The translations under genes and the position numbers were made by a program. This document shows, in pieces, positions 1 to 64,000 of a DNA stretch of 64,000 nucleotides. Origin of the DNA: Balneola sp. (GTDB lineage Bacteria > Bacteroidota > Rhodothermia > Balneolales > Balneolaceae); the NCBI GenBank assembly GCA_003712055.1, contig RHLJ01000005.1, positions 62,001 to 126,000 on the forward strand, read 5' to 3'. Below the pieces are notes generated by a model, which saw only the letters and a list, made by a program, of their open reading frames with translations, did not search any database and was not told the origin of the DNA. The stretch's first letter is position 1, and each line of letters begins with the position of its first letter.

Positions 1-42
1 CTATTCAGTTATATCAAGAGAAATTGCTAACCCAGATCAAGT

Positions 43-77
43 AAAAAACCCCGCATCAACAGCACGGGGTTTTTTAT
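43..77. terminator. Intrinsic terminator hairpin at the window start
   Basis: A 5-bp CCCCG/CGGGG stem flanked by A6 and T6 runs encloses an 11-nt loop. The A and T tracts on either side let it work in both directions. It can end the minus-strand Cache lipoprotein gene (stop at 89) and whatever gene lies left of the window. Confidence 0.75.
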
Positions 78-88
78 TTAAAATACCT

Positions 89-1078
89 CTATCTATCTCC
101 TTCATAAACACCGGCAGCAATAAAGTATTCGGTGCCTGGAATAGTCATCACGAAAGATTTTTTTTGCTCATCCTCTCCAGTGGTTGGGTTCGGCCAGTAG
201 TATTCATAGAACCCACTTCCAGCATTGCTTTGAGCAATAGAAGACATATCCCGAACAATGTATGCTCCCTGAGAGTCCTGCAGATCCCAGTTATCTACTC
301 CTTCCAGCTCTTCATCATTCCCATGTGCGATTACCAGTCCTTCAAACTCAACAATAAAGAAGTACCCCGATTGATCATCAAAAAAGGTAATGTCATCCAC
401 AAAAGCCTGGCTAAATGCAATTCGGTCTTGTTCATCCGTATAGATTGAACTAAATACTTCGCTAAAACCTCGGGCGTTGGTTTCTACTAAATCTTGCACC
501 ACGATTTCATTGGCTTCATCAATGCTGTACATAGTGTTTTGTGTTTCATCGGTGTAGTAGAAGCCGGCGCCAATGAACCAATCAGTGGGAGGGAGGGAGG
601 TTACATAAGAGAGTTTGTCTTCACCGTTTCCTGAAGCGGGATTAGTGAAGTAGTATTCAACAAATCCCGAACCAGAGGTATTGACGGTGTTAATAATTTC
701 CTGAACGTGATATTTACCGTTCAGGTCTTGTGCGTAATATCTGATAGTTCCGATTAAGCTCTCGTTCAAGTGCGCAATAACCAATGCACTATCCAATGTC
801 TCAATGAAAAAATAGCCTGACTCATCGGGAAAAAAGGTACTCTCACTTACATAGGCCTGGCTTAATTGTACTCTGGATGCACTATCAGTAGCCATAGAGG
901 TGAATACACTACCCAGTCCTGTAGAGGTACTGGTTACATTGAATTCGACAATCTCTTTATTCAGGTCGAAAAGAGAGATCATTTCTTCATCGTCATCGCT
1001 GTCATTTACATTACATGCTGCAAAAAAAACAAATGCAGCTAAAAACAGAAAGGAAGTTAGGTTTTGAATGGTGGGCAT
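89..1078 (-). CDS. Lipoprotein with two tandem Cache-like sensor domains
   Basis: A 329-aa exported protein. The N-terminus is a lipoprotein signal peptide with a lipobox ending FFAAC (Cys about 22). The rest is an internal duplication, about residues 45-190 and 195-329. Each half carries the pattern EYY-x-NP...K-S-Y/F-V...WFI-A-G-Y/VY seen in single Cache (sCache_2-type) ligand-binding domains. No transmembrane output domain, kinase or methyl-accepting region is present, so it is a free periplasmic or outer-membrane lipoprotein and not a complete chemoreceptor. It stands alone on the minus strand, followed by a terminator at 43-77. The ligand is unknown. Cache assignment is by motif recognition only. 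Confidence 0.75.
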   Translation of the reverse strand: MPTIQNLTSFLFLAAFVFFAACNVNDSDDDEEMISLFDLNKEIVEFNVTSTSTGLGSVFTSMATDSASRVQLSQAYVSESTFFPDESGYFFIETLDSALVIAHLNESLIGTIRYYAQDLNGKYHVQEIINTVNTSGSGFVEYYFTNPASGNGEDKLSYVTSLPPTDWFIGAGFYYTDETQNTMYSIDEANEIVVQDLVETNARGFSEVFSSIYTDEQDRIAFSQAFVDDITFFDDQSGYFFIVEFEGLVIAHGNDEELEGVDNWDLQDSQGAYIVRDMSSIAQSNAGSGFYEYYWPNPTTGEDEQKKSFVMTIPGTEYFIAAGVYEGDR

Positions 1079-1402
1079 AGTTGTGCTTGTGATATTGTGT
1101 GTTTACAAAATCATACCCAACCGCTGGAAAAATAGAGATTATTTCACCTTAAAGAAAAAAGAGAAATCGAGATTGACCAATTTCTTAACCTAACCGCGAA
1201 TTTGAGATATCGAACTTCTTCAAATATCGAAAAGGTCATTCCGCTGCGCATGCCGGAATCTAGAATTTTGTTAAAGGCGGGATTCTAACCATTTCTTAAG
1301 ATCCGGAAACAAGCCTGCCTGTCGGTAGACAGGTTCGGGATGACTAAAAAGCGAGCTATAGAGCTATGCGTGGGGTTTTTTATCCCGAATCCAGATTAAC
1401 TC
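1079..1402. repeat. Intergenic region with palindromic repeat element (family GTCAT...ATGAC)
   Basis: The 324-bp gap holds no credible gene. From about 1235 to 1345 lies a composite palindrome: GTCATTCCG at 1235, then CCGGAATC near 1253, then TTTCTTAAGATCCGGAAACAAG split over 1292-1313, a small GCCTGCCTG/CAGG hairpin, and TTCGGGATGAC at 1334-1344. The ends are inverted. Related copies occur at 21739-21877 and 22680-22785. Confidence 0.6.
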
Positions 1403-3025
1403 TTAATCCCGGTAATGCTGAGCTGCATTAACATTTAGATAATCCATTCTCAAAAAGTGAGATTGTAGCCTAATAAGGAAACGCTCCCATTCTTTGTCTG
1501 ATTTAGGTGTCCAAAGCACCTCGGATAGTCCTATAACCCTCGGAAAAGCCATGTACTCTACCTTGGCACCTGTATGCATATACTCAGTCCACACGTTACC
1601 TTGTGCTCCAAGTACATACCTGGATTCTTCTTCATTTAATTCAGCAGGGACAGGTTCATAGCCATATATATCTTCAAGAGTCGTTAAACAGCATATTGCG
1701 ATGGGCTCACGTTCATTTTCCGCCTGGTAATGATCAAAGTAATTAGAGCCATTGGGAGTCATGATCACATTATGGCCCATTTTTGCGGCTTCAATTCCTC
1801 CTTGTTCTCCCCGCCAACTCATTACAGTAGCTCTTGGAGCGAGGCCTCCTTCCAGGATTTCATCCCAACCAATAATTTGTCTTCCTTTGCTGTTTAGATA
1901 GCTCTCAATTCGGGTGATGAAATAGCTTTGGAGTTCGTGTTCATCCGCAAGTCCTTCTCTTTGGATCACTTCCTGGGCTACCTCGCTTTCTTCCCATTGC
2001 TTTTTTGGTGCTTCATCTCCACCAATATGAATATAGGTACTTGGAAAAAGTTCAATCACTTCATCCAGAACATTTTCGAGGAACTCAAAGGTCTCTTCTT
2101 TAGGGCAGTAAATATCTTCGAAAACCCCCCAGGTAGTAGCCACATCAATATCCTGGTTAAAACAACCAAGCTCCGGATAGGCTGCAATTGCAGCAGTAGA
2201 ATGGCCGGGTAATTCTATCTCCGGAATTACGGTGACATAGCGTTCTTTAGCATATGCCACAATTTCCCGGATTTCATCCTGGGTATAGTATCCTCCATAC
2301 CGGATTCCGTCATATTTCCCGGTTCCATAATTCCCAATCAGGGTGGAATCCCGCCATGCTCCGATTTCAGTGAGCAGGGGATATTGCTTTATCTCAATTC
2401 GCCAGCCTTGATCTTCAGTTAAATGCCAGTGAAAACGATTGTATTTGTACATAGCAATGAGATCGATGTACCTCTTCACAAACTCAACCGGGAAAAAATG
2501 GCGAGCAACATCCAAATGCATGCCTCTGTATTGAAAACGAGGAAAGTCCTGAATTTCAACAACAGGGATATTCCATGCTACATCCCTTGTAACTAAAGAG
2601 GGGTCGGTATGTTCAATTTGTTCCGGAAGAAGTTGTCGCAGCGTTTGTATCCCATAGAAAACACCTGCAGCGGTAGAGCCTTTAATTGTAATCTTGCTTT
2701 CAGATACTTCAAGCTCATAACCTTCCGGATGGATATCCTCACTATCCATTAAAGACAAATAAATTCCTTTATCGTTGCTTTCAGTACCCGAAATAACTTC
2801 ATAGCCCTTCCAGTTAGTTACAAATAGCAGATCATTAAGTTGGGTTGATATTCCTTCAAGAGAGGGATCGGAATAAAAAATGGTGATACCATCTTCTATA
2901 CTAAAACTCCCTTGTCCTTCTTCCATGTGTACGGGTTTAGGAATAATGGAAATTTCAGAGCTTTGGTAAGCAGATAAAAATTGAGCGTTCAGCAAAAGAA
3001 TGCAGAACAAAAGTAGATGGCGCAT
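1403..3025 (-). CDS. Beta-N-acetylhexosaminidase, glycoside hydrolase family 20
   Basis: A 540-aa exported exo-hexosaminidase that removes terminal GlcNAc or GalNAc from chitin-type or peptidoglycan-derived oligosaccharides. The signal peptide is about residues 1-19. The GH20 N-terminal accessory domain spans roughly 22-150 and the catalytic TIM barrel 160-510. The catalytic pair is in HIGGDEAP (Asp337-Glu338); FHWHLTEDQGWR (about 198-209) and ELPGH (about 271-275) are further GH20 signatures. No sorting domain is present at the C-terminus, so it is probably periplasmic. It is monocistronic and divergent from the exchanger gene at 3124. A second, unrelated (GH3) hexosaminidase lies at 26379. 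Confidence 0.93.
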   Translation of the reverse strand: MRHLLLFCILLLNAQFLSAYQSSEISIIPKPVHMEEGQGSFSIEDGITIFYSDPSLEGISTQLNDLLFVTNWKGYEVISGTESNDKGIYLSLMDSEDIHPEGYELEVSESKITIKGSTAAGVFYGIQTLRQLLPEQIEHTDPSLVTRDVAWNIPVVEIQDFPRFQYRGMHLDVARHFFPVEFVKRYIDLIAMYKYNRFHWHLTEDQGWRIEIKQYPLLTEIGAWRDSTLIGNYGTGKYDGIRYGGYYTQDEIREIVAYAKERYVTVIPEIELPGHSTAAIAAYPELGCFNQDIDVATTWGVFEDIYCPKEETFEFLENVLDEVIELFPSTYIHIGGDEAPKKQWEESEVAQEVIQREGLADEHELQSYFITRIESYLNSKGRQIIGWDEILEGGLAPRATVMSWRGEQGGIEAAKMGHNVIMTPNGSNYFDHYQAENEREPIAICCLTTLEDIYGYEPVPAELNEEESRYVLGAQGNVWTEYMHTGAKVEYMAFPRVIGLSEVLWTPKSDKEWERFLIRLQSHFLRMDYLNVNAAQHYRD

Positions 3026-3123
3026 ATCCCGATTGATTAGTTAGCGTGGTGATGATACTAAAGTGACATCATTTAAAAAATTCTGCTCACCTTCTCATCA
3101 GAAAAATCCGCATCTTTAGGTAT

Positions 3124-4224
3124 ATGACCATTTTACTATTCATCCTCGGACTTATCGGCTTAATAGCGGGTGCAGAACTCTTTTTAAAAGCCGTAGATCA
3201 TTTTGGACTCAAGTGGGGAGTTTCACCGCTTATTATGGGTCTGACGGTTGTGGCATTTGCTACCGGCGCTCCTGAGTTAGCGATTAGTATCAAAGCGGCA
3301 GCTAGCGGAAGTGCCGATCTGGTATTAGGGAATATCATTGGAAGTAACATCGCGAATATCCTGTTGATTCTTGGGATTACCTCAGTAATTGCAACGCTCA
3401 ATATCACCCTTCGGGTTATCCGGATTGACGTTCCTATTGTGATAGGGGTTAGCGCGGTACTTTTCTTTCTTGCCTGGGATGGTGTGCTCACCACCCTTGA
3501 TGGGATAATTCTACTGGCCGGATTTATAGCCTATTCCATTTTTACTTTTTTTCAGATAAGAAAAGGAAAGGAAGAAGACAGTGTAGACGAAGTTTTTCAA
3601 TATGAAAAATCGATAGATGAACTGGCCCAGGGGTCATGGTTCTATATTAAGAATGGAGGTTTTCTTCTGGTTGGTCTTGCCTTGATTGTACTCGGCTCAA
3701 ACTGGATGGTAGAAAGTGCGGTGAAAATTGCTACTATTTTAGGCATTTCAGAACTGGTGATTGGTTTGACCATTGTTTCTATAGGAACCTCTTTACCGGA
3801 AATAGCTACTTCCCTGGCTTCGGCCCGAAAAGGGAATGCTGACATTGCCGTGGCAAATGTGTTGGGAAGTAACTTATACAATGTATTGCTTACACTTGGA
3901 CTTACGCTGATTATTGCCCCAACTGTATTAACTGTTTCTACTGATGCTATTAACCTGGATCTGCCATTTATGGTAGCCGTTTCTATTGTGTGTATTCCAA
4001 TCTTTATTGCTGGGTTCAATCTGACCAGGATGGACGGTACAATTTTCTTGTTTTATTACATTACGTACATGGCCTATTTGGTAATGAAGTCGCTGGAGTC
4101 GCCGGGAGTAGAATTAATTGAACAGGGGATGGCTTTTGTCGTGATTCCACTTACTATTGCATACATGATTTGGAAAATCTATTTGTACCGCAAACAATTA
4201 GCGGAAACTTTTGGTGCAGATTGA
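3124..4224 (+). CDS. Calcium/sodium antiporter, CaxA/YrbG family
   Basis: A 366-aa inner-membrane K-independent Na/Ca exchanger. It is almost entirely hydrophobic, with about ten membrane segments arranged as two inverted halves joined by a charged loop (about 150-175). Both alpha repeats are visible: ATGAPELAIS with GNIIGSN (46-75), and GTSLPEIATS with ANVLGSN (about 220-250). The conserved acidic residue of each PE/LPE motif coordinates the cation. It lies just before nhaA on the same strand, but a 227-bp gap with a leader RNA suggests separate control. The start ATG follows a weak TTTAGG. Confidence 0.92.
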   Translation: MTILLFILGLIGLIAGAELFLKAVDHFGLKWGVSPLIMGLTVVAFATGAPELAISIKAAASGSADLVLGNIIGSNIANILLILGITSVIATLNITLRVIRIDVPIVIGVSAVLFFLAWDGVLTTLDGIILLAGFIAYSIFTFFQIRKGKEEDSVDEVFQYEKSIDELAQGSWFYIKNGGFLLVGLALIVLGSNWMVESAVKIATILGISELVIGLTIVSIGTSLPEIATSLASARKGNADIAVANVLGSNLYNVLLTLGLTLIIAPTVLTVSTDAINLDLPFMVAVSIVCIPIFIAGFNLTRMDGTIFLFYYITYMAYLVMKSLESPGVELIEQGMAFVVIPLTIAYMIWKIYLYRKQLAETFGAD

Positions 4225-4350
4225 GAACGATTTTATAGACTAAGTTGGTTCTATGGTCGATTCATTACTATGCTTACGCAATCATTACATATCACACTTT
4301 ATCTTTCCAGGTGGTTACTCGGCTTGAAAAGAGTAGTTTTGCCAATAGTA

Positions 4351-4425
4351 ATTGGGTGTCCGCAGCATCACTTTGAAGAACGGTAGTCTTTTTTCCGTCT
4401 TTCTCGTAGCTCGCGCTGCCTCAAT
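4351..4425 (+). ncRNA. Structured leader RNA before nhaA, candidate nhaA-I (Li+-I) riboswitch
   Basis: The 227-bp leader of nhaA contains GGGTGTCCGCAGC (4354-4366) and GTAGCTCGCGCTGCCTC (about 4406-4422). GCAGC (4362-4366) pairs with GCTGC (4415-4419), and ATTG (4351-4354) can pair with CAAT (4422-4425). Between them is a second hairpin in which GAAGAACGG pairs with CCGTCTTTC with one mismatch. Position and conserved blocks match what I recall of the nhaA-I motif, a leader class known from nhaA genes and reported to respond to Li+. The match is from memory and was not computed. It sits about 27 nt before the ATG, which fits control of translation. Confidence 0.6.
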
Positions 4426-4451
4426 CCAAAAAAACTAACTCGAATCTAATC

Positions 4452-5765
4452 ATGGCTAACAAATCTTCAACTAAACCTTTATCTCCGGTAATGGAGTTTA
4501 TCCAGGCGGAATCCTTTTCCGGGATTTTGTTAATGATCTCCGCGGTTCTGGCATTAATCGTTGCAAATTCACCTCTATCGGACTGGTACATCCAATTATT
4601 TCAACAAAAACTTACTGTTGGATTTGATGGAGCCAATATCTCTAAACCTCTCATTTTATGGATCAATGATGGCTTGATGGCCATTTTCTTTTTACTCATT
4701 GGTCTTGAGATTAAGAGAGAAATTAAGTTCGGGGAGCTTTCAACCATGCAGAAGGCATTGCTTCCTGTAATCGCAGCTTTTGGTGGGGCACTAATTCCAG
4801 GGTTAATCTTTTTTGGCTTTAATGCTGGTAGCGAATACCTGGATGGCTGGGCGATAGCTATTGCAACTGATATTGCATTTGCGATAGGGGTACTGGCTTT
4901 ATTAGGAAGCAGGGTACCGGTTTGGGCTAAAGTATTTTTAACCGCAGTAGCAGTAGTGGATGATTTGATTGCGGTATTAGTAATCGCGCTATTTTATACC
5001 AGTAAGATTTCTGTTACTGCTCTTGCTGTAGCCGGAGTTACTTTTGTCATCCTATTGATTATGAATCTCTCCAACATTCGAAATATGATGTTGTATCTGT
5101 TTTTTGGATTGGTGCTTTGGGTGGCCGTACTTAAATCAGGAGTGCATGCAACGATTGCCGGAGTGTTACTTGGGTTCTTAATTCCTGCTACTTCACCAAG
5201 GAATAAGGGTGAGCTATTGGATAACATTGAAGAAGGAATCAATATGTTGAGGGCCGCTCAAACCTCAGAAGGGAAGGAGGATGGACAAACTGCGATGCAC
5301 CATATTGAAGATAATGTGGAAGAACTGGAAAGCCCCTTGCATAAGCTGGAACATAAACTGCATCCCTGGGTGGCTTATTTCATAATGCCTGTATTCGCCT
5401 TTGCTAATGCCGGAGTGGCTTTATCTGCGGAACAGGCCGTAGCTGCGTTCTCATCTACCTTAACGCTTGGTATCCTGTTTGGTCTATTTCTCGGAAAACA
5501 GATTGGAATTATGCTTTCGGTCTGGATATCGAGCAAGCTGGGCATTGTTAAACTGCCCGATTCAAACCAGGTTTGGACAGTATTCTATGGAATCGCCTGT
5601 TTAACTGGTATCGGTTTTACCATGTCTCTCTTCATCGGTGGACTGGCGTTTACTGATCCAGCTACTATCGAGTATTCAAAAGTAGGGATCTTTGTAGGCT
5701 CGCTGCTTAGTGGTTTGCTTGGATATATGTTCCTTAAAGTGAAGCTGAAGCCGGAAGCGGGATAA
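4452..5765 (+). CDS. nhaA: Na+/H+ antiporter NhaA
   Basis: A 437-aa inner-membrane electrogenic antiporter that exports Na+ or Li+ in exchange for protons. The family signatures are clear: ATDIAFAIG around Asp140, and VVDDLIAV with Asp170-Asp171. Their 30/31-residue spacing equals that of Asp133, Asp163 and Asp164 of the E. coli enzyme. The hydrophilic loop at about 255-295 separates the two halves. Its own leader RNA (4351-4425) probably regulates it. An imperfect inverted repeat begins at its stop codon. Confidence 0.95.
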   Translation: MANKSSTKPLSPVMEFIQAESFSGILLMISAVLALIVANSPLSDWYIQLFQQKLTVGFDGANISKPLILWINDGLMAIFFLLIGLEIKREIKFGELSTMQKALLPVIAAFGGALIPGLIFFGFNAGSEYLDGWAIAIATDIAFAIGVLALLGSRVPVWAKVFLTAVAVVDDLIAVLVIALFYTSKISVTALAVAGVTFVILLIMNLSNIRNMMLYLFFGLVLWVAVLKSGVHATIAGVLLGFLIPATSPRNKGELLDNIEEGINMLRAAQTSEGKEDGQTAMHHIEDNVEELESPLHKLEHKLHPWVAYFIMPVFAFANAGVALSAEQAVAAFSSTLTLGILFGLFLGKQIGIMLSVWISSKLGIVKLPDSNQVWTVFYGIACLTGIGFTMSLFIGGLAFTDPATIEYSKVGIFVGSLLSGLLGYMFLKVKLKPEAG

Positions 5766-5861
5766 GAAGTAAGAATATCGATTAAAGAATATCAAAGGAA
5801 GAAGTGAGGACAATGATCAATTTTTCAATGTTCTTCCTTCTTAACTCTTACTTCATCTTAT
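5763..5861. repeat. Bulged inverted repeat at the nhaA 3' end
   Basis: AAGAAGTAAGA (just after the stop codon) pairs with TCTTACTTC near 5845, and GGAAGAA near 5800 pairs with TTCTTCC near 5832. The two arms differ by short insertions. The loop contains AATGATCAATT, also present in the repeat at 6920-7015. It separates the convergent nhaA and AlkA-like genes and may act as a bidirectional transcript end. Confidence 0.5.
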
Positions 5862-5873
5862 TAAAGTAATCCT

Positions 5874-5945
5874 GAGGATATTTCAGAAGGATCAAACCGA
5901 ATATTTACTCAATTAGATTCTTCGGCGGTAGCCTCAGAATGACAA
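5874..5945. repeat. Palindromic intergenic repeat ending GCCTCAGAATGAC
   Basis: CCTGAGGATATTTCAGAAGGATC on the left faces GATTCTTCGGCGG followed by TAGCCTCAGAATGAC on the right as an imperfect inverted repeat. The right arm is nearly identical to that at 20245-20272, so this is a dispersed family. Confidence 0.6.
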
Positions 5946-5958
5946 CAAAAAGAAGGGA

Positions 5959-6918
5959 TTACTTTGCTTTTCTCTTCTGGGCTAGCTTCTCTTTTTCTGT
6001 TAGAATCCAATTCACATACAAGAACTCCAGTGCAGAACTTTCATAGCCTTTCCAGTTTTTGATGTACTCCTGGAATTCTTCTTCGGTTGTGTGATTTGGA
6101 TCACCTCCATAACTCCAGATAATCCATCTTCTAAGGCCTTTTTCTTCCCCTTTCTGAAAGTTGGAAGGGAAGGAAGCATCGGTTCGGGCTCGCATCATTA
6201 CTAAATCCTGGGCAGCAGTAGGGCCAATTCCTTTAATAGCACAAAACTCATCATACGCAGTATCCGGATCAACATTAGAAATATGATCCATATCCGTTAC
6301 TCTACCCACAATATTTGTAGCAAGCTCAACCAGGTACTGGCCTTTTCGAAGTGTTGGTCCAAGTTTACGGATATTAGCCGGATCTGCTTTCATGAGCTGA
6401 TGAGCTCGTGGCCAGGCAGGAAGTGTTCCTCCCTGATGTTCAATAGCAGAACCATAAGTCTCCCTAACCCGGTACATCATTTTTTTTGCGGTTGGCTTGT
6501 GGTTCATTTGCATTTCCACAATCCGGTTTTGAATATCCTCAAATAGGTTTGCCCGGGTCATTCGCTTAAGTCCGTATAAGTTGCCCAGCTTATCTCCTAA
6601 GAGCGGATCACTTGCAGCCTGATCATACAAAGGCCGAACATCCATATCCGTACCAAAGATTTTAGCCAGGCTTATGTTAGCCATCTCAATTTCCTCTTTG
6701 CTCAGCGATTCTTTCGACTCAATATTGAACTCCGGTTGATCAGGGTCACCGTTAAAAAAAGAAGTAATAATGACATCCCGGTCTCCAACAGGAATAGGAC
6801 GGGTGAATCCTTCTTCAAAAATGGTTTCCGGGTTATGTTCGTGATCGAAATAGGATTGTACATCCAGGCAAAGAAACCAATCGTGGGGAGGGGTGGATTT
6901 GAGGGTCCAGCTACTCAT
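5959..6918 (-). CDS. AlkA-like HhH-GPD DNA glycosylase (alkylbase or related base excision)
   Basis: A 319-aa protein. An N-terminal AlkA-type beta domain (about 1-100) is followed by the alpha-helical HhH-GPD fold. The hairpin is KGIGPTAAQDLV (229-240), and the C-terminal helix carries the WKGYESSALEFLY pattern (about 289-302) that replaces the family's WxPWRSYA block. Members flip out and excise alkylated or damaged purines in base excision repair. The usual FPxxDxGL catalytic segment reads FPSNFQKGEEKGL here (250-262), with an insertion and Glu at the position normally held by the catalytic Asp. Activity may therefore differ or be lost. It is monocistronic, downstream of the secretion cassette and separated from it by a hairpin. 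Confidence 0.75.
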   Translation of the reverse strand: MSSWTLKSTPPHDWFLCLDVQSYFDHEHNPETIFEEGFTRPIPVGDRDVIITSFFNGDPDQPEFNIESKESLSKEEIEMANISLAKIFGTDMDVRPLYDQAASDPLLGDKLGNLYGLKRMTRANLFEDIQNRIVEMQMNHKPTAKKMMYRVRETYGSAIEHQGGTLPAWPRAHQLMKADPANIRKLGPTLRKGQYLVELATNIVGRVTDMDHISNVDPDTAYDEFCAIKGIGPTAAQDLVMMRARTDASFPSNFQKGEEKGLRRWIIWSYGGDPNHTTEEEFQEYIKNWKGYESSALEFLYVNWILTEKEKLAQKRKAK

Positions 6919-6919
6919 G

Positions 6920-7016
6920 CAATTAACAATTAAGAATGTTTCAATTAGGAATTAATGTGTGAACATAGGAAGTATTCAACTAATTCCTAATTGATCATTG
7001 AAACATTCTTAATTGA
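6920..7016. repeat. Bulged inverted repeat abutting the stop codon of the FG-GAP gene
   Basis: The left arm CAATTAAGAATGTTTCAATT plus AGGAATTA is mirrored on the right by TAATTCCTAATTGATCATTG plus AAACATTCTTAATTG. The right arm has an extra 7 nt (GATCAAT when read inverted). It ends one base before the stop of the gene at 7017. A near-copy lies at 12055-12145 at the same place in the second cassette, so it was part of the duplicated unit. It probably ends or protects the cassette mRNA. Confidence 0.7.
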
Positions 7017-8594
7017 TTATTTAATAAGCATCATTTTCTTGGTACTGGTAAAGTCGTTTACTTCAAGCGTGTAGAAGTAGAAGCCTGATGCAAGTCCGGA
7101 TGCATCGAAACGTGCGTTATAAGTTCCATTTACCTTATACTCATCTACTAACACCTGTACTGCTTGTCCCAGTATATTGAATACCGTCAATGTTACATTT
7201 CCGGCGTCTCTTACCTGATAGCTAATGGTAGTATTAGGGTTAAATGGATTCGGGTAATTTTGATCGAGTTTGTACTCGATAACTTCACCAAGCGGTTCAT
7301 CGGTAGACAAAAGTTCATAGGCATAAAACTCTACATGCCCCACGTTTTCTAAGCCATCAACGGTAGTAAAGGGGGATGAAATTAAAATATCACCACTTTG
7401 CCCGGTAGAAACCCTGGTTCCGTAATATTCAGAGTTTTCGCTGTTTCCCGGGAAACTAAAGACCTCGAAATCATTTGGGAATCCGTCGGTTTCATAAATC
7501 CCGTAGTGATGTATTTTCCCTTCGTTTTCGAAGCCTGATCGGTTTGCTCCGATAAGAAGCCCGGCCAGGTCACTTTGTGCTATAGAAATACCGAAGTGAT
7601 CATTGGCGCCTGAGGTTTCATCAAAAAATTCGGTAGACATAAACCATTGCTCATTGTCCTTGTTGAAAAAGTATACCGATCCGGTTTGAACACCCTCCGG
7701 ATTATTTGATCCCGGGGTACCAACAAATAAGGCACCATGAAAATCGTGTACTGCATCTTTTACAAGAACAAAGACTTGAAGTTGTTTAGCCAGACTATAA
7801 CCGAATAAATCACTGGAAGAACCATTTGGGTCATAAAGCTTGGCAGCCTGACTCCAGTTACCTTCCATATCTTTTTCGAAGATATAAACGGCACCACTTC
7901 TTTCAGAGGCTCCGGTAGCATTATAGGCTCCAACTGCGACCAGGTTCTCACTTAGTAGCAGTACAGAATGACCGAAGAAATCATTGGCTTCTCCGTCAGA
8001 GGCTACAAGTTTAGCCGTTTGGATCCACTCATTGTTCTCTAATTCAAAAATGTATGCAGCTCCTGATTTTGAGTCATTACCATCTGCCTGATAAGCGCCA
8101 ATTACCGAGAGATCGTAAATGCGATTCATGTCCAGGGCACTGCCAAAGCGACTCCCCATTTTTGCATCATTTGGACGAAGCGTTTGAGTATGTATCCAGG
8201 AAGTATCATTTGGCTGGTATACAAATACCGATTCCTGCATAAGGATTCCGTTTTCACTACCTAATGATCCAATAAAGGCCTGGTCAAAGCTTATTTTGGA
8301 ACTTAATCCAAAATTAGAAGAAGACGGAAGCCCATCCGGGCTCACTTCCTGTTGGATTTCCCAGTTTTCACCCATTCTTATATAAAAGAAGGCCGAGCCA
8401 ACGGCTTTTTTATCCCCAATATCTTTTTGAGGAGCTGTGGCTATGGCATTCCACTCTCCAACTGAAACCGAGAAACCAAAGAGCTGGTTTTCGACAGCTT
8501 CGGGTTGTTCTGAAGAGAGAAAATCCTGGCTGAATCCGGAAACGGTTAGTAGAGAGAGGAGTAGAAGGGTACAGAGTGTTTTAAGCGTTTTCAT
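7017..8594 (-). CDS. Secreted FG-GAP beta-propeller protein with T9SS-type sorting domain (cassette copy 1)
   Basis: A 525-aa protein with a signal peptide (about 1-22) and FG-GAP-like beta-propeller blades over about 30-430. The blades are recognised by recurring SGAAYIFE and FGHSV/DHFGIS patterns about 50-60 residues apart. The last 80 residues are a T9SS type A-like sorting domain: NYPNPFNP, VFNILGQ and a closing KKMMLIK. The family is expected at the cell surface after cleavage of the tail. It is the second gene of a two-gene operon; its ATG overlaps the stop of the giant gene upstream by one base (TAATG), so translation is coupled. The paralogue at 12146 has the same length. Ligand or partner is unknown; the coupled giant protein is the obvious candidate. 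Confidence 0.85.
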   Translation of the reverse strand: MKTLKTLCTLLLLSLLTVSGFSQDFLSSEQPEAVENQLFGFSVSVGEWNAIATAPQKDIGDKKAVGSAFFYIRMGENWEIQQEVSPDGLPSSSNFGLSSKISFDQAFIGSLGSENGILMQESVFVYQPNDTSWIHTQTLRPNDAKMGSRFGSALDMNRIYDLSVIGAYQADGNDSKSGAAYIFELENNEWIQTAKLVASDGEANDFFGHSVLLLSENLVAVGAYNATGASERSGAVYIFEKDMEGNWSQAAKLYDPNGSSSDLFGYSLAKQLQVFVLVKDAVHDFHGALFVGTPGSNNPEGVQTGSVYFFNKDNEQWFMSTEFFDETSGANDHFGISIAQSDLAGLLIGANRSGFENEGKIHHYGIYETDGFPNDFEVFSFPGNSENSEYYGTRVSTGQSGDILISSPFTTVDGLENVGHVEFYAYELLSTDEPLGEVIEYKLDQNYPNPFNPNTTISYQVRDAGNVTLTVFNILGQAVQVLVDEYKVNGTYNARFDASGLASGFYFYTLEVNDFTSTKKMMLIK

Positions 8595-11500
8595 TATTCT
8601 GCCTCCGTATAAGCTTCAATTTCTAAGTCTAGTTCAATTGGATCGCCGGTATATTCAATCAAAGTGTGAGATTTATGATCTGTTCCCCCAGTAAATCGAT
8701 ATCCTTTAGGAAGGACAATACGGAGTTCATATTCCCCTTCTTCAATGTTGTGAATGGCAAACTTTCCATCTTTACTGGTTATTGCAAAATATTCCAATCC
8801 TCCTGTTGATTCGGTGTCAAAACTACCATCTTGATCTTGATCAAGAAATACGCGGAGGCCTGATTTCAAGGAATCAGCATTTTCTGGAAATGTAACGGTT
8901 CCATAGACATTCGGAGAGAAAGAAAAACCAGTTGTAGTAAATGTTCTTTCAGGAGGGTTTATACCATCATCAATCATCACATAAAAGTATACAGAATCGC
9001 TCTCGGAGATATTCTCCGGGGAAATAGTGATTGATTCTGTTCCATATCCATCCTCATCAAAATTAGATGCTTCAACGTGGGTAATAATTTGAGCCAATTC
9101 AAAAGAACGAATAGAATTCACGTAAAAAGTAAGGTGAGTTGAGTCTGGTAAAACGGTCCAGTAATCGGCATCTAATTGAAATGAGTTTTCATTCTGTGTG
9201 ACTTCCAAATCAATGAGTGGATATTGATAGATATCAGTCACATCAAGAGATACAGAGTCGGGAGCCTGATCTCTGGGAAGAGAAATAAGTACCTGATAAC
9301 GTCCATCCACTAGCTTGGAATGTCCGATTTCCTCTTCGCTCATGGCTGATGCTGAATGAACAATGAATACAGCTCCGGTGTCATTGGTTACCCAAGTCAT
9401 ATTTTCTTCATAATCAAACGTCGGCTGTCCGGTGGAATCATCCTGAGAAACCATAATGGCCCGTGAGAGCTCATGGATCCCTTCTGGTCCAACAACAGTA
9501 ACCAGCACGCTATCAATCTCAGAATCCCAGTCAGCAATGAATTGTAGGTAATTAGGGGTCACCGGATCGGCATATACTTCAAAGGTGTGAGAGCTTATAA
9601 TGTAGGGAGAGTGATCGCTTAACGCCTTTTCGCTTTCATCATCTTCAATATCGTCTTCAATATCACTGATGTTACTTTTACCAGAGAACGTGCTTATACT
9701 TTGCTTACTAAATTTATACTTGGCACCTAGATAATACTTGGTCCAAAGTATTTTGATTTTTGTCCAAGCTGCGGCATAGCTATCAGAGAGATCATCATAT
9801 TTATAACGAATGGCACCATCTACACTTCCTAGTTTATCCCCTCCAATAAAAGGAATAGAGCTAGGGACATAGAAGGTCACATCAACCAAAGCATCAAAAT
9901 CTTTATTGGAGTTCACATACACCGAGGCATCTAATTCAACCATAGGATCAGAAGGGATACTTACATCTATTTCTGCTAATACTCCAGCAGAATAAGTAGT
10001 AGTAGTATAGGTATACTTATCAATGCCATCAGTTGAGTAGCCTAGAAGTTTGTATATGCGATAAAGAATACTTATTGCAGAACTTGTTGTATCAACGTAA
10101 TCCTGGAAAATCACGTCAAGAGTAAAATCTCCTTCTCCAAGGAGACTATTCCAATCATCACCATCCTTGTAGGCACCTACATTTACGTCCCCACTCATGG
10201 TAAATTCGTTCTTATCTATGGTTACTGCGTCATACATTTCCAAAAGGGTTGCCGACTCTCCCCCTAAGGTGAATCCGCCTCCATAAATGGTCGTGATGTC
10301 CGCATCTACATATAAATTAGATGTATTGGTCAGGTTTCCAACTGTTCCACTCATTTCCGCTATCTGGATTCCTTCAAAGAGTTCTAAGGCTTCCTCCAGA
10401 TTATCAGCAGTGTAAGTAATAGATATTTCATCAATAGAAGCTGGATCTCCGGTAAATTTTAAAACGGCATCTATTTCTGTACCTGAGGTAAATACTACAT
10501 CTACTTCTGATTCTGTAATCCCATTTTCATCAAAGGATAAGACGAAGTTCTTTAGGTCCATGGTACCTAAATCTGCATTTTCAATTTCGATGGTTAAGTC
10601 TTCCACCTTAAAGGAAGGCTCGCTTCCGCTAACATCAATTTCAAGGCCAGGATTGTCATCATCGCCCAGGGTTACAGAAAGGGAGAATACTTCGGTAATC
10701 TCGAGTTCTCCTGTTACTTCGAAGACTCCATCCGAGTAAGCGATGTCAAGGTCTTTAGCTTCTACTTCAAGATTTCCGAGGGTCAAATCACTGTTTACAT
10801 CTACTTCAAAGGAATGTAGTTCTCCATCCTTTATTACCAGGCCCGGATCGCTTGATGTTCCAAAATCAGTATCAATGGTTTCGTTGTCTACACTTAAATT
10901 CGCGTCTCCGTAAAGGTAGAATTCACCATCACTTTTCCATTCAACACCTAAATCATCTGTTTTTACACTCAATCCTGAAAATGTGAAGTCTTCGGTTATG
11001 CCGATATTTATTTGTGTAAGTGATCCGTTATCAATGATAAGTCCCGGGTCATCAGAATCTCCTAAAGTGGCAACAACGGCATCATCTCCAATATCAAACT
11101 CGATGTCCCCGTACATCTCGAAATAATCTTCTCCGGAATCATATTCAAAGGTTAGCCCGGTCGGGGCGATGGTCAGGGATTCAACCTCGAAATCGGCGGT
11201 TACCTCAAAGTTGATGTGGGTAATGGTTCCGTCTTCAATAATAAGCCCCGGATCATCGGCATCGCCCAGGCTCACATCCATTTCTTCATCGTCGAAGGTA
11301 ATGGTTACATCCCCGTACATTTCCATATAGTCCTCTGCGGAATCATACTCAAAGGTTAAGTCGTCAGGAGAGATACTAATGGACTTTATTTCAAAATCTG
11401 CACTTACCGAAATTGAAAAGCTTGTTATGGTACCATCTTCTATAACTACTCCTGGATCATCTGAATCACCTAATGAAACAGTCATAGTTTCATCGTCAAA

Positions 11501-11944
11501 GGTAATCTCCACATCGCCAAATATTCCAAAAGTTGTACCTCCTAACCATTCGAAGCCAAGATCGGTAGGGGTTATTGTTAACGATTTAAGATCAAAATCT
11601 GTGCTTACTGAAAGGACAATCGACTCCAGTTCTTCATCTGAAATATCCAAATCAAGGGTAGCATCAATGGTTTCTCCATCAAAAGAAACTTCAACCGTAC
11701 CGTCCAGCTCAAAAAGGTTATCTGCAGAGGAATAGGAGAAGGTAAGTGATTGAGGGCTCACAGTAATACCAAATACAGTTATATCATCAGTATAACTGAT
11801 AGAAAAATCTCCGTCAGAGGTATCAAATTCGATACCAGAAATACCACTTATGGTAAATGACTGTGCGTTAGCTTTTGAAGGTAAGATTAGAAAGGAACAA
11901 ATAGGGATGAGAAGAAAGCCACACCGAATAAAAAAGGATTCCAT
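8594..11944 (-). CDS. Giant secreted repeat protein (cassette copy 1), six units of about 67 aa
   Basis: A 1116-aa exported protein of no family I recognise. The signal peptide is about 1-27. About residues 45-460 are six degenerate units of about 67 aa with the pattern LTFEYDSG..DYFEMYGD, then DDPGLIIEDG and a closing ADF or SDL. The units are very acidic and predicted beta. A long middle region (about 460-900) has no recognisable motif. The C-terminus (about 1030-1105) resembles a Cna-B/SdrD-like fold: VFLDQDQDGSFD, then GLEYFAITSKDGKF and YELRIVLPKGY. It has no sorting tail itself, whereas the co-transcribed partner does. It is paralogous to the protein at 13726. A structural or adhesive surface role is an inference. 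Confidence 0.8.
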   Translation of the reverse strand: MESFFIRCGFLLIPICSFLILPSKANAQSFTISGISGIEFDTSDGDFSISYTDDITVFGITVSPQSLTFSYSSADNLFELDGTVEVSFDGETIDATLDLDISDEELESIVLSVSTDFDLKSLTITPTDLGFEWLGGTTFGIFGDVEITFDDETMTVSLGDSDDPGVVIEDGTITSFSISVSADFEIKSISISPDDLTFEYDSAEDYMEMYGDVTITFDDEEMDVSLGDADDPGLIIEDGTITHINFEVTADFEVESLTIAPTGLTFEYDSGEDYFEMYGDIEFDIGDDAVVATLGDSDDPGLIIDNGSLTQINIGITEDFTFSGLSVKTDDLGVEWKSDGEFYLYGDANLSVDNETIDTDFGTSSDPGLVIKDGELHSFEVDVNSDLTLGNLEVEAKDLDIAYSDGVFEVTGELEITEVFSLSVTLGDDDNPGLEIDVSGSEPSFKVEDLTIEIENADLGTMDLKNFVLSFDENGITESEVDVVFTSGTEIDAVLKFTGDPASIDEISITYTADNLEEALELFEGIQIAEMSGTVGNLTNTSNLYVDADITTIYGGGFTLGGESATLLEMYDAVTIDKNEFTMSGDVNVGAYKDGDDWNSLLGEGDFTLDVIFQDYVDTTSSAISILYRIYKLLGYSTDGIDKYTYTTTTYSAGVLAEIDVSIPSDPMVELDASVYVNSNKDFDALVDVTFYVPSSIPFIGGDKLGSVDGAIRYKYDDLSDSYAAAWTKIKILWTKYYLGAKYKFSKQSISTFSGKSNISDIEDDIEDDESEKALSDHSPYIISSHTFEVYADPVTPNYLQFIADWDSEIDSVLVTVVGPEGIHELSRAIMVSQDDSTGQPTFDYEENMTWVTNDTGAVFIVHSASAMSEEEIGHSKLVDGRYQVLISLPRDQAPDSVSLDVTDIYQYPLIDLEVTQNENSFQLDADYWTVLPDSTHLTFYVNSIRSFELAQIITHVEASNFDEDGYGTESITISPENISESDSVYFYVMIDDGINPPERTFTTTGFSFSPNVYGTVTFPENADSLKSGLRVFLDQDQDGSFDTESTGGLEYFAITSKDGKFAIHNIEEGEYELRIVLPKGYRFTGGTDHKSHTLIEYTGDPIELDLEIEAYTEAE

Positions 11945-12054
11945 AGTCTTCAGTAATTTTTACTGATTTTAGGAATTTGAAGTAACTTTTAAAAATGTGT
12001 AGACTTCTCATAGATGTCTTTTTTGGAAAGAAAATTCGGAAGGATTAGGCATTT

Positions 12055-12145
12055 AACAATTAAGAATGTTCCAATTAGGAATTAGATTGCGATCGTGGGT
12101 CTATCCAAATAATTCCTAATTGATTATTGAAACATTCTTAATTGC
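12055..12145. repeat. Bulged inverted repeat, second copy, at the end of cassette 2
   Basis: AACAATTAAGAATGTTCCAA and the following TTAGGAATTA mirror TAATTCCTAATTGATTATTG and AAACATTCTTAATTG. It matches the repeat at 6920-7016 in arm sequence and in its place next to the stop codon. It separates the two cassettes. Confidence 0.7.
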
Positions 12146-13723
12146 TTATTTAATAAGCATCATCTTCTTAGTACTGGTGAAGTCATTGACTTCCAGCGTA
12201 TAAAAATAAAAGCCTGATGCCAGTGAGGAAGCATTGAATGTAGCAGTGTATGTACCTGAAGTTTGCTGCTCATTCACAAGTACTTGTACAGCCTGACCCA
12301 ATAGGTTGAATACCGTTAAACGTACCATTCCTGCATCCTTAACCTGGTAATTAATGGTGGTAGTAGGATTGAACGGATTCGGATAGTTTTGCTCAAGCCT
12401 GTATTCAATAATTTCTTCGCCTGGTGTTTCTTCATTGGAAACGAACCTGTAATCAAAGAAATAAACCGATCCGGAATTCGTAGCGTCATCCACATCAGCA
12501 TGAGGAGAAGAAACAAGTAATGTTAGTTCATCAGCAGCTACTTGATACCCAAAATTGTCGAATTCTCCAGATTCAGTGATGCTAATTATGTTTGCCTCTG
12601 AATCAGGAGTTTCTTCAAAGAAAGGCCAAATGCTATACTGATATACGGTTCCTGTTTTACTAACGGTACTTTGTGAAGACCGACTGGCACCTACATAAAA
12701 ACCACCAAAATCATTAGCCGCTACAGAAATCCCAAAATGATCATTGTGCTCGCTGCTTGCTTCGATTAATTCTTCGTTTAACTCCCAGCTGTCTTCGCTT
12801 GTTTTTTGGTATAAGTATACCGAACCCGTTTTTCCGTTTTCATTAATAGTTCCCGGAGCACCTATATAGAGGAATCCACCGAAATACTGAAGAGAACTAC
12901 TTTTTTGAACATATACCTGAGACGCGGTAACACTATACCCAAAAAGGTCACTGGAGGCACCAGCTACATCGAAAAGTTTAGCGTTTTGTATCCATTCTTC
13001 ACCTTCTTTTTCGAAGATATATACAACCCCGGTTCTTTCAGTCGCACCATCGGCGTTATAGGCTCCAATTGCAATAATCGATTCGGTAACCATGACAACC
13101 GAATGGCCAAAAGAATCGTGTGAAGAACCATCTTCTGCCATGAGTTTATACGTTTGCTGCCAGCTGCCATCAACTTTTTCAAATAGATAGGCAGCTCCGG
13201 ATTTGATTTCAGTACCAGTAGCCTGACTCGCTCCTACAACTGCAATAGATCCATGGATATCTACTGATACTCCAAACCTGGAGCCTGCTTTTGTATCAGA
13301 AGCTTTCAGCTTTTGAGTTTGTATCCAGGTCGTGTCATTGTATTCATATGCATAAATAGCTCCTGAATGTATTCCTCCTTCATGATCGCCCGTAGCTCCA
13401 ATAAGAGCATCATCGTATCCAAAGCTTACACTTGCACCAAAATTGGCAAAATCAGTTAATCCAAGTGGCGATGCTTCTAACACTATGTTCCACTCGTTAT
13501 TGGTTTTTTGATAGAACAAAACGGATCCGGCAGACTGGTAGTTGCCGATATCCTTTTGAGGAGCGCCCACCATGGCCCAATCTCCTACAAGGGCAGAAGA
13601 CCATCCATAAAGGGCATGTTCCACAGTTTCGGGCTGTTCAGATTCCAGTAAGTCCTGTGCATTTGTCGAAATTGCCAGGAAACAAAGTAAAAGTGTCGAT
13701 AAGATATATTTCAGAAACTTCAT
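12146..13723 (-). CDS. Secreted FG-GAP beta-propeller protein with T9SS-type sorting domain (cassette copy 2)
   Basis: A 525-aa paralogue of the product at 7017, collinear throughout. It has a signal peptide ending near ISTNAQ, propeller blades with SGAAYLFE and TGVVYIFE, and a C-terminal sorting domain (NYPNPFNP, VFNLLGQ, KKMMLIK). The tails of the two copies are nearly identical while the propeller faces differ. This is what would be expected if secretion is conserved and binding surfaces have diverged. It starts 2 nt after the stop of the giant gene upstream (TAATCATG), so the pair is co-translated. Confidence 0.85.
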   Translation of the reverse strand: MKFLKYILSTLLLCFLAISTNAQDLLESEQPETVEHALYGWSSALVGDWAMVGAPQKDIGNYQSAGSVLFYQKTNNEWNIVLEASPLGLTDFANFGASVSFGYDDALIGATGDHEGGIHSGAIYAYEYNDTTWIQTQKLKASDTKAGSRFGVSVDIHGSIAVVGASQATGTEIKSGAAYLFEKVDGSWQQTYKLMAEDGSSHDSFGHSVVMVTESIIAIGAYNADGATERTGVVYIFEKEGEEWIQNAKLFDVAGASSDLFGYSVTASQVYVQKSSSLQYFGGFLYIGAPGTINENGKTGSVYLYQKTSEDSWELNEELIEASSEHNDHFGISVAANDFGGFYVGASRSSQSTVSKTGTVYQYSIWPFFEETPDSEANIISITESGEFDNFGYQVAADELTLLVSSPHADVDDATNSGSVYFFDYRFVSNEETPGEEIIEYRLEQNYPNPFNPTTTINYQVKDAGMVRLTVFNLLGQAVQVLVNEQQTSGTYTATFNASSLASGFYFYTLEVNDFTSTKKMMLIK

Positions 13724-13725
13724 GA

Positions 13726-16700
13726 TTAGTCCTCCTCAGTGTAAGCTTCCATGGTTATTACAATAGTTTGAGGAGTTCCATCAAACTGTATGATTTCAGA
13801 ACCAAATCGGTCGGTTTCTCCAACGATTCGATACCCTTCGGGCAATACGATTCGTAGTTCATATTCTTCATCTGAAGTCAATCCGCTTATGGCAAAGAAG
13901 CCACTGGAATCGGTTATTGCAAAGAGCTCCAAGCCTCCGGTAGATTCCACATCAAAACTGCCGTCAACGTCTTCATCAATAAATACACGCTGCCTTTCTT
14001 TTAGTGAATCAGCTCCTGTAGGGAATACTAACTGTCCGATGATATCCGGTTGATAAGCAAAGCCTTGAGTAACTTCTGTTTTCACAGGTGGATTCTCACC
14101 ATCCTCGATAATTCCGTAGAAATAGAGTGTATCAGCTCCGGTTACAAAATCAGGGATTAGTTCATAAGTTTCTGTTCCATAACCCTCTTCATCAAAGTTA
14201 CTTGCATCTACATGATCAATTAATTTCCCATCGGTAGTTTCTGCTGAAGAAGCTACATAGAAAGAAAGGATTGTAGAATCGGGTAGTGTACTCCAATAGT
14301 CCATTTCCAGTTCAAAGCGATTGTCATCTGTTTTCGATGCGGAAATCGATACATCTGGTGCCTGCCATAACGGAGTAAAGGTTACTGAATCGATGGCTGT
14401 TGCTTGATCGAAAAATGAAATCACCAATTGATACCGACCATCTAACAGTTTAGCTTTGGCCATACTCGAATCTTCATTGAACGCTGAGGGCGAGGTATAC
14501 AAGAAAATGGAAGAGGTATCACCGAATACTACATCCATGTTCTCTTCATAAGTAAGAGTTGGTGTTGTGGTACTGTCATTTTCCGATAAAACTACCCCTT
14601 TAGTTAACTCATAATTTCCTCCGGGACCAATTACCGAGATTAGGGCAGAATCTGATGCCTCAGCCCAGTCAATCTCAATAAGCATTGTGTTTGGCATTGG
14701 ATCGGTTACATCAAAGGTATGTATGACCATTTGAGGAGCAGTACCATCGGCAACAGCTTTACTTTGGTCGTCATTTATTTCCCTTTGAATACTGCTGATG
14801 GTGCCACTACCAATTTTTGATACCTTTCTACTACCAAAGTTGTACTCAGCACCTACATGGTAAGTGTGCCAGAAGGTTTTGATACGAACCCAGCCAGCGC
14901 CATAGCTATGGTGCAGATCGCCATGTTTGTATCGAACAGCACCATCTACACTACCATAGTGTTTGCCACCGATAAACGGAACCCAATGTGGTACAATGAA
15001 TTCTACATCTACAAGGGCATCGAAATTTCGGTGCGTATCAAGGGTAACTGTTGCACTTGCCTCAATAAGAGGGTCACCTGGTATTTTAATATTAGCACTT
15101 GCCTTTACACCACTCCACTCTCTTACCAAACAAGAGCCTGCAGGTAATCTGTTGCAGAAAGACTCTCCAAATGGCAGATAGTAAGTAATTGTACCAATAG
15201 ACAGGTCAATGTCCCCACTTCCTATCAATGAATGCCATGAATCGGATCCGGAACGGTAGGCTCCAACGTTTACATCGCCATTTATTTCAAAGAAATTCGG
15301 CTCAATGGTTACATCATCTCTCATCTGGAGCAGGGTAGCTGATTTGCCATCAAGGGTGAACCCACCCCCATAAATGGTTTCAATTGAGCCCGTAACTGTT
15401 AGTTCTGAAGGTTTGGTAAGGTTATCTACCGATGCTCCTAACAAGGTTAGCTGAACTCCTTCGAAGATTTCAATGGCTTCGCCAATGTTATCTGCACGGT
15501 AATCAATTTCAATACTGTTCAGTTTAGCAGGATTACCTGTGAACTTCATAACAGCATCAATTTCCCATCCCTGAGGGAATACCACACTAACATCTGATTC
15601 TTCAATCCCGCTACTGTTAAACTTGAGATCGAGTTTTTTTAGGTCAATCGCACCAAGGTTAGCATGTTCGATGTCGATTTCCAGGGCTTCTACTTTGAAG
15701 CGAGGTTCAGAACCACTTACGTCAATCTCAAGACCTCCCTGACTTCCTTCACCAAGAGTAACAGAAAGGGAGAATACTTCGGTAATCGACATTTCACCGG
15801 TTACTTCGTATTTACTACTGGAGTATTTGATATCCAGATCTTTGGTCTCTACCTCCAGGTTGCCCAGCTTCAGGTCGCTATTAACATCTACTTCGAAGGA
15901 GTGGAGGTTCCCATTTCGAACTACAATTCCGGGGTCACTGAAAGTACCAAAGTCTACGTCTATGTTTTCGCTATCAATGCTCAGATCTGCATCTCCGTAA
16001 ATGTGATAGTCTGATCCGCTATTCCATTCAGCACCCAGATCAGTGGTCTTTATTTTGAGTCCTTCCAGGGAAAAATCAGCGGTTACACCAATGTTCACAT
16101 GTTGTATGCTGTTGTTATCATAAGTTAAACCTGGATCGTCAGCATCACCCATATTGGCGGTTAGTTCATCACTACCAATTTTGAAGGTAAGATCACCATA
16201 CATCTCGAAATAATCGTTTCCTGAGTCATATTCAAAGGTGAGATCGGTAGGAACAATAGCCAGGCTCTTAATTTCGAAATCAGCAGTAAGGCTAAAGTTT
16301 ACATGATTGATGCTTCCGTTTTCATAAACCAATCCGGGATCATCTGCATCGCCAAATGTCGCATCAATTTCTTCGCTATCAAATTTAACAGAAACCGAAC
16401 CATACATTTCGAAGTAGTCATTTCCGGAATCATACTCGAATGTCATTCCATCAGGAGAAACAGTTACTCCTTTTACATCGAAATCGGCTGTAACGCCAAT
16501 GTTGAGATGTGTTAAATCTCCATTCTCAATTAAAAAACCGGGATCATCTTCATCACCTAAAGCACCCTCAACCTGGGTGCCATCAAAATTAGCAGTAACA
16601 TTTCCATAAATCTCATATTGGGAATCTGCTTCGGAGTAGATGAATGTCAATTCATCTGGAGTGATTGATAGCTGCTTGATAGAAAATTCTCCGGAGATAC

Positions 16701-17250
16701 TCATATCAATCTGTATTATATCCCCATTTTCTATCACTATGCCAGGATCAGATAGATCTCCCACATCGGCATCAAAGGTGTCGTCTCCCAACTCGGCAGT
16801 AAGGCCGCCATATATAGCAAAGTTGGTACTTCCTGTCCATTCAAAGCCCAGGCCTTCGGGAGTTACCGACAGAGACCGAAGGGTAAATTCGTCAGTAATT
16901 GATAATGCAACTTCTGTAAGACTCCCGTTGGTTATTACCAGGCCGGGAGTGTCGGCATCTCCAAAACCAACGTCCATACTTTCTCCGTCAAAAGATGCGG
17001 AAGCTGTTCCATAAAGAGAGAGTATTTCATCAACGTCATTATAACTTAGAGTTAACCCAGACGAAGTAATATCTATTCCATGAACATTAAAGTTCGTGGA
17101 AAAAGAAATGGTATAGCTTCCTCCCGTTGTATCGAAATCGACGCCCGTAATTCCCGGAATGGAAATATTTTGAGCGAATAGCGGGGTGGAAAACATCAAA
17201 AAAGAAAAAATCGCAACGTTACGCGCGACGTATTTTGAAAAATAACTCAT
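13726..17250 (-). CDS. Giant secreted repeat protein (cassette copy 2), seven units of about 67 aa
   Basis: A 1174-aa paralogue of the product at 8594, with the same plan: signal peptide (about 1-26), acidic beta repeats (about 45-525), long middle region, and a C-terminal Cna-B/SdrD-like part (VFIDEDVDGSFD, then YELRIVLPEGY). I count seven repeat units here against six in copy 1, which accounts for the 58-residue length difference. The middle region differs most: this copy has an inserted CNRLPAGSC stretch with a Cys pair. It is the first gene of the operon with 12146. A possible promoter lies at 17281-17309. Function is not known. Confidence 0.8.
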   Translation of the reverse strand: MSYFSKYVARNVAIFSFLMFSTPLFAQNISIPGITGVDFDTTGGSYTISFSTNFNVHGIDITSSGLTLSYNDVDEILSLYGTASASFDGESMDVGFGDADTPGLVITNGSLTEVALSITDEFTLRSLSVTPEGLGFEWTGSTNFAIYGGLTAELGDDTFDADVGDLSDPGIVIENGDIIQIDMSISGEFSIKQLSITPDELTFIYSEADSQYEIYGNVTANFDGTQVEGALGDEDDPGFLIENGDLTHLNIGVTADFDVKGVTVSPDGMTFEYDSGNDYFEMYGSVSVKFDSEEIDATFGDADDPGLVYENGSINHVNFSLTADFEIKSLAIVPTDLTFEYDSGNDYFEMYGDLTFKIGSDELTANMGDADDPGLTYDNNSIQHVNIGVTADFSLEGLKIKTTDLGAEWNSGSDYHIYGDADLSIDSENIDVDFGTFSDPGIVVRNGNLHSFEVDVNSDLKLGNLEVETKDLDIKYSSSKYEVTGEMSITEVFSLSVTLGEGSQGGLEIDVSGSEPRFKVEALEIDIEHANLGAIDLKKLDLKFNSSGIEESDVSVVFPQGWEIDAVMKFTGNPAKLNSIEIDYRADNIGEAIEIFEGVQLTLLGASVDNLTKPSELTVTGSIETIYGGGFTLDGKSATLLQMRDDVTIEPNFFEINGDVNVGAYRSGSDSWHSLIGSGDIDLSIGTITYYLPFGESFCNRLPAGSCLVREWSGVKASANIKIPGDPLIEASATVTLDTHRNFDALVDVEFIVPHWVPFIGGKHYGSVDGAVRYKHGDLHHSYGAGWVRIKTFWHTYHVGAEYNFGSRKVSKIGSGTISSIQREINDDQSKAVADGTAPQMVIHTFDVTDPMPNTMLIEIDWAEASDSALISVIGPGGNYELTKGVVLSENDSTTTPTLTYEENMDVVFGDTSSIFLYTSPSAFNEDSSMAKAKLLDGRYQLVISFFDQATAIDSVTFTPLWQAPDVSISASKTDDNRFELEMDYWSTLPDSTILSFYVASSAETTDGKLIDHVDASNFDEEGYGTETYELIPDFVTGADTLYFYGIIEDGENPPVKTEVTQGFAYQPDIIGQLVFPTGADSLKERQRVFIDEDVDGSFDVESTGGLELFAITDSSGFFAISGLTSDEEYELRIVLPEGYRIVGETDRFGSEIIQFDGTPQTIVITMEAYTEED

Positions 17251-17280
17251 AATACCCTGTATTAATTGATAAGCTAATTC

Positions 17281-17309
17281 AAAGATGATAATAGAATGAA
17301 TTGTTACAA
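17281..17309 (-). promoter_or_regulatory. Possible ECF-type promoter of giant-repeat cassette 2
   Basis: On the minus strand, TTGTAACAA is followed after 14 nt by ATCTTT, ending about 31 bp before the start codon. The upstream element and spacing match the three sites in the CHAT/sigma locus, but the downstream element matches poorly. Confidence 0.3.
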
Positions 17310-17318
17310 ATAATTAGA

Positions 17319-17341
17319 AATGTAGGGTATATGTAGGGTAA
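17319..17341. repeat. Short tandem repeat, two copies of ATGTAGGGTA
   Basis: Two adjacent 11-mers, ATGTAGGGTAT and ATGTAGGGTAA, lie between the ligase stop and the giant gene promoter region. They could be an operator or simply a chance duplication. Confidence 0.35.
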
Positions 17342-17346
17342 CTAAA

Positions 17347-19074
17347 TCATATCCTAGAGAAGGTAAATGATGGATTTTTACCTTGTCGATCTCGTTCCTG
17401 ACTTATTTTTTCTTGATACAGGCGTTCCACTTCTTTAAGAGTATCTGCGTCAGAAGGGGATAGATCCCACCGTATGGCTTTGAACCGTGGGAAACGCAAT
17501 GTGTACTTAGCCTTTGTTCTTTTATTAACTTGTATATCTTCGAATTCGAGTTCTATTACTAAATGCGGTTTTAACAAAAGGGTGGGGCCAAAGCGCTCTA
17601 GAGTAATTTCTTTAATGAGGGCGTTCATCTTTTTAAGCTCTTTATCAGAGTACCCACCATAAGCTTTTCCTATGGGAATGAATTCTTCTTCGTAACGTTC
17701 ATCATCTTTTACTGAAATACCCAATGTGAAATCAGAATAGGTTCCACCTCGCTTTCCACTTCCTGCATGAGCATAAAGCATTACGGTATCCAATGAACCA
17801 CTAGGCTTCTTTACTTTTAACCAGGACTTTTTTCTTTGTCCATATTCATAAGTTGAATCTTTTCGTTTCAGCATGAGCCCTTCATTACCATGGTTCAATG
17901 CTCGTTGGAAAAGCTCTTCTACATCATCTTCATCACTTATTAGCATTTGTGAAGTGAGCGGAAGTGTATGTGTAACTGATAGATGTTCTAATTTCTTTCT
18001 TCTTTCGGATAGTGTTTCGTCAAACAAAGGTTGTCCGTCTAAAAACAGTATATCATAAGCGATGAAAAGCACTGGGTATTCCTCAAGGAGTATTGCAGAC
18101 GGTTTCTTAACTCCCATTCGTTTTTGGAGCATCTGAAAAGGCATGATGGTGTCTTCTTTGAATACACAGATTTCTCCATCCAATACTATAGGAGGTACAT
18201 TTCGTTGTTCGAAGAACTCAAGAATCTCGGGGAAGGAGCCGGTAATTTCATTCAGATCTCTGGAGAATAATTTCACTTTGCCATTGGCTATATGAGCCTG
18301 GCATCGCATACCATCAAACTTTTCTTCAGCGATATATTCGGAAAGATTCTCTACTGCTCTGCTTTCGATAGGAGAAGCGAGCATAAAGGCTATGGGACTG
18401 AACATCTCAAAAGTGGCGTCACCCAAGCGATCATTTTTTGCCATGAGTGCAGTTTCTTCAATGCTGCCGGTGATCATTCGGGCGTATCGAACTTGCTCCA
18501 GGGGTTGACTAAAGGCCTTGGAGATGGCGTTTTCTACACTCTTCGTTTCAAACCCGATGCGGAGGGAACCCTGTCCCAGTATTCGAAGGAAGTATTTGAC
18601 TTCAAGAGGTGTCAGTTTGGTCCAGGTTTCCCAAAGAATCTGATTCTTGAACTCTCTTTTAGAAGTGATATAAAGTTGCTCGAAGATGGAATCGACTTCT
18701 TGAAGGCCCAGTTCAGTATTAGACCACTTTTCTCTAGCTTCAGGAATATTTTCGAATAAACGTTGAATTGTTTCTGAAGAACTTCCGGTAGCCGTTCGAC
18801 TAGGTTTGAATACCAGTTCATAATCAATTTCACAGAACTCGGCTGCCAGAGTAGCAATAGTTCTATAGCCTACAGAAGCTCGTTTTCCAGAAACGGAAGA
18901 GAAAGCTCCTTCGCTTAGGTAGCGGACTGCAAGTCTCAAATCCTCATCAGCTTGAATAGAACGGAAGTAGTCAGCACCCAGTTTAATCTTTGCATTATTT
19001 CCCCGGGTGTTCGAAATGGTTTGGGCAATTTCAGCAAGCCTCCGGAAAGTATTAGCTTTTTGCATTACTGACAC
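17347..19074 (-). CDS. ATP-dependent DNA ligase (LigB-type, ligase-associated repair set)
   Basis: A 575-aa ATP-dependent ligase. It has an N-terminal DNA-binding domain (about 1-200), an adenylation domain with the nucleophile in EKFDGMRC (Lys252), and an OB domain ending in the motif that reads FPRFKAIRWDL. It seals nicks using ATP, in contrast to the NAD-dependent LigA at 41730. The listed start is GTG at 19074; the ATG three codons in (19065) gives 572 aa and aligns better with family N-termini. Its partner exonuclease lies upstream on the same strand, separated by 123 bp that hold an inverted repeat. The helicase and phosphoesterase that usually travel with it are at 34959-38089. Confidence 0.9.
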   Translation of the reverse strand: MSVMQKANTFRRLAEIAQTISNTRGNNAKIKLGADYFRSIQADEDLRLAVRYLSEGAFSSVSGKRASVGYRTIATLAAEFCEIDYELVFKPSRTATGSSSETIQRLFENIPEAREKWSNTELGLQEVDSIFEQLYITSKREFKNQILWETWTKLTPLEVKYFLRILGQGSLRIGFETKSVENAISKAFSQPLEQVRYARMITGSIEETALMAKNDRLGDATFEMFSPIAFMLASPIESRAVENLSEYIAEEKFDGMRCQAHIANGKVKLFSRDLNEITGSFPEILEFFEQRNVPPIVLDGEICVFKEDTIMPFQMLQKRMGVKKPSAILLEEYPVLFIAYDILFLDGQPLFDETLSERRKKLEHLSVTHTLPLTSQMLISDEDDVEELFQRALNHGNEGLMLKRKDSTYEYGQRKKSWLKVKKPSGSLDTVMLYAHAGSGKRGGTYSDFTLGISVKDDERYEEEFIPIGKAYGGYSDKELKKMNALIKEITLERFGPTLLLKPHLVIELEFEDIQVNKRTKAKYTLRFPRFKAIRWDLSPSDADTLKEVERLYQEKISQERDRQGKNPSFTFSRI

Positions 19075-19076
19075 AC

Positions 19077-19175
19077 CCCTTGTTCCCCTCTAAAGAGGGG
19101 AGACTTAATAAGTTTGTTCGATTTTAGGTCGAAGAGCGTTCCCTCCCATGGAGGGGATTGAGGGGTGGGTTTTTT
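19077..19175. repeat. C-rich inverted repeat between exonuclease and ligase genes
   Basis: ACACCCCTTGTTCCCCTC and AAGAGGGGA on the left are mirrored by TCCCTCCCATGGAGGGGA and TTGAGGGGTGGG on the right. Each arm is itself a small CCCCTC/GAGGGG hairpin. The G+C-rich repeat stands out from its surroundings and looks like a dispersed element inserted between two functionally linked genes. Confidence 0.6.
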
Positions 19176-19197
19176 AGGTTTCGAAATGGCAAATTGC

Positions 19198-20187
19198 TTA
19201 TTCATTATCCACTGCCTCCAAATCCAGAAAACCGGAGTTAATTCCCAAACCATCCAGATAATGCTGTACTACCCTGGGATTAGGAGTATGAGTGATAAGC
19301 ACTTTTTTTGGGCTTAGTTGCTTGCAAAGGGAAATCAGTTCAAAGAAGTCCAGGTGATCAGAAATGGGAATGAGTTCATCTACCGTAAGCTGTGTTTGTC
19401 GTGATTCATTGGCTGCCCATCCGGAACAGTATGCCACTTTCTTTTTCTTCACATTGCTGGCAAAGCCGGTACCAAGTGCTGAACTTGGACAAATTAGTAT
19501 CTTGCCTTCACAGCTTTCCCGGTCATAGGTTTCATAGTTTCCTAATGAGAATCCATGTTCTTCATAAACAGAACACAACTTATATCCGGCTCCATGAATT
19601 TGCATCGGATGATTTAACTCTTTCAGAATGAACATCAGTTCTTGTGCTTTCCCAAGGTTATATGCAGTAAAAATGGGAGTAATGCCTTGTTCCAGATTTT
19701 TAGAAGCGAAACTCCTGATCTGGTTTGCCAGCTCTTTCTCAGCCTTCCATTTATAAATCGGTAAGCTAAATGTGGCTTCGGTGATAAAGGTATCAATTTG
19801 AGCTTCAGGTAGTTCGAAGCCTTCGGTAGCAGGGGATGGAGGTGTTCGATAATCTCCGGTATACAGTACATTGCCATAATCACTTTCAACAAAAGTCATA
19901 GCTGAACCCAGGATATGGCCGGCTGGATAGAAAGTGATGCGCGCTGTATCTGTTTCAAGTGGCTTCCCAAAAGGAAGGGGAGTGACTGTACCTCTGAATC
20001 CTCTCAGTTTCATAAAGCTGGCAGTGGGAGGGGTAGCGTAAACGCTTAATTTTTTGTTTTGAGGAACATGATCGGCATGAGCATGGGAGATGAAGATATG
20101 CTGGGCTTTGGTTCCCGAATAGTCTAGTCCAACTCCCACTTCCGGGAGTAGTATGCCGTGATATCCTGCTTTTCTGATTTTGAGCAT
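19198..20187 (-). CDS. Ligase-associated metallo-beta-lactamase-fold DNA exonuclease
   Basis: A 329-aa protein of the MBL/beta-CASP superfamily, related to RNA/DNA-processing nucleases such as SNM1/Artemis and CPSF-73. The zinc motif is HAHADH (about 34-39). The later AGHILGSAM (about 89-97), LYTGDYRTPP and C-terminal ITHTPNPR segments supply the remaining metal ligands and the beta-CASP parts. Members next to ATP-dependent ligases are annotated as ligase-associated DNA exonucleases and are thought to trim ends before sealing. It is the upstream gene of the pair with the ligase. Confidence 0.88.
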   Translation of the reverse strand: MLKIRKAGYHGILLPEVGVGLDYSGTKAQHIFISHAHADHVPQNKKLSVYATPPTASFMKLRGFRGTVTPLPFGKPLETDTARITFYPAGHILGSAMTFVESDYGNVLYTGDYRTPPSPATEGFELPEAQIDTFITEATFSLPIYKWKAEKELANQIRSFASKNLEQGITPIFTAYNLGKAQELMFILKELNHPMQIHGAGYKLCSVYEEHGFSLGNYETYDRESCEGKILICPSSALGTGFASNVKKKKVAYCSGWAANESRQTQLTVDELIPISDHLDFFELISLCKQLSPKKVLITHTPNPRVVQHYLDGLGINSGFLDLEAVDNE

Positions 20188-20198
20188 AGTCTAGTAGT

Positions 20199-20272
20199 CA
20201 TTCTGAGCATAGCGAAGAATCAGCAATTCTAAGAAGTAAGCTGATCCTTCGGCGGTAGCCTCAGGATGACGT
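20199..20272. repeat. Palindromic intergenic repeat with GTCATTCTGAG / CTCAGGATGAC ends
   Basis: GTCATTCTGAGCATAGCGAA with GAATC is mirrored, about 21 nt later, by GATCCTTCGGCGGTAGCCTC with AGGATGAC. This is an imperfect inverted repeat with arms of about 27 nt. The related copy is at 5874-5945. It marks the left edge of the DUF5343/HEPN module. Confidence 0.7.
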
Positions 20273-20488
20273 TATAAATTGATAAACAATATCCAACAAA
20301 GAACATTCGATTTTGGAAAGAAAAGATAGAGAAGCAGACTGACAACATTATGTCATAGGGATCAAAAAAGATTTTTTATGACCATAAAGAATTAAAAATT
20401 GCTAGATATATTAAGTGTATCAATATCTATCATTTATCACACACATTAAGTATAATTATAAGAACTGTAAATATATTGGCAAAGAGAA
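20273..20488. other. A+T-rich leader of the DUF5343/HEPN module
   Basis: About 215 bp with no reading frame I would defend. It is strongly A+T-rich compared with flanking genes and holds direct and inverted TATCA/TGATA-type words near 20410-20440. It probably contains the module promoter, but no confident -33/-7 pair could be assigned. Confidence 0.4.
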
Positions 20489-21120
20489 ATGAGCATCAAC
20501 TTACCTTATCTACCAACTCCAGGATCACTACCAAAAATTTTAGAAAAAATTGTTTCTGCTACTGTACCGGTATCATTTAATAGTGATTTCTTGGGCACTA
20601 AGCTCGGATTCCCTGGAGGAAATCAGAGGAGATTTATTTCTTGGGCAAAAAAATGTGGGATGTTAAATGATGATGGTACTCCAACACAAATATATAAGAA
20701 CTTTAGGAATCCAGATTACCGGGGTTCTGCAATGGCAAGAGCACTCAGAATTGGTTATTCCGAATTGTATACAAGGAACGAGTATGCCCACGATTTAGAT
20801 GATAAGGAATTAACCAAATTAATTGGTGAGATTACAAGTAAGGCCCACGATGACGCTGTGCTTAAGTATATCGTTAGGACATATAAGTATGCAAAAGATT
20901 TTGCCAATTTTGAAAGCAGTGTTTCTGGTCTTCCTGATGAAGAAGAAAATGATTCTGAAAGCCCACCTCCTACAGGATCAACACAAAAAAAAGCACCAAT
21001 TCAAATAATTTAAATCTAGGATTAAACTATACAATTAATCTTGTACTCCCCAAAACAGATGATCCGGCAATCTATAATGCAATATTTAAATCATTGAAGG
21101 AAAACTTGTTAGATGAGTAA
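20489..21120 (+). CDS. DUF5343 protein, reading frame completed only by a -1 shift at an A8 tract
   Basis: Without a shift the frame gives 174 aa, ending at 21013. Residues 1-150 carry the DUF5343 pattern: PYLPTPGSLPKILEKI, then FLGTKLGF, NDDGTPTQIYKNFRNP and ARALRIGYSELY. After A8 (20985-20992), slipping back one base lets translation run on to a TAA at 21118-21120. This adds 42 residues that include INLVLPKTDDPAIYNAIF and SLKENLL, a tail typical of these proteins. The full product would be about 210 aa. An A AAA AAA heptamer (20986-20992) with an AGGA word 8 nt upstream resembles known -1 slippage sites. The shifted stop overlaps the start of the HEPN gene. A sequencing error, phase variation or programmed slippage would all look like this. 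Confidence 0.7.
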
Positions 21121-21694
21121 TATCGATAAGATAAAATTATTTACTGTTGCAAATTCTTTAACCGAACATCACCTGGATAAGGTTGAACAAGAGTTTGACT
21201 TAGATCTTCAAAGAGAAAAAAAAGCTGAAGTTCAAAGAAAAGATTATTATCTGCAATTTGGCTCAGACCTAAGAATAGAAGCTAAATTAATGGCTGAGCA
21301 TTACGAGGTTTTTTATTGTCTTGAGAAATCTATAAGGACTTTAATCTCAGAATTGATGTATGAAAAATACGGAGAGGACTGGTGGGAAAATCAAGTTGAC
21401 GAGACTATAAAAACCAACGTAACTACTAATATAAAAAGAGATGAAGATTCAGGTTTTACTATTAGGTCAGATGAAAAAATTGATTACACTACTTTTGGGG
21501 AATTAAGTCAAATAGTTATTGGTAATTGGGAAGCATTCGATGAATTATTCCAACGTGGAAAAAGATCTTTTCAACGAATTATGACAAATCTAAATCAACT
21601 TCGCGGACCAATTGCACATTGCAGTCCATTAGCAGATGATGAAGTCGTGAGATTGGAGCTTACAGTAAAAGATTGGTTTAGGCTAATGGATTAG
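21113..21694 (+). CDS. Swt1-type HEPN protein, putative RNase partner
   Basis: A 193-aa, highly charged soluble protein. The C-terminal half is a HEPN helical bundle with an R-x4-H active-site motif: RGPIAH, Arg164 to His169. The N-terminal half is predicted helical, with a central AEHYEVFYCLEKSIRTLI segment (about residues 60-80) typical of Swt1-family HEPN domains. HEPN domains with intact RxxxxH are usually metal-independent ribonucleases in toxin-antitoxin or phage-defence systems. Its start overlaps the frameshifted end of the DUF5343 gene by 8 nt, so the two are probably translated together. The module is A+T-rich and bounded by intergenic repeats, which suggests acquired accessory DNA. 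The role in defence is inferred. Confidence 0.7.
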   Translation: MSNIDKIKLFTVANSLTEHHLDKVEQEFDLDLQREKKAEVQRKDYYLQFGSDLRIEAKLMAEHYEVFYCLEKSIRTLISELMYEKYGEDWWENQVDETIKTNVTTNIKRDEDSGFTIRSDEKIDYTTFGELSQIVIGNWEAFDELFQRGKRSFQRIMTNLNQLRGPIAHCSPLADDEVVRLELTVKDWFRLMD

Positions 21695-21738
21695 AATTCC
21701 TAAGCTGGCGTAAGCGTCCTAGTATGCTTGCCTCTAAA

Positions 21739-21877
21739 GTCATCCCGAATTTATTTCGGGATCTTTGTGGAGTTTAAAAGCTGTTTATCACTTATGTCTT
21801 GACCACAGCCGTTTCTTAAGATGCTGAAACAAGCCAGCCTCCCGAAGAATATATTCGGAGGGCAGGTTCAGCATGGC
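21739..21877. repeat. Palindromic repeat element, copy right of the HEPN gene
   Basis: It begins with the self-complementary GTCATCCCGAA...TTCGGGATC (21739-21763) and continues through a 45-nt spacer to GTTTCTTAAGATGCTGAAAC (21811-21830). Then comes a CCTCCCGAA/TTCGGAGGG hairpin, and it ends TTCAGCATGGC. The parts match 1235-1345 and 22680-22785. The copy right after the SGNH gene is in the same orientation, so that gene is bracketed by direct copies. Confidence 0.7.
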
Positions 21878-21945
21878 ATTTAAAGTAGCGTAACTCTTTA
21901 TTCCGTTGTTTCAGAGATGTAACTTCTACCAATAAAACTATTTTC

Positions 21946-22674
21946 ATGAAAAAACTAGCTCTCTTTTTAGTACTTCTTTTTACTGTGTATTCTTGCGATA
22001 ACGAAGATCCCGTCGCACCCGATACCTCTTTAAATCAGATTCTTCCTATTGGAGATTCAAGAGTAGATGGTGCACGTCCAGCTTTTGAGAGCTATCGCTA
22101 TGAACTTTGGAAATTATTGGTTGATTCTGAACTAGAGTTCGACATGGTTGGGCCGTACACAGATGCAGATCATGTAGGTGGTTATGCAGATTACCAGGGA
22201 AGGTCATTTGATGATGATCATGCTGGAGTTGTTGGGTTTGAGACAGAGGATGTTCTTAGAACAATGAACTTCATCTTACTTTCTGTTCCTCAACCGGATA
22301 TTGTTTTATTGGGTATAGGAGGTAATGACTTATTGGCTGAAGACCCTATTTCTGAAGTAATAGAAAATATTAATGAGATTATTGACCAATTACAGGCTAC
22401 AAATGAAAATCTGGTAATTGTACTTGAACAAATTGCTCCAGCTCGTTCTGATGCTATAACTCCAGAACAAGAGCAACTCCTCAATGAATTTAATGCTACT
22501 ATTACTACTGTAGCAGAACAACAGAGCACAAACTCATCTCCTGTGATAGTAGTAGATATGTCTGCTAACTGGAGCGATGAATATATGGCTGATGCATTAC
22601 ACTATAATGAAGAAGGAGCCCGAGTAGTGGCGCAACGCTATTTTGATGCTTTTGTCCAATATTTAGATGAGTAG
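21946..22674 (+). CDS. SGNH/GDSL-type hydrolase lipoprotein
   Basis: A 242-aa exported esterase-like lipoprotein with lipobox Cys17 (VYSC). Block I reads IGDSR, with nucleophile Ser38. Block III reads GIGGNDLL, with the oxyanion Asn. Block V is DALHYNEEG, with Asp216 and His219. All SGNH catalytic parts are therefore present. Substrate is unknown; family members remove acetyl groups from polysaccharides or act as lysophospholipases. It is monocistronic and lies between two direct copies of a palindromic repeat. Confidence 0.85.
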   Translation: MKKLALFLVLLFTVYSCDNEDPVAPDTSLNQILPIGDSRVDGARPAFESYRYELWKLLVDSELEFDMVGPYTDADHVGGYADYQGRSFDDDHAGVVGFETEDVLRTMNFILLSVPQPDIVLLGIGGNDLLAEDPISEVIENINEIIDQLQATNENLVIVLEQIAPARSDAITPEQEQLLNEFNATITTVAEQQSTNSSPVIVVDMSANWSDEYMADALHYNEEGARVVAQRYFDAFVQYLDE

Positions 22675-22679
22675 CCCAA

Positions 22680-22785
22680 GTCATCCAGAATTTATTCCGG
22701 GATCTTTGTAGGGCTTATAAATTATTCATAACTAGGCTCTTAATCAGAGCCGTTTCTTAAGATGCTGAAACAAGTTCAGCATGAC
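22680..22785. repeat. Palindromic repeat element, copy between SGNH and MerR genes
   Basis: GTCATCCAGAATTTATTCCG with GGATC at 22680-22704, and TTTCTTAAGATGCTGAAACA with AGTTCAGCATGAC ending at 22785. It is the simplest copy: the inner hairpin found in the other two copies is missing. Confidence 0.7.
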
Positions 22786-22811
22786 TTATTTGTTGAATAT
22801 TCATTATCTCC

Positions 22812-22842
22812 TTGACTCTAACCTTACGTCAGTTCCTATCTT
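22812..22842 (+). promoter_or_regulatory. MerR-type promoter/operator of the TipA-like regulator
   Basis: TTGACT (22812-22817) and TATCTT (22837-22842) are separated by 19 bp, the over-long spacing typical of MerR-family promoters. The spacer holds an imperfect dyad around CTAACCTTACGTCAG. It lies about 25 bp before the start codon, so autoregulation is likely. Confidence 0.65.
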
Positions 22843-22865
22843 GGTGATGAACAAACAACATTGTC

Positions 22866-23624
22866 ATGGAAAAGTATTCAGTAAGTCGACTGGCTAGTCT
22901 GGCTGGAATTACCATTCGAACCCTGCATCATTACGATAAAATCGGGTTGTTAAAACCAGCTAATCGTAGTGCCTATTCAAACTATAGGTACTATGGAGAA
23001 AAAGAGCTCCATAGGCTTCAACAGATATTGTTTTTCAAGGAACTTGGATTTCCATTAAAGGAAATCAAACCAGTGCTTGACGATCCAAATTTTGATCAAC
23101 TAAGAGCGCTCAAATTCCAACGAATTCAATTATTGAAGCAAACTGATCGACTTCAAACCTTAATTCAAACCATCGACAAAACCATAAATAACCTGGAAGA
23201 GGACATAACAATGAACATACAAGATCTATATGATGGTTTCTCTAAAGAAGAGGTAGTAGCCATGTATAAAGAAGTAGAAGAGAGTTATGACAAAGAGGTC
23301 GTGACTGAATCGTGGAATAACATAAAAGCGATGGGAGTGGAAGGCACCAGAGCGGTTTCTCAGGAGATGGAGACTATCGCCAAAGAAATGTCGACGTTAA
23401 TCGGTAGTCCTTTAGACTCTGAGGGTGTCATTGCTCTCATGAAGAGACAGCACCGGGCTAATGAGATGTTTTATAAAACTTCCGCTGAGATATTTAAAGG
23501 ACTGGGAGATATGTATGTCTCTGATCCTAAATTCAGTGAATTTTATGACAAACATGCGAAAGGAACGGCTCAATTCATGCGGGATGCAATGTATCATTAT
23601 GCAGAGCATAGATTGAATGGGTAA
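22866..23624 (+). CDS. MerR-family regulator with TipAS-like ligand domain
   Basis: A 252-aa protein. The N-terminal MerR winged helix (about 1-72) contains YSVSRLASLAGITIRTLHHY. A dimerising coiled helix (about 75-118) follows, then a TipAS-like antibiotic-sensing domain (about 120-250) with DGFSKEEV and the closing GTAQFMRDAMYHYA. In TipA proteins this domain traps thiopeptide-like compounds and the regulator activates multidrug export. No efflux gene is adjacent here, so targets lie elsewhere or it acts mainly on itself. Confidence 0.88.
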   Translation: MEKYSVSRLASLAGITIRTLHHYDKIGLLKPANRSAYSNYRYYGEKELHRLQQILFFKELGFPLKEIKPVLDDPNFDQLRALKFQRIQLLKQTDRLQTLIQTIDKTINNLEEDITMNIQDLYDGFSKEEVVAMYKEVEESYDKEVVTESWNNIKAMGVEGTRAVSQEMETIAKEMSTLIGSPLDSEGVIALMKRQHRANEMFYKTSAEIFKGLGDMYVSDPKFSEFYDKHAKGTAQFMRDAMYHYAEHRLNG

Positions 23625-23630
23625 GAGAAA

Positions 23631-23677
23631 GAAGAGAGGTGATGAGTGAAAGTATCTGACCTTTCACCTCTCACTTC
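23631..23677. repeat. Bulged inverted repeat between convergent merR-like and oxyR genes
   Basis: GAGAGGTGATGAGTGAAAG (23634-23652) pairs with CTTTCACCTCTC (23661-23672), except for a 7-nt insertion in the left arm. It occupies nearly the whole gap between the two stop codons and may end both transcripts. Confidence 0.6.
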
Positions 23678-23680
23678 ATA

Positions 23681-24613
23681 TTACTCCACTACCAGTTCTT
23701 CTTTCTGAACTTTCAATGATTCAGGAATGGAATTCTTTATGGAAGTACCTAAAGCATCTATCAGATTCTTCTTTAAAAACTCCCGGCTGTAAACCAGTCG
23801 AATTTTGCGGGTAGGTACTGGATCATTGAACTCTTTGATTATACCATTCGCACATCGAGTATCATGATCTTCCATAGATAGGTAAGGCATAAGCGTGATA
23901 CCGAAATCCTGTTCAACCAATCGCTTTAAGGTTTCAAGATTTCCACTTTGGAATTGGATATTGCCTTTATTCTGCTTCTCGTTATCCTTTCGGCAAATCT
24001 TAATCGCCTGATCCCGGAAGCAATGGCCTTCGTTGAGCAACCAAAGGTTTTCTTTATACAGATCTTTTAAGTCTAGTTTATCCTTGGAAGCAAATTTATG
24101 CATGTTGGAGATATAGCCAAGAAAGGGCTCAAGGAATAGTTCTTCCTCAAAAAGATGTTGATCAGTTGCAGTTGCGATAATCCCTACATCGATATGATCG
24201 TCATGTAAATTCTCCAGTAATTCAGAAGTAAGCATCTCCTGGAAAGTAAGTTCTACTTTAGGATGCTGCTCTGAGAAATTTTTTAAGAATAAAGGCACTA
24301 GGTAAGGAGCAACAGTCGGGATGATACCCACTTTGAAGGAACCTTGTAATTCGTCTCCTCGAAGTGCAGCTACATCTTCGATTTCTTTGGAATCTCGAAG
24401 TATGATTTTAGCTTTCTCAATAATCTCTTCACCAATTTGAGTAGGAATTACTGGTGTTTTAGATCGATCAAAAATCAAAACCCCTAATTCATCTTCCAGC
24501 TTCTGGATTTGCATACTAAGTGTAGGCTGAGTGATATAGATTTTTTGAGCTGCAGTTGCAAAATGCCGGTATTTATCAACTGCTACTATATATGAAAGCT
24601 GGGTAAGAGTCAT
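23681..24613 (-). CDS. oxyR: OxyR-like hydrogen-peroxide-sensing LysR regulator
   Basis: A 310-aa LysR-type activator. The winged HTH (about 1-60) includes HFATAAQKIYITQPTLSMQI, and the periplasmic-binding-protein-like sensor domain covers 90-300. Both redox cysteines are present in EGHCFRDQAIKIC: Cys198 and Cys207, nine residues apart as in E. coli Cys199/Cys208. Peroxide is therefore expected to form the activating disulfide. No catalase or peroxidase gene is adjacent. It is convergent with the MerR-like gene. Confidence 0.9.
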   Translation of the reverse strand: MTLTQLSYIVAVDKYRHFATAAQKIYITQPTLSMQIQKLEDELGVLIFDRSKTPVIPTQIGEEIIEKAKIILRDSKEIEDVAALRGDELQGSFKVGIIPTVAPYLVPLFLKNFSEQHPKVELTFQEMLTSELLENLHDDHIDVGIIATATDQHLFEEELFLEPFLGYISNMHKFASKDKLDLKDLYKENLWLLNEGHCFRDQAIKICRKDNEKQNKGNIQFQSGNLETLKRLVEQDFGITLMPYLSMEDHDTRCANGIIKEFNDPVPTRKIRLVYSREFLKKNLIDALGTSIKNSIPESLKVQKEELVVE

Positions 24614-24628
24614 GGATGGATAGTTGTG

Positions 24629-25753
24629 CTAGTTATTTTCGAATGTAGTAATAAGTTTCTCCCAAGTACAGTTTGCGATAATTTGTGCTCCTTCTTCATT
24701 TGGGTGCGAATCGCCGGGGATTTTTATTTCATCCAAACTTGAAATAATTTTGTCTTGAACACAAGCATAGTTATCAAAAAAGTTTTCCTTCTGATCAGAG
24801 GAGAGTTGATACCACTTGTAAAATTGCTGGTCATACATCGACATTTTCTTTTCCTCAAAGAAACCAGTCGTTATTACAATAAACTCACATCCATTTTGGG
24901 TACACCAGTTTTCTATTTTATCTAGAATAGCAGTGCCAAGAAGAGTGGAATAGTCTGATTCTTCAGAAAACGAATCCAAATCAGGGATTCTCACGGTACT
25001 TTTTTGAGGGTCAAAATTTTTAGTCAGATCTTTGAAATATAAGTTCCTCCAGAGGAGCTTAATTACGATGTTGCCAAGCTGAGAATTTGCCTGTATCCAA
25101 CGATACCATTTCTTATGGGCTAGATAGGGTAGTATAGCTCGAGGAGTCCAGCGCTGAGATTTTTCTAGTGAATCCGGTAATGATTCATCATATACATATA
25201 AATTTTTCGACAGAGCTCGATTTATATCATCACTATTCATGAAATAAACCAGGTAATCGATATCGAGGTCGATTCCATGAGTATCAAGCCACCCAGGCCA
25301 GTCTCCTAGGCCTGAACCACCAATGCCTCCGTTTAAAAACTGAAGAGAGTCAGGGAAGTATTCATCGGCTTTTTCCTGCAGAAGGTGGACATAGGTTTGC
25401 TCTTCGTTCAAAAGTAGCCCAAAAGTAAAGGAATCTCCTATGGTTAAAACGTTAACCTTTCCTAAATTAATTTCTTTTCCCCGGAGCCTGTGTTTATTGA
25501 ATCTGTAATCTGCTTTTCGGTCATCAAATTCTTGAAATGCTTCTCCTCCCGATTGATTCATCATGAATCCGGTTTCATGCATTTCAAGCCAGGTCACCAT
25601 TTTATTTTGGGGAATGATAATCCGAACAGCTAGTTCACAAATTAAGATTGCGAATATTGAACTAATAAGAACTAGTAATAGAGGTTTAAGAAGATTTAAG
25701 AACCTGGCCATTGATTCACTTAGTATTAGAGCCTTTAATGTAGTCCTTTCCAC
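24629..25753 (-). CDS. Membrane-anchored SGNH-hydrolase-like protein
   Basis: A 374-aa protein with an N-terminal membrane segment (about 20-42, LLLVLISSIFAILICELAV) and a periplasmic SGNH-like domain. Block I is TIGDSFTFG (about 107-115), and the C-terminal block V is GDSHPNEEGA. The middle has an NSDD segment where the usual GxND lies. Such proteins often process envelope polysaccharides or act beside alginate or O-antigen acetylation machinery, but no such genes are nearby. It is the last gene of a four-gene operon; its start overlaps the HD gene by 19 nt. Confidence 0.72.
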   Translation of the reverse strand: MERTTLKALILSESMARFLNLLKPLLLVLISSIFAILICELAVRIIIPQNKMVTWLEMHETGFMMNQSGGEAFQEFDDRKADYRFNKHRLRGKEINLGKVNVLTIGDSFTFGLLLNEEQTYVHLLQEKADEYFPDSLQFLNGGIGGSGLGDWPGWLDTHGIDLDIDYLVYFMNSDDINRALSKNLYVYDESLPDSLEKSQRWTPRAILPYLAHKKWYRWIQANSQLGNIVIKLLWRNLYFKDLTKNFDPQKSTVRIPDLDSFSEESDYSTLLGTAILDKIENWCTQNGCEFIVITTGFFEEKKMSMYDQQFYKWYQLSSDQKENFFDNYACVQDKIISSLDEIKIPGDSHPNEEGAQIIANCTWEKLITTFENN

Positions 25754-26394
25754 TCATTTTTAAATCGTTCTACATATTCAACCATAAAGTGGTGACGTTC
25801 TTCAGCCATCTTCTTTCCTGAGCTTGTGTTCATTCGGTCTTTGAGTAGAAAGAGCTTTTCGTAGAAATGATTAATAGTATGCCCTTTACTGTTCTTATAA
25901 GCTTCAAAAGAAGAATGCATAACAGGAGGGATGTCTGGATTGTACATCTCGCGATGCCTGAAACCACCATAAGAAAACGCTCTTGCAATACCGATGGCTC
26001 CAATGGCATCCAGCCGATCGGCATCCTGAACTATTTGTCCTTCAATAGTTTCCATTGGGGTGGAAACACCAGCTCCCTTAAAGGATATATGGGCAATAAT
26101 CTCACAAATATGGTTTGTAGTTGTTTCTGGGATGGGGAAATTTCTAAGCCATTTCTTTGCTACTCTAGCTCCTAATAACTCATCGCCTCCATGAAATTTA
26201 TGATCTGCTATATCATGTAGGAGGGCAGCTAGCTCGACGACAAGTTCATTTACACCTTCCTCTTTGGCTAGAGTAAGAGCTGTATTCCTTACTCTATGGA
26301 TATGCCACCAATCATGCCCACTATCCCCTTCAAGAGAGTCTTTTACAAACTCTTCTGTTTTTTGAATAACTAACTCTGCTAAAAGTTCAGACAT
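25735..26394 (-). CDS. HD-domain phosphohydrolase (YpgQ/YedJ-like)
   Basis: A 219-aa soluble HD-superfamily hydrolase. Metal ligands are visible as H-x-x-x-V in WWHIHRVRNTAL (about 28-39), the HD pair in LLHDIADHKF (about 67-76), and a distal Asp in QDADRLDAIGAIG. Small HD proteins of this kind act on nucleotides; the substrate here is unknown. It overlaps the GH3 gene upstream by 16 nt and the SGNH gene downstream by 19 nt, so it is translationally coupled to both. Confidence 0.85.
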   Translation of the reverse strand: MSELLAELVIQKTEEFVKDSLEGDSGHDWWHIHRVRNTALTLAKEEGVNELVVELAALLHDIADHKFHGGDELLGARVAKKWLRNFPIPETTTNHICEIIAHISFKGAGVSTPMETIEGQIVQDADRLDAIGAIGIARAFSYGGFRHREMYNPDIPPVMHSSFEAYKNSKGHTINHFYEKLFLLKDRMNTSSGKKMAEERHHFMVEYVERFKNEWKGLH

Positions 26395-27518
26395 GTACAG
26401 AGGTCTTCGATTACATCTTTTTTTAGCTTGGCAACCCTTGCAAGTGCAGCATCAATCGTTTCTTCACTTATCTTGTCTTCTGCAATAAGCTTCTGAATGG
26501 TATTAACAGCCTTTTTTACGATGTCTTCTTCATAGACCAAATTGTTCCCAAAGATTAATATATCAACTCCTGCATTCAGCGCCTGTTCAATAGCAGTTTC
26601 AAGGCCATACTCTGCTCGTATTGCTTCCATCTGCATATCGTCGGAGAATACAACTCCTTCAAAACCTAAAGAATCTCTCAATAGTCCATTAATTGTAGCA
26701 GGAGACATTGTGGCTGGCCAATCAGGATCGAGGTTAGCATTGTAAATATGGGCAGTCATTACTGCATTAATATTTTTTTCTTCGAATAGCTTTCGATAGG
26801 GAATAAGTTCGTCAGGGCTCCAGCTATTTGTAACATCAGTAACTCCCAGGTGGGAGTCCTCTGAAGAGCTGCCATGTCCCGGAAAGTGTTTTAATACGGT
26901 TAATATTCCTTCTACATCAAACTCATCAATCATATAGCCCGCATGCTCCGCTACTTTGTAAGGGTCGTCGGAAAAGCTTCGCTCGTATTTTGCTATAACA
27001 GGGTTATCCGGATTTGTATTTACATCAAGTACCGGGGCAAAATTAGTGTTTACACCAACTACCATGAATTCCTGAGCCATGCTTCGGGCATAAAAGCGGG
27101 TTGAATCTTCATTATCTATTTCCCCCAGGTATTGTGCAGAAACTGTTTTAGGAAATCCCATGCTCGGTTTTAATCGGGCAACTTTTCCTCCTTCCTGATC
27201 AATAGAAATAATAGGAGGGGTGGAAGAGTAAGCTACAAGAGCGCTGGCAAGCTTAAGAAGTTGATCGTCAGATTCTATATTTCTTCCATAAGTCTTGGAT
27301 TCAACATCGTAATCAAACAAAACAACACCGCCAAGGTTGTAATTTTTGATATCCTGAACGATGCTACTTTCCGAATCAATCTCTGTACCTCTGAATCCTA
27401 CAACCAGGAGCTGGCCTAATTCTTGATCACTGTATGAGGTTTCATAGGCTTCTTCAACGGGTTTGGCAGAGCAACCCAGTAGAATGGTAGAGAGGACAAT
27501 TAGTGCTTTAAGTCTCAT
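26379..27518 (-). CDS. NagZ-like GH3 beta-N-acetylglucosaminidase lipoprotein
   Basis: A 379-aa GH3 enzyme made as a lipoprotein (lipobox LLGCS, Cys16). KHFPGHG (210-216) followed by EDSHLG places the NagZ-type catalytic Asp/His pair at Asp221/His223. The nucleophile is in FSDDMQM (about Asp293). NagZ enzymes cut GlcNAc from muropeptides; most are cytosolic, so a lipoprotein form points to breakdown of peptidoglycan or chitooligosaccharides in the periplasm or on the surface. Its start codon overlaps the last base of the TlpA-like gene's stop region. Confidence 0.9.
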   Translation of the reverse strand: MRLKALIVLSTILLGCSAKPVEEAYETSYSDQELGQLLVVGFRGTEIDSESSIVQDIKNYNLGGVVLFDYDVESKTYGRNIESDDQLLKLASALVAYSSTPPIISIDQEGGKVARLKPSMGFPKTVSAQYLGEIDNEDSTRFYARSMAQEFMVVGVNTNFAPVLDVNTNPDNPVIAKYERSFSDDPYKVAEHAGYMIDEFDVEGILTVLKHFPGHGSSSEDSHLGVTDVTNSWSPDELIPYRKLFEEKNINAVMTAHIYNANLDPDWPATMSPATINGLLRDSLGFEGVVFSDDMQMEAIRAEYGLETAIEQALNAGVDILIFGNNLVYEEDIVKKAVNTIQKLIAEDKISEETIDAALARVAKLKKDVIEDLCTCLNF

Positions 27519-28987
27519 TATGGAGTAGAAGATGAATTGTTGTATTGCTCTATTAAGTTATCAAGTACTTCGGTAAAATTGAAAGAGGGACGAATATCAT
27601 TATATCTTGAGATATTTCCATCAGGATCTACCAAAATATAAAAAGGAATTCCTCCTCCTTTATACGCTTTGAAAGTTTCTTGCTGCATACCATCGCCACC
27701 ATAAAGTTGAGGCCATGGATTTTTAAAACGAGTGATGTCTTGTACCCAAACCAAACTATCTACTTCTGTGGATATTGCTACTATTTCAAAATCGTCTCTA
27801 CTGTAGCTACTATATATTTCTCTCATGTGCGGAAATTCTTCCAGGCAAGGTTGACACCATCCTGCCCAAAAATCAAGAAGTACAAATTTTCCTTTATAAT
27901 CTGAAAGCGTGTGGATGTTACCTTCCAGATCTGAAATAGAAAAGGGTACGGCAGGTTGACCTGGGGAAACGGATTTAATTTCATTGTAAAACCAACCAAG
28001 AAATTCTGTGTATTCTTCAAATTCAGCGTAATCTTCCAAGTAGGCTAAATAACTAGGCTCTGAAATGCTGAATGGCTGCTCTCCAATTCTCTCTGCAACT
28101 AAAAACATTTCTGCATAAGCTTTTGTATCCTGATCTTCAATGTGTTCAATCACCTGCATTCTTTTTTCGTCCAGCTCAGGATAGGCAACTTGCTTGATAT
28201 CATATTCAGCAAGATTCATTTGGAAAGCATTTACTACACTATCATACACTCCAAAAGTCCTGGAGTAATAATGCGTAAAGTCCCTTATTCCGGCTCGTTG
28301 AGACTCAAGCACATCAAGACTGAAGAAGTCTTTAGAAACGGCCTCCTGAATAACTTTTTGTCGAGCAGTATCTACATCATAATTTCCAATATGGCGGTCG
28401 GAGTATTCAACAGCTCTTAGTTTTAATACTAAATCTTCGCCAACTACTTTTTGATAGAGTGGATCAAAGAGCGTTCCTTTTAGGTATTTTTCTGCACGAC
28501 TTAGCTTTTCTTTACTGTAAGCAAGAGCTGAGTTTTTTTGACCAACTTTAAACTTATCCATCTCTAATTTAATAGCTGCGTCTAAGCCATTTATTTCCTC
28601 AAGGTACTCCTGATAGTTCAGATTTAAATTCTCATGATCTCCTGAAATGGCTACTTCAAATGGAAATGCCGCTCGTTTAATAGTAATTGAAGAAGATTTT
28701 CCGGGTTCTATATAAATAGGATACGACTCGTCCTGAATCGATAACCAGACAATCATAGGTTTATCAGCTGGGATAGAAAGCTCAAAGTTTCCTCCTTCCA
28801 ACTCCAGATTGTACTGTTCTTTAATTGAATATTTATAGTGGAGAGGAGGGATTTCTACATATGCATTAGTATTTCCAATATAATCGATCGAGCCTGAGAG
28901 ATAAGCTTCGTTTGAAGAACTACAGTTAATAAGTAAAATGGAGATAAGAAGAGCGGGTATTCTTAAGTGTAATAATTTTATTTTCAT
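27518..28987 (-). CDS. TlpA-like thiol-disulfide lipoprotein
   Basis: A 489-aa exported protein with lipobox Cys22 (LINCS). An N-terminal beta domain (about 30-120, like DUF4369) and a helical middle region (about 120-330) precede a C-terminal thioredoxin fold (about 345-480). The active site is WCQPC (377-381). Such Bacteroidota proteins reduce or isomerise disulfides in the periplasm. It is the first gene of the operon with GH3, HD and SGNH genes. A shared role in envelope maintenance is plausible but unproven. Confidence 0.85.
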   Translation of the reverse strand: MKIKLLHLRIPALLISILLINCSSSNEAYLSGSIDYIGNTNAYVEIPPLHYKYSIKEQYNLELEGGNFELSIPADKPMIVWLSIQDESYPIYIEPGKSSSITIKRAAFPFEVAISGDHENLNLNYQEYLEEINGLDAAIKLEMDKFKVGQKNSALAYSKEKLSRAEKYLKGTLFDPLYQKVVGEDLVLKLRAVEYSDRHIGNYDVDTARQKVIQEAVSKDFFSLDVLESQRAGIRDFTHYYSRTFGVYDSVVNAFQMNLAEYDIKQVAYPELDEKRMQVIEHIEDQDTKAYAEMFLVAERIGEQPFSISEPSYLAYLEDYAEFEEYTEFLGWFYNEIKSVSPGQPAVPFSISDLEGNIHTLSDYKGKFVLLDFWAGWCQPCLEEFPHMREIYSSYSRDDFEIVAISTEVDSLVWVQDITRFKNPWPQLYGGDGMQQETFKAYKGGGIPFYILVDPDGNISRYNDIRPSFNFTEVLDNLIEQYNNSSSTP

Positions 28988-29303
28988 TGATAGTTAGGTA
29001 ATAAAGTATTGAGAGAATAGGTTTATTAGAAAATCTTAAAGTTTGTCATTTTATCGAATTAACCATCTCTTTTAGTTCAGTTAATAGTTAAAAAATAATT
29101 TCAATTATTGGTGTAACAATTAGTTAACATCTTTCTCTTAAAGTTGAAGCAATCAAATTAACGAGCAAATAATTCGATTGCTGAATTTTATAGGGAATAG
29201 ATATTGTAGAGAAGTGAACAAAAAAAGACGGTATTTTTTGCTCAATCAAAAAAATCCCAATAAATGAGATAAATACAATAAACCAATATCTAACGATCAG
29301 ATA
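28988..29303. other. Divergent intergenic region before the TPR/anti-sigma-like gene
   Basis: The 316-bp A+T-rich gap has no credible gene. It contains a candidate sigma-factor site at 29111-29139 and a leader of about 165 nt before the ATG at 29304. A GCAAATAATTCGATTGC dyad lies near 29165. The minus-strand promoter for the TlpA-like operon must also be here but was not pinned down. Confidence 0.5.
29111..29139 (+). promoter_or_regulatory. Candidate ECF-sigma promoter of the TPR/anti-sigma-like gene
   Basis: GTGTAACAA (29111-29119), 14 nt, then TCTCTT (29134-29139). The words and spacing match the two sites before the lipoprotein-CHAT operon (34079-34107 and 34000-34028). A 16-nt gap between TGTAAC and TCTCTT is normal for ECF promoters. 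The start codon is 165 nt downstream, which is long. Confidence 0.5.
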
Positions 29304-30041
29304 ATGATAGAAAGTAATGTCAAAAAAGACTTGGAGCATAAAATTGACTTATATGTTAATGGAAAGCTAAGCCAAGACCAAGTCGACGAACTTTGGGCTG
29401 AGTTAATACAAGACGGTTACTATTTGGATTACACTAAAAGTGTTGCCAACATTAAAGCAGTTATTGAATCACAAAGGCTTAATAAGAATACAGCTCCGGT
29501 ATACAAACTGCGTAAAATTGCCAGCTATGGAACAGCAGCAGCAATAGCAATTATAATTGGAGTTATAAGTGTTATCAATTTCTCTGGTAATGACCAAACC
29601 TTCTCTCTTCAGGCCGTGAATGAACTTGATTTGGGGGAGGTTCGTGGAGATAGCGAATTATTCACCCCGACTGAAGTTATTGCCGAGGCTATTGAACTAG
29701 CTAATAATGGAAATGTAGAACAAGCAGTAACTTTACTCGAGAGAGAAATAGACCGCACTGAAGATCCGGATTTAGTAGCAGAGATTTCTCTTACTCTCGG
29801 ATCAATTCAATATAATTACGGTGAATATGACGCAGCTCTCTTGAGTTTTGAAAGAGTTATAAGTCAAAATACTATTGACGTAAAAAATCTGGATAAAGGA
29901 TATTGGTATTTAGCCAATACTTATCTTCAATTAGGTATGCTAGATAAAGCAGAATCTGCATTTAGAAATGTATATGAGCTTGATCAGGGATATAGCAGGA
30001 TCGCTAAGACTTACCTGGATGCTTTTGAAGAAAGCCGATAA
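29304..30041 (+). CDS. Membrane TPR protein with anti-sigma-like topology
   Basis: A 245-aa protein. A cytosolic N-terminal region of about 70 residues (YVNGKLSQDQVDELWAEL...) is followed by one membrane segment (about 73-92, AAAIAIIIGVISVIN). The periplasmic remainder has TPR-like helices (about 115-240; QAVTLLEREI, then ALLSFERVI and KAESAFRNVYEL). This one-pass plan with a short helical N-terminus is that of anti-sigma regulators, although the zinc HxxxCxxC motif is absent. It is convergent with the CHAT gene; the stop codons are 2 nt apart. The link to the sigma factor at 34300 is inferred from proximity and the shared promoter motif. Confidence 0.65.
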   Translation: MIESNVKKDLEHKIDLYVNGKLSQDQVDELWAELIQDGYYLDYTKSVANIKAVIESQRLNKNTAPVYKLRKIASYGTAAAIAIIIGVISVINFSGNDQTFSLQAVNELDLGEVRGDSELFTPTEVIAEAIELANNGNVEQAVTLLEREIDRTEDPDLVAEISLTLGSIQYNYGEYDAALLSFERVISQNTIDVKNLDKGYWYLANTYLQLGMLDKAESAFRNVYELDQGYSRIAKTYLDAFEESR

Positions 30042-30043
30042 TC

Positions 30044-33000
30044 CTAAAACGAGTTTTCTCTGATTAAAAAGATTCCTCCAATAATTATTACAAAGAATAT
30101 TGGATACAATAAGCCAGCACTAGCTGGCTTTTTTGTTAGAGGAGAAGGATTTCCTATAAGCATGTATGCTCCCCAATAATAAGGGTTAGCATTTCCGGTT
30201 TTTAATAAGTTCAATTTGGCAGACCTAATTGCGTCCTCCTTTGAAATACCATCATTTACATCAGAATAGAATACGGAAGCAAACTCGGAAGCCGACTTGT
30301 CATTAACTGACCATAAATTAAGTGCCAGACTCTTGGCTCCTGCATATCTTAATGCTCTGCTAACTCCTACAACTCCGGCACCTTGTATATAGCTACCTGA
30401 GCCCGAGCTACAAGAATTCAGCATAATAAATTGATTGTTCATATTTGCATCAAAGAGCTCATAAGCATATAAAGGAGAAAATCCGTCATTAGAATCATCT
30501 CGTAAATAAATGGTAGAAAATAAAGGGTCTTGTTCGGAAACTTCACTATGAGTGGCGACATGAATGATTTCCGAGTTTGATACCATATTTAAGAATGAAG
30601 ATTTGGTAGCGTTCCTCTCGAGGAAAATTTCCTGATCTTCAAAATTTACCATATGCGAACTTATTTCTCTCACTTCTTTAGTTGCAAAGGGAAGGGAACC
30701 TAAGCGATCATTTCCAGAAGCTTCAAAATTGGAAAGTGCAAACGCAGAAAAGCTGATTCCATGACTAGTTTTTTTCTTTCTGGTGTTATCCTGAAATTCA
30801 TTTAAAGAAGTGAAATACTTAATAGTGTACTCCTCAATTAAGTATCTGGTAGAGCCATAGCTAGTTGCTGATTCTGGCTTTTTGATCGGGAGAACCTCTA
30901 ATGGAATTCTATATAGATAGTTGTCAGGTATAACAGTAAGCTTAGAAATGCCTTCAGGAATTTCTTGCTCAAGGCGAAGTGTATTATAAATTTGATGAAG
31001 TTCATTTAAATCAGTTTCTGCTGAAGCAAGGTTATCAGCGCCAGAAATAAATAGTTGTTTTGCTTCAGAACTAAATTCAATTGGTACAATCTTTATATCA
31101 TTTCTGGAGATATAGCTTGTATACAATACATTACCTACCTCAGCAAAATGTATTATGAGTTCTTCATCCGAAAGTTTGCGCTGTGCTGCCCATATTGATG
31201 GGGGCTCAAGTGAAGTATTCCTCCTGATTTTATTTAAGATCTGTTCTCGTTGAGCCTGTAACTGATCAATTTCTGCTTTCAGTTCCAGTTTTTTAGAATT
31301 CGATGACACATTTAGATACTGAGTTCTAAGATCGAGAACACGGTTGTTTAACATTTGATCCTGAGCAAGGTCTAGCTCGGATAATCTCTTGGCCCTCAGA
31401 ATTGGACTGTTATATAAGGCAGCATCGTTTATTGTTTTAATTTCATCTAACAACTGTACTGCCTTAGCGAATTGACCAGACTCCAGAGCCATATTGATGA
31501 GCGCGTTGAAGGCCTCCAAATATTCTGGCTGTATAGACCAGAACCCTGTTTGTGAATTGATATTCGTTCGTTCTCGATTAACAATTTGATCAATTACAGG
31601 TTCTAACTGCAAAAAAGCGCCTCTTAAATCGCCTTGTTTTTGAAGGTATCTTGCCTCAATGGTTCGGTAATCCACCAAAAGCTCAAACTCAATATTGTCG
31701 AGGGGGTATATTTTGATTTCAGATAGTAATTCGGATGTCTCTGTTAAATTTTCCTGTTCAAAAGCAATTTTAGTAAGCCCTATTAATGCCTCCAGATAGA
31801 AAGAGGTATTTGAACTTCGAATGGAAAGTTCTTTTAAGTTATGGTATTTCTGAGAAGCTTTATCCCATTGCTTGATTGAGGCTAGAATTTCTGCTTCCTG
31901 TTTCAGAACCCTTACATAGTCACTGAAATGATTGACAGAATCTAATTCAGTTTGAGCCAATTGAAGTTCTTGTAAGGCTTTTTTTGCATCACTAAAAAAA
32001 TCCCAATAAAAACTGCCAGAAAAGAAATGAAGCATGGCTAATTCATAACGATCGTGGTTATCACTTGCAATTTTCTCTGCTTGATTTAGGTAGCTAATAG
32101 CTGTTTGAACATCTTTTATTTCGGTATAGTAACTGAACAGGTTTTGAATTATGATAAGCTCGTGTTTATACACCGAATCTTGTTGGGCTTGTATTAATGC
32201 ATCGAACTGCATATTTAAATATTTATTCTTTTGGCCAAGTTTTCTATAGCAGAGACTGAGGTTATTGAATAACTCAGATTTGGAAATGGAGCTGTTTGGA
32301 TCATTGTACAGCTTTTCATACTCAACCCTGGCTTCATCAAACTTTCCTAATGAATAAAGGCTAAATGCTTTCCTAGATATAGCTTGTTCATACATTTGTG
32401 TGAAGCCTAGGTATGTTGATAATGGAATAAGTTGTTCTCTCAAGATCCGGAGTGACTCATCATATCTTCCAATTATGATAAGAGAATAGTTGGCTATGTT
32501 TAAATACCGAGATAGATTAGTTGAAATTGGGAAAAGCTCTTCTGTACTTATGAAAGGTAAGAGATATTGCAAATCCTCATAGCGGTCAATCTCAAAAAAA
32601 ATAGTCATAAGATTGATGAGGCGGATAGAATCAATAAGATCATTGTTAAATCCCTCTTTCCTAAAGTATTCAATCCAGGTTTCAGCAAGAGAGTTTAAAA
32701 AATCAGAATCGAGAAGATAACTGGTATTATTTGTGAACAGAATACTATTTATGATTAAATCTATATCCGGATTTAGAAGAACATTGATATCTAGTTTAAC
32801 TTTGTTATTAATACTACTAAGTAATCCTAGTTCTCTCTGATCAATACTTTCAGACCAACTACTGTCAAAATTTTGAAAAAACTCGGTTCTTTGAACTTCA
32901 GATGGTTCTAACAGGATATATAGACTTGCAATTTTGACGTCACCATGGTTTAGGGCAAAATTACTTAACCTCAAAAGTCTATTAGTGTTATTAGAAGCTT

Positions 33001-33250
33001 CATCTTCTCCGCACCCATATTCAGAAAAAAAATATCTAATACTACTAGTCGATCCGAAAATAGCTCGTGAAACAGAATTATGTATCTGGCATGTTGAGCT
33101 AAAAATCTCATTTAAGGCCCAGAAATTTTCCGTGAGATTTTCTTCCTTCTCTATTGCTTCAATATACTTATAGGTTTGGTTAATGAGCTGCTCATCTAAA
33201 CTTGCTTCTGTACCTAAAAATAACCCAAATAATAGAATTATGAATTTCAT
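30044..33250 (-). CDS. Exported TPR-CHAT protease with C-terminal membrane anchor
   Basis: A 1068-aa protein. It has a signal peptide (about 1-17), a long TPR-like helical solenoid (about 60-640), and a C-terminal CHAT (caspase-HetF-associated) peptidase domain (about 740-1040). The catalytic His is in HVATHSE (His901) and the Cys in LNSCSSG (Cys947). A membrane segment at about 1047-1063 (FFVIIIGGIFLI) has only a few residues after it. The protease is thus expected in the periplasm, tethered by its tail. Three lipoprotein genes lie directly upstream in the same direction (51-nt gap), so one transcript is likely. CHAT proteases are usually activated by partner binding to their TPRs; the lipoproteins are the obvious candidate substrate or signal. 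Confidence 0.88.
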   Translation of the reverse strand: MKFIILLFGLFLGTEASLDEQLINQTYKYIEAIEKEENLTENFWALNEIFSSTCQIHNSVSRAIFGSTSSIRYFFSEYGCGEDEASNNTNRLLRLSNFALNHGDVKIASLYILLEPSEVQRTEFFQNFDSSWSESIDQRELGLLSSINNKVKLDINVLLNPDIDLIINSILFTNNTSYLLDSDFLNSLAETWIEYFRKEGFNNDLIDSIRLINLMTIFFEIDRYEDLQYLLPFISTEELFPISTNLSRYLNIANYSLIIIGRYDESLRILREQLIPLSTYLGFTQMYEQAISRKAFSLYSLGKFDEARVEYEKLYNDPNSSISKSELFNNLSLCYRKLGQKNKYLNMQFDALIQAQQDSVYKHELIIIQNLFSYYTEIKDVQTAISYLNQAEKIASDNHDRYELAMLHFFSGSFYWDFFSDAKKALQELQLAQTELDSVNHFSDYVRVLKQEAEILASIKQWDKASQKYHNLKELSIRSSNTSFYLEALIGLTKIAFEQENLTETSELLSEIKIYPLDNIEFELLVDYRTIEARYLQKQGDLRGAFLQLEPVIDQIVNRERTNINSQTGFWSIQPEYLEAFNALINMALESGQFAKAVQLLDEIKTINDAALYNSPILRAKRLSELDLAQDQMLNNRVLDLRTQYLNVSSNSKKLELKAEIDQLQAQREQILNKIRRNTSLEPPSIWAAQRKLSDEELIIHFAEVGNVLYTSYISRNDIKIVPIEFSSEAKQLFISGADNLASAETDLNELHQIYNTLRLEQEIPEGISKLTVIPDNYLYRIPLEVLPIKKPESATSYGSTRYLIEEYTIKYFTSLNEFQDNTRKKKTSHGISFSAFALSNFEASGNDRLGSLPFATKEVREISSHMVNFEDQEIFLERNATKSSFLNMVSNSEIIHVATHSEVSEQDPLFSTIYLRDDSNDGFSPLYAYELFDANMNNQFIMLNSCSSGSGSYIQGAGVVGVSRALRYAGAKSLALNLWSVNDKSASEFASVFYSDVNDGISKEDAIRSAKLNLLKTGNANPYYWGAYMLIGNPSPLTKKPASAGLLYPIFFVIIIGGIFLIRENSF
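30111..30134 (+). terminator. Intrinsic terminator inside the 3' end of the CHAT gene
   Basis: AAGCCAGC, loop ACTA, GCTGGCTT and a run of T's form a perfect 8-bp stem. On the plus strand it ends the TPR/anti-sigma-like gene 70 nt after its stop, although the bases also encode CHAT residues near 1040-1047 on the other strand. Confidence 0.85.
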
Positions 33251-33301
33251 TAAAGAATGTACACCACACAGATCATTCTTTCACACCAAAAAAAGAAAAA
33301 A

Positions 33302-33490
33302 TTAAAGGACGGGTTTAGTGAGGATAGGTCGGGTAGGGCCGCCAGCAAAAGCAGCGTCATCATCGGTGATGGTGATTTCTACTTCCGGTTGCGTTGCTTC
33401 GGTGGTAGCCGGGGTTTGGTTGGCCGGAGCACAGGCGAAAGAGATAGCAACGAGAGTAAGTAGGGTAAATAGAGACTTAAGCGATTTCAT
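33302..33490 (-). CDS. Small lipoprotein of 62 aa, tandem copy nearest the CHAT gene
   Basis: The signal peptide has lipobox ISFAC (Cys20), so the mature part is about 43 residues: a Thr/Pro/Glu-rich linker, an acidic EITITDDDAAF stretch, then GGPTRPILTKPVL at the C-terminus. No family is recognised. The protein is identical to the copies at 33535 and 33768. The DNA differs from them at six positions, all synonymous, so the frame and strand are real and the sequence is under selection or gene conversion. It lies 51 nt upstream of the CHAT protease. Confidence 0.85.
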   Translation of the reverse strand: MKSLKSLFTLLTLVAISFACAPANQTPATTEATQPEVEITITDDDAAFAGGPTRPILTKPVL

Positions 33491-33534
33491 GATGATTGTT
33501 GGATTTTATAATTAGGATTAAATAAAGGTTAAAA

Positions 33535-33723
33535 TTAAAGGACGGGTTTAGTGAGGATAGGTCGGGTAGGACCGCCAGCGAAAGCTGCATCATCGTCGGT
33601 GATGGTGATTTCTACTTCAGGTTGCGTTGCTTCGGTGGTAGCCGGGGTTTGGTTGGCCGGAGCACAGGCGAAAGAGATAGCAACGAGAGTAAGTAGGGTA
33701 AATAGAGACTTAAGCGATTTCAT
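33535..33723 (-). CDS. Small lipoprotein of 62 aa, middle tandem copy
   Basis: Identical protein to its two neighbours: lipoprotein signal with Cys20, acidic middle, GGPTRPILTKPVL tail. The nucleotide sequence appears identical to the copy at 33768. It is read in the same direction as the CHAT protease and separated from the next copy by a 44-bp spacer. Confidence 0.85.
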   Translation of the reverse strand: MKSLKSLFTLLTLVAISFACAPANQTPATTEATQPEVEITITDDDAAFAGGPTRPILTKPVL

Positions 33724-33767
33724 GATGATTGTTGGATTTTATAATTAGGATTAAATAAAGGTTAAAA

Positions 33768-33956
33768 TTAAAGGACGGGTTTAGTGAGGATAGGTCGGGT
33801 AGGACCGCCAGCGAAAGCTGCATCATCGTCGGTGATGGTGATTTCTACTTCAGGTTGCGTTGCTTCGGTGGTAGCCGGGGTTTGGTTGGCCGGAGCACAG
33901 GCGAAAGAGATAGCAACGAGAGTAAGTAGGGTAAATAGAGACTTAAGCGATTTCAT
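33768..33956 (-). CDS. Small lipoprotein of 62 aa, first tandem copy of the operon
   Basis: It is the promoter-proximal copy, identical in protein sequence to the other two. Two candidate sigma-factor sites lie 44 and about 123 bp upstream. Three equal copies suggest that dose matters, as for an abundant envelope component, a protease substrate or a secreted peptide precursor. Confidence 0.85.
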   Translation of the reverse strand: MKSLKSLFTLLTLVAISFACAPANQTPATTEATQPEVEITITDDDAAFAGGPTRPILTKPVL

Positions 33957-33999
33957 AATAAATTGTATTTGATTTTAGATTGTAATTTTAGTCCAGATA

Positions 34000-34028
34000 A
34001 AGAGTTTTTTATATCGAATTTGTTACGA
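34000..34028 (-). promoter_or_regulatory. Candidate ECF-sigma promoter, proximal copy
   Basis: On the minus strand, TCGTAACAA, 14 nt, ACTCTT, followed by TATCTGGACTA. It lies 44 bp before the first lipoprotein start. It is part of the 41-bp direct repeat. Confidence 0.6.
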
Positions 34029-34078
34029 AAAAAATGATCTTTACTTAGATTTTAAAATTTATATTTATAGTCCAGATA

Positions 34079-34107
34079 AAGAGATTTTTTCACCTCTTTT
34101 GTTACAC
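34079..34107 (-). promoter_or_regulatory. Candidate ECF-sigma promoter, distal copy
   Basis: On the minus strand, GTGTAACAA, 14 nt, TCTCTT, followed by TATCTGGACTA. It has the same spacing as the proximal copy, 79 bp away. Two tandem promoters, or one promoter and one further sigma or activator site, would both fit. Confidence 0.6.
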
Positions 34108-34299
34108 TTTTAACCTACCCTAAAAAACTCAAACACACCAAATTTTTGTTAAGATTTCTTAATCTAAGCTCTAAAAAGAGCCAAATTTGAATCATATAAT
34201 AGTTTTTAAGTATCAAGTAGAGTTTTATATTCTCTGCGAAATAGCTATTCAGAATTTGAGTTTGAAGTAGTACTTAACAATAACTTTTAGTCGTTTCTT

Positions 34300-34863
34300 T
34301 TGACAAAAAACAGAGTTGATTATTCTGAGTTAGTTGTAGCTCTTCAGAAAGGAGACGAAACTACATCTGCGAGGCTAATAAAAGAACTTACACCAAGGTT
34401 AGAGGATTATCTGGTGGTAGTAATGAATGCCGAGCGTTATTCAGCAGAAGAATGTGTTCAACAAGCCTTTCTTGATGTTTTTGAACAGATTAGAAAAGAT
34501 AACATTAAGGAGAAAAAATATATTTTTAGTTATCTGATAAAATCATGCAGACATGAGTATTTACGATATAGTAAAAGAGAGCATAAATTTAAGTATGAAG
34601 AAGAAGCTCTGAATGTACTTTATGAACCAGAAGAGCAAATAAAAAACCTATTAGATCAAGAAAGACAGCGAATTCTTGAAGATTGTTTAAACGAACTCAA
34701 AGCTAAATCAAGACGGTTTATTGAATATTTTATTGATAAGCCAGATGCAACTACAGATGAAGCTACAGAGGAATTTGGGCTAAGCAGTGCAAATGTTCGA
34801 ACCAGAAAATCAAGGATTCTCAGTCGCCTTCATCATTGCTATAAGCGTAAATCTAATGAGTAA
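34300..34863 (+). CDS. ECF-type RNA polymerase sigma factor, TTG start
   Basis: A 187-aa sigma-70-family protein. Region 2 (about 8-85) includes AEECVQQAFLDVFEQI and FSYLIKSCRHEYLRY. Region 4 (about 125-182) has the HTH TTDEATEEFGLSSANVRTRK. The start must be TTG at 34300: an in-frame TAG lies four codons upstream (34288), and the first Met comes only after region 2 has begun. A TTG start may keep its level low. It is divergent from the lipoprotein-CHAT operon, whose upstream region carries two copies of a shared motif, and is the likely regulator of it and of the gene at 29304. That link is inferred. Confidence 0.88.
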   Translation: MTKNRVDYSELVVALQKGDETTSARLIKELTPRLEDYLVVVMNAERYSAEECVQQAFLDVFEQIRKDNIKEKKYIFSYLIKSCRHEYLRYSKREHKFKYEEEALNVLYEPEEQIKNLLDQERQRILEDCLNELKAKSRRFIEYFIDKPDATTDEATEEFGLSSANVRTRKSRILSRLHHCYKRKSNE

Positions 34864-34958
34864 AAGCTTACAAGAGAGAGTGTAACAAGTCTTGTAATTT
34901 ACTATTCAATAAGGGTTTAAAAAGCGATAAGATTATTTTCTTTTAGGATGTAACAAAT

Positions 34959-35618
34959 TTAGATCATTCTGACAATTTCCTGATTTACGATTCCATAGAC
35001 TTGTTCACCGGATTTAGGTGTAATTGGATGAGTACCTGTAAATCCACCAAAAGCAGGTAGTAATCCAAATTGTTCTCCAAAATAGAAACAGGGTATTCTA
35101 AGCTTTTGACGTGCTTTCCCTTTAAGAATAACCGAAGGATGGATATGCCCGGATATCGTATAATTTTTGTTGGAAGAATCAATCAAAGTATAATCGTGAC
35201 AAAATGTAAATGGAACGCTATCAATTATAGATGTACAAATGAGCCCTAATGCCTCATATTCTTCAGGGGAATAAAAATCATGGTTACCCATAGCTAAAAT
35301 CATCTCAAGAGAAGAGTAGTTGGTACGCCAATTTTTGAATAGTTCCCATTCAATGTTCTTGTCGCTATGAAAAAGATCACCAAGGAAAAGTACTTGGTTC
35401 GGTTTAAATCGCTCTATAAGTGAATCAATTCGATTAAGATTTTCATTATTTACCCCACTTGGAACTGGTATCCCCGATTTTTGAAAATGTCCTGTTTTTC
35501 CAAGATGTAAATCTGAAAGAATTAAGGTCCTTTGATTTATCCAGAACATTGCTTTTTCGGGAGTGAGAATAAACTCTTGACCGATAAGTTCTATTTGAAA
35601 GTCTTTTTTAGATATCAT
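34959..35618 (-). CDS. pdeM: Ligase-associated DNA-repair phosphoesterase PdeM
   Basis: A 219-aa calcineurin-like metallophosphoesterase. The metal ligands are in order: LSDLHLGKTGHF (about 32-43), FLGDLFHSDK (about 79-88), MGNHDFY (about 111-117), and SGHIHPS (about 156-162). Relatives beside ATP-dependent ligases are annotated as DNA-damage-response endonuclease PdeM. It overlaps the 3' end of the helicase gene by 4 nt, so the two form a coupled pair. The ligase and exonuclease of the same set are 15 kb away at 17347-20187. Confidence 0.88.
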   Translation of the reverse strand: MISKKDFQIELIGQEFILTPEKAMFWINQRTLILSDLHLGKTGHFQKSGIPVPSGVNNENLNRIDSLIERFKPNQVLFLGDLFHSDKNIEWELFKNWRTNYSSLEMILAMGNHDFYSPEEYEALGLICTSIIDSVPFTFCHDYTLIDSSNKNYTISGHIHPSVILKGKARQKLRIPCFYFGEQFGLLPAFGGFTGTHPITPKSGEQVYGIVNQEIVRMI

Positions 35619-38089
35619 TTAACGTGTTTCCCAAGTTGCACCTGCATCCTTTTAATTCGATCGATTAGTTTTTCAGAACTAAGTTTGCCCCTCAATCTAT
35701 CTACCATTATGGGAAATGCATAAGGTGTAAATCGTTCAGTATGATTTAACACAATTTCTTGTTTCTGAATTTTCATCATCACCTTTCTTAACCTGATTTC
35801 ATCAAGTTGAAAAAACATGACCTCATCAAAAGCTTGCCGAATTAGTAGATGATCAGGTTCATACTGCGTGAATACATCAAAAAGAAGGCTTGAATTCATT
35901 CTTAAGTGTTTCGTTTTGCGCTGCTCTCCCGGGAAACCATGAAAGATTAATCCAGCTACCTGCCCAACTTCCCAGAATTTTCTTTTAGCCAACTCACTAT
36001 TGTTAAGGCTTGCTCGAATATCCTCAGTTAGATGATCCACAGAGAGTACATCACTTTTTAATGCTTCTTCTATGGGGATATCCTGATCTGATAATAACTC
36101 AAATCCATAATCATTCATGGCTATCGAAAAAGTAATAGGAGTCATCTTTGAGATCCTGTGAGCAATAACAGCCGACATTCCCTCATGTACATATCTTCCT
36201 TCGAAAGGATAGAAGAATACATGGCAACCTTCTCTTGAAAAACTCTTCTCTATTAGAAATTGATTTTCACTCGGGAGAATAGACCAGGCTTTTTGTACAT
36301 CAAGAATAGGGGCGATGGTATCTAGCTCAACCATACCTGTATTACCCGAAATAGCCTTTTGCATAGTCCTGCGAAGAATTCTGGACATATTCGAAGAAAG
36401 GGACATGCGCCCGCCTTGCCAGCTCGGTACTTTTGATTTTGAACCCTTAGCCCTTTTAACAAAAGCGGTGTTTTCTTTGATTTGTATCAATTCCAGATTC
36501 CGTCCGGCAAACCAGAACTTATCGCCAATGTTAAGGCTGGCAATAAAAGTCTCTTCAATAGAACCCAAAGACCCACCGCTCAGGTACCGAACCCTAAGTG
36601 AGGAATCGCTTGTAATTGTTCCTATGCTCATCCTGTGTCTTCTGGCAATTTTCCTGTCTTCAACCGTATAGAGATTATCATCATTGATAATTGCTTTCGA
36701 ATATTCTGGATAGCTACTCAGTGATTTTCCACCAGTAGTAATAAAGCGTAAAGCCCATTCCCATTCTTCGTTGGTTAAAGTCTGATATGCAAATGTGGAT
36801 GTAAGTTCCGGGAACAGATACTCTGGATTAAAACCATCAGAAACTGCCAATGTCACTAAATATTGAACAAGTACATCCATTGGTTTAAGGATGGGTTCAC
36901 GGCTTTCCATTTCAGATTCATCCACAGCATTTTTGAGTGCAGCTGCTTCAATCAGCTCCAGTGCGTGGGTGGGTACAAAGTGAATAGAACTGGTTGCACC
37001 AGGCTTATGACCGCTTCTTCCTGCACGTTGTAGGAAACGAGCAATTCCTTTCGGACTCCCTATTTGAATCACCGTATCAACCGGGCTAAAATCTACTCCT
37101 AAATCTAAACTTGAAGTACATACAACGGCTTTAAGTATTCCTTCATGAAGAGATTTCTCAACCCAATCCCTCACGTCTCTATCCAGAGAGCCATGGTGTA
37201 AAGCAATAGTACCGGCATAATCAGGACTAGTATCAAGAATTCGTTGGAACCATGCTTCTGATTGTCCTCTTGTATTAGTAAAAATTAGTGTAGAAGTATG
37301 ATTGTCAATAATGGGAAGGATTTTAGGAAGTAGGTTTAATCCCAAGTGCCCGTGCCATGGAAAAGTTTCGATTTCATCGGGTAAAACAGATTTGATGACT
37401 ATATTCTTTTTTATATCTGCTTTAACAATTACCGAATTTGAAGAAGAATACTCATTCCCTATAAGTACTTCCAATGCCTGCTCTAAATTTCCAATAGTAG
37501 CAGAGATTCCCCAAATAGAAAGATGAGGTCTTAATGCTTTTAAACGTGACAATCCAAGTTCTACCTGGATCCCTCTTTTAGAACCAAGTAGCTCATGCCA
37601 TTCATCAATAATAATGGCATCAAGGTTTTTAAAATGTCTTGCATAGTTTTTTTGTGCAAGAAGTATGTGAATACTTTCCGGAGTGGTGATTAAAACTTCA
37701 GGCATTTTGCGGTTTTGCTTTTGCTTAACCGATTGAGAAACATCACCAGTTCTTCTTTCAACCTCCCAGGGTATTTCCATTTCATCTAAAGAAGTTTGGA
37801 GAGCGCTTTCAATATCTTTTGCTAAGGCCCTTAAAGGAGTAATCCACAGAACCCTAAGCCCATTTGATGCCTTCTCTTTATAATCCTCAGGATGTTCATT
37901 AATCCATTTGATAATGTTAGGAATCCAAAGAGCAAAAGTTTTACCACTTCCTGTAGGTGCGTTCAGGAGTCCTTTTTTCCCATTCAGGAAATGGCGCCAT
38001 ACTTTCTTTTGAAAAGGGAAGATGGTCCAGCCTTTTGAATGGAACCATTCTTCTACTATTCGTTCGCCATTAGATACCTGTTTTTTCAA
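35615..38089 (-). CDS. Ligase-associated Lhr-like DEXH-box helicase
   Basis: An 824-aa superfamily 2 ATPase. Motif I is APTGSGKT (44-51), motif II is DEWH in IIDEWHELLG, and motif III is SAT in GISATIGN. The second RecA domain has QRAGRSGHKPG (motif VI). A C-terminal region of about 350 residues is characteristic of Lhr-type helicases. It translocates on single-stranded DNA and unwinds duplexes or hybrids in repair. It is the first gene of the pair with pdeM. Confidence 0.9.
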   Translation of the reverse strand: MKKQVSNGERIVEEWFHSKGWTIFPFQKKVWRHFLNGKKGLLNAPTGSGKTFALWIPNIIKWINEHPEDYKEKASNGLRVLWITPLRALAKDIESALQTSLDEMEIPWEVERRTGDVSQSVKQKQNRKMPEVLITTPESIHILLAQKNYARHFKNLDAIIIDEWHELLGSKRGIQVELGLSRLKALRPHLSIWGISATIGNLEQALEVLIGNEYSSSNSVIVKADIKKNIVIKSVLPDEIETFPWHGHLGLNLLPKILPIIDNHTSTLIFTNTRGQSEAWFQRILDTSPDYAGTIALHHGSLDRDVRDWVEKSLHEGILKAVVCTSSLDLGVDFSPVDTVIQIGSPKGIARFLQRAGRSGHKPGATSSIHFVPTHALELIEAAALKNAVDESEMESREPILKPMDVLVQYLVTLAVSDGFNPEYLFPELTSTFAYQTLTNEEWEWALRFITTGGKSLSSYPEYSKAIINDDNLYTVEDRKIARRHRMSIGTITSDSSLRVRYLSGGSLGSIEETFIASLNIGDKFWFAGRNLELIQIKENTAFVKRAKGSKSKVPSWQGGRMSLSSNMSRILRRTMQKAISGNTGMVELDTIAPILDVQKAWSILPSENQFLIEKSFSREGCHVFFYPFEGRYVHEGMSAVIAHRISKMTPITFSIAMNDYGFELLSDQDIPIEEALKSDVLSVDHLTEDIRASLNNSELAKRKFWEVGQVAGLIFHGFPGEQRKTKHLRMNSSLLFDVFTQYEPDHLLIRQAFDEVMFFQLDEIRLRKVMMKIQKQEIVLNHTERFTPYAFPIMVDRLRGKLSSEKLIDRIKRMQVQLGKHVK

Positions 38090-38164
38090 TAGAATTTATT
38101 CTTGCTTCTACGCTTAAAAAACGTCAACATTGATCACTTCGAAACCTAACCAATTTGACGGAAA

Positions 38165-40063
38165 ATGTGGCTGAATATAAAATCATTCAATAATTATCAG
38201 GAAACTTTTAACGCTAGTGAAAAAGATCGTCTAGCCTTCTGGGAGCACGAGGCCGGAACTTTTTACTGGAGGAAGCGATGGCACACAGTTCAAAGCGGGG
38301 GCTTTGAAACAGCCGATATCAAATGGTTCGAAGGGGGTAAGCTAAATATAACCGAGAACGCACTTGATCGTCATTTAAATACGATAGGAAATAAGACTGC
38401 CTTTATATTTGAGCCTAACCATCCTGATTCTTTTCGAAGAACGATTACCTACCGCCAACTTCACGAAGATGTATGCCGGTTTTCGAATGTACTTCAAAGC
38501 AAGGGAGTACATAAAGGAGATCGTGTTTGTATCTATATGGCAATGACCCCTGAATTAATTATTACGGCACTCGCATGCGCTCGAATTGGAGCTGTTCACT
38601 CTATTGTATTTGCCGGGTTCTCCGCACAATCATTGAGTGAACGAATTAATGATTGTGAAGCAAAAATGTTAATCACCAATGACGGATTAAGAAGAGGGGA
38701 TAAGCATGTTCCGCTAAAGGATATTTCAGACGAAGCACTTAAAACCAGTCCTTCAATTAAAAATGTGATTGTATGTCAACGTACTAACAGGGATGTAGAT
38801 TGGGTAGAAGGAAGAGACGAATGGTGGCACAATCTAATTCGCAATGCATCAAAACAGCACGAAGCTGTAGAAATGGATTCCGAAGATCCATTATTCATAC
38901 TCTACACCTCAGGTTCTACAGGTAAGCCAAAAGGTGTGGTTCACACTTGTGGCGGATATATGGTGTATACCAGCTATTCATTCAGAAATGTGTTTCAGGT
39001 TGGTGCTGATGATGTGTACTGGTGTACGGCTGATGCAGGATGGATAACCGGTCATAGCTATATCATTTATGGGCCACTTTTTACAGGCACAACAGGTATT
39101 ATTTTTGAAGGGACTCCAACCTACCCAGATGCGGGCCGTTTTTGGGAAGTGGTCGAGAAGTATAAAGTCACTCATTTCTATACCGCTCCAACGGCTATCC
39201 GTGCGTTAATGAGTTTTGATTTGGATTTTGTTCGAAAATACGATCTAAGCTCTCTTAAAATTTTGGGATCAGTGGGAGAGCCCATTAATGAAGAGGCATG
39301 GCATTGGTATCATACCCATATAGGAAATAATCAATGCTCCATAGTAGATACCTGGTGGCAAACAGAAACAGGAGGAATAATGATCTCTCCTCTAGGAGGA
39401 ATTACCCCGACAAAACCAGGCTTCGCTACCTTACCACTCCCAGGAATTTTTCCTGTTTTAATGGACGAAACCGGAAAAGAAATTGAAGGCAATGGAGTAG
39501 AAGGAAATTTATGTATCAAACATCCCTGGCCTTCGATAGCCCGAACAGTATATGGTGATCACGAGCGATATAAGCAGACTTATCTCTCAGCTTATAAAGG
39601 TTATTACTTTACTGGAGATGGATGCCGGAGGGATGAGGATGGATATTATCGGATCACCGGAAGGGTTGATGATGTACTCAATGTTTCCGGGCATCGCCTA
39701 GGGACTGCGGAGATAGAAAATGCGTTAGATGAGCATCCTAAAGTTGTAGAAACAGCGGTGGTTGGATACCCCCATGATATTAAAGGACAGGGAGTGTTCG
39801 CATTTATGATTTGTGATGAAGAAATAGCAGATGTTGCTGCCTTCAAAAAAGAACTTCTTGAGTTGGTAGTAAAGATTATTGGGCCTATCGCCAAGCCAGA
39901 TAAAATTCAGGTAGTGCCCGGTCTTCCTAAAACCCGGTCGGGAAAAATTATGCGCAGAATACTCAGAAAAGTAGCTGCCCAGGATTTAGATAATTTGGGT
40001 GACACTTCAACTCTGCTAGATCCAAGCGTGGTTGAGGCTATTAAGAATGGAGAGGCTGTTTAG
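38165..40063 (+). CDS. acsA: Acetyl-CoA synthetase
   Basis: A 632-aa AMP-forming acetate:CoA ligase of usual length (about 630-650). Key parts are the nucleotide loop YTSGSTGKPKGVVH (about 248-261), the TWWQTETG acetyl-binding block (about 395-402), YFTGDGCRRDEDGYYRITGR (about 480-499), and the C-terminal PKTRSGKIMRR, whose Lys is the acetylation switch. It makes acetyl-CoA from acetate, ATP and CoA. The 3' end overlaps the convergent gene at 40060 by 4 nt. It is preceded by only 75 bp, facing away from the helicase gene. Confidence 0.95.
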   Translation: MWLNIKSFNNYQETFNASEKDRLAFWEHEAGTFYWRKRWHTVQSGGFETADIKWFEGGKLNITENALDRHLNTIGNKTAFIFEPNHPDSFRRTITYRQLHEDVCRFSNVLQSKGVHKGDRVCIYMAMTPELIITALACARIGAVHSIVFAGFSAQSLSERINDCEAKMLITNDGLRRGDKHVPLKDISDEALKTSPSIKNVIVCQRTNRDVDWVEGRDEWWHNLIRNASKQHEAVEMDSEDPLFILYTSGSTGKPKGVVHTCGGYMVYTSYSFRNVFQVGADDVYWCTADAGWITGHSYIIYGPLFTGTTGIIFEGTPTYPDAGRFWEVVEKYKVTHFYTAPTAIRALMSFDLDFVRKYDLSSLKILGSVGEPINEEAWHWYHTHIGNNQCSIVDTWWQTETGGIMISPLGGITPTKPGFATLPLPGIFPVLMDETGKEIEGNGVEGNLCIKHPWPSIARTVYGDHERYKQTYLSAYKGYYFTGDGCRRDEDGYYRITGRVDDVLNVSGHRLGTAEIENALDEHPKVVETAVVGYPHDIKGQGVFAFMICDEEIADVAAFKKELLELVVKIIGPIAKPDKIQVVPGLPKTRSGKIMRRILRKVAAQDLDNLGDTSTLLDPSVVEAIKNGEAV

Positions 40064-40425
40064 AAACTCAGCAAATACCCAGCTGGTAAAAATATCAGGC
40101 TAAGTATAAGCAATACCAGTCTAAACCTGGTCTTTATCATCATTTGATGAAAAAATAGTCCGAAAGTATACGGGTGGTCAATGAGCCAATCGTAGTAGTG
40201 AATGCGATGGGATGAGCCTAAAGCCATAGTAACATGTCCATGGATGATGGTTATCATAAAAGGAACGGCAAACATAAAAGCTCCTAAATACCTCAGTATT
40301 TCCATCATGCCCAATAATTTAGCGGCGTAATAGTAGGGCCACGCAAACAGGACAATCAATGGTACACTAAGGATCCAGTTGATCAGACTTATTCGTACAT
40401 AATTTGAATGGGAAAGCTCGGACAA
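40060..40425 (-). CDS. Small integral membrane protein, unknown
   Basis: A 121-aa protein with about three membrane segments (about 13-33, 44-66 and 101-120) and an amphipathic loop with the pattern GHVTMALGSSHRIHYYDWL between segments two and three. I recognise no family. It is convergent with acsA (4-nt overlap of stops) and downstream of ald after an 85-nt gap with an inverted repeat. Confidence 0.7.
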   Translation of the reverse strand: MSELSHSNYVRISLINWILSVPLIVLFAWPYYYAAKLLGMMEILRYLGAFMFAVPFMITIIHGHVTMALGSSHRIHYYDWLIDHPYTFGLFFHQMMIKTRFRLVLLILSLIFLPAGYLLSF

Positions 40426-40428
40426 TAG

Positions 40429-40513
40429 AAATTTTGAATTATAGATTTTGAATTAGGCTGTTGGAATATCTGACCAGCTTACTTCAAAATCCATAAATTA
40501 ATCATTCAAAATT
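40429..40513. repeat. Bulged inverted repeat at the ald 3' end
   Basis: AAATTTTGAATTATAGATTT (40429-40448) is mirrored by CAAAATCCATAAATTAATCA and TTCAAAATT up to the ald stop. The right arm has an 8-nt insertion. It shows the same plan, and the same position next to a stop, as the repeats at 6920 and 12055, though the sequence differs. Confidence 0.6.
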
Positions 40514-41726
40514 ATATTTGGGAGGCAATCAGCATCTCAATACCACGATAGGGGATATCAAACATTTCGCTGATGGATTTTTTGGTGATATGTTTTTTAT
40601 AGGCATAGGTACCATTTCGTAAGGCTACATTTTCCCATAAACACTCTTTTACTCCCCCTGCATCACCTATAGCTAACACATAAGGCACCAGGACGTTATT
40701 CAGTGCATAAGTAGCAGTTCGGGCTACATTCGCAGGAATGTTAGGTACACAATAATGAGTCACATTATGCACACTAAAAATTGGGTTAGAATGTGTAGTG
40801 GGTTGGCTCGTAGCCACACAACCACCCTGGTCAATGACTGTATCTACGATTACACTTCCTGCTTTCATAGATGCTACCATTTCTTCAGTAACCAAACATG
40901 GAGAACGTTCTCCTTCGGCCATTGCAGCGCCTATAATTACATCAGCAAATTTGAGTGCATTACTCAGATATTGTTGGTTTGCAACAGCAGTAATGATTCT
41001 CCGGTCAAGCGCATTCTCTAAGCGGCGTAAAGCAGTAAGATCATTATCCATCACAAAAACTTGAGCACCATATCCTAAAGCAGTGCGCGCGGCATATTCT
41101 CCGGTAATTCCAGCTCCAAGTATGACAACTGTTGCAGGAGGAACTCCTGAAATCCCACCAAGCATAATACCTTGACCGCTACTCTGACTCTCCAAATAAT
41201 GAGCAGCTATCTGCACTGCGATAGAACCTGTAATCTCATGCATCATACGAACAATCGGAAATTCCTTATCGGTTCCCTGGATAAACTCATAACCGATGCC
41301 TGTTACATTTTTCTCAGCCAATGCATCAAAATATTCTTTGGTTTGGCTTCCGAGGTGTAAAGCAGAAATTAGAGTGTGATTAGGTTCTAAATACTCAGAT
41401 TCCTCAGGTGAGAGGGGAGCAATCTTTAGTAATAATTCAGATTTCTTATACACATCATCGGTACTAAGTGCTATTTCTGCTCCTGCCTCAGCATAATCTC
41501 TATCTGAGAAATTGGCTTCTTCGCCAGCACCCTTTTCGATTAATACTTCATGCCCGTTGGCTCGTAGTATAGAAACACCTCCGGGAGTGAGAGAGACTCT
41601 TTTTTCGTCAACCGAACGTTCTTTGGGGATACCGATTTTTAGTGATACTTCGCTTTTTGTGCGTATCAAATGTTTTTCAAGGGTTTTGATCCCTATTTGT
41701 TCGGTATCTAAAGGATTAATATCCAT
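40512..41726 (-). CDS. ald: Alanine dehydrogenase
   Basis: A 404-aa NAD-dependent enzyme that interconverts L-alanine and pyruvate plus ammonia. The N-terminal catalytic half has IGIPKERSVDEKRVSLTPGG (about 32-51) and KIAPLSPEE (about 100-108). The Rossmann motif is VVILGAGITGEYAARTALG (about 200-218), followed by MDND for the adenosine ribose. The C-terminal half has SVHNVTHYCVPNIPANVART. About 25 residues precede the usual family start, so an internal start is possible. It is the last gene of the rodZ-like/ligA/ald operon, with only a 3-nt gap to ligA. Confidence 0.92.
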   Translation of the reverse strand: MDINPLDTEQIGIKTLEKHLIRTKSEVSLKIGIPKERSVDEKRVSLTPGGVSILRANGHEVLIEKGAGEEANFSDRDYAEAGAEIALSTDDVYKKSELLLKIAPLSPEESEYLEPNHTLISALHLGSQTKEYFDALAEKNVTGIGYEFIQGTDKEFPIVRMMHEITGSIAVQIAAHYLESQSSGQGIMLGGISGVPPATVVILGAGITGEYAARTALGYGAQVFVMDNDLTALRRLENALDRRIITAVANQQYLSNALKFADVIIGAAMAEGERSPCLVTEEMVASMKAGSVIVDTVIDQGGCVATSQPTTHSNPIFSVHNVTHYCVPNIPANVARTATYALNNVLVPYVLAIGDAGGVKECLWENVALRNGTYAYKKHITKKSISEMFDIPYRGIEMLIASQI

Positions 41727-41729
41727 AAT

Positions 41730-43730
<2,001 letters not shown>

Positions 43731-43741
43731 TTAGTAGCGAG

Positions 43742-44800
43742 CTAGAAGTTGATTCGATATATAATGCTGTCAGGAGCTCCTTCAGCATAAGGGAATTGTG
43801 CCGGAGGAGAAGATTGATAAATCGGGTTTTCTAATGCTTCTTTAGTGATCAACAAAGAGTTGTATTCACTATCAAAATATAATTGGCGAGCGTTTTCAAT
43901 TACATGGCCGTTGTATAGAATCAACATTCTGGAATATTGGCCTCGCACAAGCAAAGTATCATTAAAATCGAAGTAAAAGGCCTCACCCTGTTCCATCCAA
44001 AAGGGATTAGTTCTCCAATTTAAATCACTCGTTACACGCACAGGCTCTAGCTTGTCAAAAGCGGCATATACTGCAACGGTATTTACTTCACTAGGTGGAG
44101 TTGATATAAATTGTGGAGTTTCCGTTTGAAGAGTGGAGGTTGGAGGAAGAATGGGATCAATGGTGTTTTGAGTAGTAGAATTCCTTGTGGTATCAATAGC
44201 CTCTGCTTCTGCTTCTGGTTCAGGTGCTTCCGGGATTGGGGCTACCTCGCTGGTCTCGGGTTCATTACTTCCAAAAAAACCAATTATTTCATTCCTGAAG
44301 AAGATAGCAGTGGCAAGAAGAGCGAGTACGAAGAAAGCAACCAATATAATGACCCGAGTCTTAGAGCTGGCTTCCTCTGAGGAGAATTTTTTCCCCATAT
44401 CAGCCCAATTTACATTTTCAACGGTTGGTTTTTTAGCTTCTTTAGCCTCTTCTTTTTGTATGACTGGAGCAACTTCTTCTTTGGGTTCTTCTTCCTTCTC
44501 TTCGACTGAGGGAGTAACCCTGACATCTTCCCTAGAGAGTAGTTCTCCATCATAGATGCCAGCTTCATAGGCATCTAATGCATCAACAACTTTTTGTTCA
44601 TCTAACTTAAGTGCCCTTGCATAACTGCGGATGAAATTTCTTATATAGGTTTTGTTATGCTCCGTAGATGAAAAGATGGAATCATTTTCGATGCTCTTTA
44701 ATGTGAGCAAAGGAATTTTGATGGAGCTCTGTATCTCTTCGAGACTGAGCCCTAATCCTTTACGGATGATTGAGAGGTCTTTCCCAAGGGACATGCGCAA
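43742..44800 (-). CDS. RodZ-like HTH membrane protein
   Basis: A 352-aa protein. A cytosolic HTH of the RodZ/HTH_25 type (about 1-75; GLSLEEIQSSIKIPLLTLKSIE) leads into an acidic linker, one membrane segment (about 149-166, VIILVAFFVLALLATAIFF), a Pro/Glu/Thr-rich stretch, and a C-terminal beta domain (about 250-352) like DUF4115. RodZ ties MreB to the envelope and sets cell shape. It is the first gene of the operon with ligA (11-nt gap) and ald. Confidence 0.8.
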   Translation of the reverse strand: MRMSLGKDLSIIRKGLGLSLEEIQSSIKIPLLTLKSIENDSIFSSTEHNKTYIRNFIRSYARALKLDEQKVVDALDAYEAGIYDGELLSREDVRVTPSVEEKEEEPKEEVAPVIQKEEAKEAKKPTVENVNWADMGKKFSSEEASSKTRVIILVAFFVLALLATAIFFRNEIIGFFGSNEPETSEVAPIPEAPEPEAEAEAIDTTRNSTTQNTIDPILPPTSTLQTETPQFISTPPSEVNTVAVYAAFDKLEPVRVTSDLNWRTNPFWMEQGEAFYFDFNDTLLVRGQYSRMLILYNGHVIENARQLYFDSEYNSLLITKEALENPIYQSSPPAQFPYAEGAPDSIIYRINF

Positions 44801-44880
44801 AAAAGTTGATTGTTGCGTTTATTAATTTCCGCAAACTAAGTAATTAATGTGGACTGCAAAAGCAAGCGTTAGATTTTAAT

Positions 44881-45588
44881 TTGAAAATGTTTGAGATCGC
44901 AAAATATCTGAGCAAAGGAGTAGGAGAATTACTTTTTCCTAGCACGTGTTTGGTGTGCGGAAACATACTTCCTAAAGAGGTAAACCATCTTTGCTCTCAC
45001 TGTATCACAAGCAGTTTCGAAAAAGCTAATCTAGAGAATAAACAAGTTTCCAGCGATGCCATGCTCCCTGAAGGTGTTTATTTACAGCACGCGCTTTGGA
45101 ACTTCGATAAAGGTGGTTACTTGCAGGAACTTCTGCATGCGCTTAAATATCAACGGTTAAAAGGTCTCGGCATTGAAATGGGTAAGGTACTAGGTAAGGA
45201 TGTTTTAGAGAACTCTTTTTTGTCTTTGGACAATCAAACGATATTAGTTCCGGTTCCTCTTCATCCCAAAAAAAGGAGAATGAGGGGTTATAATCAGGCA
45301 AGATTTATTGCAAAAGGAGTAAGTGAAGTTACAGGCATAAGAATATGCGATCAGGAGGATGTACTTCGAATAAAGAATACCTCAAGCCAAACCGGATTTA
45401 CATTAGCAAAGCGTAGAAAAAATATTGATCAGGCTTTTCTGGTTCGGAACAAAGAAATATTTCAGCAAGCCGAATGTATTTTGGTAGACGATGTATTTAC
45501 CACCGGGGCTACTACGTTTGAGCTTGCAAAATCTCTGATCGAATCTGGTGCTAAAAAAACAATGATAATAACAGTAGCTCAGGCCTGA
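44881..45588 (+). CDS. comF: ComF-family phosphoribosyltransferase-like protein
   Basis: A 235-aa protein. The N-terminal zinc knuckle has Cys23, Cys26, Cys38 and Cys41 (CLVCGN...CSHC). A PRT fold follows, with VPVPLHPKKRRMRGYNQA (about 122-139) and the PRPP loop VDDVFTTGATT (202-212). ComF proteins support DNA uptake and recombination during natural transformation, although the activity is still unclear. It is the first gene of a long plus-strand operon and divergent from the RodZ-like gene. Confidence 0.9.
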   Translation: MKMFEIAKYLSKGVGELLFPSTCLVCGNILPKEVNHLCSHCITSSFEKANLENKQVSSDAMLPEGVYLQHALWNFDKGGYLQELLHALKYQRLKGLGIEMGKVLGKDVLENSFLSLDNQTILVPVPLHPKKRRMRGYNQARFIAKGVSEVTGIRICDQEDVLRIKNTSSQTGFTLAKRRKNIDQAFLVRNKEIFQQAECILVDDVFTTGATTFELAKSLIESGAKKTMIITVAQA

Positions 45589-45618
45589 TTCATTGTAAGA
45601 TTAGGGGTATCTTAAGTT

Positions 45619-46293
45619 ATGGCTTCACAACGTACAGATGGTTTTAAGTGGCAGATGATGGAGTTGCCTGATGGCATTACTACTTCTAACGGGAATTGGT
45701 ATCACATCAATTCAGAACAAATTGAAGATTACGCACCTGGTTTATTGAAGAGGATACCTCTGGAGCGGCTAATAAAGGAAGCAGATGCATGGGTTAAAAG
45801 CTCAGATGGCTTATCGCTTTTTTTGTACTTCTTACTGGTATATGTAACTGTTAGTCCCCTCATCGCATGCCTTATTTCTTTAGCTTTTTTTATGCTTTGG
45901 TATTTTAATACCAGTGCGTTTCTAAATCTAGTTTCAAGTCCAATTGTCAAGCTTCTTACTACAGATGGTTTTGTATATGTGGCTTCTTCTATTTTATTAA
46001 TGGGCTTTGCTTTTAATACATCCATTGCTTCATGGGGCATCAACGTTGAGTTCGACGCACTTTGGTATGGATTAGGGTTATTCTTCCTTTTTAAGGTAGG
46101 TTTGATGCGCTTGTTGATTCGGTTTATTCAAAGTAAAGCTGGTAAAGCTGCTATCGAAATGCCGGATAGGATTTTGAATATGTTGATAATCCGCTATGGG
46201 ATGAGGCATGGAATATTGACTGGAAAAGTGAATGAAATGCAGGATAAATTGATTGAAATTGCCAACTATCATAAGACCAGGAAAAAGAAATGA
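45619..46293 (+). CDS. Membrane protein of unknown function
   Basis: A 224-aa protein. A soluble N-terminus of about 75 residues precedes about four membrane segments (72-95, 112-130, 145-165), then a basic C-terminus that ends KTRKKK. No family is recognised. It begins 30 nt after comF, and its stop overlaps the next start by 4 nt (ATGA), so it is translated with the lipoprotein at 46290. Confidence 0.7.
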   Translation: MASQRTDGFKWQMMELPDGITTSNGNWYHINSEQIEDYAPGLLKRIPLERLIKEADAWVKSSDGLSLFLYFLLVYVTVSPLIACLISLAFFMLWYFNTSAFLNLVSSPIVKLLTTDGFVYVASSILLMGFAFNTSIASWGINVEFDALWYGLGLFFLFKVGLMRLLIRFIQSKAGKAAIEMPDRILNMLIIRYGMRHGILTGKVNEMQDKLIEIANYHKTRKKK

Positions 46294-46865
46294 ATACCAG
46301 GCTAATTCTTGTAGTTGCTTTCTTGACGGTAGGTTGCGCTTCTTCTTCGCCTCTTATCGGATTTAAAGGAGATGTGAATGTTACAGCCGATAATGTCTCT
46401 CTTAAATCCAATAATCCGTTTTTTGGTAATCAGGCTATTGAAGTAATAAAGACAAATGAGATAGTAGATGATAGAGCAGATTACTTCCTGAACGTTATTT
46501 TGGATGCGTATTGGAATCAGCTGACAGGAATTGAACCAACAGAGAGCGAAACAGCAGGTCTAAGGTTTGATATTCGCACTATTACAGTAAAAAAGGGGAC
46601 CACTATTAATTTTGTTGATCCGGGTCCTATATACATTATGACTATGAAAGTAGATGTATATGAGGATGGAGTTTTTTCATTCGATGATAGATATCGCGTA
46701 AAAGTAAATATGGCTGAGGTAGTAAGTCCGAACAAGTTTTTTAACTGGTTAAGCAATGCAGAAAAGGAAAACACAGAAAACCAGATAGCTACTTTTAACA
46801 TGGGTTTAAGGTATTTGTACAGAAATATGCTTTTCGAACATTTTGATATATCGCTTCAGCTATGA
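46290..46865 (+). CDS. Lipoprotein of unknown function
   Basis: A 191-aa lipoprotein with lipobox VGCAS (Cys15). The mature domain is predicted alpha/beta, with ADYFLNVILDAYWNQLTGIE and a regular strand pattern to the end. No family is recognised. It overlaps both neighbours by 4 nt and so is in an operon with the membrane protein before it and the phosphatase after it. Confidence 0.75.
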   Translation: MNTRLILVVAFLTVGCASSSPLIGFKGDVNVTADNVSLKSNNPFFGNQAIEVIKTNEIVDDRADYFLNVILDAYWNQLTGIEPTESETAGLRFDIRTITVKKGTTINFVDPGPIYIMTMKVDVYEDGVFSFDDRYRVKVNMAEVVSPNKFFNWLSNAEKENTENQIATFNMGLRYLYRNMLFEHFDISLQL

Positions 46866-47485
46866 AACAAGTCTATTTTATCCGTCATGGAGAGACCGAC
46901 AACAATAAAAACCGATTGCTTCAGGGTAGGAAAATAAATGCCTCCATTAATGAAAAAGGGAGGGAGCAGGCGAAAGCTATAGCAGATGCTCTTGCTGATG
47001 TTCCTATTAAAAAGATTGTCACAAGTAGTCTTGTTCGGGCAATTGAAACAGCAGAACCCCTGATGATTTCTAAAAACCTGGATTCTGATCAATACGAAGA
47101 ATTGGATGAAATGAGTTTTGGTGATTGGGATGGCAGGCCTTTTTCTGAAGTTATTAGCCCTATAAAAGCGGTTCAGGAAGCATGGATTGCCGGTGAAACC
47201 AATACTCAGATTCCAGGTGGAGAATCACCTGAGGAAGTATTTGAAAGAGCTGGGAAAAAAGTGATTCATATTTTGAATACCGCAGAAGAGCAGTATTTGG
47301 CATTTATTGTTCACGGTCGTTTAATCAGGATACTGCTTTCCAAATTTCTTGGCTTCGGCCTTCAGAATATGCATCTGATAAAACATAGTAACGGAGCTAT
47401 CAATCACCTTACCTGGGATGGAGATAAATTCGAAGCAGTAAAGTTAAATAGTACGGAACACCTCCCTGAAGAAGAGATTGCATAA
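46862..47485 (+). CDS. Histidine phosphatase family protein
   Basis: A 207-aa phosphoglycerate-mutase-like phosphatase. The phosphohistidine motif is FIRHGETDNNKNRLLQG (about 6-22). The second catalytic His is in FIVHGRLIR (about 143-151), and the acid is in EMSFGDWDGRPF. It is likely a small-molecule phosphatase; candidates include an alpha-ribazole-type or nucleotide phosphatase, but no cobalamin genes are nearby. It overlaps the lipoprotein gene by 4 nt. Confidence 0.85.
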   Translation: MKQVYFIRHGETDNNKNRLLQGRKINASINEKGREQAKAIADALADVPIKKIVTSSLVRAIETAEPLMISKNLDSDQYEELDEMSFGDWDGRPFSEVISPIKAVQEAWIAGETNTQIPGGESPEEVFERAGKKVIHILNTAEEQYLAFIVHGRLIRILLSKFLGFGLQNMHLIKHSNGAINHLTWDGDKFEAVKLNSTEHLPEEEIA

Positions 47486-47553
47486 AGTGAGGATTCTGGC
47501 GAATTAAACTCTTATTTTTTGAGTTTGTTGGTGGAATAAATAAAAGGTTTTAA

Positions 47554-48243
47554 ATGAGCGAAAAAGTACGGTCGATGTTTGCAGATATAGCAGATGATTA
47601 TGACCGAGTAAATACAGTTCTCTCTTTTGGTGTACATCATCAATGGAGGAAAAAGACTATTCAAGCCAGTGGAGTAGAACTAGGTGATCATGTGTTGGAT
47701 TGTGCTACCGGAACTGGCGATTTAGCTATCGAATTTAAAAGGGCAGTAGGAAGAGAAGGCTATGTACTAGGCACTGATTTTTGTGCTCCTATGATCCAAT
47801 CAGCGCCTGGAAAGGCTAAGAAAAAAGGATTAGATGTAGACTTTGAAGTTGCTGATGCTATGGATCTACCATACAAAGACAACAGGTTTGATATAGCTAG
47901 TATTTCTTTTGGCATCCGAAATGTTGATGAGCCAGTTACAGCACTCAGGGAAATGGCACGAGTAGTAAAGTCTGGAGGTAGGGTTGTTGTACTGGAATTT
48001 GGTCAACCAGAGGGTTTATTGAAACATCCATATAATCTTTACAGTCAGCATATAATGCCTGCTGTAGGTGGACTTATAAGTGGAAATCGTGATGCTTATA
48101 CTTACCTGCCACGAACCAGTGCTATGTTTCCTGCAGGAGAGAAGTTTTTAAAGCTTATGGATGAGGCCGATTCTTTTTCCGAAACAAGAAAGGTGAAATT
48201 AACAGGCGGAATTGCATACATCTATGTGGGTATAGTGCAATAA
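47554..48243 (+). CDS. ubiE: Demethylmenaquinone methyltransferase (UbiE/MenG)
   Basis: A 229-aa SAM-dependent methyltransferase that makes the last step of menaquinone synthesis (or the C-methylation of ubiquinone). The N-terminus has VRSMFADIADDYDRVNTVLS. The SAM loop is LDCATGTGDLAIEF (about 49-62), and the family signature SFGIRNVDEPVTALREMARV lies at about 122-141. As other members of this group use menaquinone, the menG role is the more likely one. It lies in the comF-surE operon, 68 nt after the phosphatase. Confidence 0.94.
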   Translation: MSEKVRSMFADIADDYDRVNTVLSFGVHHQWRKKTIQASGVELGDHVLDCATGTGDLAIEFKRAVGREGYVLGTDFCAPMIQSAPGKAKKKGLDVDFEVADAMDLPYKDNRFDIASISFGIRNVDEPVTALREMARVVKSGGRVVVLEFGQPEGLLKHPYNLYSQHIMPAVGGLISGNRDAYTYLPRTSAMFPAGEKFLKLMDEADSFSETRKVKLTGGIAYIYVGIVQ

Positions 48244-48282
48244 TTGTATATTCACGCCGAAATTGTTTAAACAGCTATATAC

Positions 48283-48717
48283 ATGCAAATCGAAGACATA
48301 AAGAAAGTAATTCCGCACCGTTATCCGTTTTTACTTGTAGACAGAGTGCTAGAGATGGGAGATGACAAGATTAAAGCCATCAAAAATGTAACCGGTAATG
48401 AAGATTTTTTTAACGGGCATTTTCCGGGGCAGCCAATTATGCCGGGAGTATTACAGGTCGAGGCATTAGCACAAGCAGGAGCTATTATGCTAATGAAGAC
48501 TAAAGTAGAGGATCCCGATAATAACATCATGGTTTTTACCGGAATTAAGAACTGCAAGTTTAGACGTCAGGTAATCCCTGGAGATCAGTTAGTGCTCGAG
48601 GTTGAGTTGGGCGCTATGAGAAGGAATTTCGTTACTATGACAGGAAAAGCACTGGTTGATGGAGAAGTGACCTGTGAGCTGGAAGCATCGGCTGCAGTAG
48701 TACCCAAGGAAGGGTAA
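48283..48717 (+). CDS. fabZ: (3R)-hydroxymyristoyl/hydroxyacyl-ACP dehydratase FabZ
   Basis: A 144-aa hot-dog-fold dehydratase of full length. Catalytic His46 lies in [18 protein letters not shown], with Glu60. [13 protein letters not shown] (10-22) is the N-terminal signature. It removes water from 3-hydroxyacyl-ACP in fatty-acid elongation. Its stop overlaps the panB start by one base (TAATG). Confidence 0.96.
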
Positions 48718-49547
48718 TGAGCACCCAGACCGGAACAAATCGCCCTGCAAAAATAACCACGCAAACAGTGGTTGACATGAAAAAGAATGGAGAAAAAATC
48801 TCTATGCTTACCGCCTACGACTATACTATGGCTAAAATAGTAGATCAAGCGGGAATTGATGTTATTCTGGTAGGGGATTCTGCAAGTAATGTGATGGCAG
48901 GTTTTGAAACTACGGTGCCCATCACGCTAGATAATATGATTTATCATACTTCTTGTGTGGTTAGAGGTGTTGAAAGAGCACTTGTTATTGCTGATTTGCC
49001 ATTTATGAGCTATCAGATTACGGCTAAGGAAGCACTTATAAGTGCAGGGCGTATGATGAAAGAAGCGGGGGCTCACGCTGTAAAGATGGAAGGTGGTAAG
49101 GTCATCTTAAACACGGTTAAAAAAATAGTTGATGCTGGCATTCCAGTAATGGGGCATTTAGGTCTTACTCCACAAAGTATTTATAAATTTGGTACCTATA
49201 AGGTGCGTGCTCAGGAAGAGCAAGAAGCCAGTTTACTAATTGAAGAAGCTAAACTGCTTGAAGAAGCAGGTTGTTTTTCAATTGTACTCGAAAAAATACC
49301 TGCTCAACTTGCAAAAAAGGTTTCAGAGGAGCTTTCAATTCCTACTATTGGAATAGGAGCAGGAGTACATTGTGATGGTCAGGTTCTTGTAATTCATGAT
49401 ATGCTCGGGATGAATAAAGGATTTAATCCACGGTTTTTGAGAAGGTACGCGGATGTTCATAGTGTAATGACTGATGCGGTTCAAAACTATATGAAGGATG
49501 TAAAAGGTGAAGATTTTCCTAATAAAGAGGAGCAATACGGAGGATGA
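48717..49547 (+). CDS. panB: 3-methyl-2-oxobutanoate hydroxymethyltransferase
   Basis: A 276-aa TIM-barrel enzyme, the first committed step to pantothenate: it transfers hydroxymethyl from methylene-THF to ketoisovalerate. Signatures are [29 protein letters not shown] (metal Asp, about 50-64), [13 protein letters not shown], and GHLGLTPQS (about 141-149). The catalytic Glu lies in [12 protein letters not shown]. It overlaps surE by 4 nt. Confidence 0.96.
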
Positions 49548-50308
49548 ATAAAAACAAGAAACCACTCATTCTTGTTAGCAACGATGATGGGATTTACTCA
49601 AAGGGAATAAAAGCACTAGCCGAGGTAGCTTCAGAATTTGGCGATGTGATTATAGTTGCTCCTGATAGGCAACAGAGTGCTGTTGGTCACGCGATTACAA
49701 TTGAATTGCCACTAAGAGCACAAGAGATTGAAGTGGCTAGCAAGTTTAAGGGACAGGCCATCAATGGAACTCCTGCTGATTGTGTAAAATTAGCACATGA
49801 CCAGCTATTAGATATTAAGCCCGATTTAGTGTTGAGTGGGATTAATCACGGTAGTAATGCAGGAATCAATATCCTCTATTCCGGTACAGTAAGTGCCGCA
49901 ACAGAAGGTACTGTTTTAGGTTACCCTTCAATCGCGGTTAGCTGTATAAATTATGACGGTGATGCAGACTTAAGCGGAAGCAAGGAAGCTGCACGAAGAG
50001 TCACTCGTTTTGTACTTGATAACGGACTACCTAAAGGAGTTACTTTAAATGTAAATGCGCCTTCAGGTGAATTTAAAGGAATTAAATGGGCCCGAATGGC
50101 TGATAGTAGATACGTTGAAGAGTATGAAGCTCGTCAAGACCCTTCAAATCGTCCATATTACTGGCTTACCGGTAGATTTGAACTACTTGATGATGGAAGT
50201 GACGCCGATATTCACGTGTTAAATGAAGGATATGCTTCTGTTACTCCCATTCAATATGACTTGACCGACTACTCTCTTCTTGATAAAGCAAAAGAGGATC
50301 TTTTATAG
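49544..50308 (+). CDS. surE: 5'/3'-nucleotidase SurE
   Basis: A 254-aa survival-protein-E nucleotidase. Metal ligands are in [13 protein letters not shown] (Asp14-Asp15), Ser in [11 protein letters not shown], and Asn in [20 protein letters not shown] (about 76-85) is a family signature. It frees nucleosides from nucleotides and helps in stress survival. It is the last gene of the operon; the endonuclease gene is convergent with only 2 nt between stops. Confidence 0.95.
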
Positions 50309-50310
50309 AC

Positions 50311-53061
50311 CTACTTCGCAAGTAACATCTTTCGGGTAATACTGCCAAAAGAAGAAGTTACAGTATAGAAATAGACCCCAGTAGCTAACCCATCTCCGTT
50401 AAAGGAAACTGAATGTGTTCCTGACGAATAAAAATCTCTGGTCAGGGTTTGAACAAGACTTCCTCTAATATCGAATATAGTAATGGATATCTCACTTGCT
50501 TTTGGTATATTGAACCTTATTAAAGTACTGGGGTTGAAGGGATTCGGATAATTCTGAGGAACATCAAACTTTTTTGGATGATCTTCCTCAGTTCCGTTTC
50601 CCACAGATACTTTTTGGGTAATGATCAATTCATAGTTAGAAGTAGTGAGTTCATTTCCAATAATTTTTCCGGGAGAAAAGCCCTCTCTATTAGCTTTGGA
50701 TACTATAGTAGGTTCGAAATTAAACGGTATGGATTGATATTTTTCCAGATCAATTAGTGTTCCATTTTTATGATCAACTAACTCAAAAGTAAATGAATGG
50801 GTCAGTTCTTCATCTATATCCCATTCTAGTTCCAAGAGTTCGTCTACATTTTTTGATTCAATAAAGAAGTCTACATGATAAGCAGACTGCATGTCGAAAG
50901 GGATGGATTCGGCAGACTTTATTATATCTCCCGATTGACAACCTAAAATAGCATAGGTTTCGGTAGCAGGGCTGAGTTTTGAAGCGTCGAGCAAGTCCCA
51001 TCCAAAAACAGCATCTGAGGAGAAAGTGATCTTGCAACCCTTGTCGAATGATGAACTTGAACGGAGGTTAAACTTAGCATCAAATGTTTGATGGGGATCT
51101 TTGGAAAACGAATGTATGGTAGCTGATGAATTCACCTTGCCACTAGTTGGAAAGGTAATTGAGGTTGCAGGAGTTGTAGTTCCTGATTCTACCCAGAATC
51201 CTTGCCATGGACTTATAATGGTTGAACTTGCTGTTTCTGGTGAATAAAGTCCGCCTTCAAGGAAGTGAATATTTGTTTGAAGAGGATTATCCGGTGTAAT
51301 GGAGTTTGCATCATAATTGCTTTGAAAAGGATTACCCACTAAGGTAAAATAGGATCCTGATTCAGCGGTACTTGTATTCAAGTTTACCGATACATCTGAT
51401 GAGGGTTCATCTCCTGAAACGTCAAACTTAATAGGTAAAGAAGAGCTACCTAGCGTATCGTTGTCAAAGAAATATAGTACTAAGCCTTCTCCATTTGTAA
51501 GGGTTGTACTCGTTGAGGCTGGGGTTTCAAAAGAACCTGAGCTATTATAGGTAAAGACATTAGCCTCCGCACTGTCATCAACACCCTGAATTGCTGTATC
51601 ATCTGAAATTTCAGAAAGGGTGGCGTTATCCATAGGGATCGAGAGTAATCGCCACCCTATAGATCCTGAAATTATCGTTTCGGGCATAACCGTAGCTTCA
51701 ATACCTCTATTATAGCCGGGAGTAGCTACAAGCCTTGCATTAGCATTGCTTGAACTAATATCAAAGACTACCCAATAGCCAGAAGAAACAGTATCCCCAT
51801 CATTGGAGATTGAAGTTTGCCCAAATGAACCGTCATTCGGTAAAGCTGATTCGATTCTGTAAGCTACCTGGTTTGTCGCAAAGCTTGAACTATTTCCAAT
51901 ATTATCTCTAGCAAATGAGTCAATGGTATCAGGAGTGGAGGTAGCATTTTTCACCAATACATATTTATCGTTCCCATTATGGTTTATTGATGAAGTATTG
52001 ATATCAACGAAGCCTTCTCCAAATACTGTTTGAACTCCATTCGTACTATTATCATCGCCAACTACCAAAAAGCTTTTAGGAGACATTTCTCCGGTAAGGG
52101 AGATTGTAGAAGATGGGCTTGTATTTGCATTAGTATATCTAAGTAAGGCCCAATCACTGGTAGATAGATTTATAGTTGAATCGGAATTATTGAATAGCTC
52201 CAGATACTTTACGGTTCCTCCATTAGCTTCATACACTTCCGAAATGTATATATCATTTGAGGAAGAAGAACTTTCGGCATTGAAGTAGGCTCTTCTAACC
52301 AATGTGGTATCGTGAATAAAAGGATTTCGATTTCCCTGTATTTCTTCTATATGTAAACTGCGTGCTACCTCGGCTGCATTTACAGGGTCATCCTGATGCC
52401 ACTGATACAGAGTCTGCTTCATCCCTTCGAAAAAGGCTTCATTATCGAAATCATCATTTATGATATCCGAGTTTGTTTGATATATCGTCCAGAAATAAAA
52501 CATCGCTCGTGCTACGTTTCCTTTATGGTCCTCTCTTGGTTCGAAGGTGTCATTATAGTATTCACTATACTCATCAATATTGGAAGAGGGGATGGAGGAT
52601 ACGCTGGCTCCATTTTCCCAGAACCACCAGGATGTTGTTAGATTATCATCAATCTCAGCAAAAGGGTGATTGCTCCTTGACTGATTAGGTGAACTCCATG
52701 TTGGGTAAAGATGATGGATATCTCCTCGCATAGGTTCATTATTATCATAAAAACTTTGAGGCCAGCTATGCTCAGTATTAAAACTAAGAGATCCGTTACT
52801 TGGGGTTCGTGTACCATCGGCTTCGGCCCTTAAGCCTGAATACACACATGTAAGACTATCTGTAGCATCTACATCTATGGATGTATACATAGAATCTCTC
52901 GCTTCATCATAGTCTTTAGGAGAGGATGCGGTATAATTTGTCCGAAGAAAAACGGTTAACAATGAATCGTTCAGAGTAGGTGCAATAGAGTCAGTTTGAG
53001 CCCAAGCAACTTCACCTCCAAGAAATAACATTAGGAGTACAACTACCCTTCTGATAAACAT
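50311..53061 (-). CDS. Secreted endonuclease I with lamin-tail and T9SS-type sorting domains
   Basis: A 916-aa secreted nuclease. It has a signal peptide (about 1-21) and an endonuclease I (EndA/NucM-like) domain at about 30-260, with FNTEHSWPQS and RGDIHHLYPTWSSPNQSRSN carrying the metal and catalytic His. A lamin-tail-like beta domain follows (about 275-400, ISEVYEANGGTVKYLELFNN). A long region of unknown fold leads to a T9SS-type sorting tail (NYPNPFNPSTLIRF, then KMLLAK; about 835-916). It probably degrades extracellular DNA at the surface, for phosphate or nutrient supply. Confidence 0.88.
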   Translation of the reverse strand: MFIRRVVVLLMLFLGGEVAWAQTDSIAPTLNDSLLTVFLRTNYTASSPKDYDEARDSMYTSIDVDATDSLTCVYSGLRAEADGTRTPSNGSLSFNTEHSWPQSFYDNNEPMRGDIHHLYPTWSSPNQSRSNHPFAEIDDNLTTSWWFWENGASVSSIPSSNIDEYSEYYNDTFEPREDHKGNVARAMFYFWTIYQTNSDIINDDFDNEAFFEGMKQTLYQWHQDDPVNAAEVARSLHIEEIQGNRNPFIHDTTLVRRAYFNAESSSSSNDIYISEVYEANGGTVKYLELFNNSDSTINLSTSDWALLRYTNANTSPSSTISLTGEMSPKSFLVVGDDNSTNGVQTVFGEGFVDINTSSINHNGNDKYVLVKNATSTPDTIDSFARDNIGNSSSFATNQVAYRIESALPNDGSFGQTSISNDGDTVSSGYWVVFDISSSNANARLVATPGYNRGIEATVMPETIISGSIGWRLLSIPMDNATLSEISDDTAIQGVDDSAEANVFTYNSSGSFETPASTSTTLTNGEGLVLYFFDNDTLGSSSLPIKFDVSGDEPSSDVSVNLNTSTAESGSYFTLVGNPFQSNYDANSITPDNPLQTNIHFLEGGLYSPETASSTIISPWQGFWVESGTTTPATSITFPTSGKVNSSATIHSFSKDPHQTFDAKFNLRSSSSFDKGCKITFSSDAVFGWDLLDASKLSPATETYAILGCQSGDIIKSAESIPFDMQSAYHVDFFIESKNVDELLELEWDIDEELTHSFTFELVDHKNGTLIDLEKYQSIPFNFEPTIVSKANREGFSPGKIIGNELTTSNYELIITQKVSVGNGTEEDHPKKFDVPQNYPNPFNPSTLIRFNIPKASEISITIFDIRGSLVQTLTRDFYSSGTHSVSFNGDGLATGVYFYTVTSSFGSITRKMLLAK

Positions 53062-53147
53062 AATTCTATTTAAATAACACCCTTTAATTCACCGCAAAAT
53101 TACAGCTAATTAGTGGTTTATCAATTTTATTTTTAAGAATTGGTATT

Positions 53148-53182
53148 AAAAAAAAGGATGATCTTCATTAGGAAGACCACCC
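53148..53182 (-). terminator. Intrinsic terminator of the HzsA-like gene
   Basis: Read on the minus strand, GGGTGGTCTTC, a 5-nt loop, GAAGATCATCC and a run of eight T's form a terminator with two weak pairs in the stem. It lies about 70 nt after the stop codon at 53253. Confidence 0.75.
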
Positions 53183-53252
53183 TGATATTTGCCGGGTAGC
53201 AAGTGTCAATACCGCACAGATGAATCTATCATCAGCACTATCACATTTACTA

Positions 53253-55811
53253 TTATTTAGCTAGTAACATTTGTTTTGTCTGAGTACCAAATGCTGATTT
53301 AATAGTATAGAAGTAACTTCCACTCGCCAATCCTTCGCTTTTGAAAGTAAGTGAGTGTGAACCTGCAGAGTATCTCTGCTGAGTTAAAGTTTGGACAAGA
53401 CTGCCCTTAGAATCATAAACGTTAACAGTCACTTCACTTGCTGCAGGCAGATCAAAACTTATTTGAGTACTTGGATTAAATGGATTAGGATAGTTTTGAT
53501 GAACGGCAAAACTTCCTGGAACTTCTTCATTTTCTGTTTTGGTGGTTGTTCCTCCCAGGTCTTTCCAGTGTTGAAGAAGATCTACTAATGCCTGAGGTTT
53601 GTTATTTGGAGCCAGGTTACCAGCATGACTTGTATTATTTATTCCATGACAACCTTCACAAGTTCTTATTTCGCCAGGAGCAAAGGTAACCCATTGTCGT
53701 TCTCGGACAATACCCTCGCCCTCGGGGGAAACGGTTTGCCAGGTAATGGCTCTGGTAGCAGGCACGAATGCTGCGATGGAACCGTCTTCCCGAATTGGGA
53801 TTAAAGCATCACCAGCTTCTTCATCAACCATATTATAATCTTCCATATTGGGATGATGATCAGTATCGCGAAGGGGATGGGCTAACACTCTTCTTCCAAT
53901 ATGATGCTTTAATCCATAGGATCTAATTAGTTCCGCTCCAAAAATCTGCAGGTGAGAGATGTTATATACTTTGCCATCTTTAGGAATGGTTGATGTTCCT
54001 CCAGGAACCTGTAGGTTAAAAGGTTGCTGGCTTTCACCTGCATCCCTTTCAGTGGCATTTCGGACTACAATCATAGCCAGATTCTTTTCAATCATCCATT
54101 CGCGAAGTTCCTCAGCATCAACACCTTCTTCTTCAATTATTTCTTTTTCGATATCTGCTATTTCGTACTTCGGTCGAGCTGCGGGCCGAGCTCTTGATAC
54201 AATTTCCACTATATCTACTTCATGCAATTTAACAGTATCTCTTAAAGGCTCAACGAAATCGCCATACCATACGATTTCCTTAGTAAACCCTTCACCTGTA
54301 ATTGGTTTTGCCGCATAGTGTTCGGTCCCTGATTCACTTTCTTCATAAGGAATCATCTTTTTAATCTGAAAGTGATATTTGTTTTCAAGGTTATATAATC
54401 CGGTTTGATCAGTATGGGAAACAAGCATAGTACCATCAGTACTCATAACCGGGTTCCTGAAATGACCCTTATCGTTTTCTTCACCACTATCTATGAGCGG
54501 GCTTGTCCAATCGATGATCTCCATATCCTGTGGATTCTTACCAATAGGTAGTGCAAATTCGAATATTCTACCTGAAGCAAAACGGCTAAACTCACGTGCC
54601 CAGGTTCCATAAAAAATTCCTTCCATTCCCGAACAAGGATCTTCTTTGATTTGAAAAATACCAGCATCAGAACCTACCGTAAGGCGATATTTATTAGCAG
54701 ATAAATCACCAAGGTTATAAATAAGGTTTGGGTCGTCTAGTTTTGAAGGGTGCTGAAAAACGCCACCAAACTCATGACGCCCAACGTGGTTCATGGTCTG
54801 GTGCCTTTCTCCGTTTTCTGTAATTTCCCATACAAGAAATTCATTGAAATCGTGAAGAGGCTCATTGGGGTCATGAGTAGGGTCATTTTCTGCTCTTGCT
54901 TCAGGATAAACTTCGTAAGGTACTCCTTCTTCATCTGCATAGGGTTTACCATATATCATTGCCGGGTCGTCGATAACATCAGCTCCTTCGCTTTCAGTTT
55001 CGTATTGCACTGGCTCATAATTCACTAAACCCGCTCGATGTGCATCCGCTTGCTGATCACGTTTTAAGTGCTCCCATCTAGTAGATATTACCCGTCCATC
55101 ACTTGCCAGAAAGAGGTCGAAATCTCCGCTAGGAGAATGGGTAAGGTGAACAACATCGCCGGAGGAAGGATTTAGCTTCCAAATACCTGAATTGATAGGT
55201 GTGGATTCATATTCATCGAGTTGGGGATAGGTATGATCCATTCCAAATAGGGGAGCGTCAGAGGTGTAAATGATCTGATCATCCGTTCCGTAAATAGGGG
55301 AGATATTATTGTAATCAGGTTGGAACGGAACTTTTACTATATCTGCAGTATCGCCTTCCAGAACAGCATCAAGATTTGTGATTTCATAAATCTGCCAACG
55401 ATTATTTCTATGGGATTGATCATAAGGTTTAGTAGGGCCACCAATGAGCATTGAGAAAAGTGCTCGTGTACCATCCCAGTGAATGGCAGGCTGGCGAACA
55501 GCTATACCTTCTTCTGTTTGGATTTCACCTGAAGGCAGACCGAACCCAGCTTCCTCGGTAAGTAATCTTACGTTACCATAGATATCCATTAAGGCGAGAT
55601 CTCCGCCACGGGGTGAAGCTTGCATAGTGGCTAAGTGATTACCGAAAGTCTCTAGCTGATGTGCATATGACCCGTTTGATAATACTGGTGGGCCAACCAA
55701 AGCAAATAGGAGTGGATTCTCTAAGATTTGTTCTTCCTGAGCTAATACAAGATTAGCATGACTTAAGATGACACAGACCCCAACTAAGGCTAATAGCTTT
55801 TTTGCTGACAT
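53253..55811 (-). CDS. Secreted HzsA-like mono-heme protein with T9SS-type sorting domain
   Basis: An 852-aa exported protein with a signal peptide (about 1-24). The first 450 residues read as WD40-like propeller strands (GDLALMDIYGNVRLL, then HPSKLDDPNLIYNLGDL). The later part matches the hydrazine-synthase-alpha-like group: ITWQTVSPEGEGIVRERQW, then FAPGEIRTCEGCHGINN with the c-type heme motif CEGCH (718-722). The last 80 residues are a sorting domain (NYPNPFNPSTQISF...KQMLLAK). Proteins of this group occur in many non-anammox bacteria, and their reaction is unknown. No other anammox gene is near. A possible ECF-like promoter lies at 55855-55883. Confidence 0.75.
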   Translation of the reverse strand: MSAKKLLALVGVCVILSHANLVLAQEEQILENPLLFALVGPPVLSNGSYAHQLETFGNHLATMQASPRGGDLALMDIYGNVRLLTEEAGFGLPSGEIQTEEGIAVRQPAIHWDGTRALFSMLIGGPTKPYDQSHRNNRWQIYEITNLDAVLEGDTADIVKVPFQPDYNNISPIYGTDDQIIYTSDAPLFGMDHTYPQLDEYESTPINSGIWKLNPSSGDVVHLTHSPSGDFDLFLASDGRVISTRWEHLKRDQQADAHRAGLVNYEPVQYETESEGADVIDDPAMIYGKPYADEEGVPYEVYPEARAENDPTHDPNEPLHDFNEFLVWEITENGERHQTMNHVGRHEFGGVFQHPSKLDDPNLIYNLGDLSANKYRLTVGSDAGIFQIKEDPCSGMEGIFYGTWAREFSRFASGRIFEFALPIGKNPQDMEIIDWTSPLIDSGEENDKGHFRNPVMSTDGTMLVSHTDQTGLYNLENKYHFQIKKMIPYEESESGTEHYAAKPITGEGFTKEIVWYGDFVEPLRDTVKLHEVDIVEIVSRARPAARPKYEIADIEKEIIEEEGVDAEELREWMIEKNLAMIVVRNATERDAGESQQPFNLQVPGGTSTIPKDGKVYNISHLQIFGAELIRSYGLKHHIGRRVLAHPLRDTDHHPNMEDYNMVDEEAGDALIPIREDGSIAAFVPATRAITWQTVSPEGEGIVRERQWVTFAPGEIRTCEGCHGINNTSHAGNLAPNNKPQALVDLLQHWKDLGGTTTKTENEEVPGSFAVHQNYPNPFNPSTQISFDLPAASEVTVNVYDSKGSLVQTLTQQRYSAGSHSLTFKSEGLASGSYFYTIKSAFGTQTKQMLLAK

Positions 55812-55854
55812 AATTCTAATTCTCTACATGATTTAATTAGTATTTAATTACTAA

Positions 55855-55883
55855 AAAGTAATTTACATGCAGATTTGTTACGG
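55855..55883 (-). promoter_or_regulatory. Possible ECF-type promoter of the HzsA-like gene
   Basis: On the minus strand, CCGTAACAA, 14 nt, TACTTT, 44 bp before the start. The upstream half agrees with the sites in the CHAT locus; the -10-like word agrees only at its last TT. GTAACAA alone is expected several times per window by chance. Confidence 0.3.
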
Positions 55884-55973
55884 AGAGGTTTACCGTTTGT
55901 CTATGACTTTTGGGGCATGTTTACTCATTGTACACCTGAAATAAACCTAAAAGAGAACGCTGAATACCAAACA

Positions 55974-56018
55974 TTGAACTTCGAAGTTCCTCATTCAAGG
56001 TTCGAAGTTCGTGTTCAG
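55974..56018. repeat. Bulged inverted repeat at the kgd 3' end
   Basis: TTGAACTTCGAAGTTCCTCA with TTCAAGG, then TTCGAAGTTCGTGTTCAG. The arms pair except for about 6 extra nt, and the repeat ends next to the kgd stop at 56020. It may act as a transcript end. Confidence 0.55.
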
Positions 56019-56019
56019 T

Positions 56020-59000
56020 TTATTTCAGTGCTTCCTCAATGAGTTGCAACTGTTCAGCATCATGAACTTTTTTCTGGCCTGCGGCTGGAGAAGCTGATGC
56101 CTGGCGCCCAGCATATCTCAGTTTTTGACCAGAAGCAAGAAGCTCATTGAACCTGGAAGCAACAAAGAACCAGGCACCCATATTCTTGGGTTCCTCTTGG
56201 CACCATACTACTTCTTTTACATTCTTAAGTGACTTCAGATAATCCTTTACATCTTTGTCGGGGAAGGGGTAGAACTGCTCGAGTCGAGCAATGGCGATAT
56301 CTTCTATGCCTTGTTCTTGACGGTATTTGTATAAGTCGTAATACACTTTTCCAGAGCATATAACCAGTCGTTTTGCTGAGGTAGAAACTTCACTATCCTG
56401 GATAAAAGGCATGAACTTTCCATCTGTCAATTCATCCGTGGTAGATGTGGCAAGCGGATGACGGAGCAAGCTCTTTGGTGTCATTAGTACAACAGGCTTT
56501 TTTTGCTCCTGCAATGCTTGTTTACGTAACATGTGGAAGTATTGAGCCGGTGTAGTCAAATTCATAACATGCATATTATCCTCCGCACAAAGTTGAAGGA
56601 ATCTTTCAAGCCGTGCCGAAGAATGCTCCGGCCCCTGTCCTTCGTACCCATGAGGGAGGTTAAGCACTAAAGAAGTTGTTTGCCCCCATTTTGCTTCACT
56701 CGAAGAGAGGAATTGATCAATAATAATCTGAGCTCCATTTGCAAAGTCACCGAATTGTGCTTCCCAAATAACTAGAGCATCTTTTTGTTGTGCGCTATAC
56801 CCGAATTCGAACCCTAGGGCTGCGTACTCACTTAATAAGCTATTGTGAATATGAAAGATACCTTGCTCTTCCTGAAGATGGTTAAGCGGGGTAAAGGTTT
56901 GGTTGGTTTCAGTACCATGCAACACTGCATGTCGGTGAGCAAAGGTGCCTCTTTCAACATCTTGCCCAGTAATTCGAACATTCTTACCCGATTTGAGCAA
57001 GGAACCAAAAGCCAGAGCTTCGGCAAATCCCCAATCAATTTTTTTCTCTTCATTTTGAACGATATCAGCTCGTTTTGCCAACTGACGAAGTAACTTCGGA
57101 TTGGCATCAAAGTCTTTGGGAACGGTATTCAGCTTAATAGCAATATCGTTCAAATCCTCTTTCGAGTAGGTTGTATCTGGGAATTTAGGACGCTTAGTCT
57201 GCGGAGTTTCTGACCTATCAAATAATGCAGTAGTAACCTCAACATTTGGGGATTTTTTTGCGTCCTCAAAAGCTGCTTGTAATAGGTCGTCAAACTCCTT
57301 AAAGATTTCCTCAGTTTCAGCCTCGGATAACTCTTCGTTTTTAACAAGATGTGTAGTATAAAGATCTCTTACGGTATTATGATCGTTGATTTCCTTATAC
57401 ATACCAGGCTGAGTGAACGCGGGCTCATCACCTTCATTATGTCCATGCTTGCGATAGCCAATTAGATCTATGATCACATCTTTCCCAAATTTCTGACGGT
57501 ATTCTAAAGCCATTTTGATTGCATGAACAGCAGCTTCAGGTCGATCCCCATTTATATGGAAAATAGGTGCCAGGATTAACTTCGCCAGATCAGAAGCATA
57601 CTCTGTTGACCGTCCGTCTTTCGGTAAAGTGGTAAAACCAATTTGATTATTGATAATAATATGAATGGTACCACCAGTTTTATACCCTTCTAGCTGAGAC
57701 ATATTCAACGTTTCAGCAACAACACCCTGTCCTGCGAATGCAGCGTCACCATGCATTAGTACAGGTAGAATTTTTTTCCCTGCTTCTTCTGACTCATGAT
57801 GATCCTGCATGGCTCTGGCCGCACCTTCTACAATCGGGTTCACTGCTTCAAGGTGACTTGGATTTGGCATCAATTCTATTTCTACTTCCTTACCACTTTG
57901 AGACTTGTGCTTCCCTTTTGCACCAAGGTGGTACTTCACATCTCCGGAACCCTGAATTGAATCGGGATCAACATTGCCTTCAAATTCTGCAAATACCCTG
58001 TGATAAGGTTTGTTCATAATATTAACGAGGATATTTAGTCGCCCACGATGAGCCATTCCCATAAATATCTTCTCTATATCAGCATCACCAGCTTCTTCAA
58101 GTAAGAAGTGAATCATTGGGATGAGCGTGTCATTCCCTTCTAAGGAGAAGCGTTTATGCCCAATATATTTTTTGTGAAGAAACTCTTCGAAAGCCATTGC
58201 CTGATTTAACTTATGAAGGATCTGTTTTTTATCCTCAATAGTTAGATCCGGTTCATTGCCAGTAGACTCCATTCGCTCTCGAAGCCATCTTCTCTCATTA
58301 AGATCAAGCAGGTGCATGTATTCAGCACCAATATGTTCGCAATAAGTATCTCGCAGTAATTTGATAATTACTCTTAGTGGAGCTTTTTCCATACCACCAA
58401 GGCCACCACAGTAAAACTCGCGATCTAAATCCCAAAGAGAGAGTCCATAATATTCTAAATCGAGCTCGGGTGTATGTCCTGGTACTTTTTCAAGCGGGTC
58501 TAAATTGGCTAGTACATGTCCACGTAGCCTGTACATCGTAATCAATCGCCAAACACCAATAGCACGTTTATCTTGTGCTAAGGTATTCCCAGCTCCTGCA
58601 AAAAGTGCAGAATAATTATCCTCGCCATATGGAATAGGATCATAAGGAATCTCTAAGTCTGCAAAGATTGATTCGTAGAAATCAGACTTACCACTTAGTA
58701 ATTGGTGTATTTTTTGTAGAAATGAACCTGATTCAGCTCCCTGGATAATGCGATGATCATACGTACAGGTCATAGTCATAACCTTACTAATACCAAGCTG
58801 ATTTAATACTTCCCGAGACATATTCTGGTATTCTGCTGGATAATCGATGGCACCAGTAGCAATAATAGAACCCTGTCCTTGCATCAACCTTGGCACCGAA
58901 GAAACAGTACCGATTGTTCCAGGGTTAGTAATGCTGATAGTAGTTCCCTGAAAATCATTAATCTGAAGTTTCCCCTCTCGGGCTCTGCTAACCAAGTCAG

Positions 59001-59640
59001 CGAAAGCATAGAGGAACTCTTTGAAGTTCATCTTATCAACACCCTTAATATTTGGAACAACCAGGTTTCTGGAGCCATCTTTGTTTGGAAGATCAACAGC
59101 TACTCCAAGGTTAACCTGCTCTGGTACTACTCGATAGTGTTCTTTACCATTGAAATGATAGGTATGGTTCAGTGTTGGGAACTCTTTTAATGCTTTTATA
59201 ATCGCCCAGCAAATGAAGTGCGTAAATGAAGCCTTAGGTTCATTTCTCTTAACTAGATGACGATTAATGATAGTCCTATCTTCTACCATCATTTTTACCG
59301 GAAGTACACGAAGCGATGTCGCTGTTGGTACTTCCAGGCTTTGATCCATATTCTCTACAATCTTAGTAGCTACCCCTTTTATTCTTTCTAATTCTGCGCC
59401 CTTAGGAGGGGCTGCCATTTTCTTTTCTTCTTTTGCGGGGGCTTCCTGAGCTACAGCAGTACCGTTTGAAGCAGGTTTAGCAACCTCAGCAGGTGCTTCT
59501 TTTTCCGGGGTTATTCCATTTAACTCATCAAAGTAAGTTTTCCAGTGAGCAGGAACGGAGTCGGGTTGAGCTTTATACTGTTCGTAAAGTTCCTCTACTA
59601 ATGCTGAGTTGGGGCCAAAGATGGCTTCAAGTGATTTCAA
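56020..59640 (-). CDS. kgd: Multifunctional 2-oxoglutarate dehydrogenase E2-E1 fusion (KGD type)
   Basis: A 1206-aa fusion. An E1 N-terminal helix segment (1-42) leads to a Pro/Ala/Lys-rich linker (about 48-85). An E2 succinyltransferase domain follows (about 90-320, with TYDHRIIQGAESG holding the catalytic His). The thiamine-diphosphate E1 follows (about 340-1206), with GMAHRGRLNILVNIM, VLMHGDAAFAGQGVVAETLN and GYRKHGHNEGDEP. As in mycobacterial Kgd, no lipoyl domain is seen. It converts 2-oxoglutarate to succinyl-CoA, or to succinic semialdehyde or hydroxy-oxoadipate. It is monocistronic and divergent from pepF. Confidence 0.95.
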   Translation of the reverse strand: MKSLEAIFGPNSALVEELYEQYKAQPDSVPAHWKTYFDELNGITPEKEAPAEVAKPASNGTAVAQEAPAKEEKKMAAPPKGAELERIKGVATKIVENMDQSLEVPTATSLRVLPVKMMVEDRTIINRHLVKRNEPKASFTHFICWAIIKALKEFPTLNHTYHFNGKEHYRVVPEQVNLGVAVDLPNKDGSRNLVVPNIKGVDKMNFKEFLYAFADLVSRAREGKLQINDFQGTTISITNPGTIGTVSSVPRLMQGQGSIIATGAIDYPAEYQNMSREVLNQLGISKVMTMTCTYDHRIIQGAESGSFLQKIHQLLSGKSDFYESIFADLEIPYDPIPYGEDNYSALFAGAGNTLAQDKRAIGVWRLITMYRLRGHVLANLDPLEKVPGHTPELDLEYYGLSLWDLDREFYCGGLGGMEKAPLRVIIKLLRDTYCEHIGAEYMHLLDLNERRWLRERMESTGNEPDLTIEDKKQILHKLNQAMAFEEFLHKKYIGHKRFSLEGNDTLIPMIHFLLEEAGDADIEKIFMGMAHRGRLNILVNIMNKPYHRVFAEFEGNVDPDSIQGSGDVKYHLGAKGKHKSQSGKEVEIELMPNPSHLEAVNPIVEGAARAMQDHHESEEAGKKILPVLMHGDAAFAGQGVVAETLNMSQLEGYKTGGTIHIIINNQIGFTTLPKDGRSTEYASDLAKLILAPIFHINGDRPEAAVHAIKMALEYRQKFGKDVIIDLIGYRKHGHNEGDEPAFTQPGMYKEINDHNTVRDLYTTHLVKNEELSEAETEEIFKEFDDLLQAAFEDAKKSPNVEVTTALFDRSETPQTKRPKFPDTTYSKEDLNDIAIKLNTVPKDFDANPKLLRQLAKRADIVQNEEKKIDWGFAEALAFGSLLKSGKNVRITGQDVERGTFAHRHAVLHGTETNQTFTPLNHLQEEQGIFHIHNSLLSEYAALGFEFGYSAQQKDALVIWEAQFGDFANGAQIIIDQFLSSSEAKWGQTTSLVLNLPHGYEGQGPEHSSARLERFLQLCAEDNMHVMNLTTPAQYFHMLRKQALQEQKKPVVLMTPKSLLRHPLATSTTDELTDGKFMPFIQDSEVSTSAKRLVICSGKVYYDLYKYRQEQGIEDIAIARLEQFYPFPDKDVKDYLKSLKNVKEVVWCQEEPKNMGAWFFVASRFNELLASGQKLRYAGRQASASPAAGQKKVHDAEQLQLIEEALK

Positions 59641-59878
59641 AAGATGTTGACTTCGTTGAAATTATTTTGTCTCTGAATGGATAATGAATTCAATCAAGAA
59701 AAGGTTCATTTTCAATTGAAAAAGCCCTTTTTAAATTAACTTTAAAGGTAAGGAGAAGAGGATTAAAAAACGAAATATTAGATCGCAATGGGAATCAAAA
59801 ATTAGCTTTACAATTCTTTATTTATATCGCTTTGAACATCGGTTATATTCCCAAAAAATTAACACCCAAACATCAAGG
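59641..59878. other. Divergent intergenic region between kgd and pepF
   Basis: A 238-bp A+T-rich gap. It must hold promoters for both genes, but I can assign no specific -33/-7 pair. No gene, repeat or RNA structure is seen. Confidence 0.4.
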
Positions 59879-61687
59879 ATGAGCGAATTGGCAACGAAGG
59901 AATCAAACGGAGCAGAAAACATACATTGGGATCTTTCAGATTTATATAAATCCGGTAACGATCCTCAGTTAATGAAGGATAAAGAAAGCTTGCTGAATGA
60001 AGCGGATGCTTTTGCTTCGAAGTATAAAGGGAGGATATCAGCTTTAAGTGTTGAAGAGTTTAAATCTATGCTTCAGGAATATGAATCATTGCAAGATAAA
60101 GGCGGAAAGATTGGTTCGTTCGCTTACCTCCAGTGGAGTACAGATACCACAAATTCCGAATACGGGAAACTGGTTCAGGAATCGAATGAACTAGGATCTG
60201 AGTTGAGTCAGAAACTGGTTTTTCTTCAGGTAGAATGGTTGCAAATCAATACAGAACAAGCTCAAAAGCTTATCGATACTCCTGAATTAGCCTTCTATAA
60301 ACACTACCTGGAATCTTCCAGAAGATATAAGGAACACGTTCTTAAAGAAGAACAAGAGCAAATACTTTCGGCTAAATCAGTTACAGGAAGGAGTGCCTGG
60401 GTTCGGTTTTTTGACGAGACTCTGGGAAGAGCCAAGTTCGAACTAGATGGTGAGGAATATTCTGAACAGGAAGTACTTAGCAAACTGCACGACAGTGACA
60501 GGGAATTGAGGATTCGAGCTCATGCTTCATTAACTAAAAAGTTCAACGAGCTTGCTCATCCTTTAACTTTTGTATTTAATACGCTGTTATCTGATAAATC
60601 AACTACTGATAAGTTGAGAAGTTATCCAAGTTGGATCACTTCCAGGAACCTTTCAAATGAAACGGATGATGAAACAGTAGAATCCCTTGTTAAAGCAGTT
60701 ACTTCGAAGTATGAACTGGTACAAAGGTACTATCGTTTGAAGACCAGGCTATTGGGTCTTGAGGAAATGAGAGACTATGATCGTTATGCTCCAATGATCA
60801 AGAATGAAGCAACGATTAGCTGGGAGGAAGCACAAGACATGGTGCTGGATTCTTATTCTGGCTTCCATCCCCAAATGGGAGAAATAGCAGGGTATTTCTT
60901 TGATAAGAATTGGATTGACGCTGCTATAAAACCTGGAAAACGTGGTGGTGCGTATTCGGCTGGTACTGTTCCTTCTGTTCACCCCTATGTATTCATGAAT
61001 TTTGATGGCAAAATCAGGGATGTGCAAACTCTTGCTCATGAATTAGGACATGGAGTACATCAATACCTGTCTCGCCAACAGGGACCATTACAAGCAAGTA
61101 CCCCTTTAACTACTGCCGAGACAGCTTCGGTCTTTGGTGAAATGTTGGTTTTTCAGAAACTTTTAAAAGGCCTTGATAATCCAAAGGAAAAACTGGCTCT
61201 GCTAATTGGTAAGATTGATGACACAATTGCTACTGTATTCCGGCAAATCTCTATGAACAGATTTGAAAACGCAATGCATACAGCTCGAAGGGAAGAAGGA
61301 GAGCTAACCACTGCAAGATTTTCAGAACTATGGATGGAACAGCAGAAAGCGTTATACGGTGATGCTGTATCTCTAACTGAGGAGTATGGGATCTGGTGGT
61401 GTTACATCCCTCATTTCTTACATACACCAGGATATGTGTATGCTTATGCATTTGGTGAACTACTTGTGTTGGCTTTATATGAGGAATACATGCATCGCCC
61501 GGAAGGCTTTGCAGACCGGTATTTGGATCTGTTGGGAGCAGGAGGATCAGAATGGCCACATGATTTAGTAAGTAAGATGGGGCTCGATATCAGAGATTCT
61601 GCATTCTGGGATAAAGGATTGCAGGCCTTTGAGACGATGATTGAAGAAGCTGAAGCACTTAGTGAAGAGGTGTTAAAAGAAACTTAA
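59879..61687 (+). CDS. pepF: M3-family oligoendopeptidase (PepF type)
   Basis: A 602-aa cytosolic zinc peptidase of full length. An N-terminal helical region (about 1-200) is followed by the catalytic M3 domain with HELGH (His387, Glu388, His391) and the downstream Glu in TTAETASVFGE. YIPHFLHTPGYVYAYAFGEL near 505-524 is typical for PepF. It cuts short peptides in the cell. It is monocistronic; 117 nt separate it from the next gene. Confidence 0.94.
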   Translation: MSELATKESNGAENIHWDLSDLYKSGNDPQLMKDKESLLNEADAFASKYKGRISALSVEEFKSMLQEYESLQDKGGKIGSFAYLQWSTDTTNSEYGKLVQESNELGSELSQKLVFLQVEWLQINTEQAQKLIDTPELAFYKHYLESSRRYKEHVLKEEQEQILSAKSVTGRSAWVRFFDETLGRAKFELDGEEYSEQEVLSKLHDSDRELRIRAHASLTKKFNELAHPLTFVFNTLLSDKSTTDKLRSYPSWITSRNLSNETDDETVESLVKAVTSKYELVQRYYRLKTRLLGLEEMRDYDRYAPMIKNEATISWEEAQDMVLDSYSGFHPQMGEIAGYFFDKNWIDAAIKPGKRGGAYSAGTVPSVHPYVFMNFDGKIRDVQTLAHELGHGVHQYLSRQQGPLQASTPLTTAETASVFGEMLVFQKLLKGLDNPKEKLALLIGKIDDTIATVFRQISMNRFENAMHTARREEGELTTARFSELWMEQQKALYGDAVSLTEEYGIWWCYIPHFLHTPGYVYAYAFGELLVLALYEEYMHRPEGFADRYLDLLGAGGSEWPHDLVSKMGLDIRDSAFWDKGLQAFETMIEEAEALSEEVLKET

Positions 61688-61804
61688 TAAGAGATCAGGA
61701 TTCGTAAAAATGCAACCAAGATATAAGGATGGGCAATTTCGAATAAAAAGTTAGATATTGTTTCGAATTTTTTGGGCGCTAATAAGGAGTTATTCATTTA
61801 GGAC

Positions 61805-63268
61805 ATGAGTCTAGACCGACAAGAAAAAGCACTACGCGAGTTTAAACAGATCATGGCTGATCTGGTGCATTTGCTTCGTACTTCGACCAGGGTTGAGCTC
61901 GCATATATGTGTTGGGTTAACCAAACACGGCAACAATTTGTGTGGGAAAGCAATAGCACTAACCTTCCAAATGTAATGTTCCAGGATCGCCTGGCTTTCG
62001 AGCAGCATTTTCTGGATGAGTATAAAGAGATCAAAGAAATAACAAAGCTGGTTATCGGGGAGGATATCCCAAAAGGTAAACTGGCACACTATTTCGATTT
62101 TGTTGCTGCCAAAACCATGGTACTTATACCTTTCATAAATAAGGGCGAGACTGTAGCTATCACCGTTTTAGAAACAGAGAAAGATGTTAACCTGGAAGCC
62201 ATCAATGACCAGGTTTTCGCATATAACAACGCTCTTGTAAACGTGTTAGACACCTATCTGGAGATAGTTGATTTACATGAGCAGCAAAAAGAATGGGAAG
62301 AATATGAAGAGTCGCTTGCTGCATTAGACTATCGATTACACCGGGTAGACTTGCTCAATAAGATGCTTGACGAAATGCAACTTTACCTTCCCAATGGTGG
62401 GGCATGCCTTGTATGTCCTGGTATGGATTCCTGGAGTTTGGTATTGGCGTCAAAATTCGCGAAAAATTCTCCTTTACTGGGTCTGGAAATGGAGAATAAA
62501 AGTGTGGCTTATGAGACTGTTGAGAAGGGCGCTCCAAGTTTTAATATGCATTTCAACAATAACCCCAAGCTTATTTCCAGTAAGGAGAAGAGAACCGAAG
62601 GGGCCAGTCTTGCCATTCCCATTATGATTCATGATCGCAGGCAGGCAGTTGTAATAACTTACGATTCTGATCCATTGACTTATAAAGAGTCGACCAAGCA
62701 CAAGCTTATTAACTTGGCCCGGATTGCTTCTCTCTCTATTCAATCAGTAGTTAAAAAATCTGGGATGGCGGAAGAGTTGTTTACTCAGAATTTTGGAGCC
62801 TTCATGACGGATTTATGGGAAGCAAGTATTGGAAATGAGCTACAAAAGATTCGTTCTGGGAAAGGTAAACATACGTGGTTCGGGTTAGTATCTCCTCACG
62901 AACTTTCCTCTATCAGAACTAAGTATAGGTTAGAAGACCTTCTGAAGATCCAAAAAGACTTTGTCTCTTTTCTAAATCCATCTCAGCATGACGTGCCTGG
63001 TTTTATTGGTTATAATTCAGATTATGTATATGCGTTTGTTATCCAAAGTGATTCTGAAGATGCAGTTAATACTTGGATGGATTCGGTAAAGACAAAACTG
63101 GCCCATGGCTTAAAGTTATCAAATGGAGAGAACCTTGATGTGTCTTTCAAAGCAGGTTTTACAAAGTTGATACCTGAGGATGCCAATTCTTATCAAGTAC
63201 TCACTAAAGCGAAAAAAGCGCTCAGTGAAGTAGTTCGAAACGAGGAGCTGGAGCTCTTCGAAGCCTAA
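61805..63268 (+). CDS. Soluble protein of unknown function, GAF-like fold suspected
   Basis: A 487-aa protein without signal or membrane segments. The regions at about 20-165 and about 195-330 look like GAF folds (VELAYMCWVNQ, ... KTMVLIPFINKGETVAITVLE; GGACLVCPGMD, ... GASLAIPIMIHDRRQAVVITY). The C-terminal 140 residues are alpha/beta, with FVIQSDSEDAVNTWMDSVK, and recall a degenerate GGDEF-like fold without a GGDEF motif. This is pattern reading only. Its stop overlaps the deoB start (TAATG), so the two are co-translated. Confidence 0.6.
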   Translation: MSLDRQEKALREFKQIMADLVHLLRTSTRVELAYMCWVNQTRQQFVWESNSTNLPNVMFQDRLAFEQHFLDEYKEIKEITKLVIGEDIPKGKLAHYFDFVAAKTMVLIPFINKGETVAITVLETEKDVNLEAINDQVFAYNNALVNVLDTYLEIVDLHEQQKEWEEYEESLAALDYRLHRVDLLNKMLDEMQLYLPNGGACLVCPGMDSWSLVLASKFAKNSPLLGLEMENKSVAYETVEKGAPSFNMHFNNNPKLISSKEKRTEGASLAIPIMIHDRRQAVVITYDSDPLTYKESTKHKLINLARIASLSIQSVVKKSGMAEELFTQNFGAFMTDLWEASIGNELQKIRSGKGKHTWFGLVSPHELSSIRTKYRLEDLLKIQKDFVSFLNPSQHDVPGFIGYNSDYVYAFVIQSDSEDAVNTWMDSVKTKLAHGLKLSNGENLDVSFKAGFTKLIPEDANSYQVLTKAKKALSEVVRNEELELFEA

Positions 63269-64000
63269 TGGGCAATTGTTACCTCATAATTATTGATGGG
63301 CTTGGAGTAGGTGCCCAGGAAGATGCTTATCAATATAATGATGAGGGTATGAACACACTGGGAAATGTTTCTGAGCAAACAAGGGTGCAGCTTCCCAATC
63401 TTTCGAAAATGGGTATTGGGAATATCATACCATTAGCTTCAATTCCAGAGGAAGAAAACCCTGGTGCAGCTTATGGGAAAATGAGAGAGGTATCAGGGGG
63501 AAAAGACTCTACAACCGGACACTGGGAAATTGCAGGAGTTCAGCTAGAAAAACCTTTTCCAACTTACCCGAAAGGCTTTCCTGATGACATAATAAAAGCT
63601 TTTTGTGAAGGAATAGGAGTTGAGAAAGCTCTATGCAATTTGCCGTATTCTGGAACCGATGTTATCCGGGATTATGGGCAAGAACATCTAGAAACAGGTT
63701 TCCCTATTGTATATACTTCAGCAGATAGTGTATTCCAGGTTGCCACTCATGAAGCCATTACTCCTGTATCTAAATTATATCATTGGTGTGAGTTTGTCAG
63801 GGAAAGTGTTTGTGTAGGAGAACATGAAGTAGGACGGGTAATTGCCCGACCTTTTACAGGATCTCCCGGCGCTTTTGAACGATTATTTGATCAACGGCAT
63901 GATTTTTCTGCTATCCCACCTGAGAATAATATTGTTCAAAGCTTGTTTGATGCCGGTATAGAAACCTATTCCATCGGCAAGGTGATTGATCTATTTGCTG
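63268..64000 (+). CDS. deoB: Phosphopentomutase, 3' end cut by window
   Basis: The first 244 codons of an alkaline-phosphatase-superfamily phosphopentomutase (usual length about 390-400). The N-terminus has the metal Asp in LIIIDGLGVGAQEDA, followed by NTLGNV. The phosphoryl-accepting Thr lies in GKDSTTGHWEIAG (about residues 76-88). SGTDVIRDYGQ and YTSADSVFQVATHE are family blocks. It interconverts ribose-1- and ribose-5-phosphate (and the deoxy forms) in nucleoside salvage. The start ATG overlaps the stop of the gene before it by one base. Confidence 0.94.
   Translation, partial: MGNCYLIIIDGLGVGAQEDAYQYNDEGMNTLGNVSEQTRVQLPNLSKMGIGNIIPLASIPEEENPGAAYGKMREVSGGKDSTTGHWEIAGVQLEKPFPTYPKGFPDDIIKAFCEGIGVEKALCNLPYSGTDVIRDYGQEHLETGFPIVYTSADSVFQVATHEAITPVSKLYHWCEFVRESVCVGEHEVGRVIARPFTGSPGAFERLFDQRHDFSAIPPENNIVQSLFDAGIETYSIGKVIDLFA

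Follow-up and report, generated by a model that had tools for sequence, protein, structure and literature searches.

A conserved locus of Balneolales in which an exported TPR-CHAT protease may control an ECF-like sigma factor

In bacteria of the order Balneolales, a stress-response sigma factor appears to be governed by a caspase- and separase-like protease that is situated on the outer side of the inner membrane. The genes concerned lie together in a Balneolaceae genome, within a window of 64,000 nucleotides (the whole stretch of DNA analysed). The locus may represent an envelope-stress regulon under proteolytic control, composed of the ECF-like sigma factor SIG1, a TPR protein as its anti-sigma factor, a TPR-CHAT protein as site-1 protease, and a small lipoprotein as ligand or pseudosubstrate; this reading stands about evenly between right and wrong. 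All of these parts had been named in a preliminary description, and each was confirmed at its position:

29304 to 30041, plus strand: TPR protein, proposed membrane anti-sigma; Pfam TPR match, one predicted transmembrane (TM) segment, AF2 model
30044 to 33250, minus strand: exported TPR-CHAT protease with a C-terminal membrane anchor; Pfam CHAT 2.7e-46, orthologues in the order
33302 to 33490, minus strand: third copy of the small lipoprotein gene, adjoining CHAT; 62 aa
33535 to 33723, minus strand: second copy of the small lipoprotein gene; 62 aa
33768 to 33956, minus strand: first copy of the small lipoprotein gene in the order of transcription; 62 aa
33288 to 33986, minus strand: tandem array of three 233-bp units, a repeat found in the sequence
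34300 to 34863, plus strand: ECF-like sigma factor SIG1; 187 aa, TTG start, NCBIfam sigma70-ECF match, orthologues adjoining the array across the order

Organization and conservation of the locus

SIG1 scores 45.5 bits against the NCBIfam sigma70-ECF model (cut-off 42.9), and its gene is divergent from the lipoprotein array, while the CHAT and TPR genes are convergent and 2 bp apart. Orthologues keep the same order across Balneolales (sigma, divergent lipoprotein array and CHAT, convergent TPR), so the arrangement goes beyond chance. Where CHAT is absent, the sigma and TPR orthologues are missing too, or only paralogue-like genes are present. The view that the sigma, TPR, CHAT and lipoprotein parts form one conserved unit is thereby supported. 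As to what might have spoken against the preliminary description, the neighbourhood is conserved in relatives, and no sigma regulon or anti-sigma partner shown to lie elsewhere was found. The Balneolales locus is vertically kept and probably serves as a housekeeping envelope pathway. A paralogous locus, sigma2-TPR2-CHAT2, also exists. The hosts of the cluster are salt- and sea-dwelling bacteria.

The protease and its proposed membrane partner

Two elements within these proteins are central to the proposed proteolytic step:

30149 to 31006, minus strand: CHAT domain spanning residues 749-1034, in which His901 and Cys947 are the catalytic pair
29643 to 29645, plus strand: codon of the invariant Arg114, the proposed CHAT cleavage site, in the juxtamembrane periplasmic segment

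The CHAT protein comprises 1068 aa, with TPRs, a hydrophobic N-terminus and a C-terminal TM segment predicted at 1045-1063. Its His901 and Cys947, noted earlier together with the anchor, are invariant in 33/33 orthologues. In a fold search with the AF2 model (pLDDT 84.5), the best match was Csx29 (Z 26.0); separase (Z 24.9, 3.6 Å over 309 residues) and the anti-sigma factor DdvA (Z 20.5, rmsd 9.7) were also matched. A CHAT profile search of the PDB returned DdvA as the best chain, a weak hit (E 0.02) in which the His and Cys are aligned, and the lone CHAT domain used as a single sequence gave no direct sequence match in the PDB. The TPR profile of the protein resembles those of peptide-binding TPRs, namely GPSM2/LGN, kinesin light chain, Rap and NprR. 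The catalytic residues and the predicted compartment are compatible with a CHAT protein that would act on its partners by proteolysis.

The TPR protein (AF2 model, pLDDT 81.8) is predicted to consist of a cytoplasmic three-helix domain (residues 2-62), a TM segment (73-91) and a periplasmic TPR domain (122-244). The anti-sigma topology proposed earlier agrees with the single predicted TM, which recurs in 33 of 34 orthologues; the N-in orientation and the periplasmic sensor part are predictions drawn solely from the sequence and the model. TPR homologues of the paralogous locus, and those of three genomes from outside the order, lie directly downstream of the sigma gene, always near CHAT, in the position usual for anti-sigma genes. 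In the window, the TPR gene is 4 kb from the sigma gene rather than directly downstream. Its N-terminal domain gives a weak zf-HC2 match in 5 of 31 proteins (HMM search, best E 0.07); HMM searches with single TPR proteins returned no anti-sigma domain match, and a fold search with the TPR protein returned generic TPR proteins only. PDB matches of the N-terminal domain profile were rejected as chance-like. The predicted topology and the observed operon logic point to a TPR protein that would hold SIG1 as its anti-sigma factor.

Arg114 is conserved in 32/32 orthologues, is followed by S or G in 28 of 32, and lies in a segment modelled as a low-confidence loop; the paralogous TPR2 keeps the motif G-[VI]-R-[AS]-K. 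From this sequence pattern, CHAT cleavage perhaps occurs at this residue. Known CHAT enzymes need not prefer Arg at P1, as Csx29 cuts Csx30 at residues 427-429 (PMC10028731).

A shared promoter motif and a putative regulon

An ECF-type promoter motif, TGTAACA-N16-CTCTT, has three sites at the locus, two ahead of the lipoprotein-CHAT operon and one ahead of the TPR gene:

29113 to 29139, plus strand: ECF-type promoter GTAACA-N16-CTCTT of the TPR gene; exact match, 191 bp before the gene
34000 to 34026, minus strand: proximal ECF-type promoter of the lipoprotein-CHAT operon; exact match, about -70 from the first ATG
34079 to 34105, minus strand: distal ECF-type promoter of the same operon; exact match, about -150

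The proximal operon promoter is kept in an alignment of ten relatives and also occurs in other families of the order, and the site of the TPR gene recurs before TPR orthologues in several relatives. Within the window, the motif was not found before the sigma gene itself. A scan for sigma-70-type promoters gave 21 matches against 21.2 expected by chance, and an Rfam search of positions 28900-35000 returned no non-coding RNA match.

In its own genome, the motif has nine exact sites, three of them at the CHAT locus. Counted as exact pattern matches, not weight-matrix scores, it has 218 sites in the 29 family genomes with the system (control pattern, 14) and 0 in the six without it (control pattern, 3). 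The six system-free genomes are small, and an overall genome reduction could explain why both motif and locus are missing; nor are these genomes independent. Moreover, the divergent members G024 and G020 keep the system and have no motif. Conserved sites also precede M23 peptidase, S8 protease, DUF5916, cyclase and pilin-like genes, the first four of which suggest an envelope regulon. The promoters and their co-occurrence with the locus are consistent with recognition of the motif by SIG1.

It is quite improbable that a different ECF sigma factor reads these promoters, with a TPR protein that is no anti-sigma and neighbouring envelope genes that are merely inherited together and share no proteolytic circuit. 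Other ECF sigma factors are indeed encoded in these genomes, and the TPR N-terminus gives no confident anti-sigma HMM call; however, the motif tracks the CHAT locus, sigma-TPR adjacency near CHAT recurs in the paralogous locus and the three out-of-order genomes, and in DdvA a single chain combines TPR-CHAT with the function of an anti-sigma. Far less credible still is a CHAT/caspase-type module for phage defence or cell death, even though CHAT proteases occur in the Craspase and SAVED-CHAT defence systems. Such a module fits poorly with inheritance across the whole order and with motif sites preceding envelope genes, no defence genes being seen near the sites. PADLOC gave no weighty match to the four locus proteins, and among ten neighbours only an Lhr-type helicase scored, in a family that includes housekeeping helicases.

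The tandem lipoproteins

The three lipoprotein genes lie directly upstream of CHAT in the same direction and, as first described, encode identical products; two are identical in DNA, and the copy at 33302 carries 6 synonymous changes. Relatives possess 1-6 near-identical tandem copies, which in almost all loci are flanked by sigma and CHAT, and the occurrence of the conserved tail beside CHAT, proposed earlier as a check, extends throughout Balneolales. The mature part shows 33 synonymous against 10 amino-acid changes, which indicates purifying selection; near-identity is kept by this selection and probably by gene conversion. Contig breaks fall exactly at the array (19, against 0 within 1 kb), and since assemblies break there, arrays are hidden in draft genomes. 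Terminator-like matches inside the genes were rejected as repeats of coding sequence.

The small lipoprotein is a new family, with convincing profile matches only in Balneolales. It has a hydrophobic N-terminal signal and a Cys20 invariant in 26/26 (lipobox judged by eye). The conserved tail near its C-terminus follows the pattern I-[IV]-x-[KR]-P, and the Pro behind the basic residue is invariant. This Pro is at most 2 residues from the C-terminus in 22 of 26 proteins, and the other four tails run 3-8 residues beyond it. No lipoprotein of this kind was found at the sigma2-TPR2-CHAT2 locus; a small ORF beside CHAT2 (L070:4645-4869, ...VVFSRPDD...) was rejected as a counterpart, having no signal peptide and no counterpart in three relatives.

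A model of the circuit

In the proposed mechanism, SIG1 would drive the TGTAACA-N16-CTCTT promoters; as these also stand before the lipoprotein array-CHAT operon and before the TPR gene, the circuit would control its own parts. The TPR protein would act as a membrane anti-sigma, its cytoplasmic N-terminal helices holding SIG1 and its TPR domain facing the periplasm. The exported TPR-CHAT protein, anchored in the inner membrane, would serve as its site-1 protease; once activated, it would cut the juxtamembrane loop, plausibly after Arg114, and a housekeeping M50 protease would then complete the release of SIG1. M50 protease genes are present according to a genome search.

The conserved tail suggests a role for the lipoproteins in CHAT control. 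They would be tethered peptides (lipid anchor, flexible linker and tail) that regulate CHAT by binding to it, the tail being a ligand or pseudosubstrate, with tandem amplification raising the dose. An invariant Pro behind the basic residue would suit a pseudosubstrate, which is bound but left uncut. In a specific and rather doubtful form of this idea, the lipoprotein would be a tethered, securin-like pseudosubstrate inhibitor (an uncuttable K/R-P) of a periplasmic separase-fold site-1 protease, and copy number would set the response threshold.

Alternatively, though with a fairly low probability, the lipoprotein could be a trigger. Its C-terminal tail might be an activating ligand of the CHAT TPR groove, as the C-termini of unfolded OMPs are for DegS, or it might be an RcsF/NlpE-like trafficking sentinel that meets the inner-membrane CHAT only upon sorting failure. 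The position of the tail Pro in most proteins, the likeness of the CHAT TPRs to peptide-binding ones and the invariant lipobox Cys agree with a trigger, and a high lipoprotein dose suits a sentinel. However, the four extended tails mean that a free carboxylate at a fixed distance is not strictly kept, and a lipoprotein made from promoters that it would itself switch on amounts to positive feedback for which no brake is apparent.

Proteases are often encoded beside their substrates, and tandem precursor genes occur for peptide signals. These precedents, together with purifying selection on the mature lipoprotein, would suit a substrate or effector from which a CHAT cut frees a signal or toxin peptide, the sigma factor merely regulating the operon. 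This remains an unlikely reading: an invariant Pro after a conserved basic residue makes a poor scissile bond, a domain search found no toxin or pore-forming domain in the lipoprotein, and at the paralogous locus TPR-CHAT works without it.

Relation to described systems

Craspase is the main source of knowledge on TPR-CHAT proteases, and its sigma link looked peculiar to CRISPR. The order-wide locus, its paralogous copy and the out-of-order relatives suggest an older origin and a wider spread for the control of sigma factors by CHAT proteins. The initial statement that no system with these parts had been described needs correction, as a connection between TPR-CHAT and the control of an ECF sigma is already known from DdvS/DdvA and from Craspase; a literature search, with incomplete coverage of DdvS/DdvA and of the ECF reclassification, returned no description of this particular set.

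DdvS/DdvA of Myxococcus xanthus (PDB 8rot, 8rw5) likewise combines an ECF sigma factor, a transmembrane anti-sigma and a TPR-CHAT fold. DdvA unites the last two in one transmembrane chain, whereas here TPR-CHAT and the proposed anti-sigma are split over two genes. DdvS is active only once DdvA is inactivated (PMC4374960) and controls an anti-phage island (PMC12288465), while the sites described here precede envelope genes. The parts of the DdvS/DdvA literature consulted mention no array of lipoprotein genes.

In Craspase (Cas7-11/Csx29, Csx30 and CASP-sigma; type III-E CRISPR), the TPR-CHAT protease Csx29, which likewise bears the catalytic His and Cys, cleaves the sigma inhibitor Csx30, and this provides the link to an ECF sigma factor (PMC10028731). 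Craspase is cytosolic and RNA-guided, whereas the protease here is predicted to be exported and membrane-anchored; Csx30 is soluble, whereas the sole inhibitor candidate here is the one-TM TPR protein. No Cas7-11 or other Cas assignment was obtained for the four locus proteins and ten neighbours.

Separase, with its partner securin, has the same layout, helical repeats first and then a protease domain of clan CD. It is eukaryotic and cleaves cohesin, and a securin-like role of the lipoprotein is a proposal. The role of this lipoprotein, whose gene is repeated in 1-6 tandem copies, would be new and testable through a simple prediction.

Finally, the control of sigma-E by RseA/DegS/RseP in Escherichia coli relies on a single-TM anti-sigma with a periplasmic sensor, as is proposed here, and an M50 protease is present in both cases. 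The site-1 protease there is a PDZ serine protease, whereas here it would be CHAT; if the model is true, an exported clan CD protease takes the place of DegS.

Gene organisation of the locus

The preliminary description had placed an ECF sigma gene, a TPR protein gene, a TPR-CHAT protease gene and three lipoprotein genes at one locus, and all of them are found there:

29304-30041, + strand: TPR gene (one-TM protein)
30044-33250, - strand: CHAT gene (exported TPR-CHAT protease)
Between the CHAT and sigma genes, upstream of CHAT, - strand: three lipoprotein genes
34300-34863, + strand: sigma gene (SIG1)

The lipoprotein genes form a tandem array with a 233-bp unit and encode identical proteins; two copies are identical in DNA, while the third carries six synonymous changes. 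Since only 51 bp lie between the end of the last lipoprotein gene and the CHAT start, these four genes probably constitute a single operon. The convergent CHAT and TPR genes are separated by 2 bp, a spacing similarly tight in several relatives. The sigma gene (34300) starts with TTG, as most of its orthologues apparently do, which perhaps keeps translation low. The Lhr-type helicase and metallophosphoesterase pair at 34959-38089 are probably ordinary neighbours, the helicase receiving a PADLOC score via shared family only. Additionally, a thioredoxin-like lipoprotein gene contains a two-copy 18-bp tandem repeat (28001-28036).

Conservation and evolution of the lipoprotein array

Of 59 relatives, 51 give a CHAT match, though some of them hold only the paralogue. 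The order of sigma, divergent lipoprotein(s)-CHAT and convergent TPR is kept in nearly all sufficiently long loci among the 30-odd fetched. The proposed search for the lipoprotein beside CHAT in relatives succeeded in nearly all of these loci, where one to six copies lie between sigma and CHAT. Those relatives that carry a name belong to Balneolaceae, for example Gracilimonas, Balneola, Aliifodinibius, Fodinibius and Rhodohalobacter. One genome carries a tandem pair of CHAT genes of this type (L058, G029:C21). Convincing lipoprotein-profile matches are confined to Balneolales, and those outside are weak, mostly covering the signal and lipobox portion of longer ORFs.

Copies within one array mostly share 95-100% DNA identity, whereas between sister species the gene shares only 67-79%. 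Summed over the scored arrays, synonymous versus amino-acid changes number 33 versus 10 in the mature part and 12 versus 13 in the signal part. This pattern fits repeated homogenisation with purifying selection on the mature part. Moreover, the array is where contigs of many relatives stop or show N gaps: of 50 sigma loci, 19 have a contig end within 1 kb towards the array, and none has one in the opposite direction (sign test, 2e-6; the loci may include SIG2, the paralogous sigma, and related genomes are not independent). Copy numbers are therefore underestimated; two single-contig genomes have three and four.

The core module and its relatives

A paralogous set is present in the same genome, with sigma2 directly followed by TPR2, and CHAT2 two genes off:

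G000:C4, L070:4878-11789: CHAT2, two opposite-strand genes (peptidase-like and ScpA-like by eye), then tandem sigma2 and TPR2

Nearly all relatives carry this set, and the lipoprotein array is absent there. Beside CHAT2 lies a small ORF with VVFSRPDD and a Pro/Gly-rich tail (L070:4645-4869, - strand), of which no counterpart was seen in relatives.

In all three genomes outside Balneolales with a TPR match, it adjoins a sigma gene with CHAT close by. One of these TPR matches (L247) shows H-x3-C-x2-C in its N-terminal half, zinc anti-sigma-like by eye; Pfam gives no call. In two of the three genomes, the array position beside CHAT is taken by another exported protein:

L245:7495-8877: S8 protease
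L246:8140-10149: PKD-domain protein

The exported partner may thus be interchangeable. Together, the second set and these loci define the core module: a sigma factor, a TPR protein in the membrane and a TPR-CHAT protease that is exported. To this core the lipoprotein array looks like a Balneolales-specific addition.

Promoter motif and proposed regulon

Alignment of relatives revealed two promoter-like elements, TGTAACA-N16-CTCTT, in the sigma-array intergenic region, at about -150 and -70 from the first lipoprotein gene and retained across deep divergence. The TPR gene is also preceded by such an element. The window's own genome has nine exact sites versus five for the reversed control, three of the nine at the sigma-CHAT locus. 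When the pattern was made stricter, the 29 genomes of the family that have the system gave 218 sites versus 14 control, and six without it gave 0 versus 3 (rank test, 1e-4, uncorrected for relatedness). Most sites are found 50-200 bp upstream of start codons. SIG1 is their proposed reader.

Conserved motif targets outside the locus
M23 peptidase gene after hprK: seven genomes
DUF5939/class III cyclase gene beside ndk: eight genomes
DUF5916 proteins: six genomes
Pilin-like proteins: four genomes
DUF885 proteins: two genomes
S8 proteases

In G305 the regulon is greatly expanded, with 34 motif copies genome-wide, several-fold above most relatives, and AraC-like and S8 protease genes among the targets. 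In G020 and G024, divergent sigma orthologues coincide with motif loss, which suggests changed promoter specificity.

Protein features and proposed mechanism

CHAT His901 and Cys947 are invariant (33/33). The hydrophobic N-terminus and the C-terminal TM with its short tail are kept among orthologues, so by sequence the enzyme should face the periplasm. Its AF2 model (pLDDT 84.5) gave the following matches.

Structural matches of the CHAT model
Csx29: Z 26.0, rmsd 8.3 over 578
Separase: Z 24.9, 3.6 A over 309
RgpB gingipain
DdvA: Z 20.5, rmsd 9.7 over 508

Given the large rmsd values, close superposition is limited to the protease domain. Among PDB chains, DdvA is also the top match to a CHAT-domain profile; this match is weak (E 0.02) and aligns the His and the Cys.

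In its model the TPR protein begins with three helices, followed by a TM and, at the C-terminus, by a TPR domain. Arg114, in a low-confidence loop, is the sole invariant residue of the juxtamembrane segment and is followed by Ser or Gly in 28/32; the corresponding region of TPR2 reads G-[VI]-R-[AS]-K. The TPR protein is the proposed anti-sigma of SIG1, on the grounds of its predicted topology, its place in the operons of relatives and a precedent, DdvA, which holds anti-sigma and TPR-CHAT in one chain. By analogy with Csx29, a protease whose substrate is a sigma inhibitor (PMC10028731), CHAT would cut the TPR protein. M50 proteases are present.

Lys2, Cys20 and Pro60 of the lipoprotein are invariant. 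Its tail conforms to I-[VIL]-x-[KR]-P as a consensus, the basic position being K/R in 23/26; it ends one or two residues after the Pro in 22/26 and may regulate CHAT. Inhibitor and trigger readings fit the present evidence alike; the invariant Pro after a basic residue tilts towards an uncut ligand.

Of the envelope system first proposed, the conserved gene unit holds, whereas CHAT proteolysis, the anti-sigma role and the lipoprotein role keep the standing of proposals. TPR-CHAT control of ECF sigma factors is of an already known kind; the new component is the lipoprotein array.
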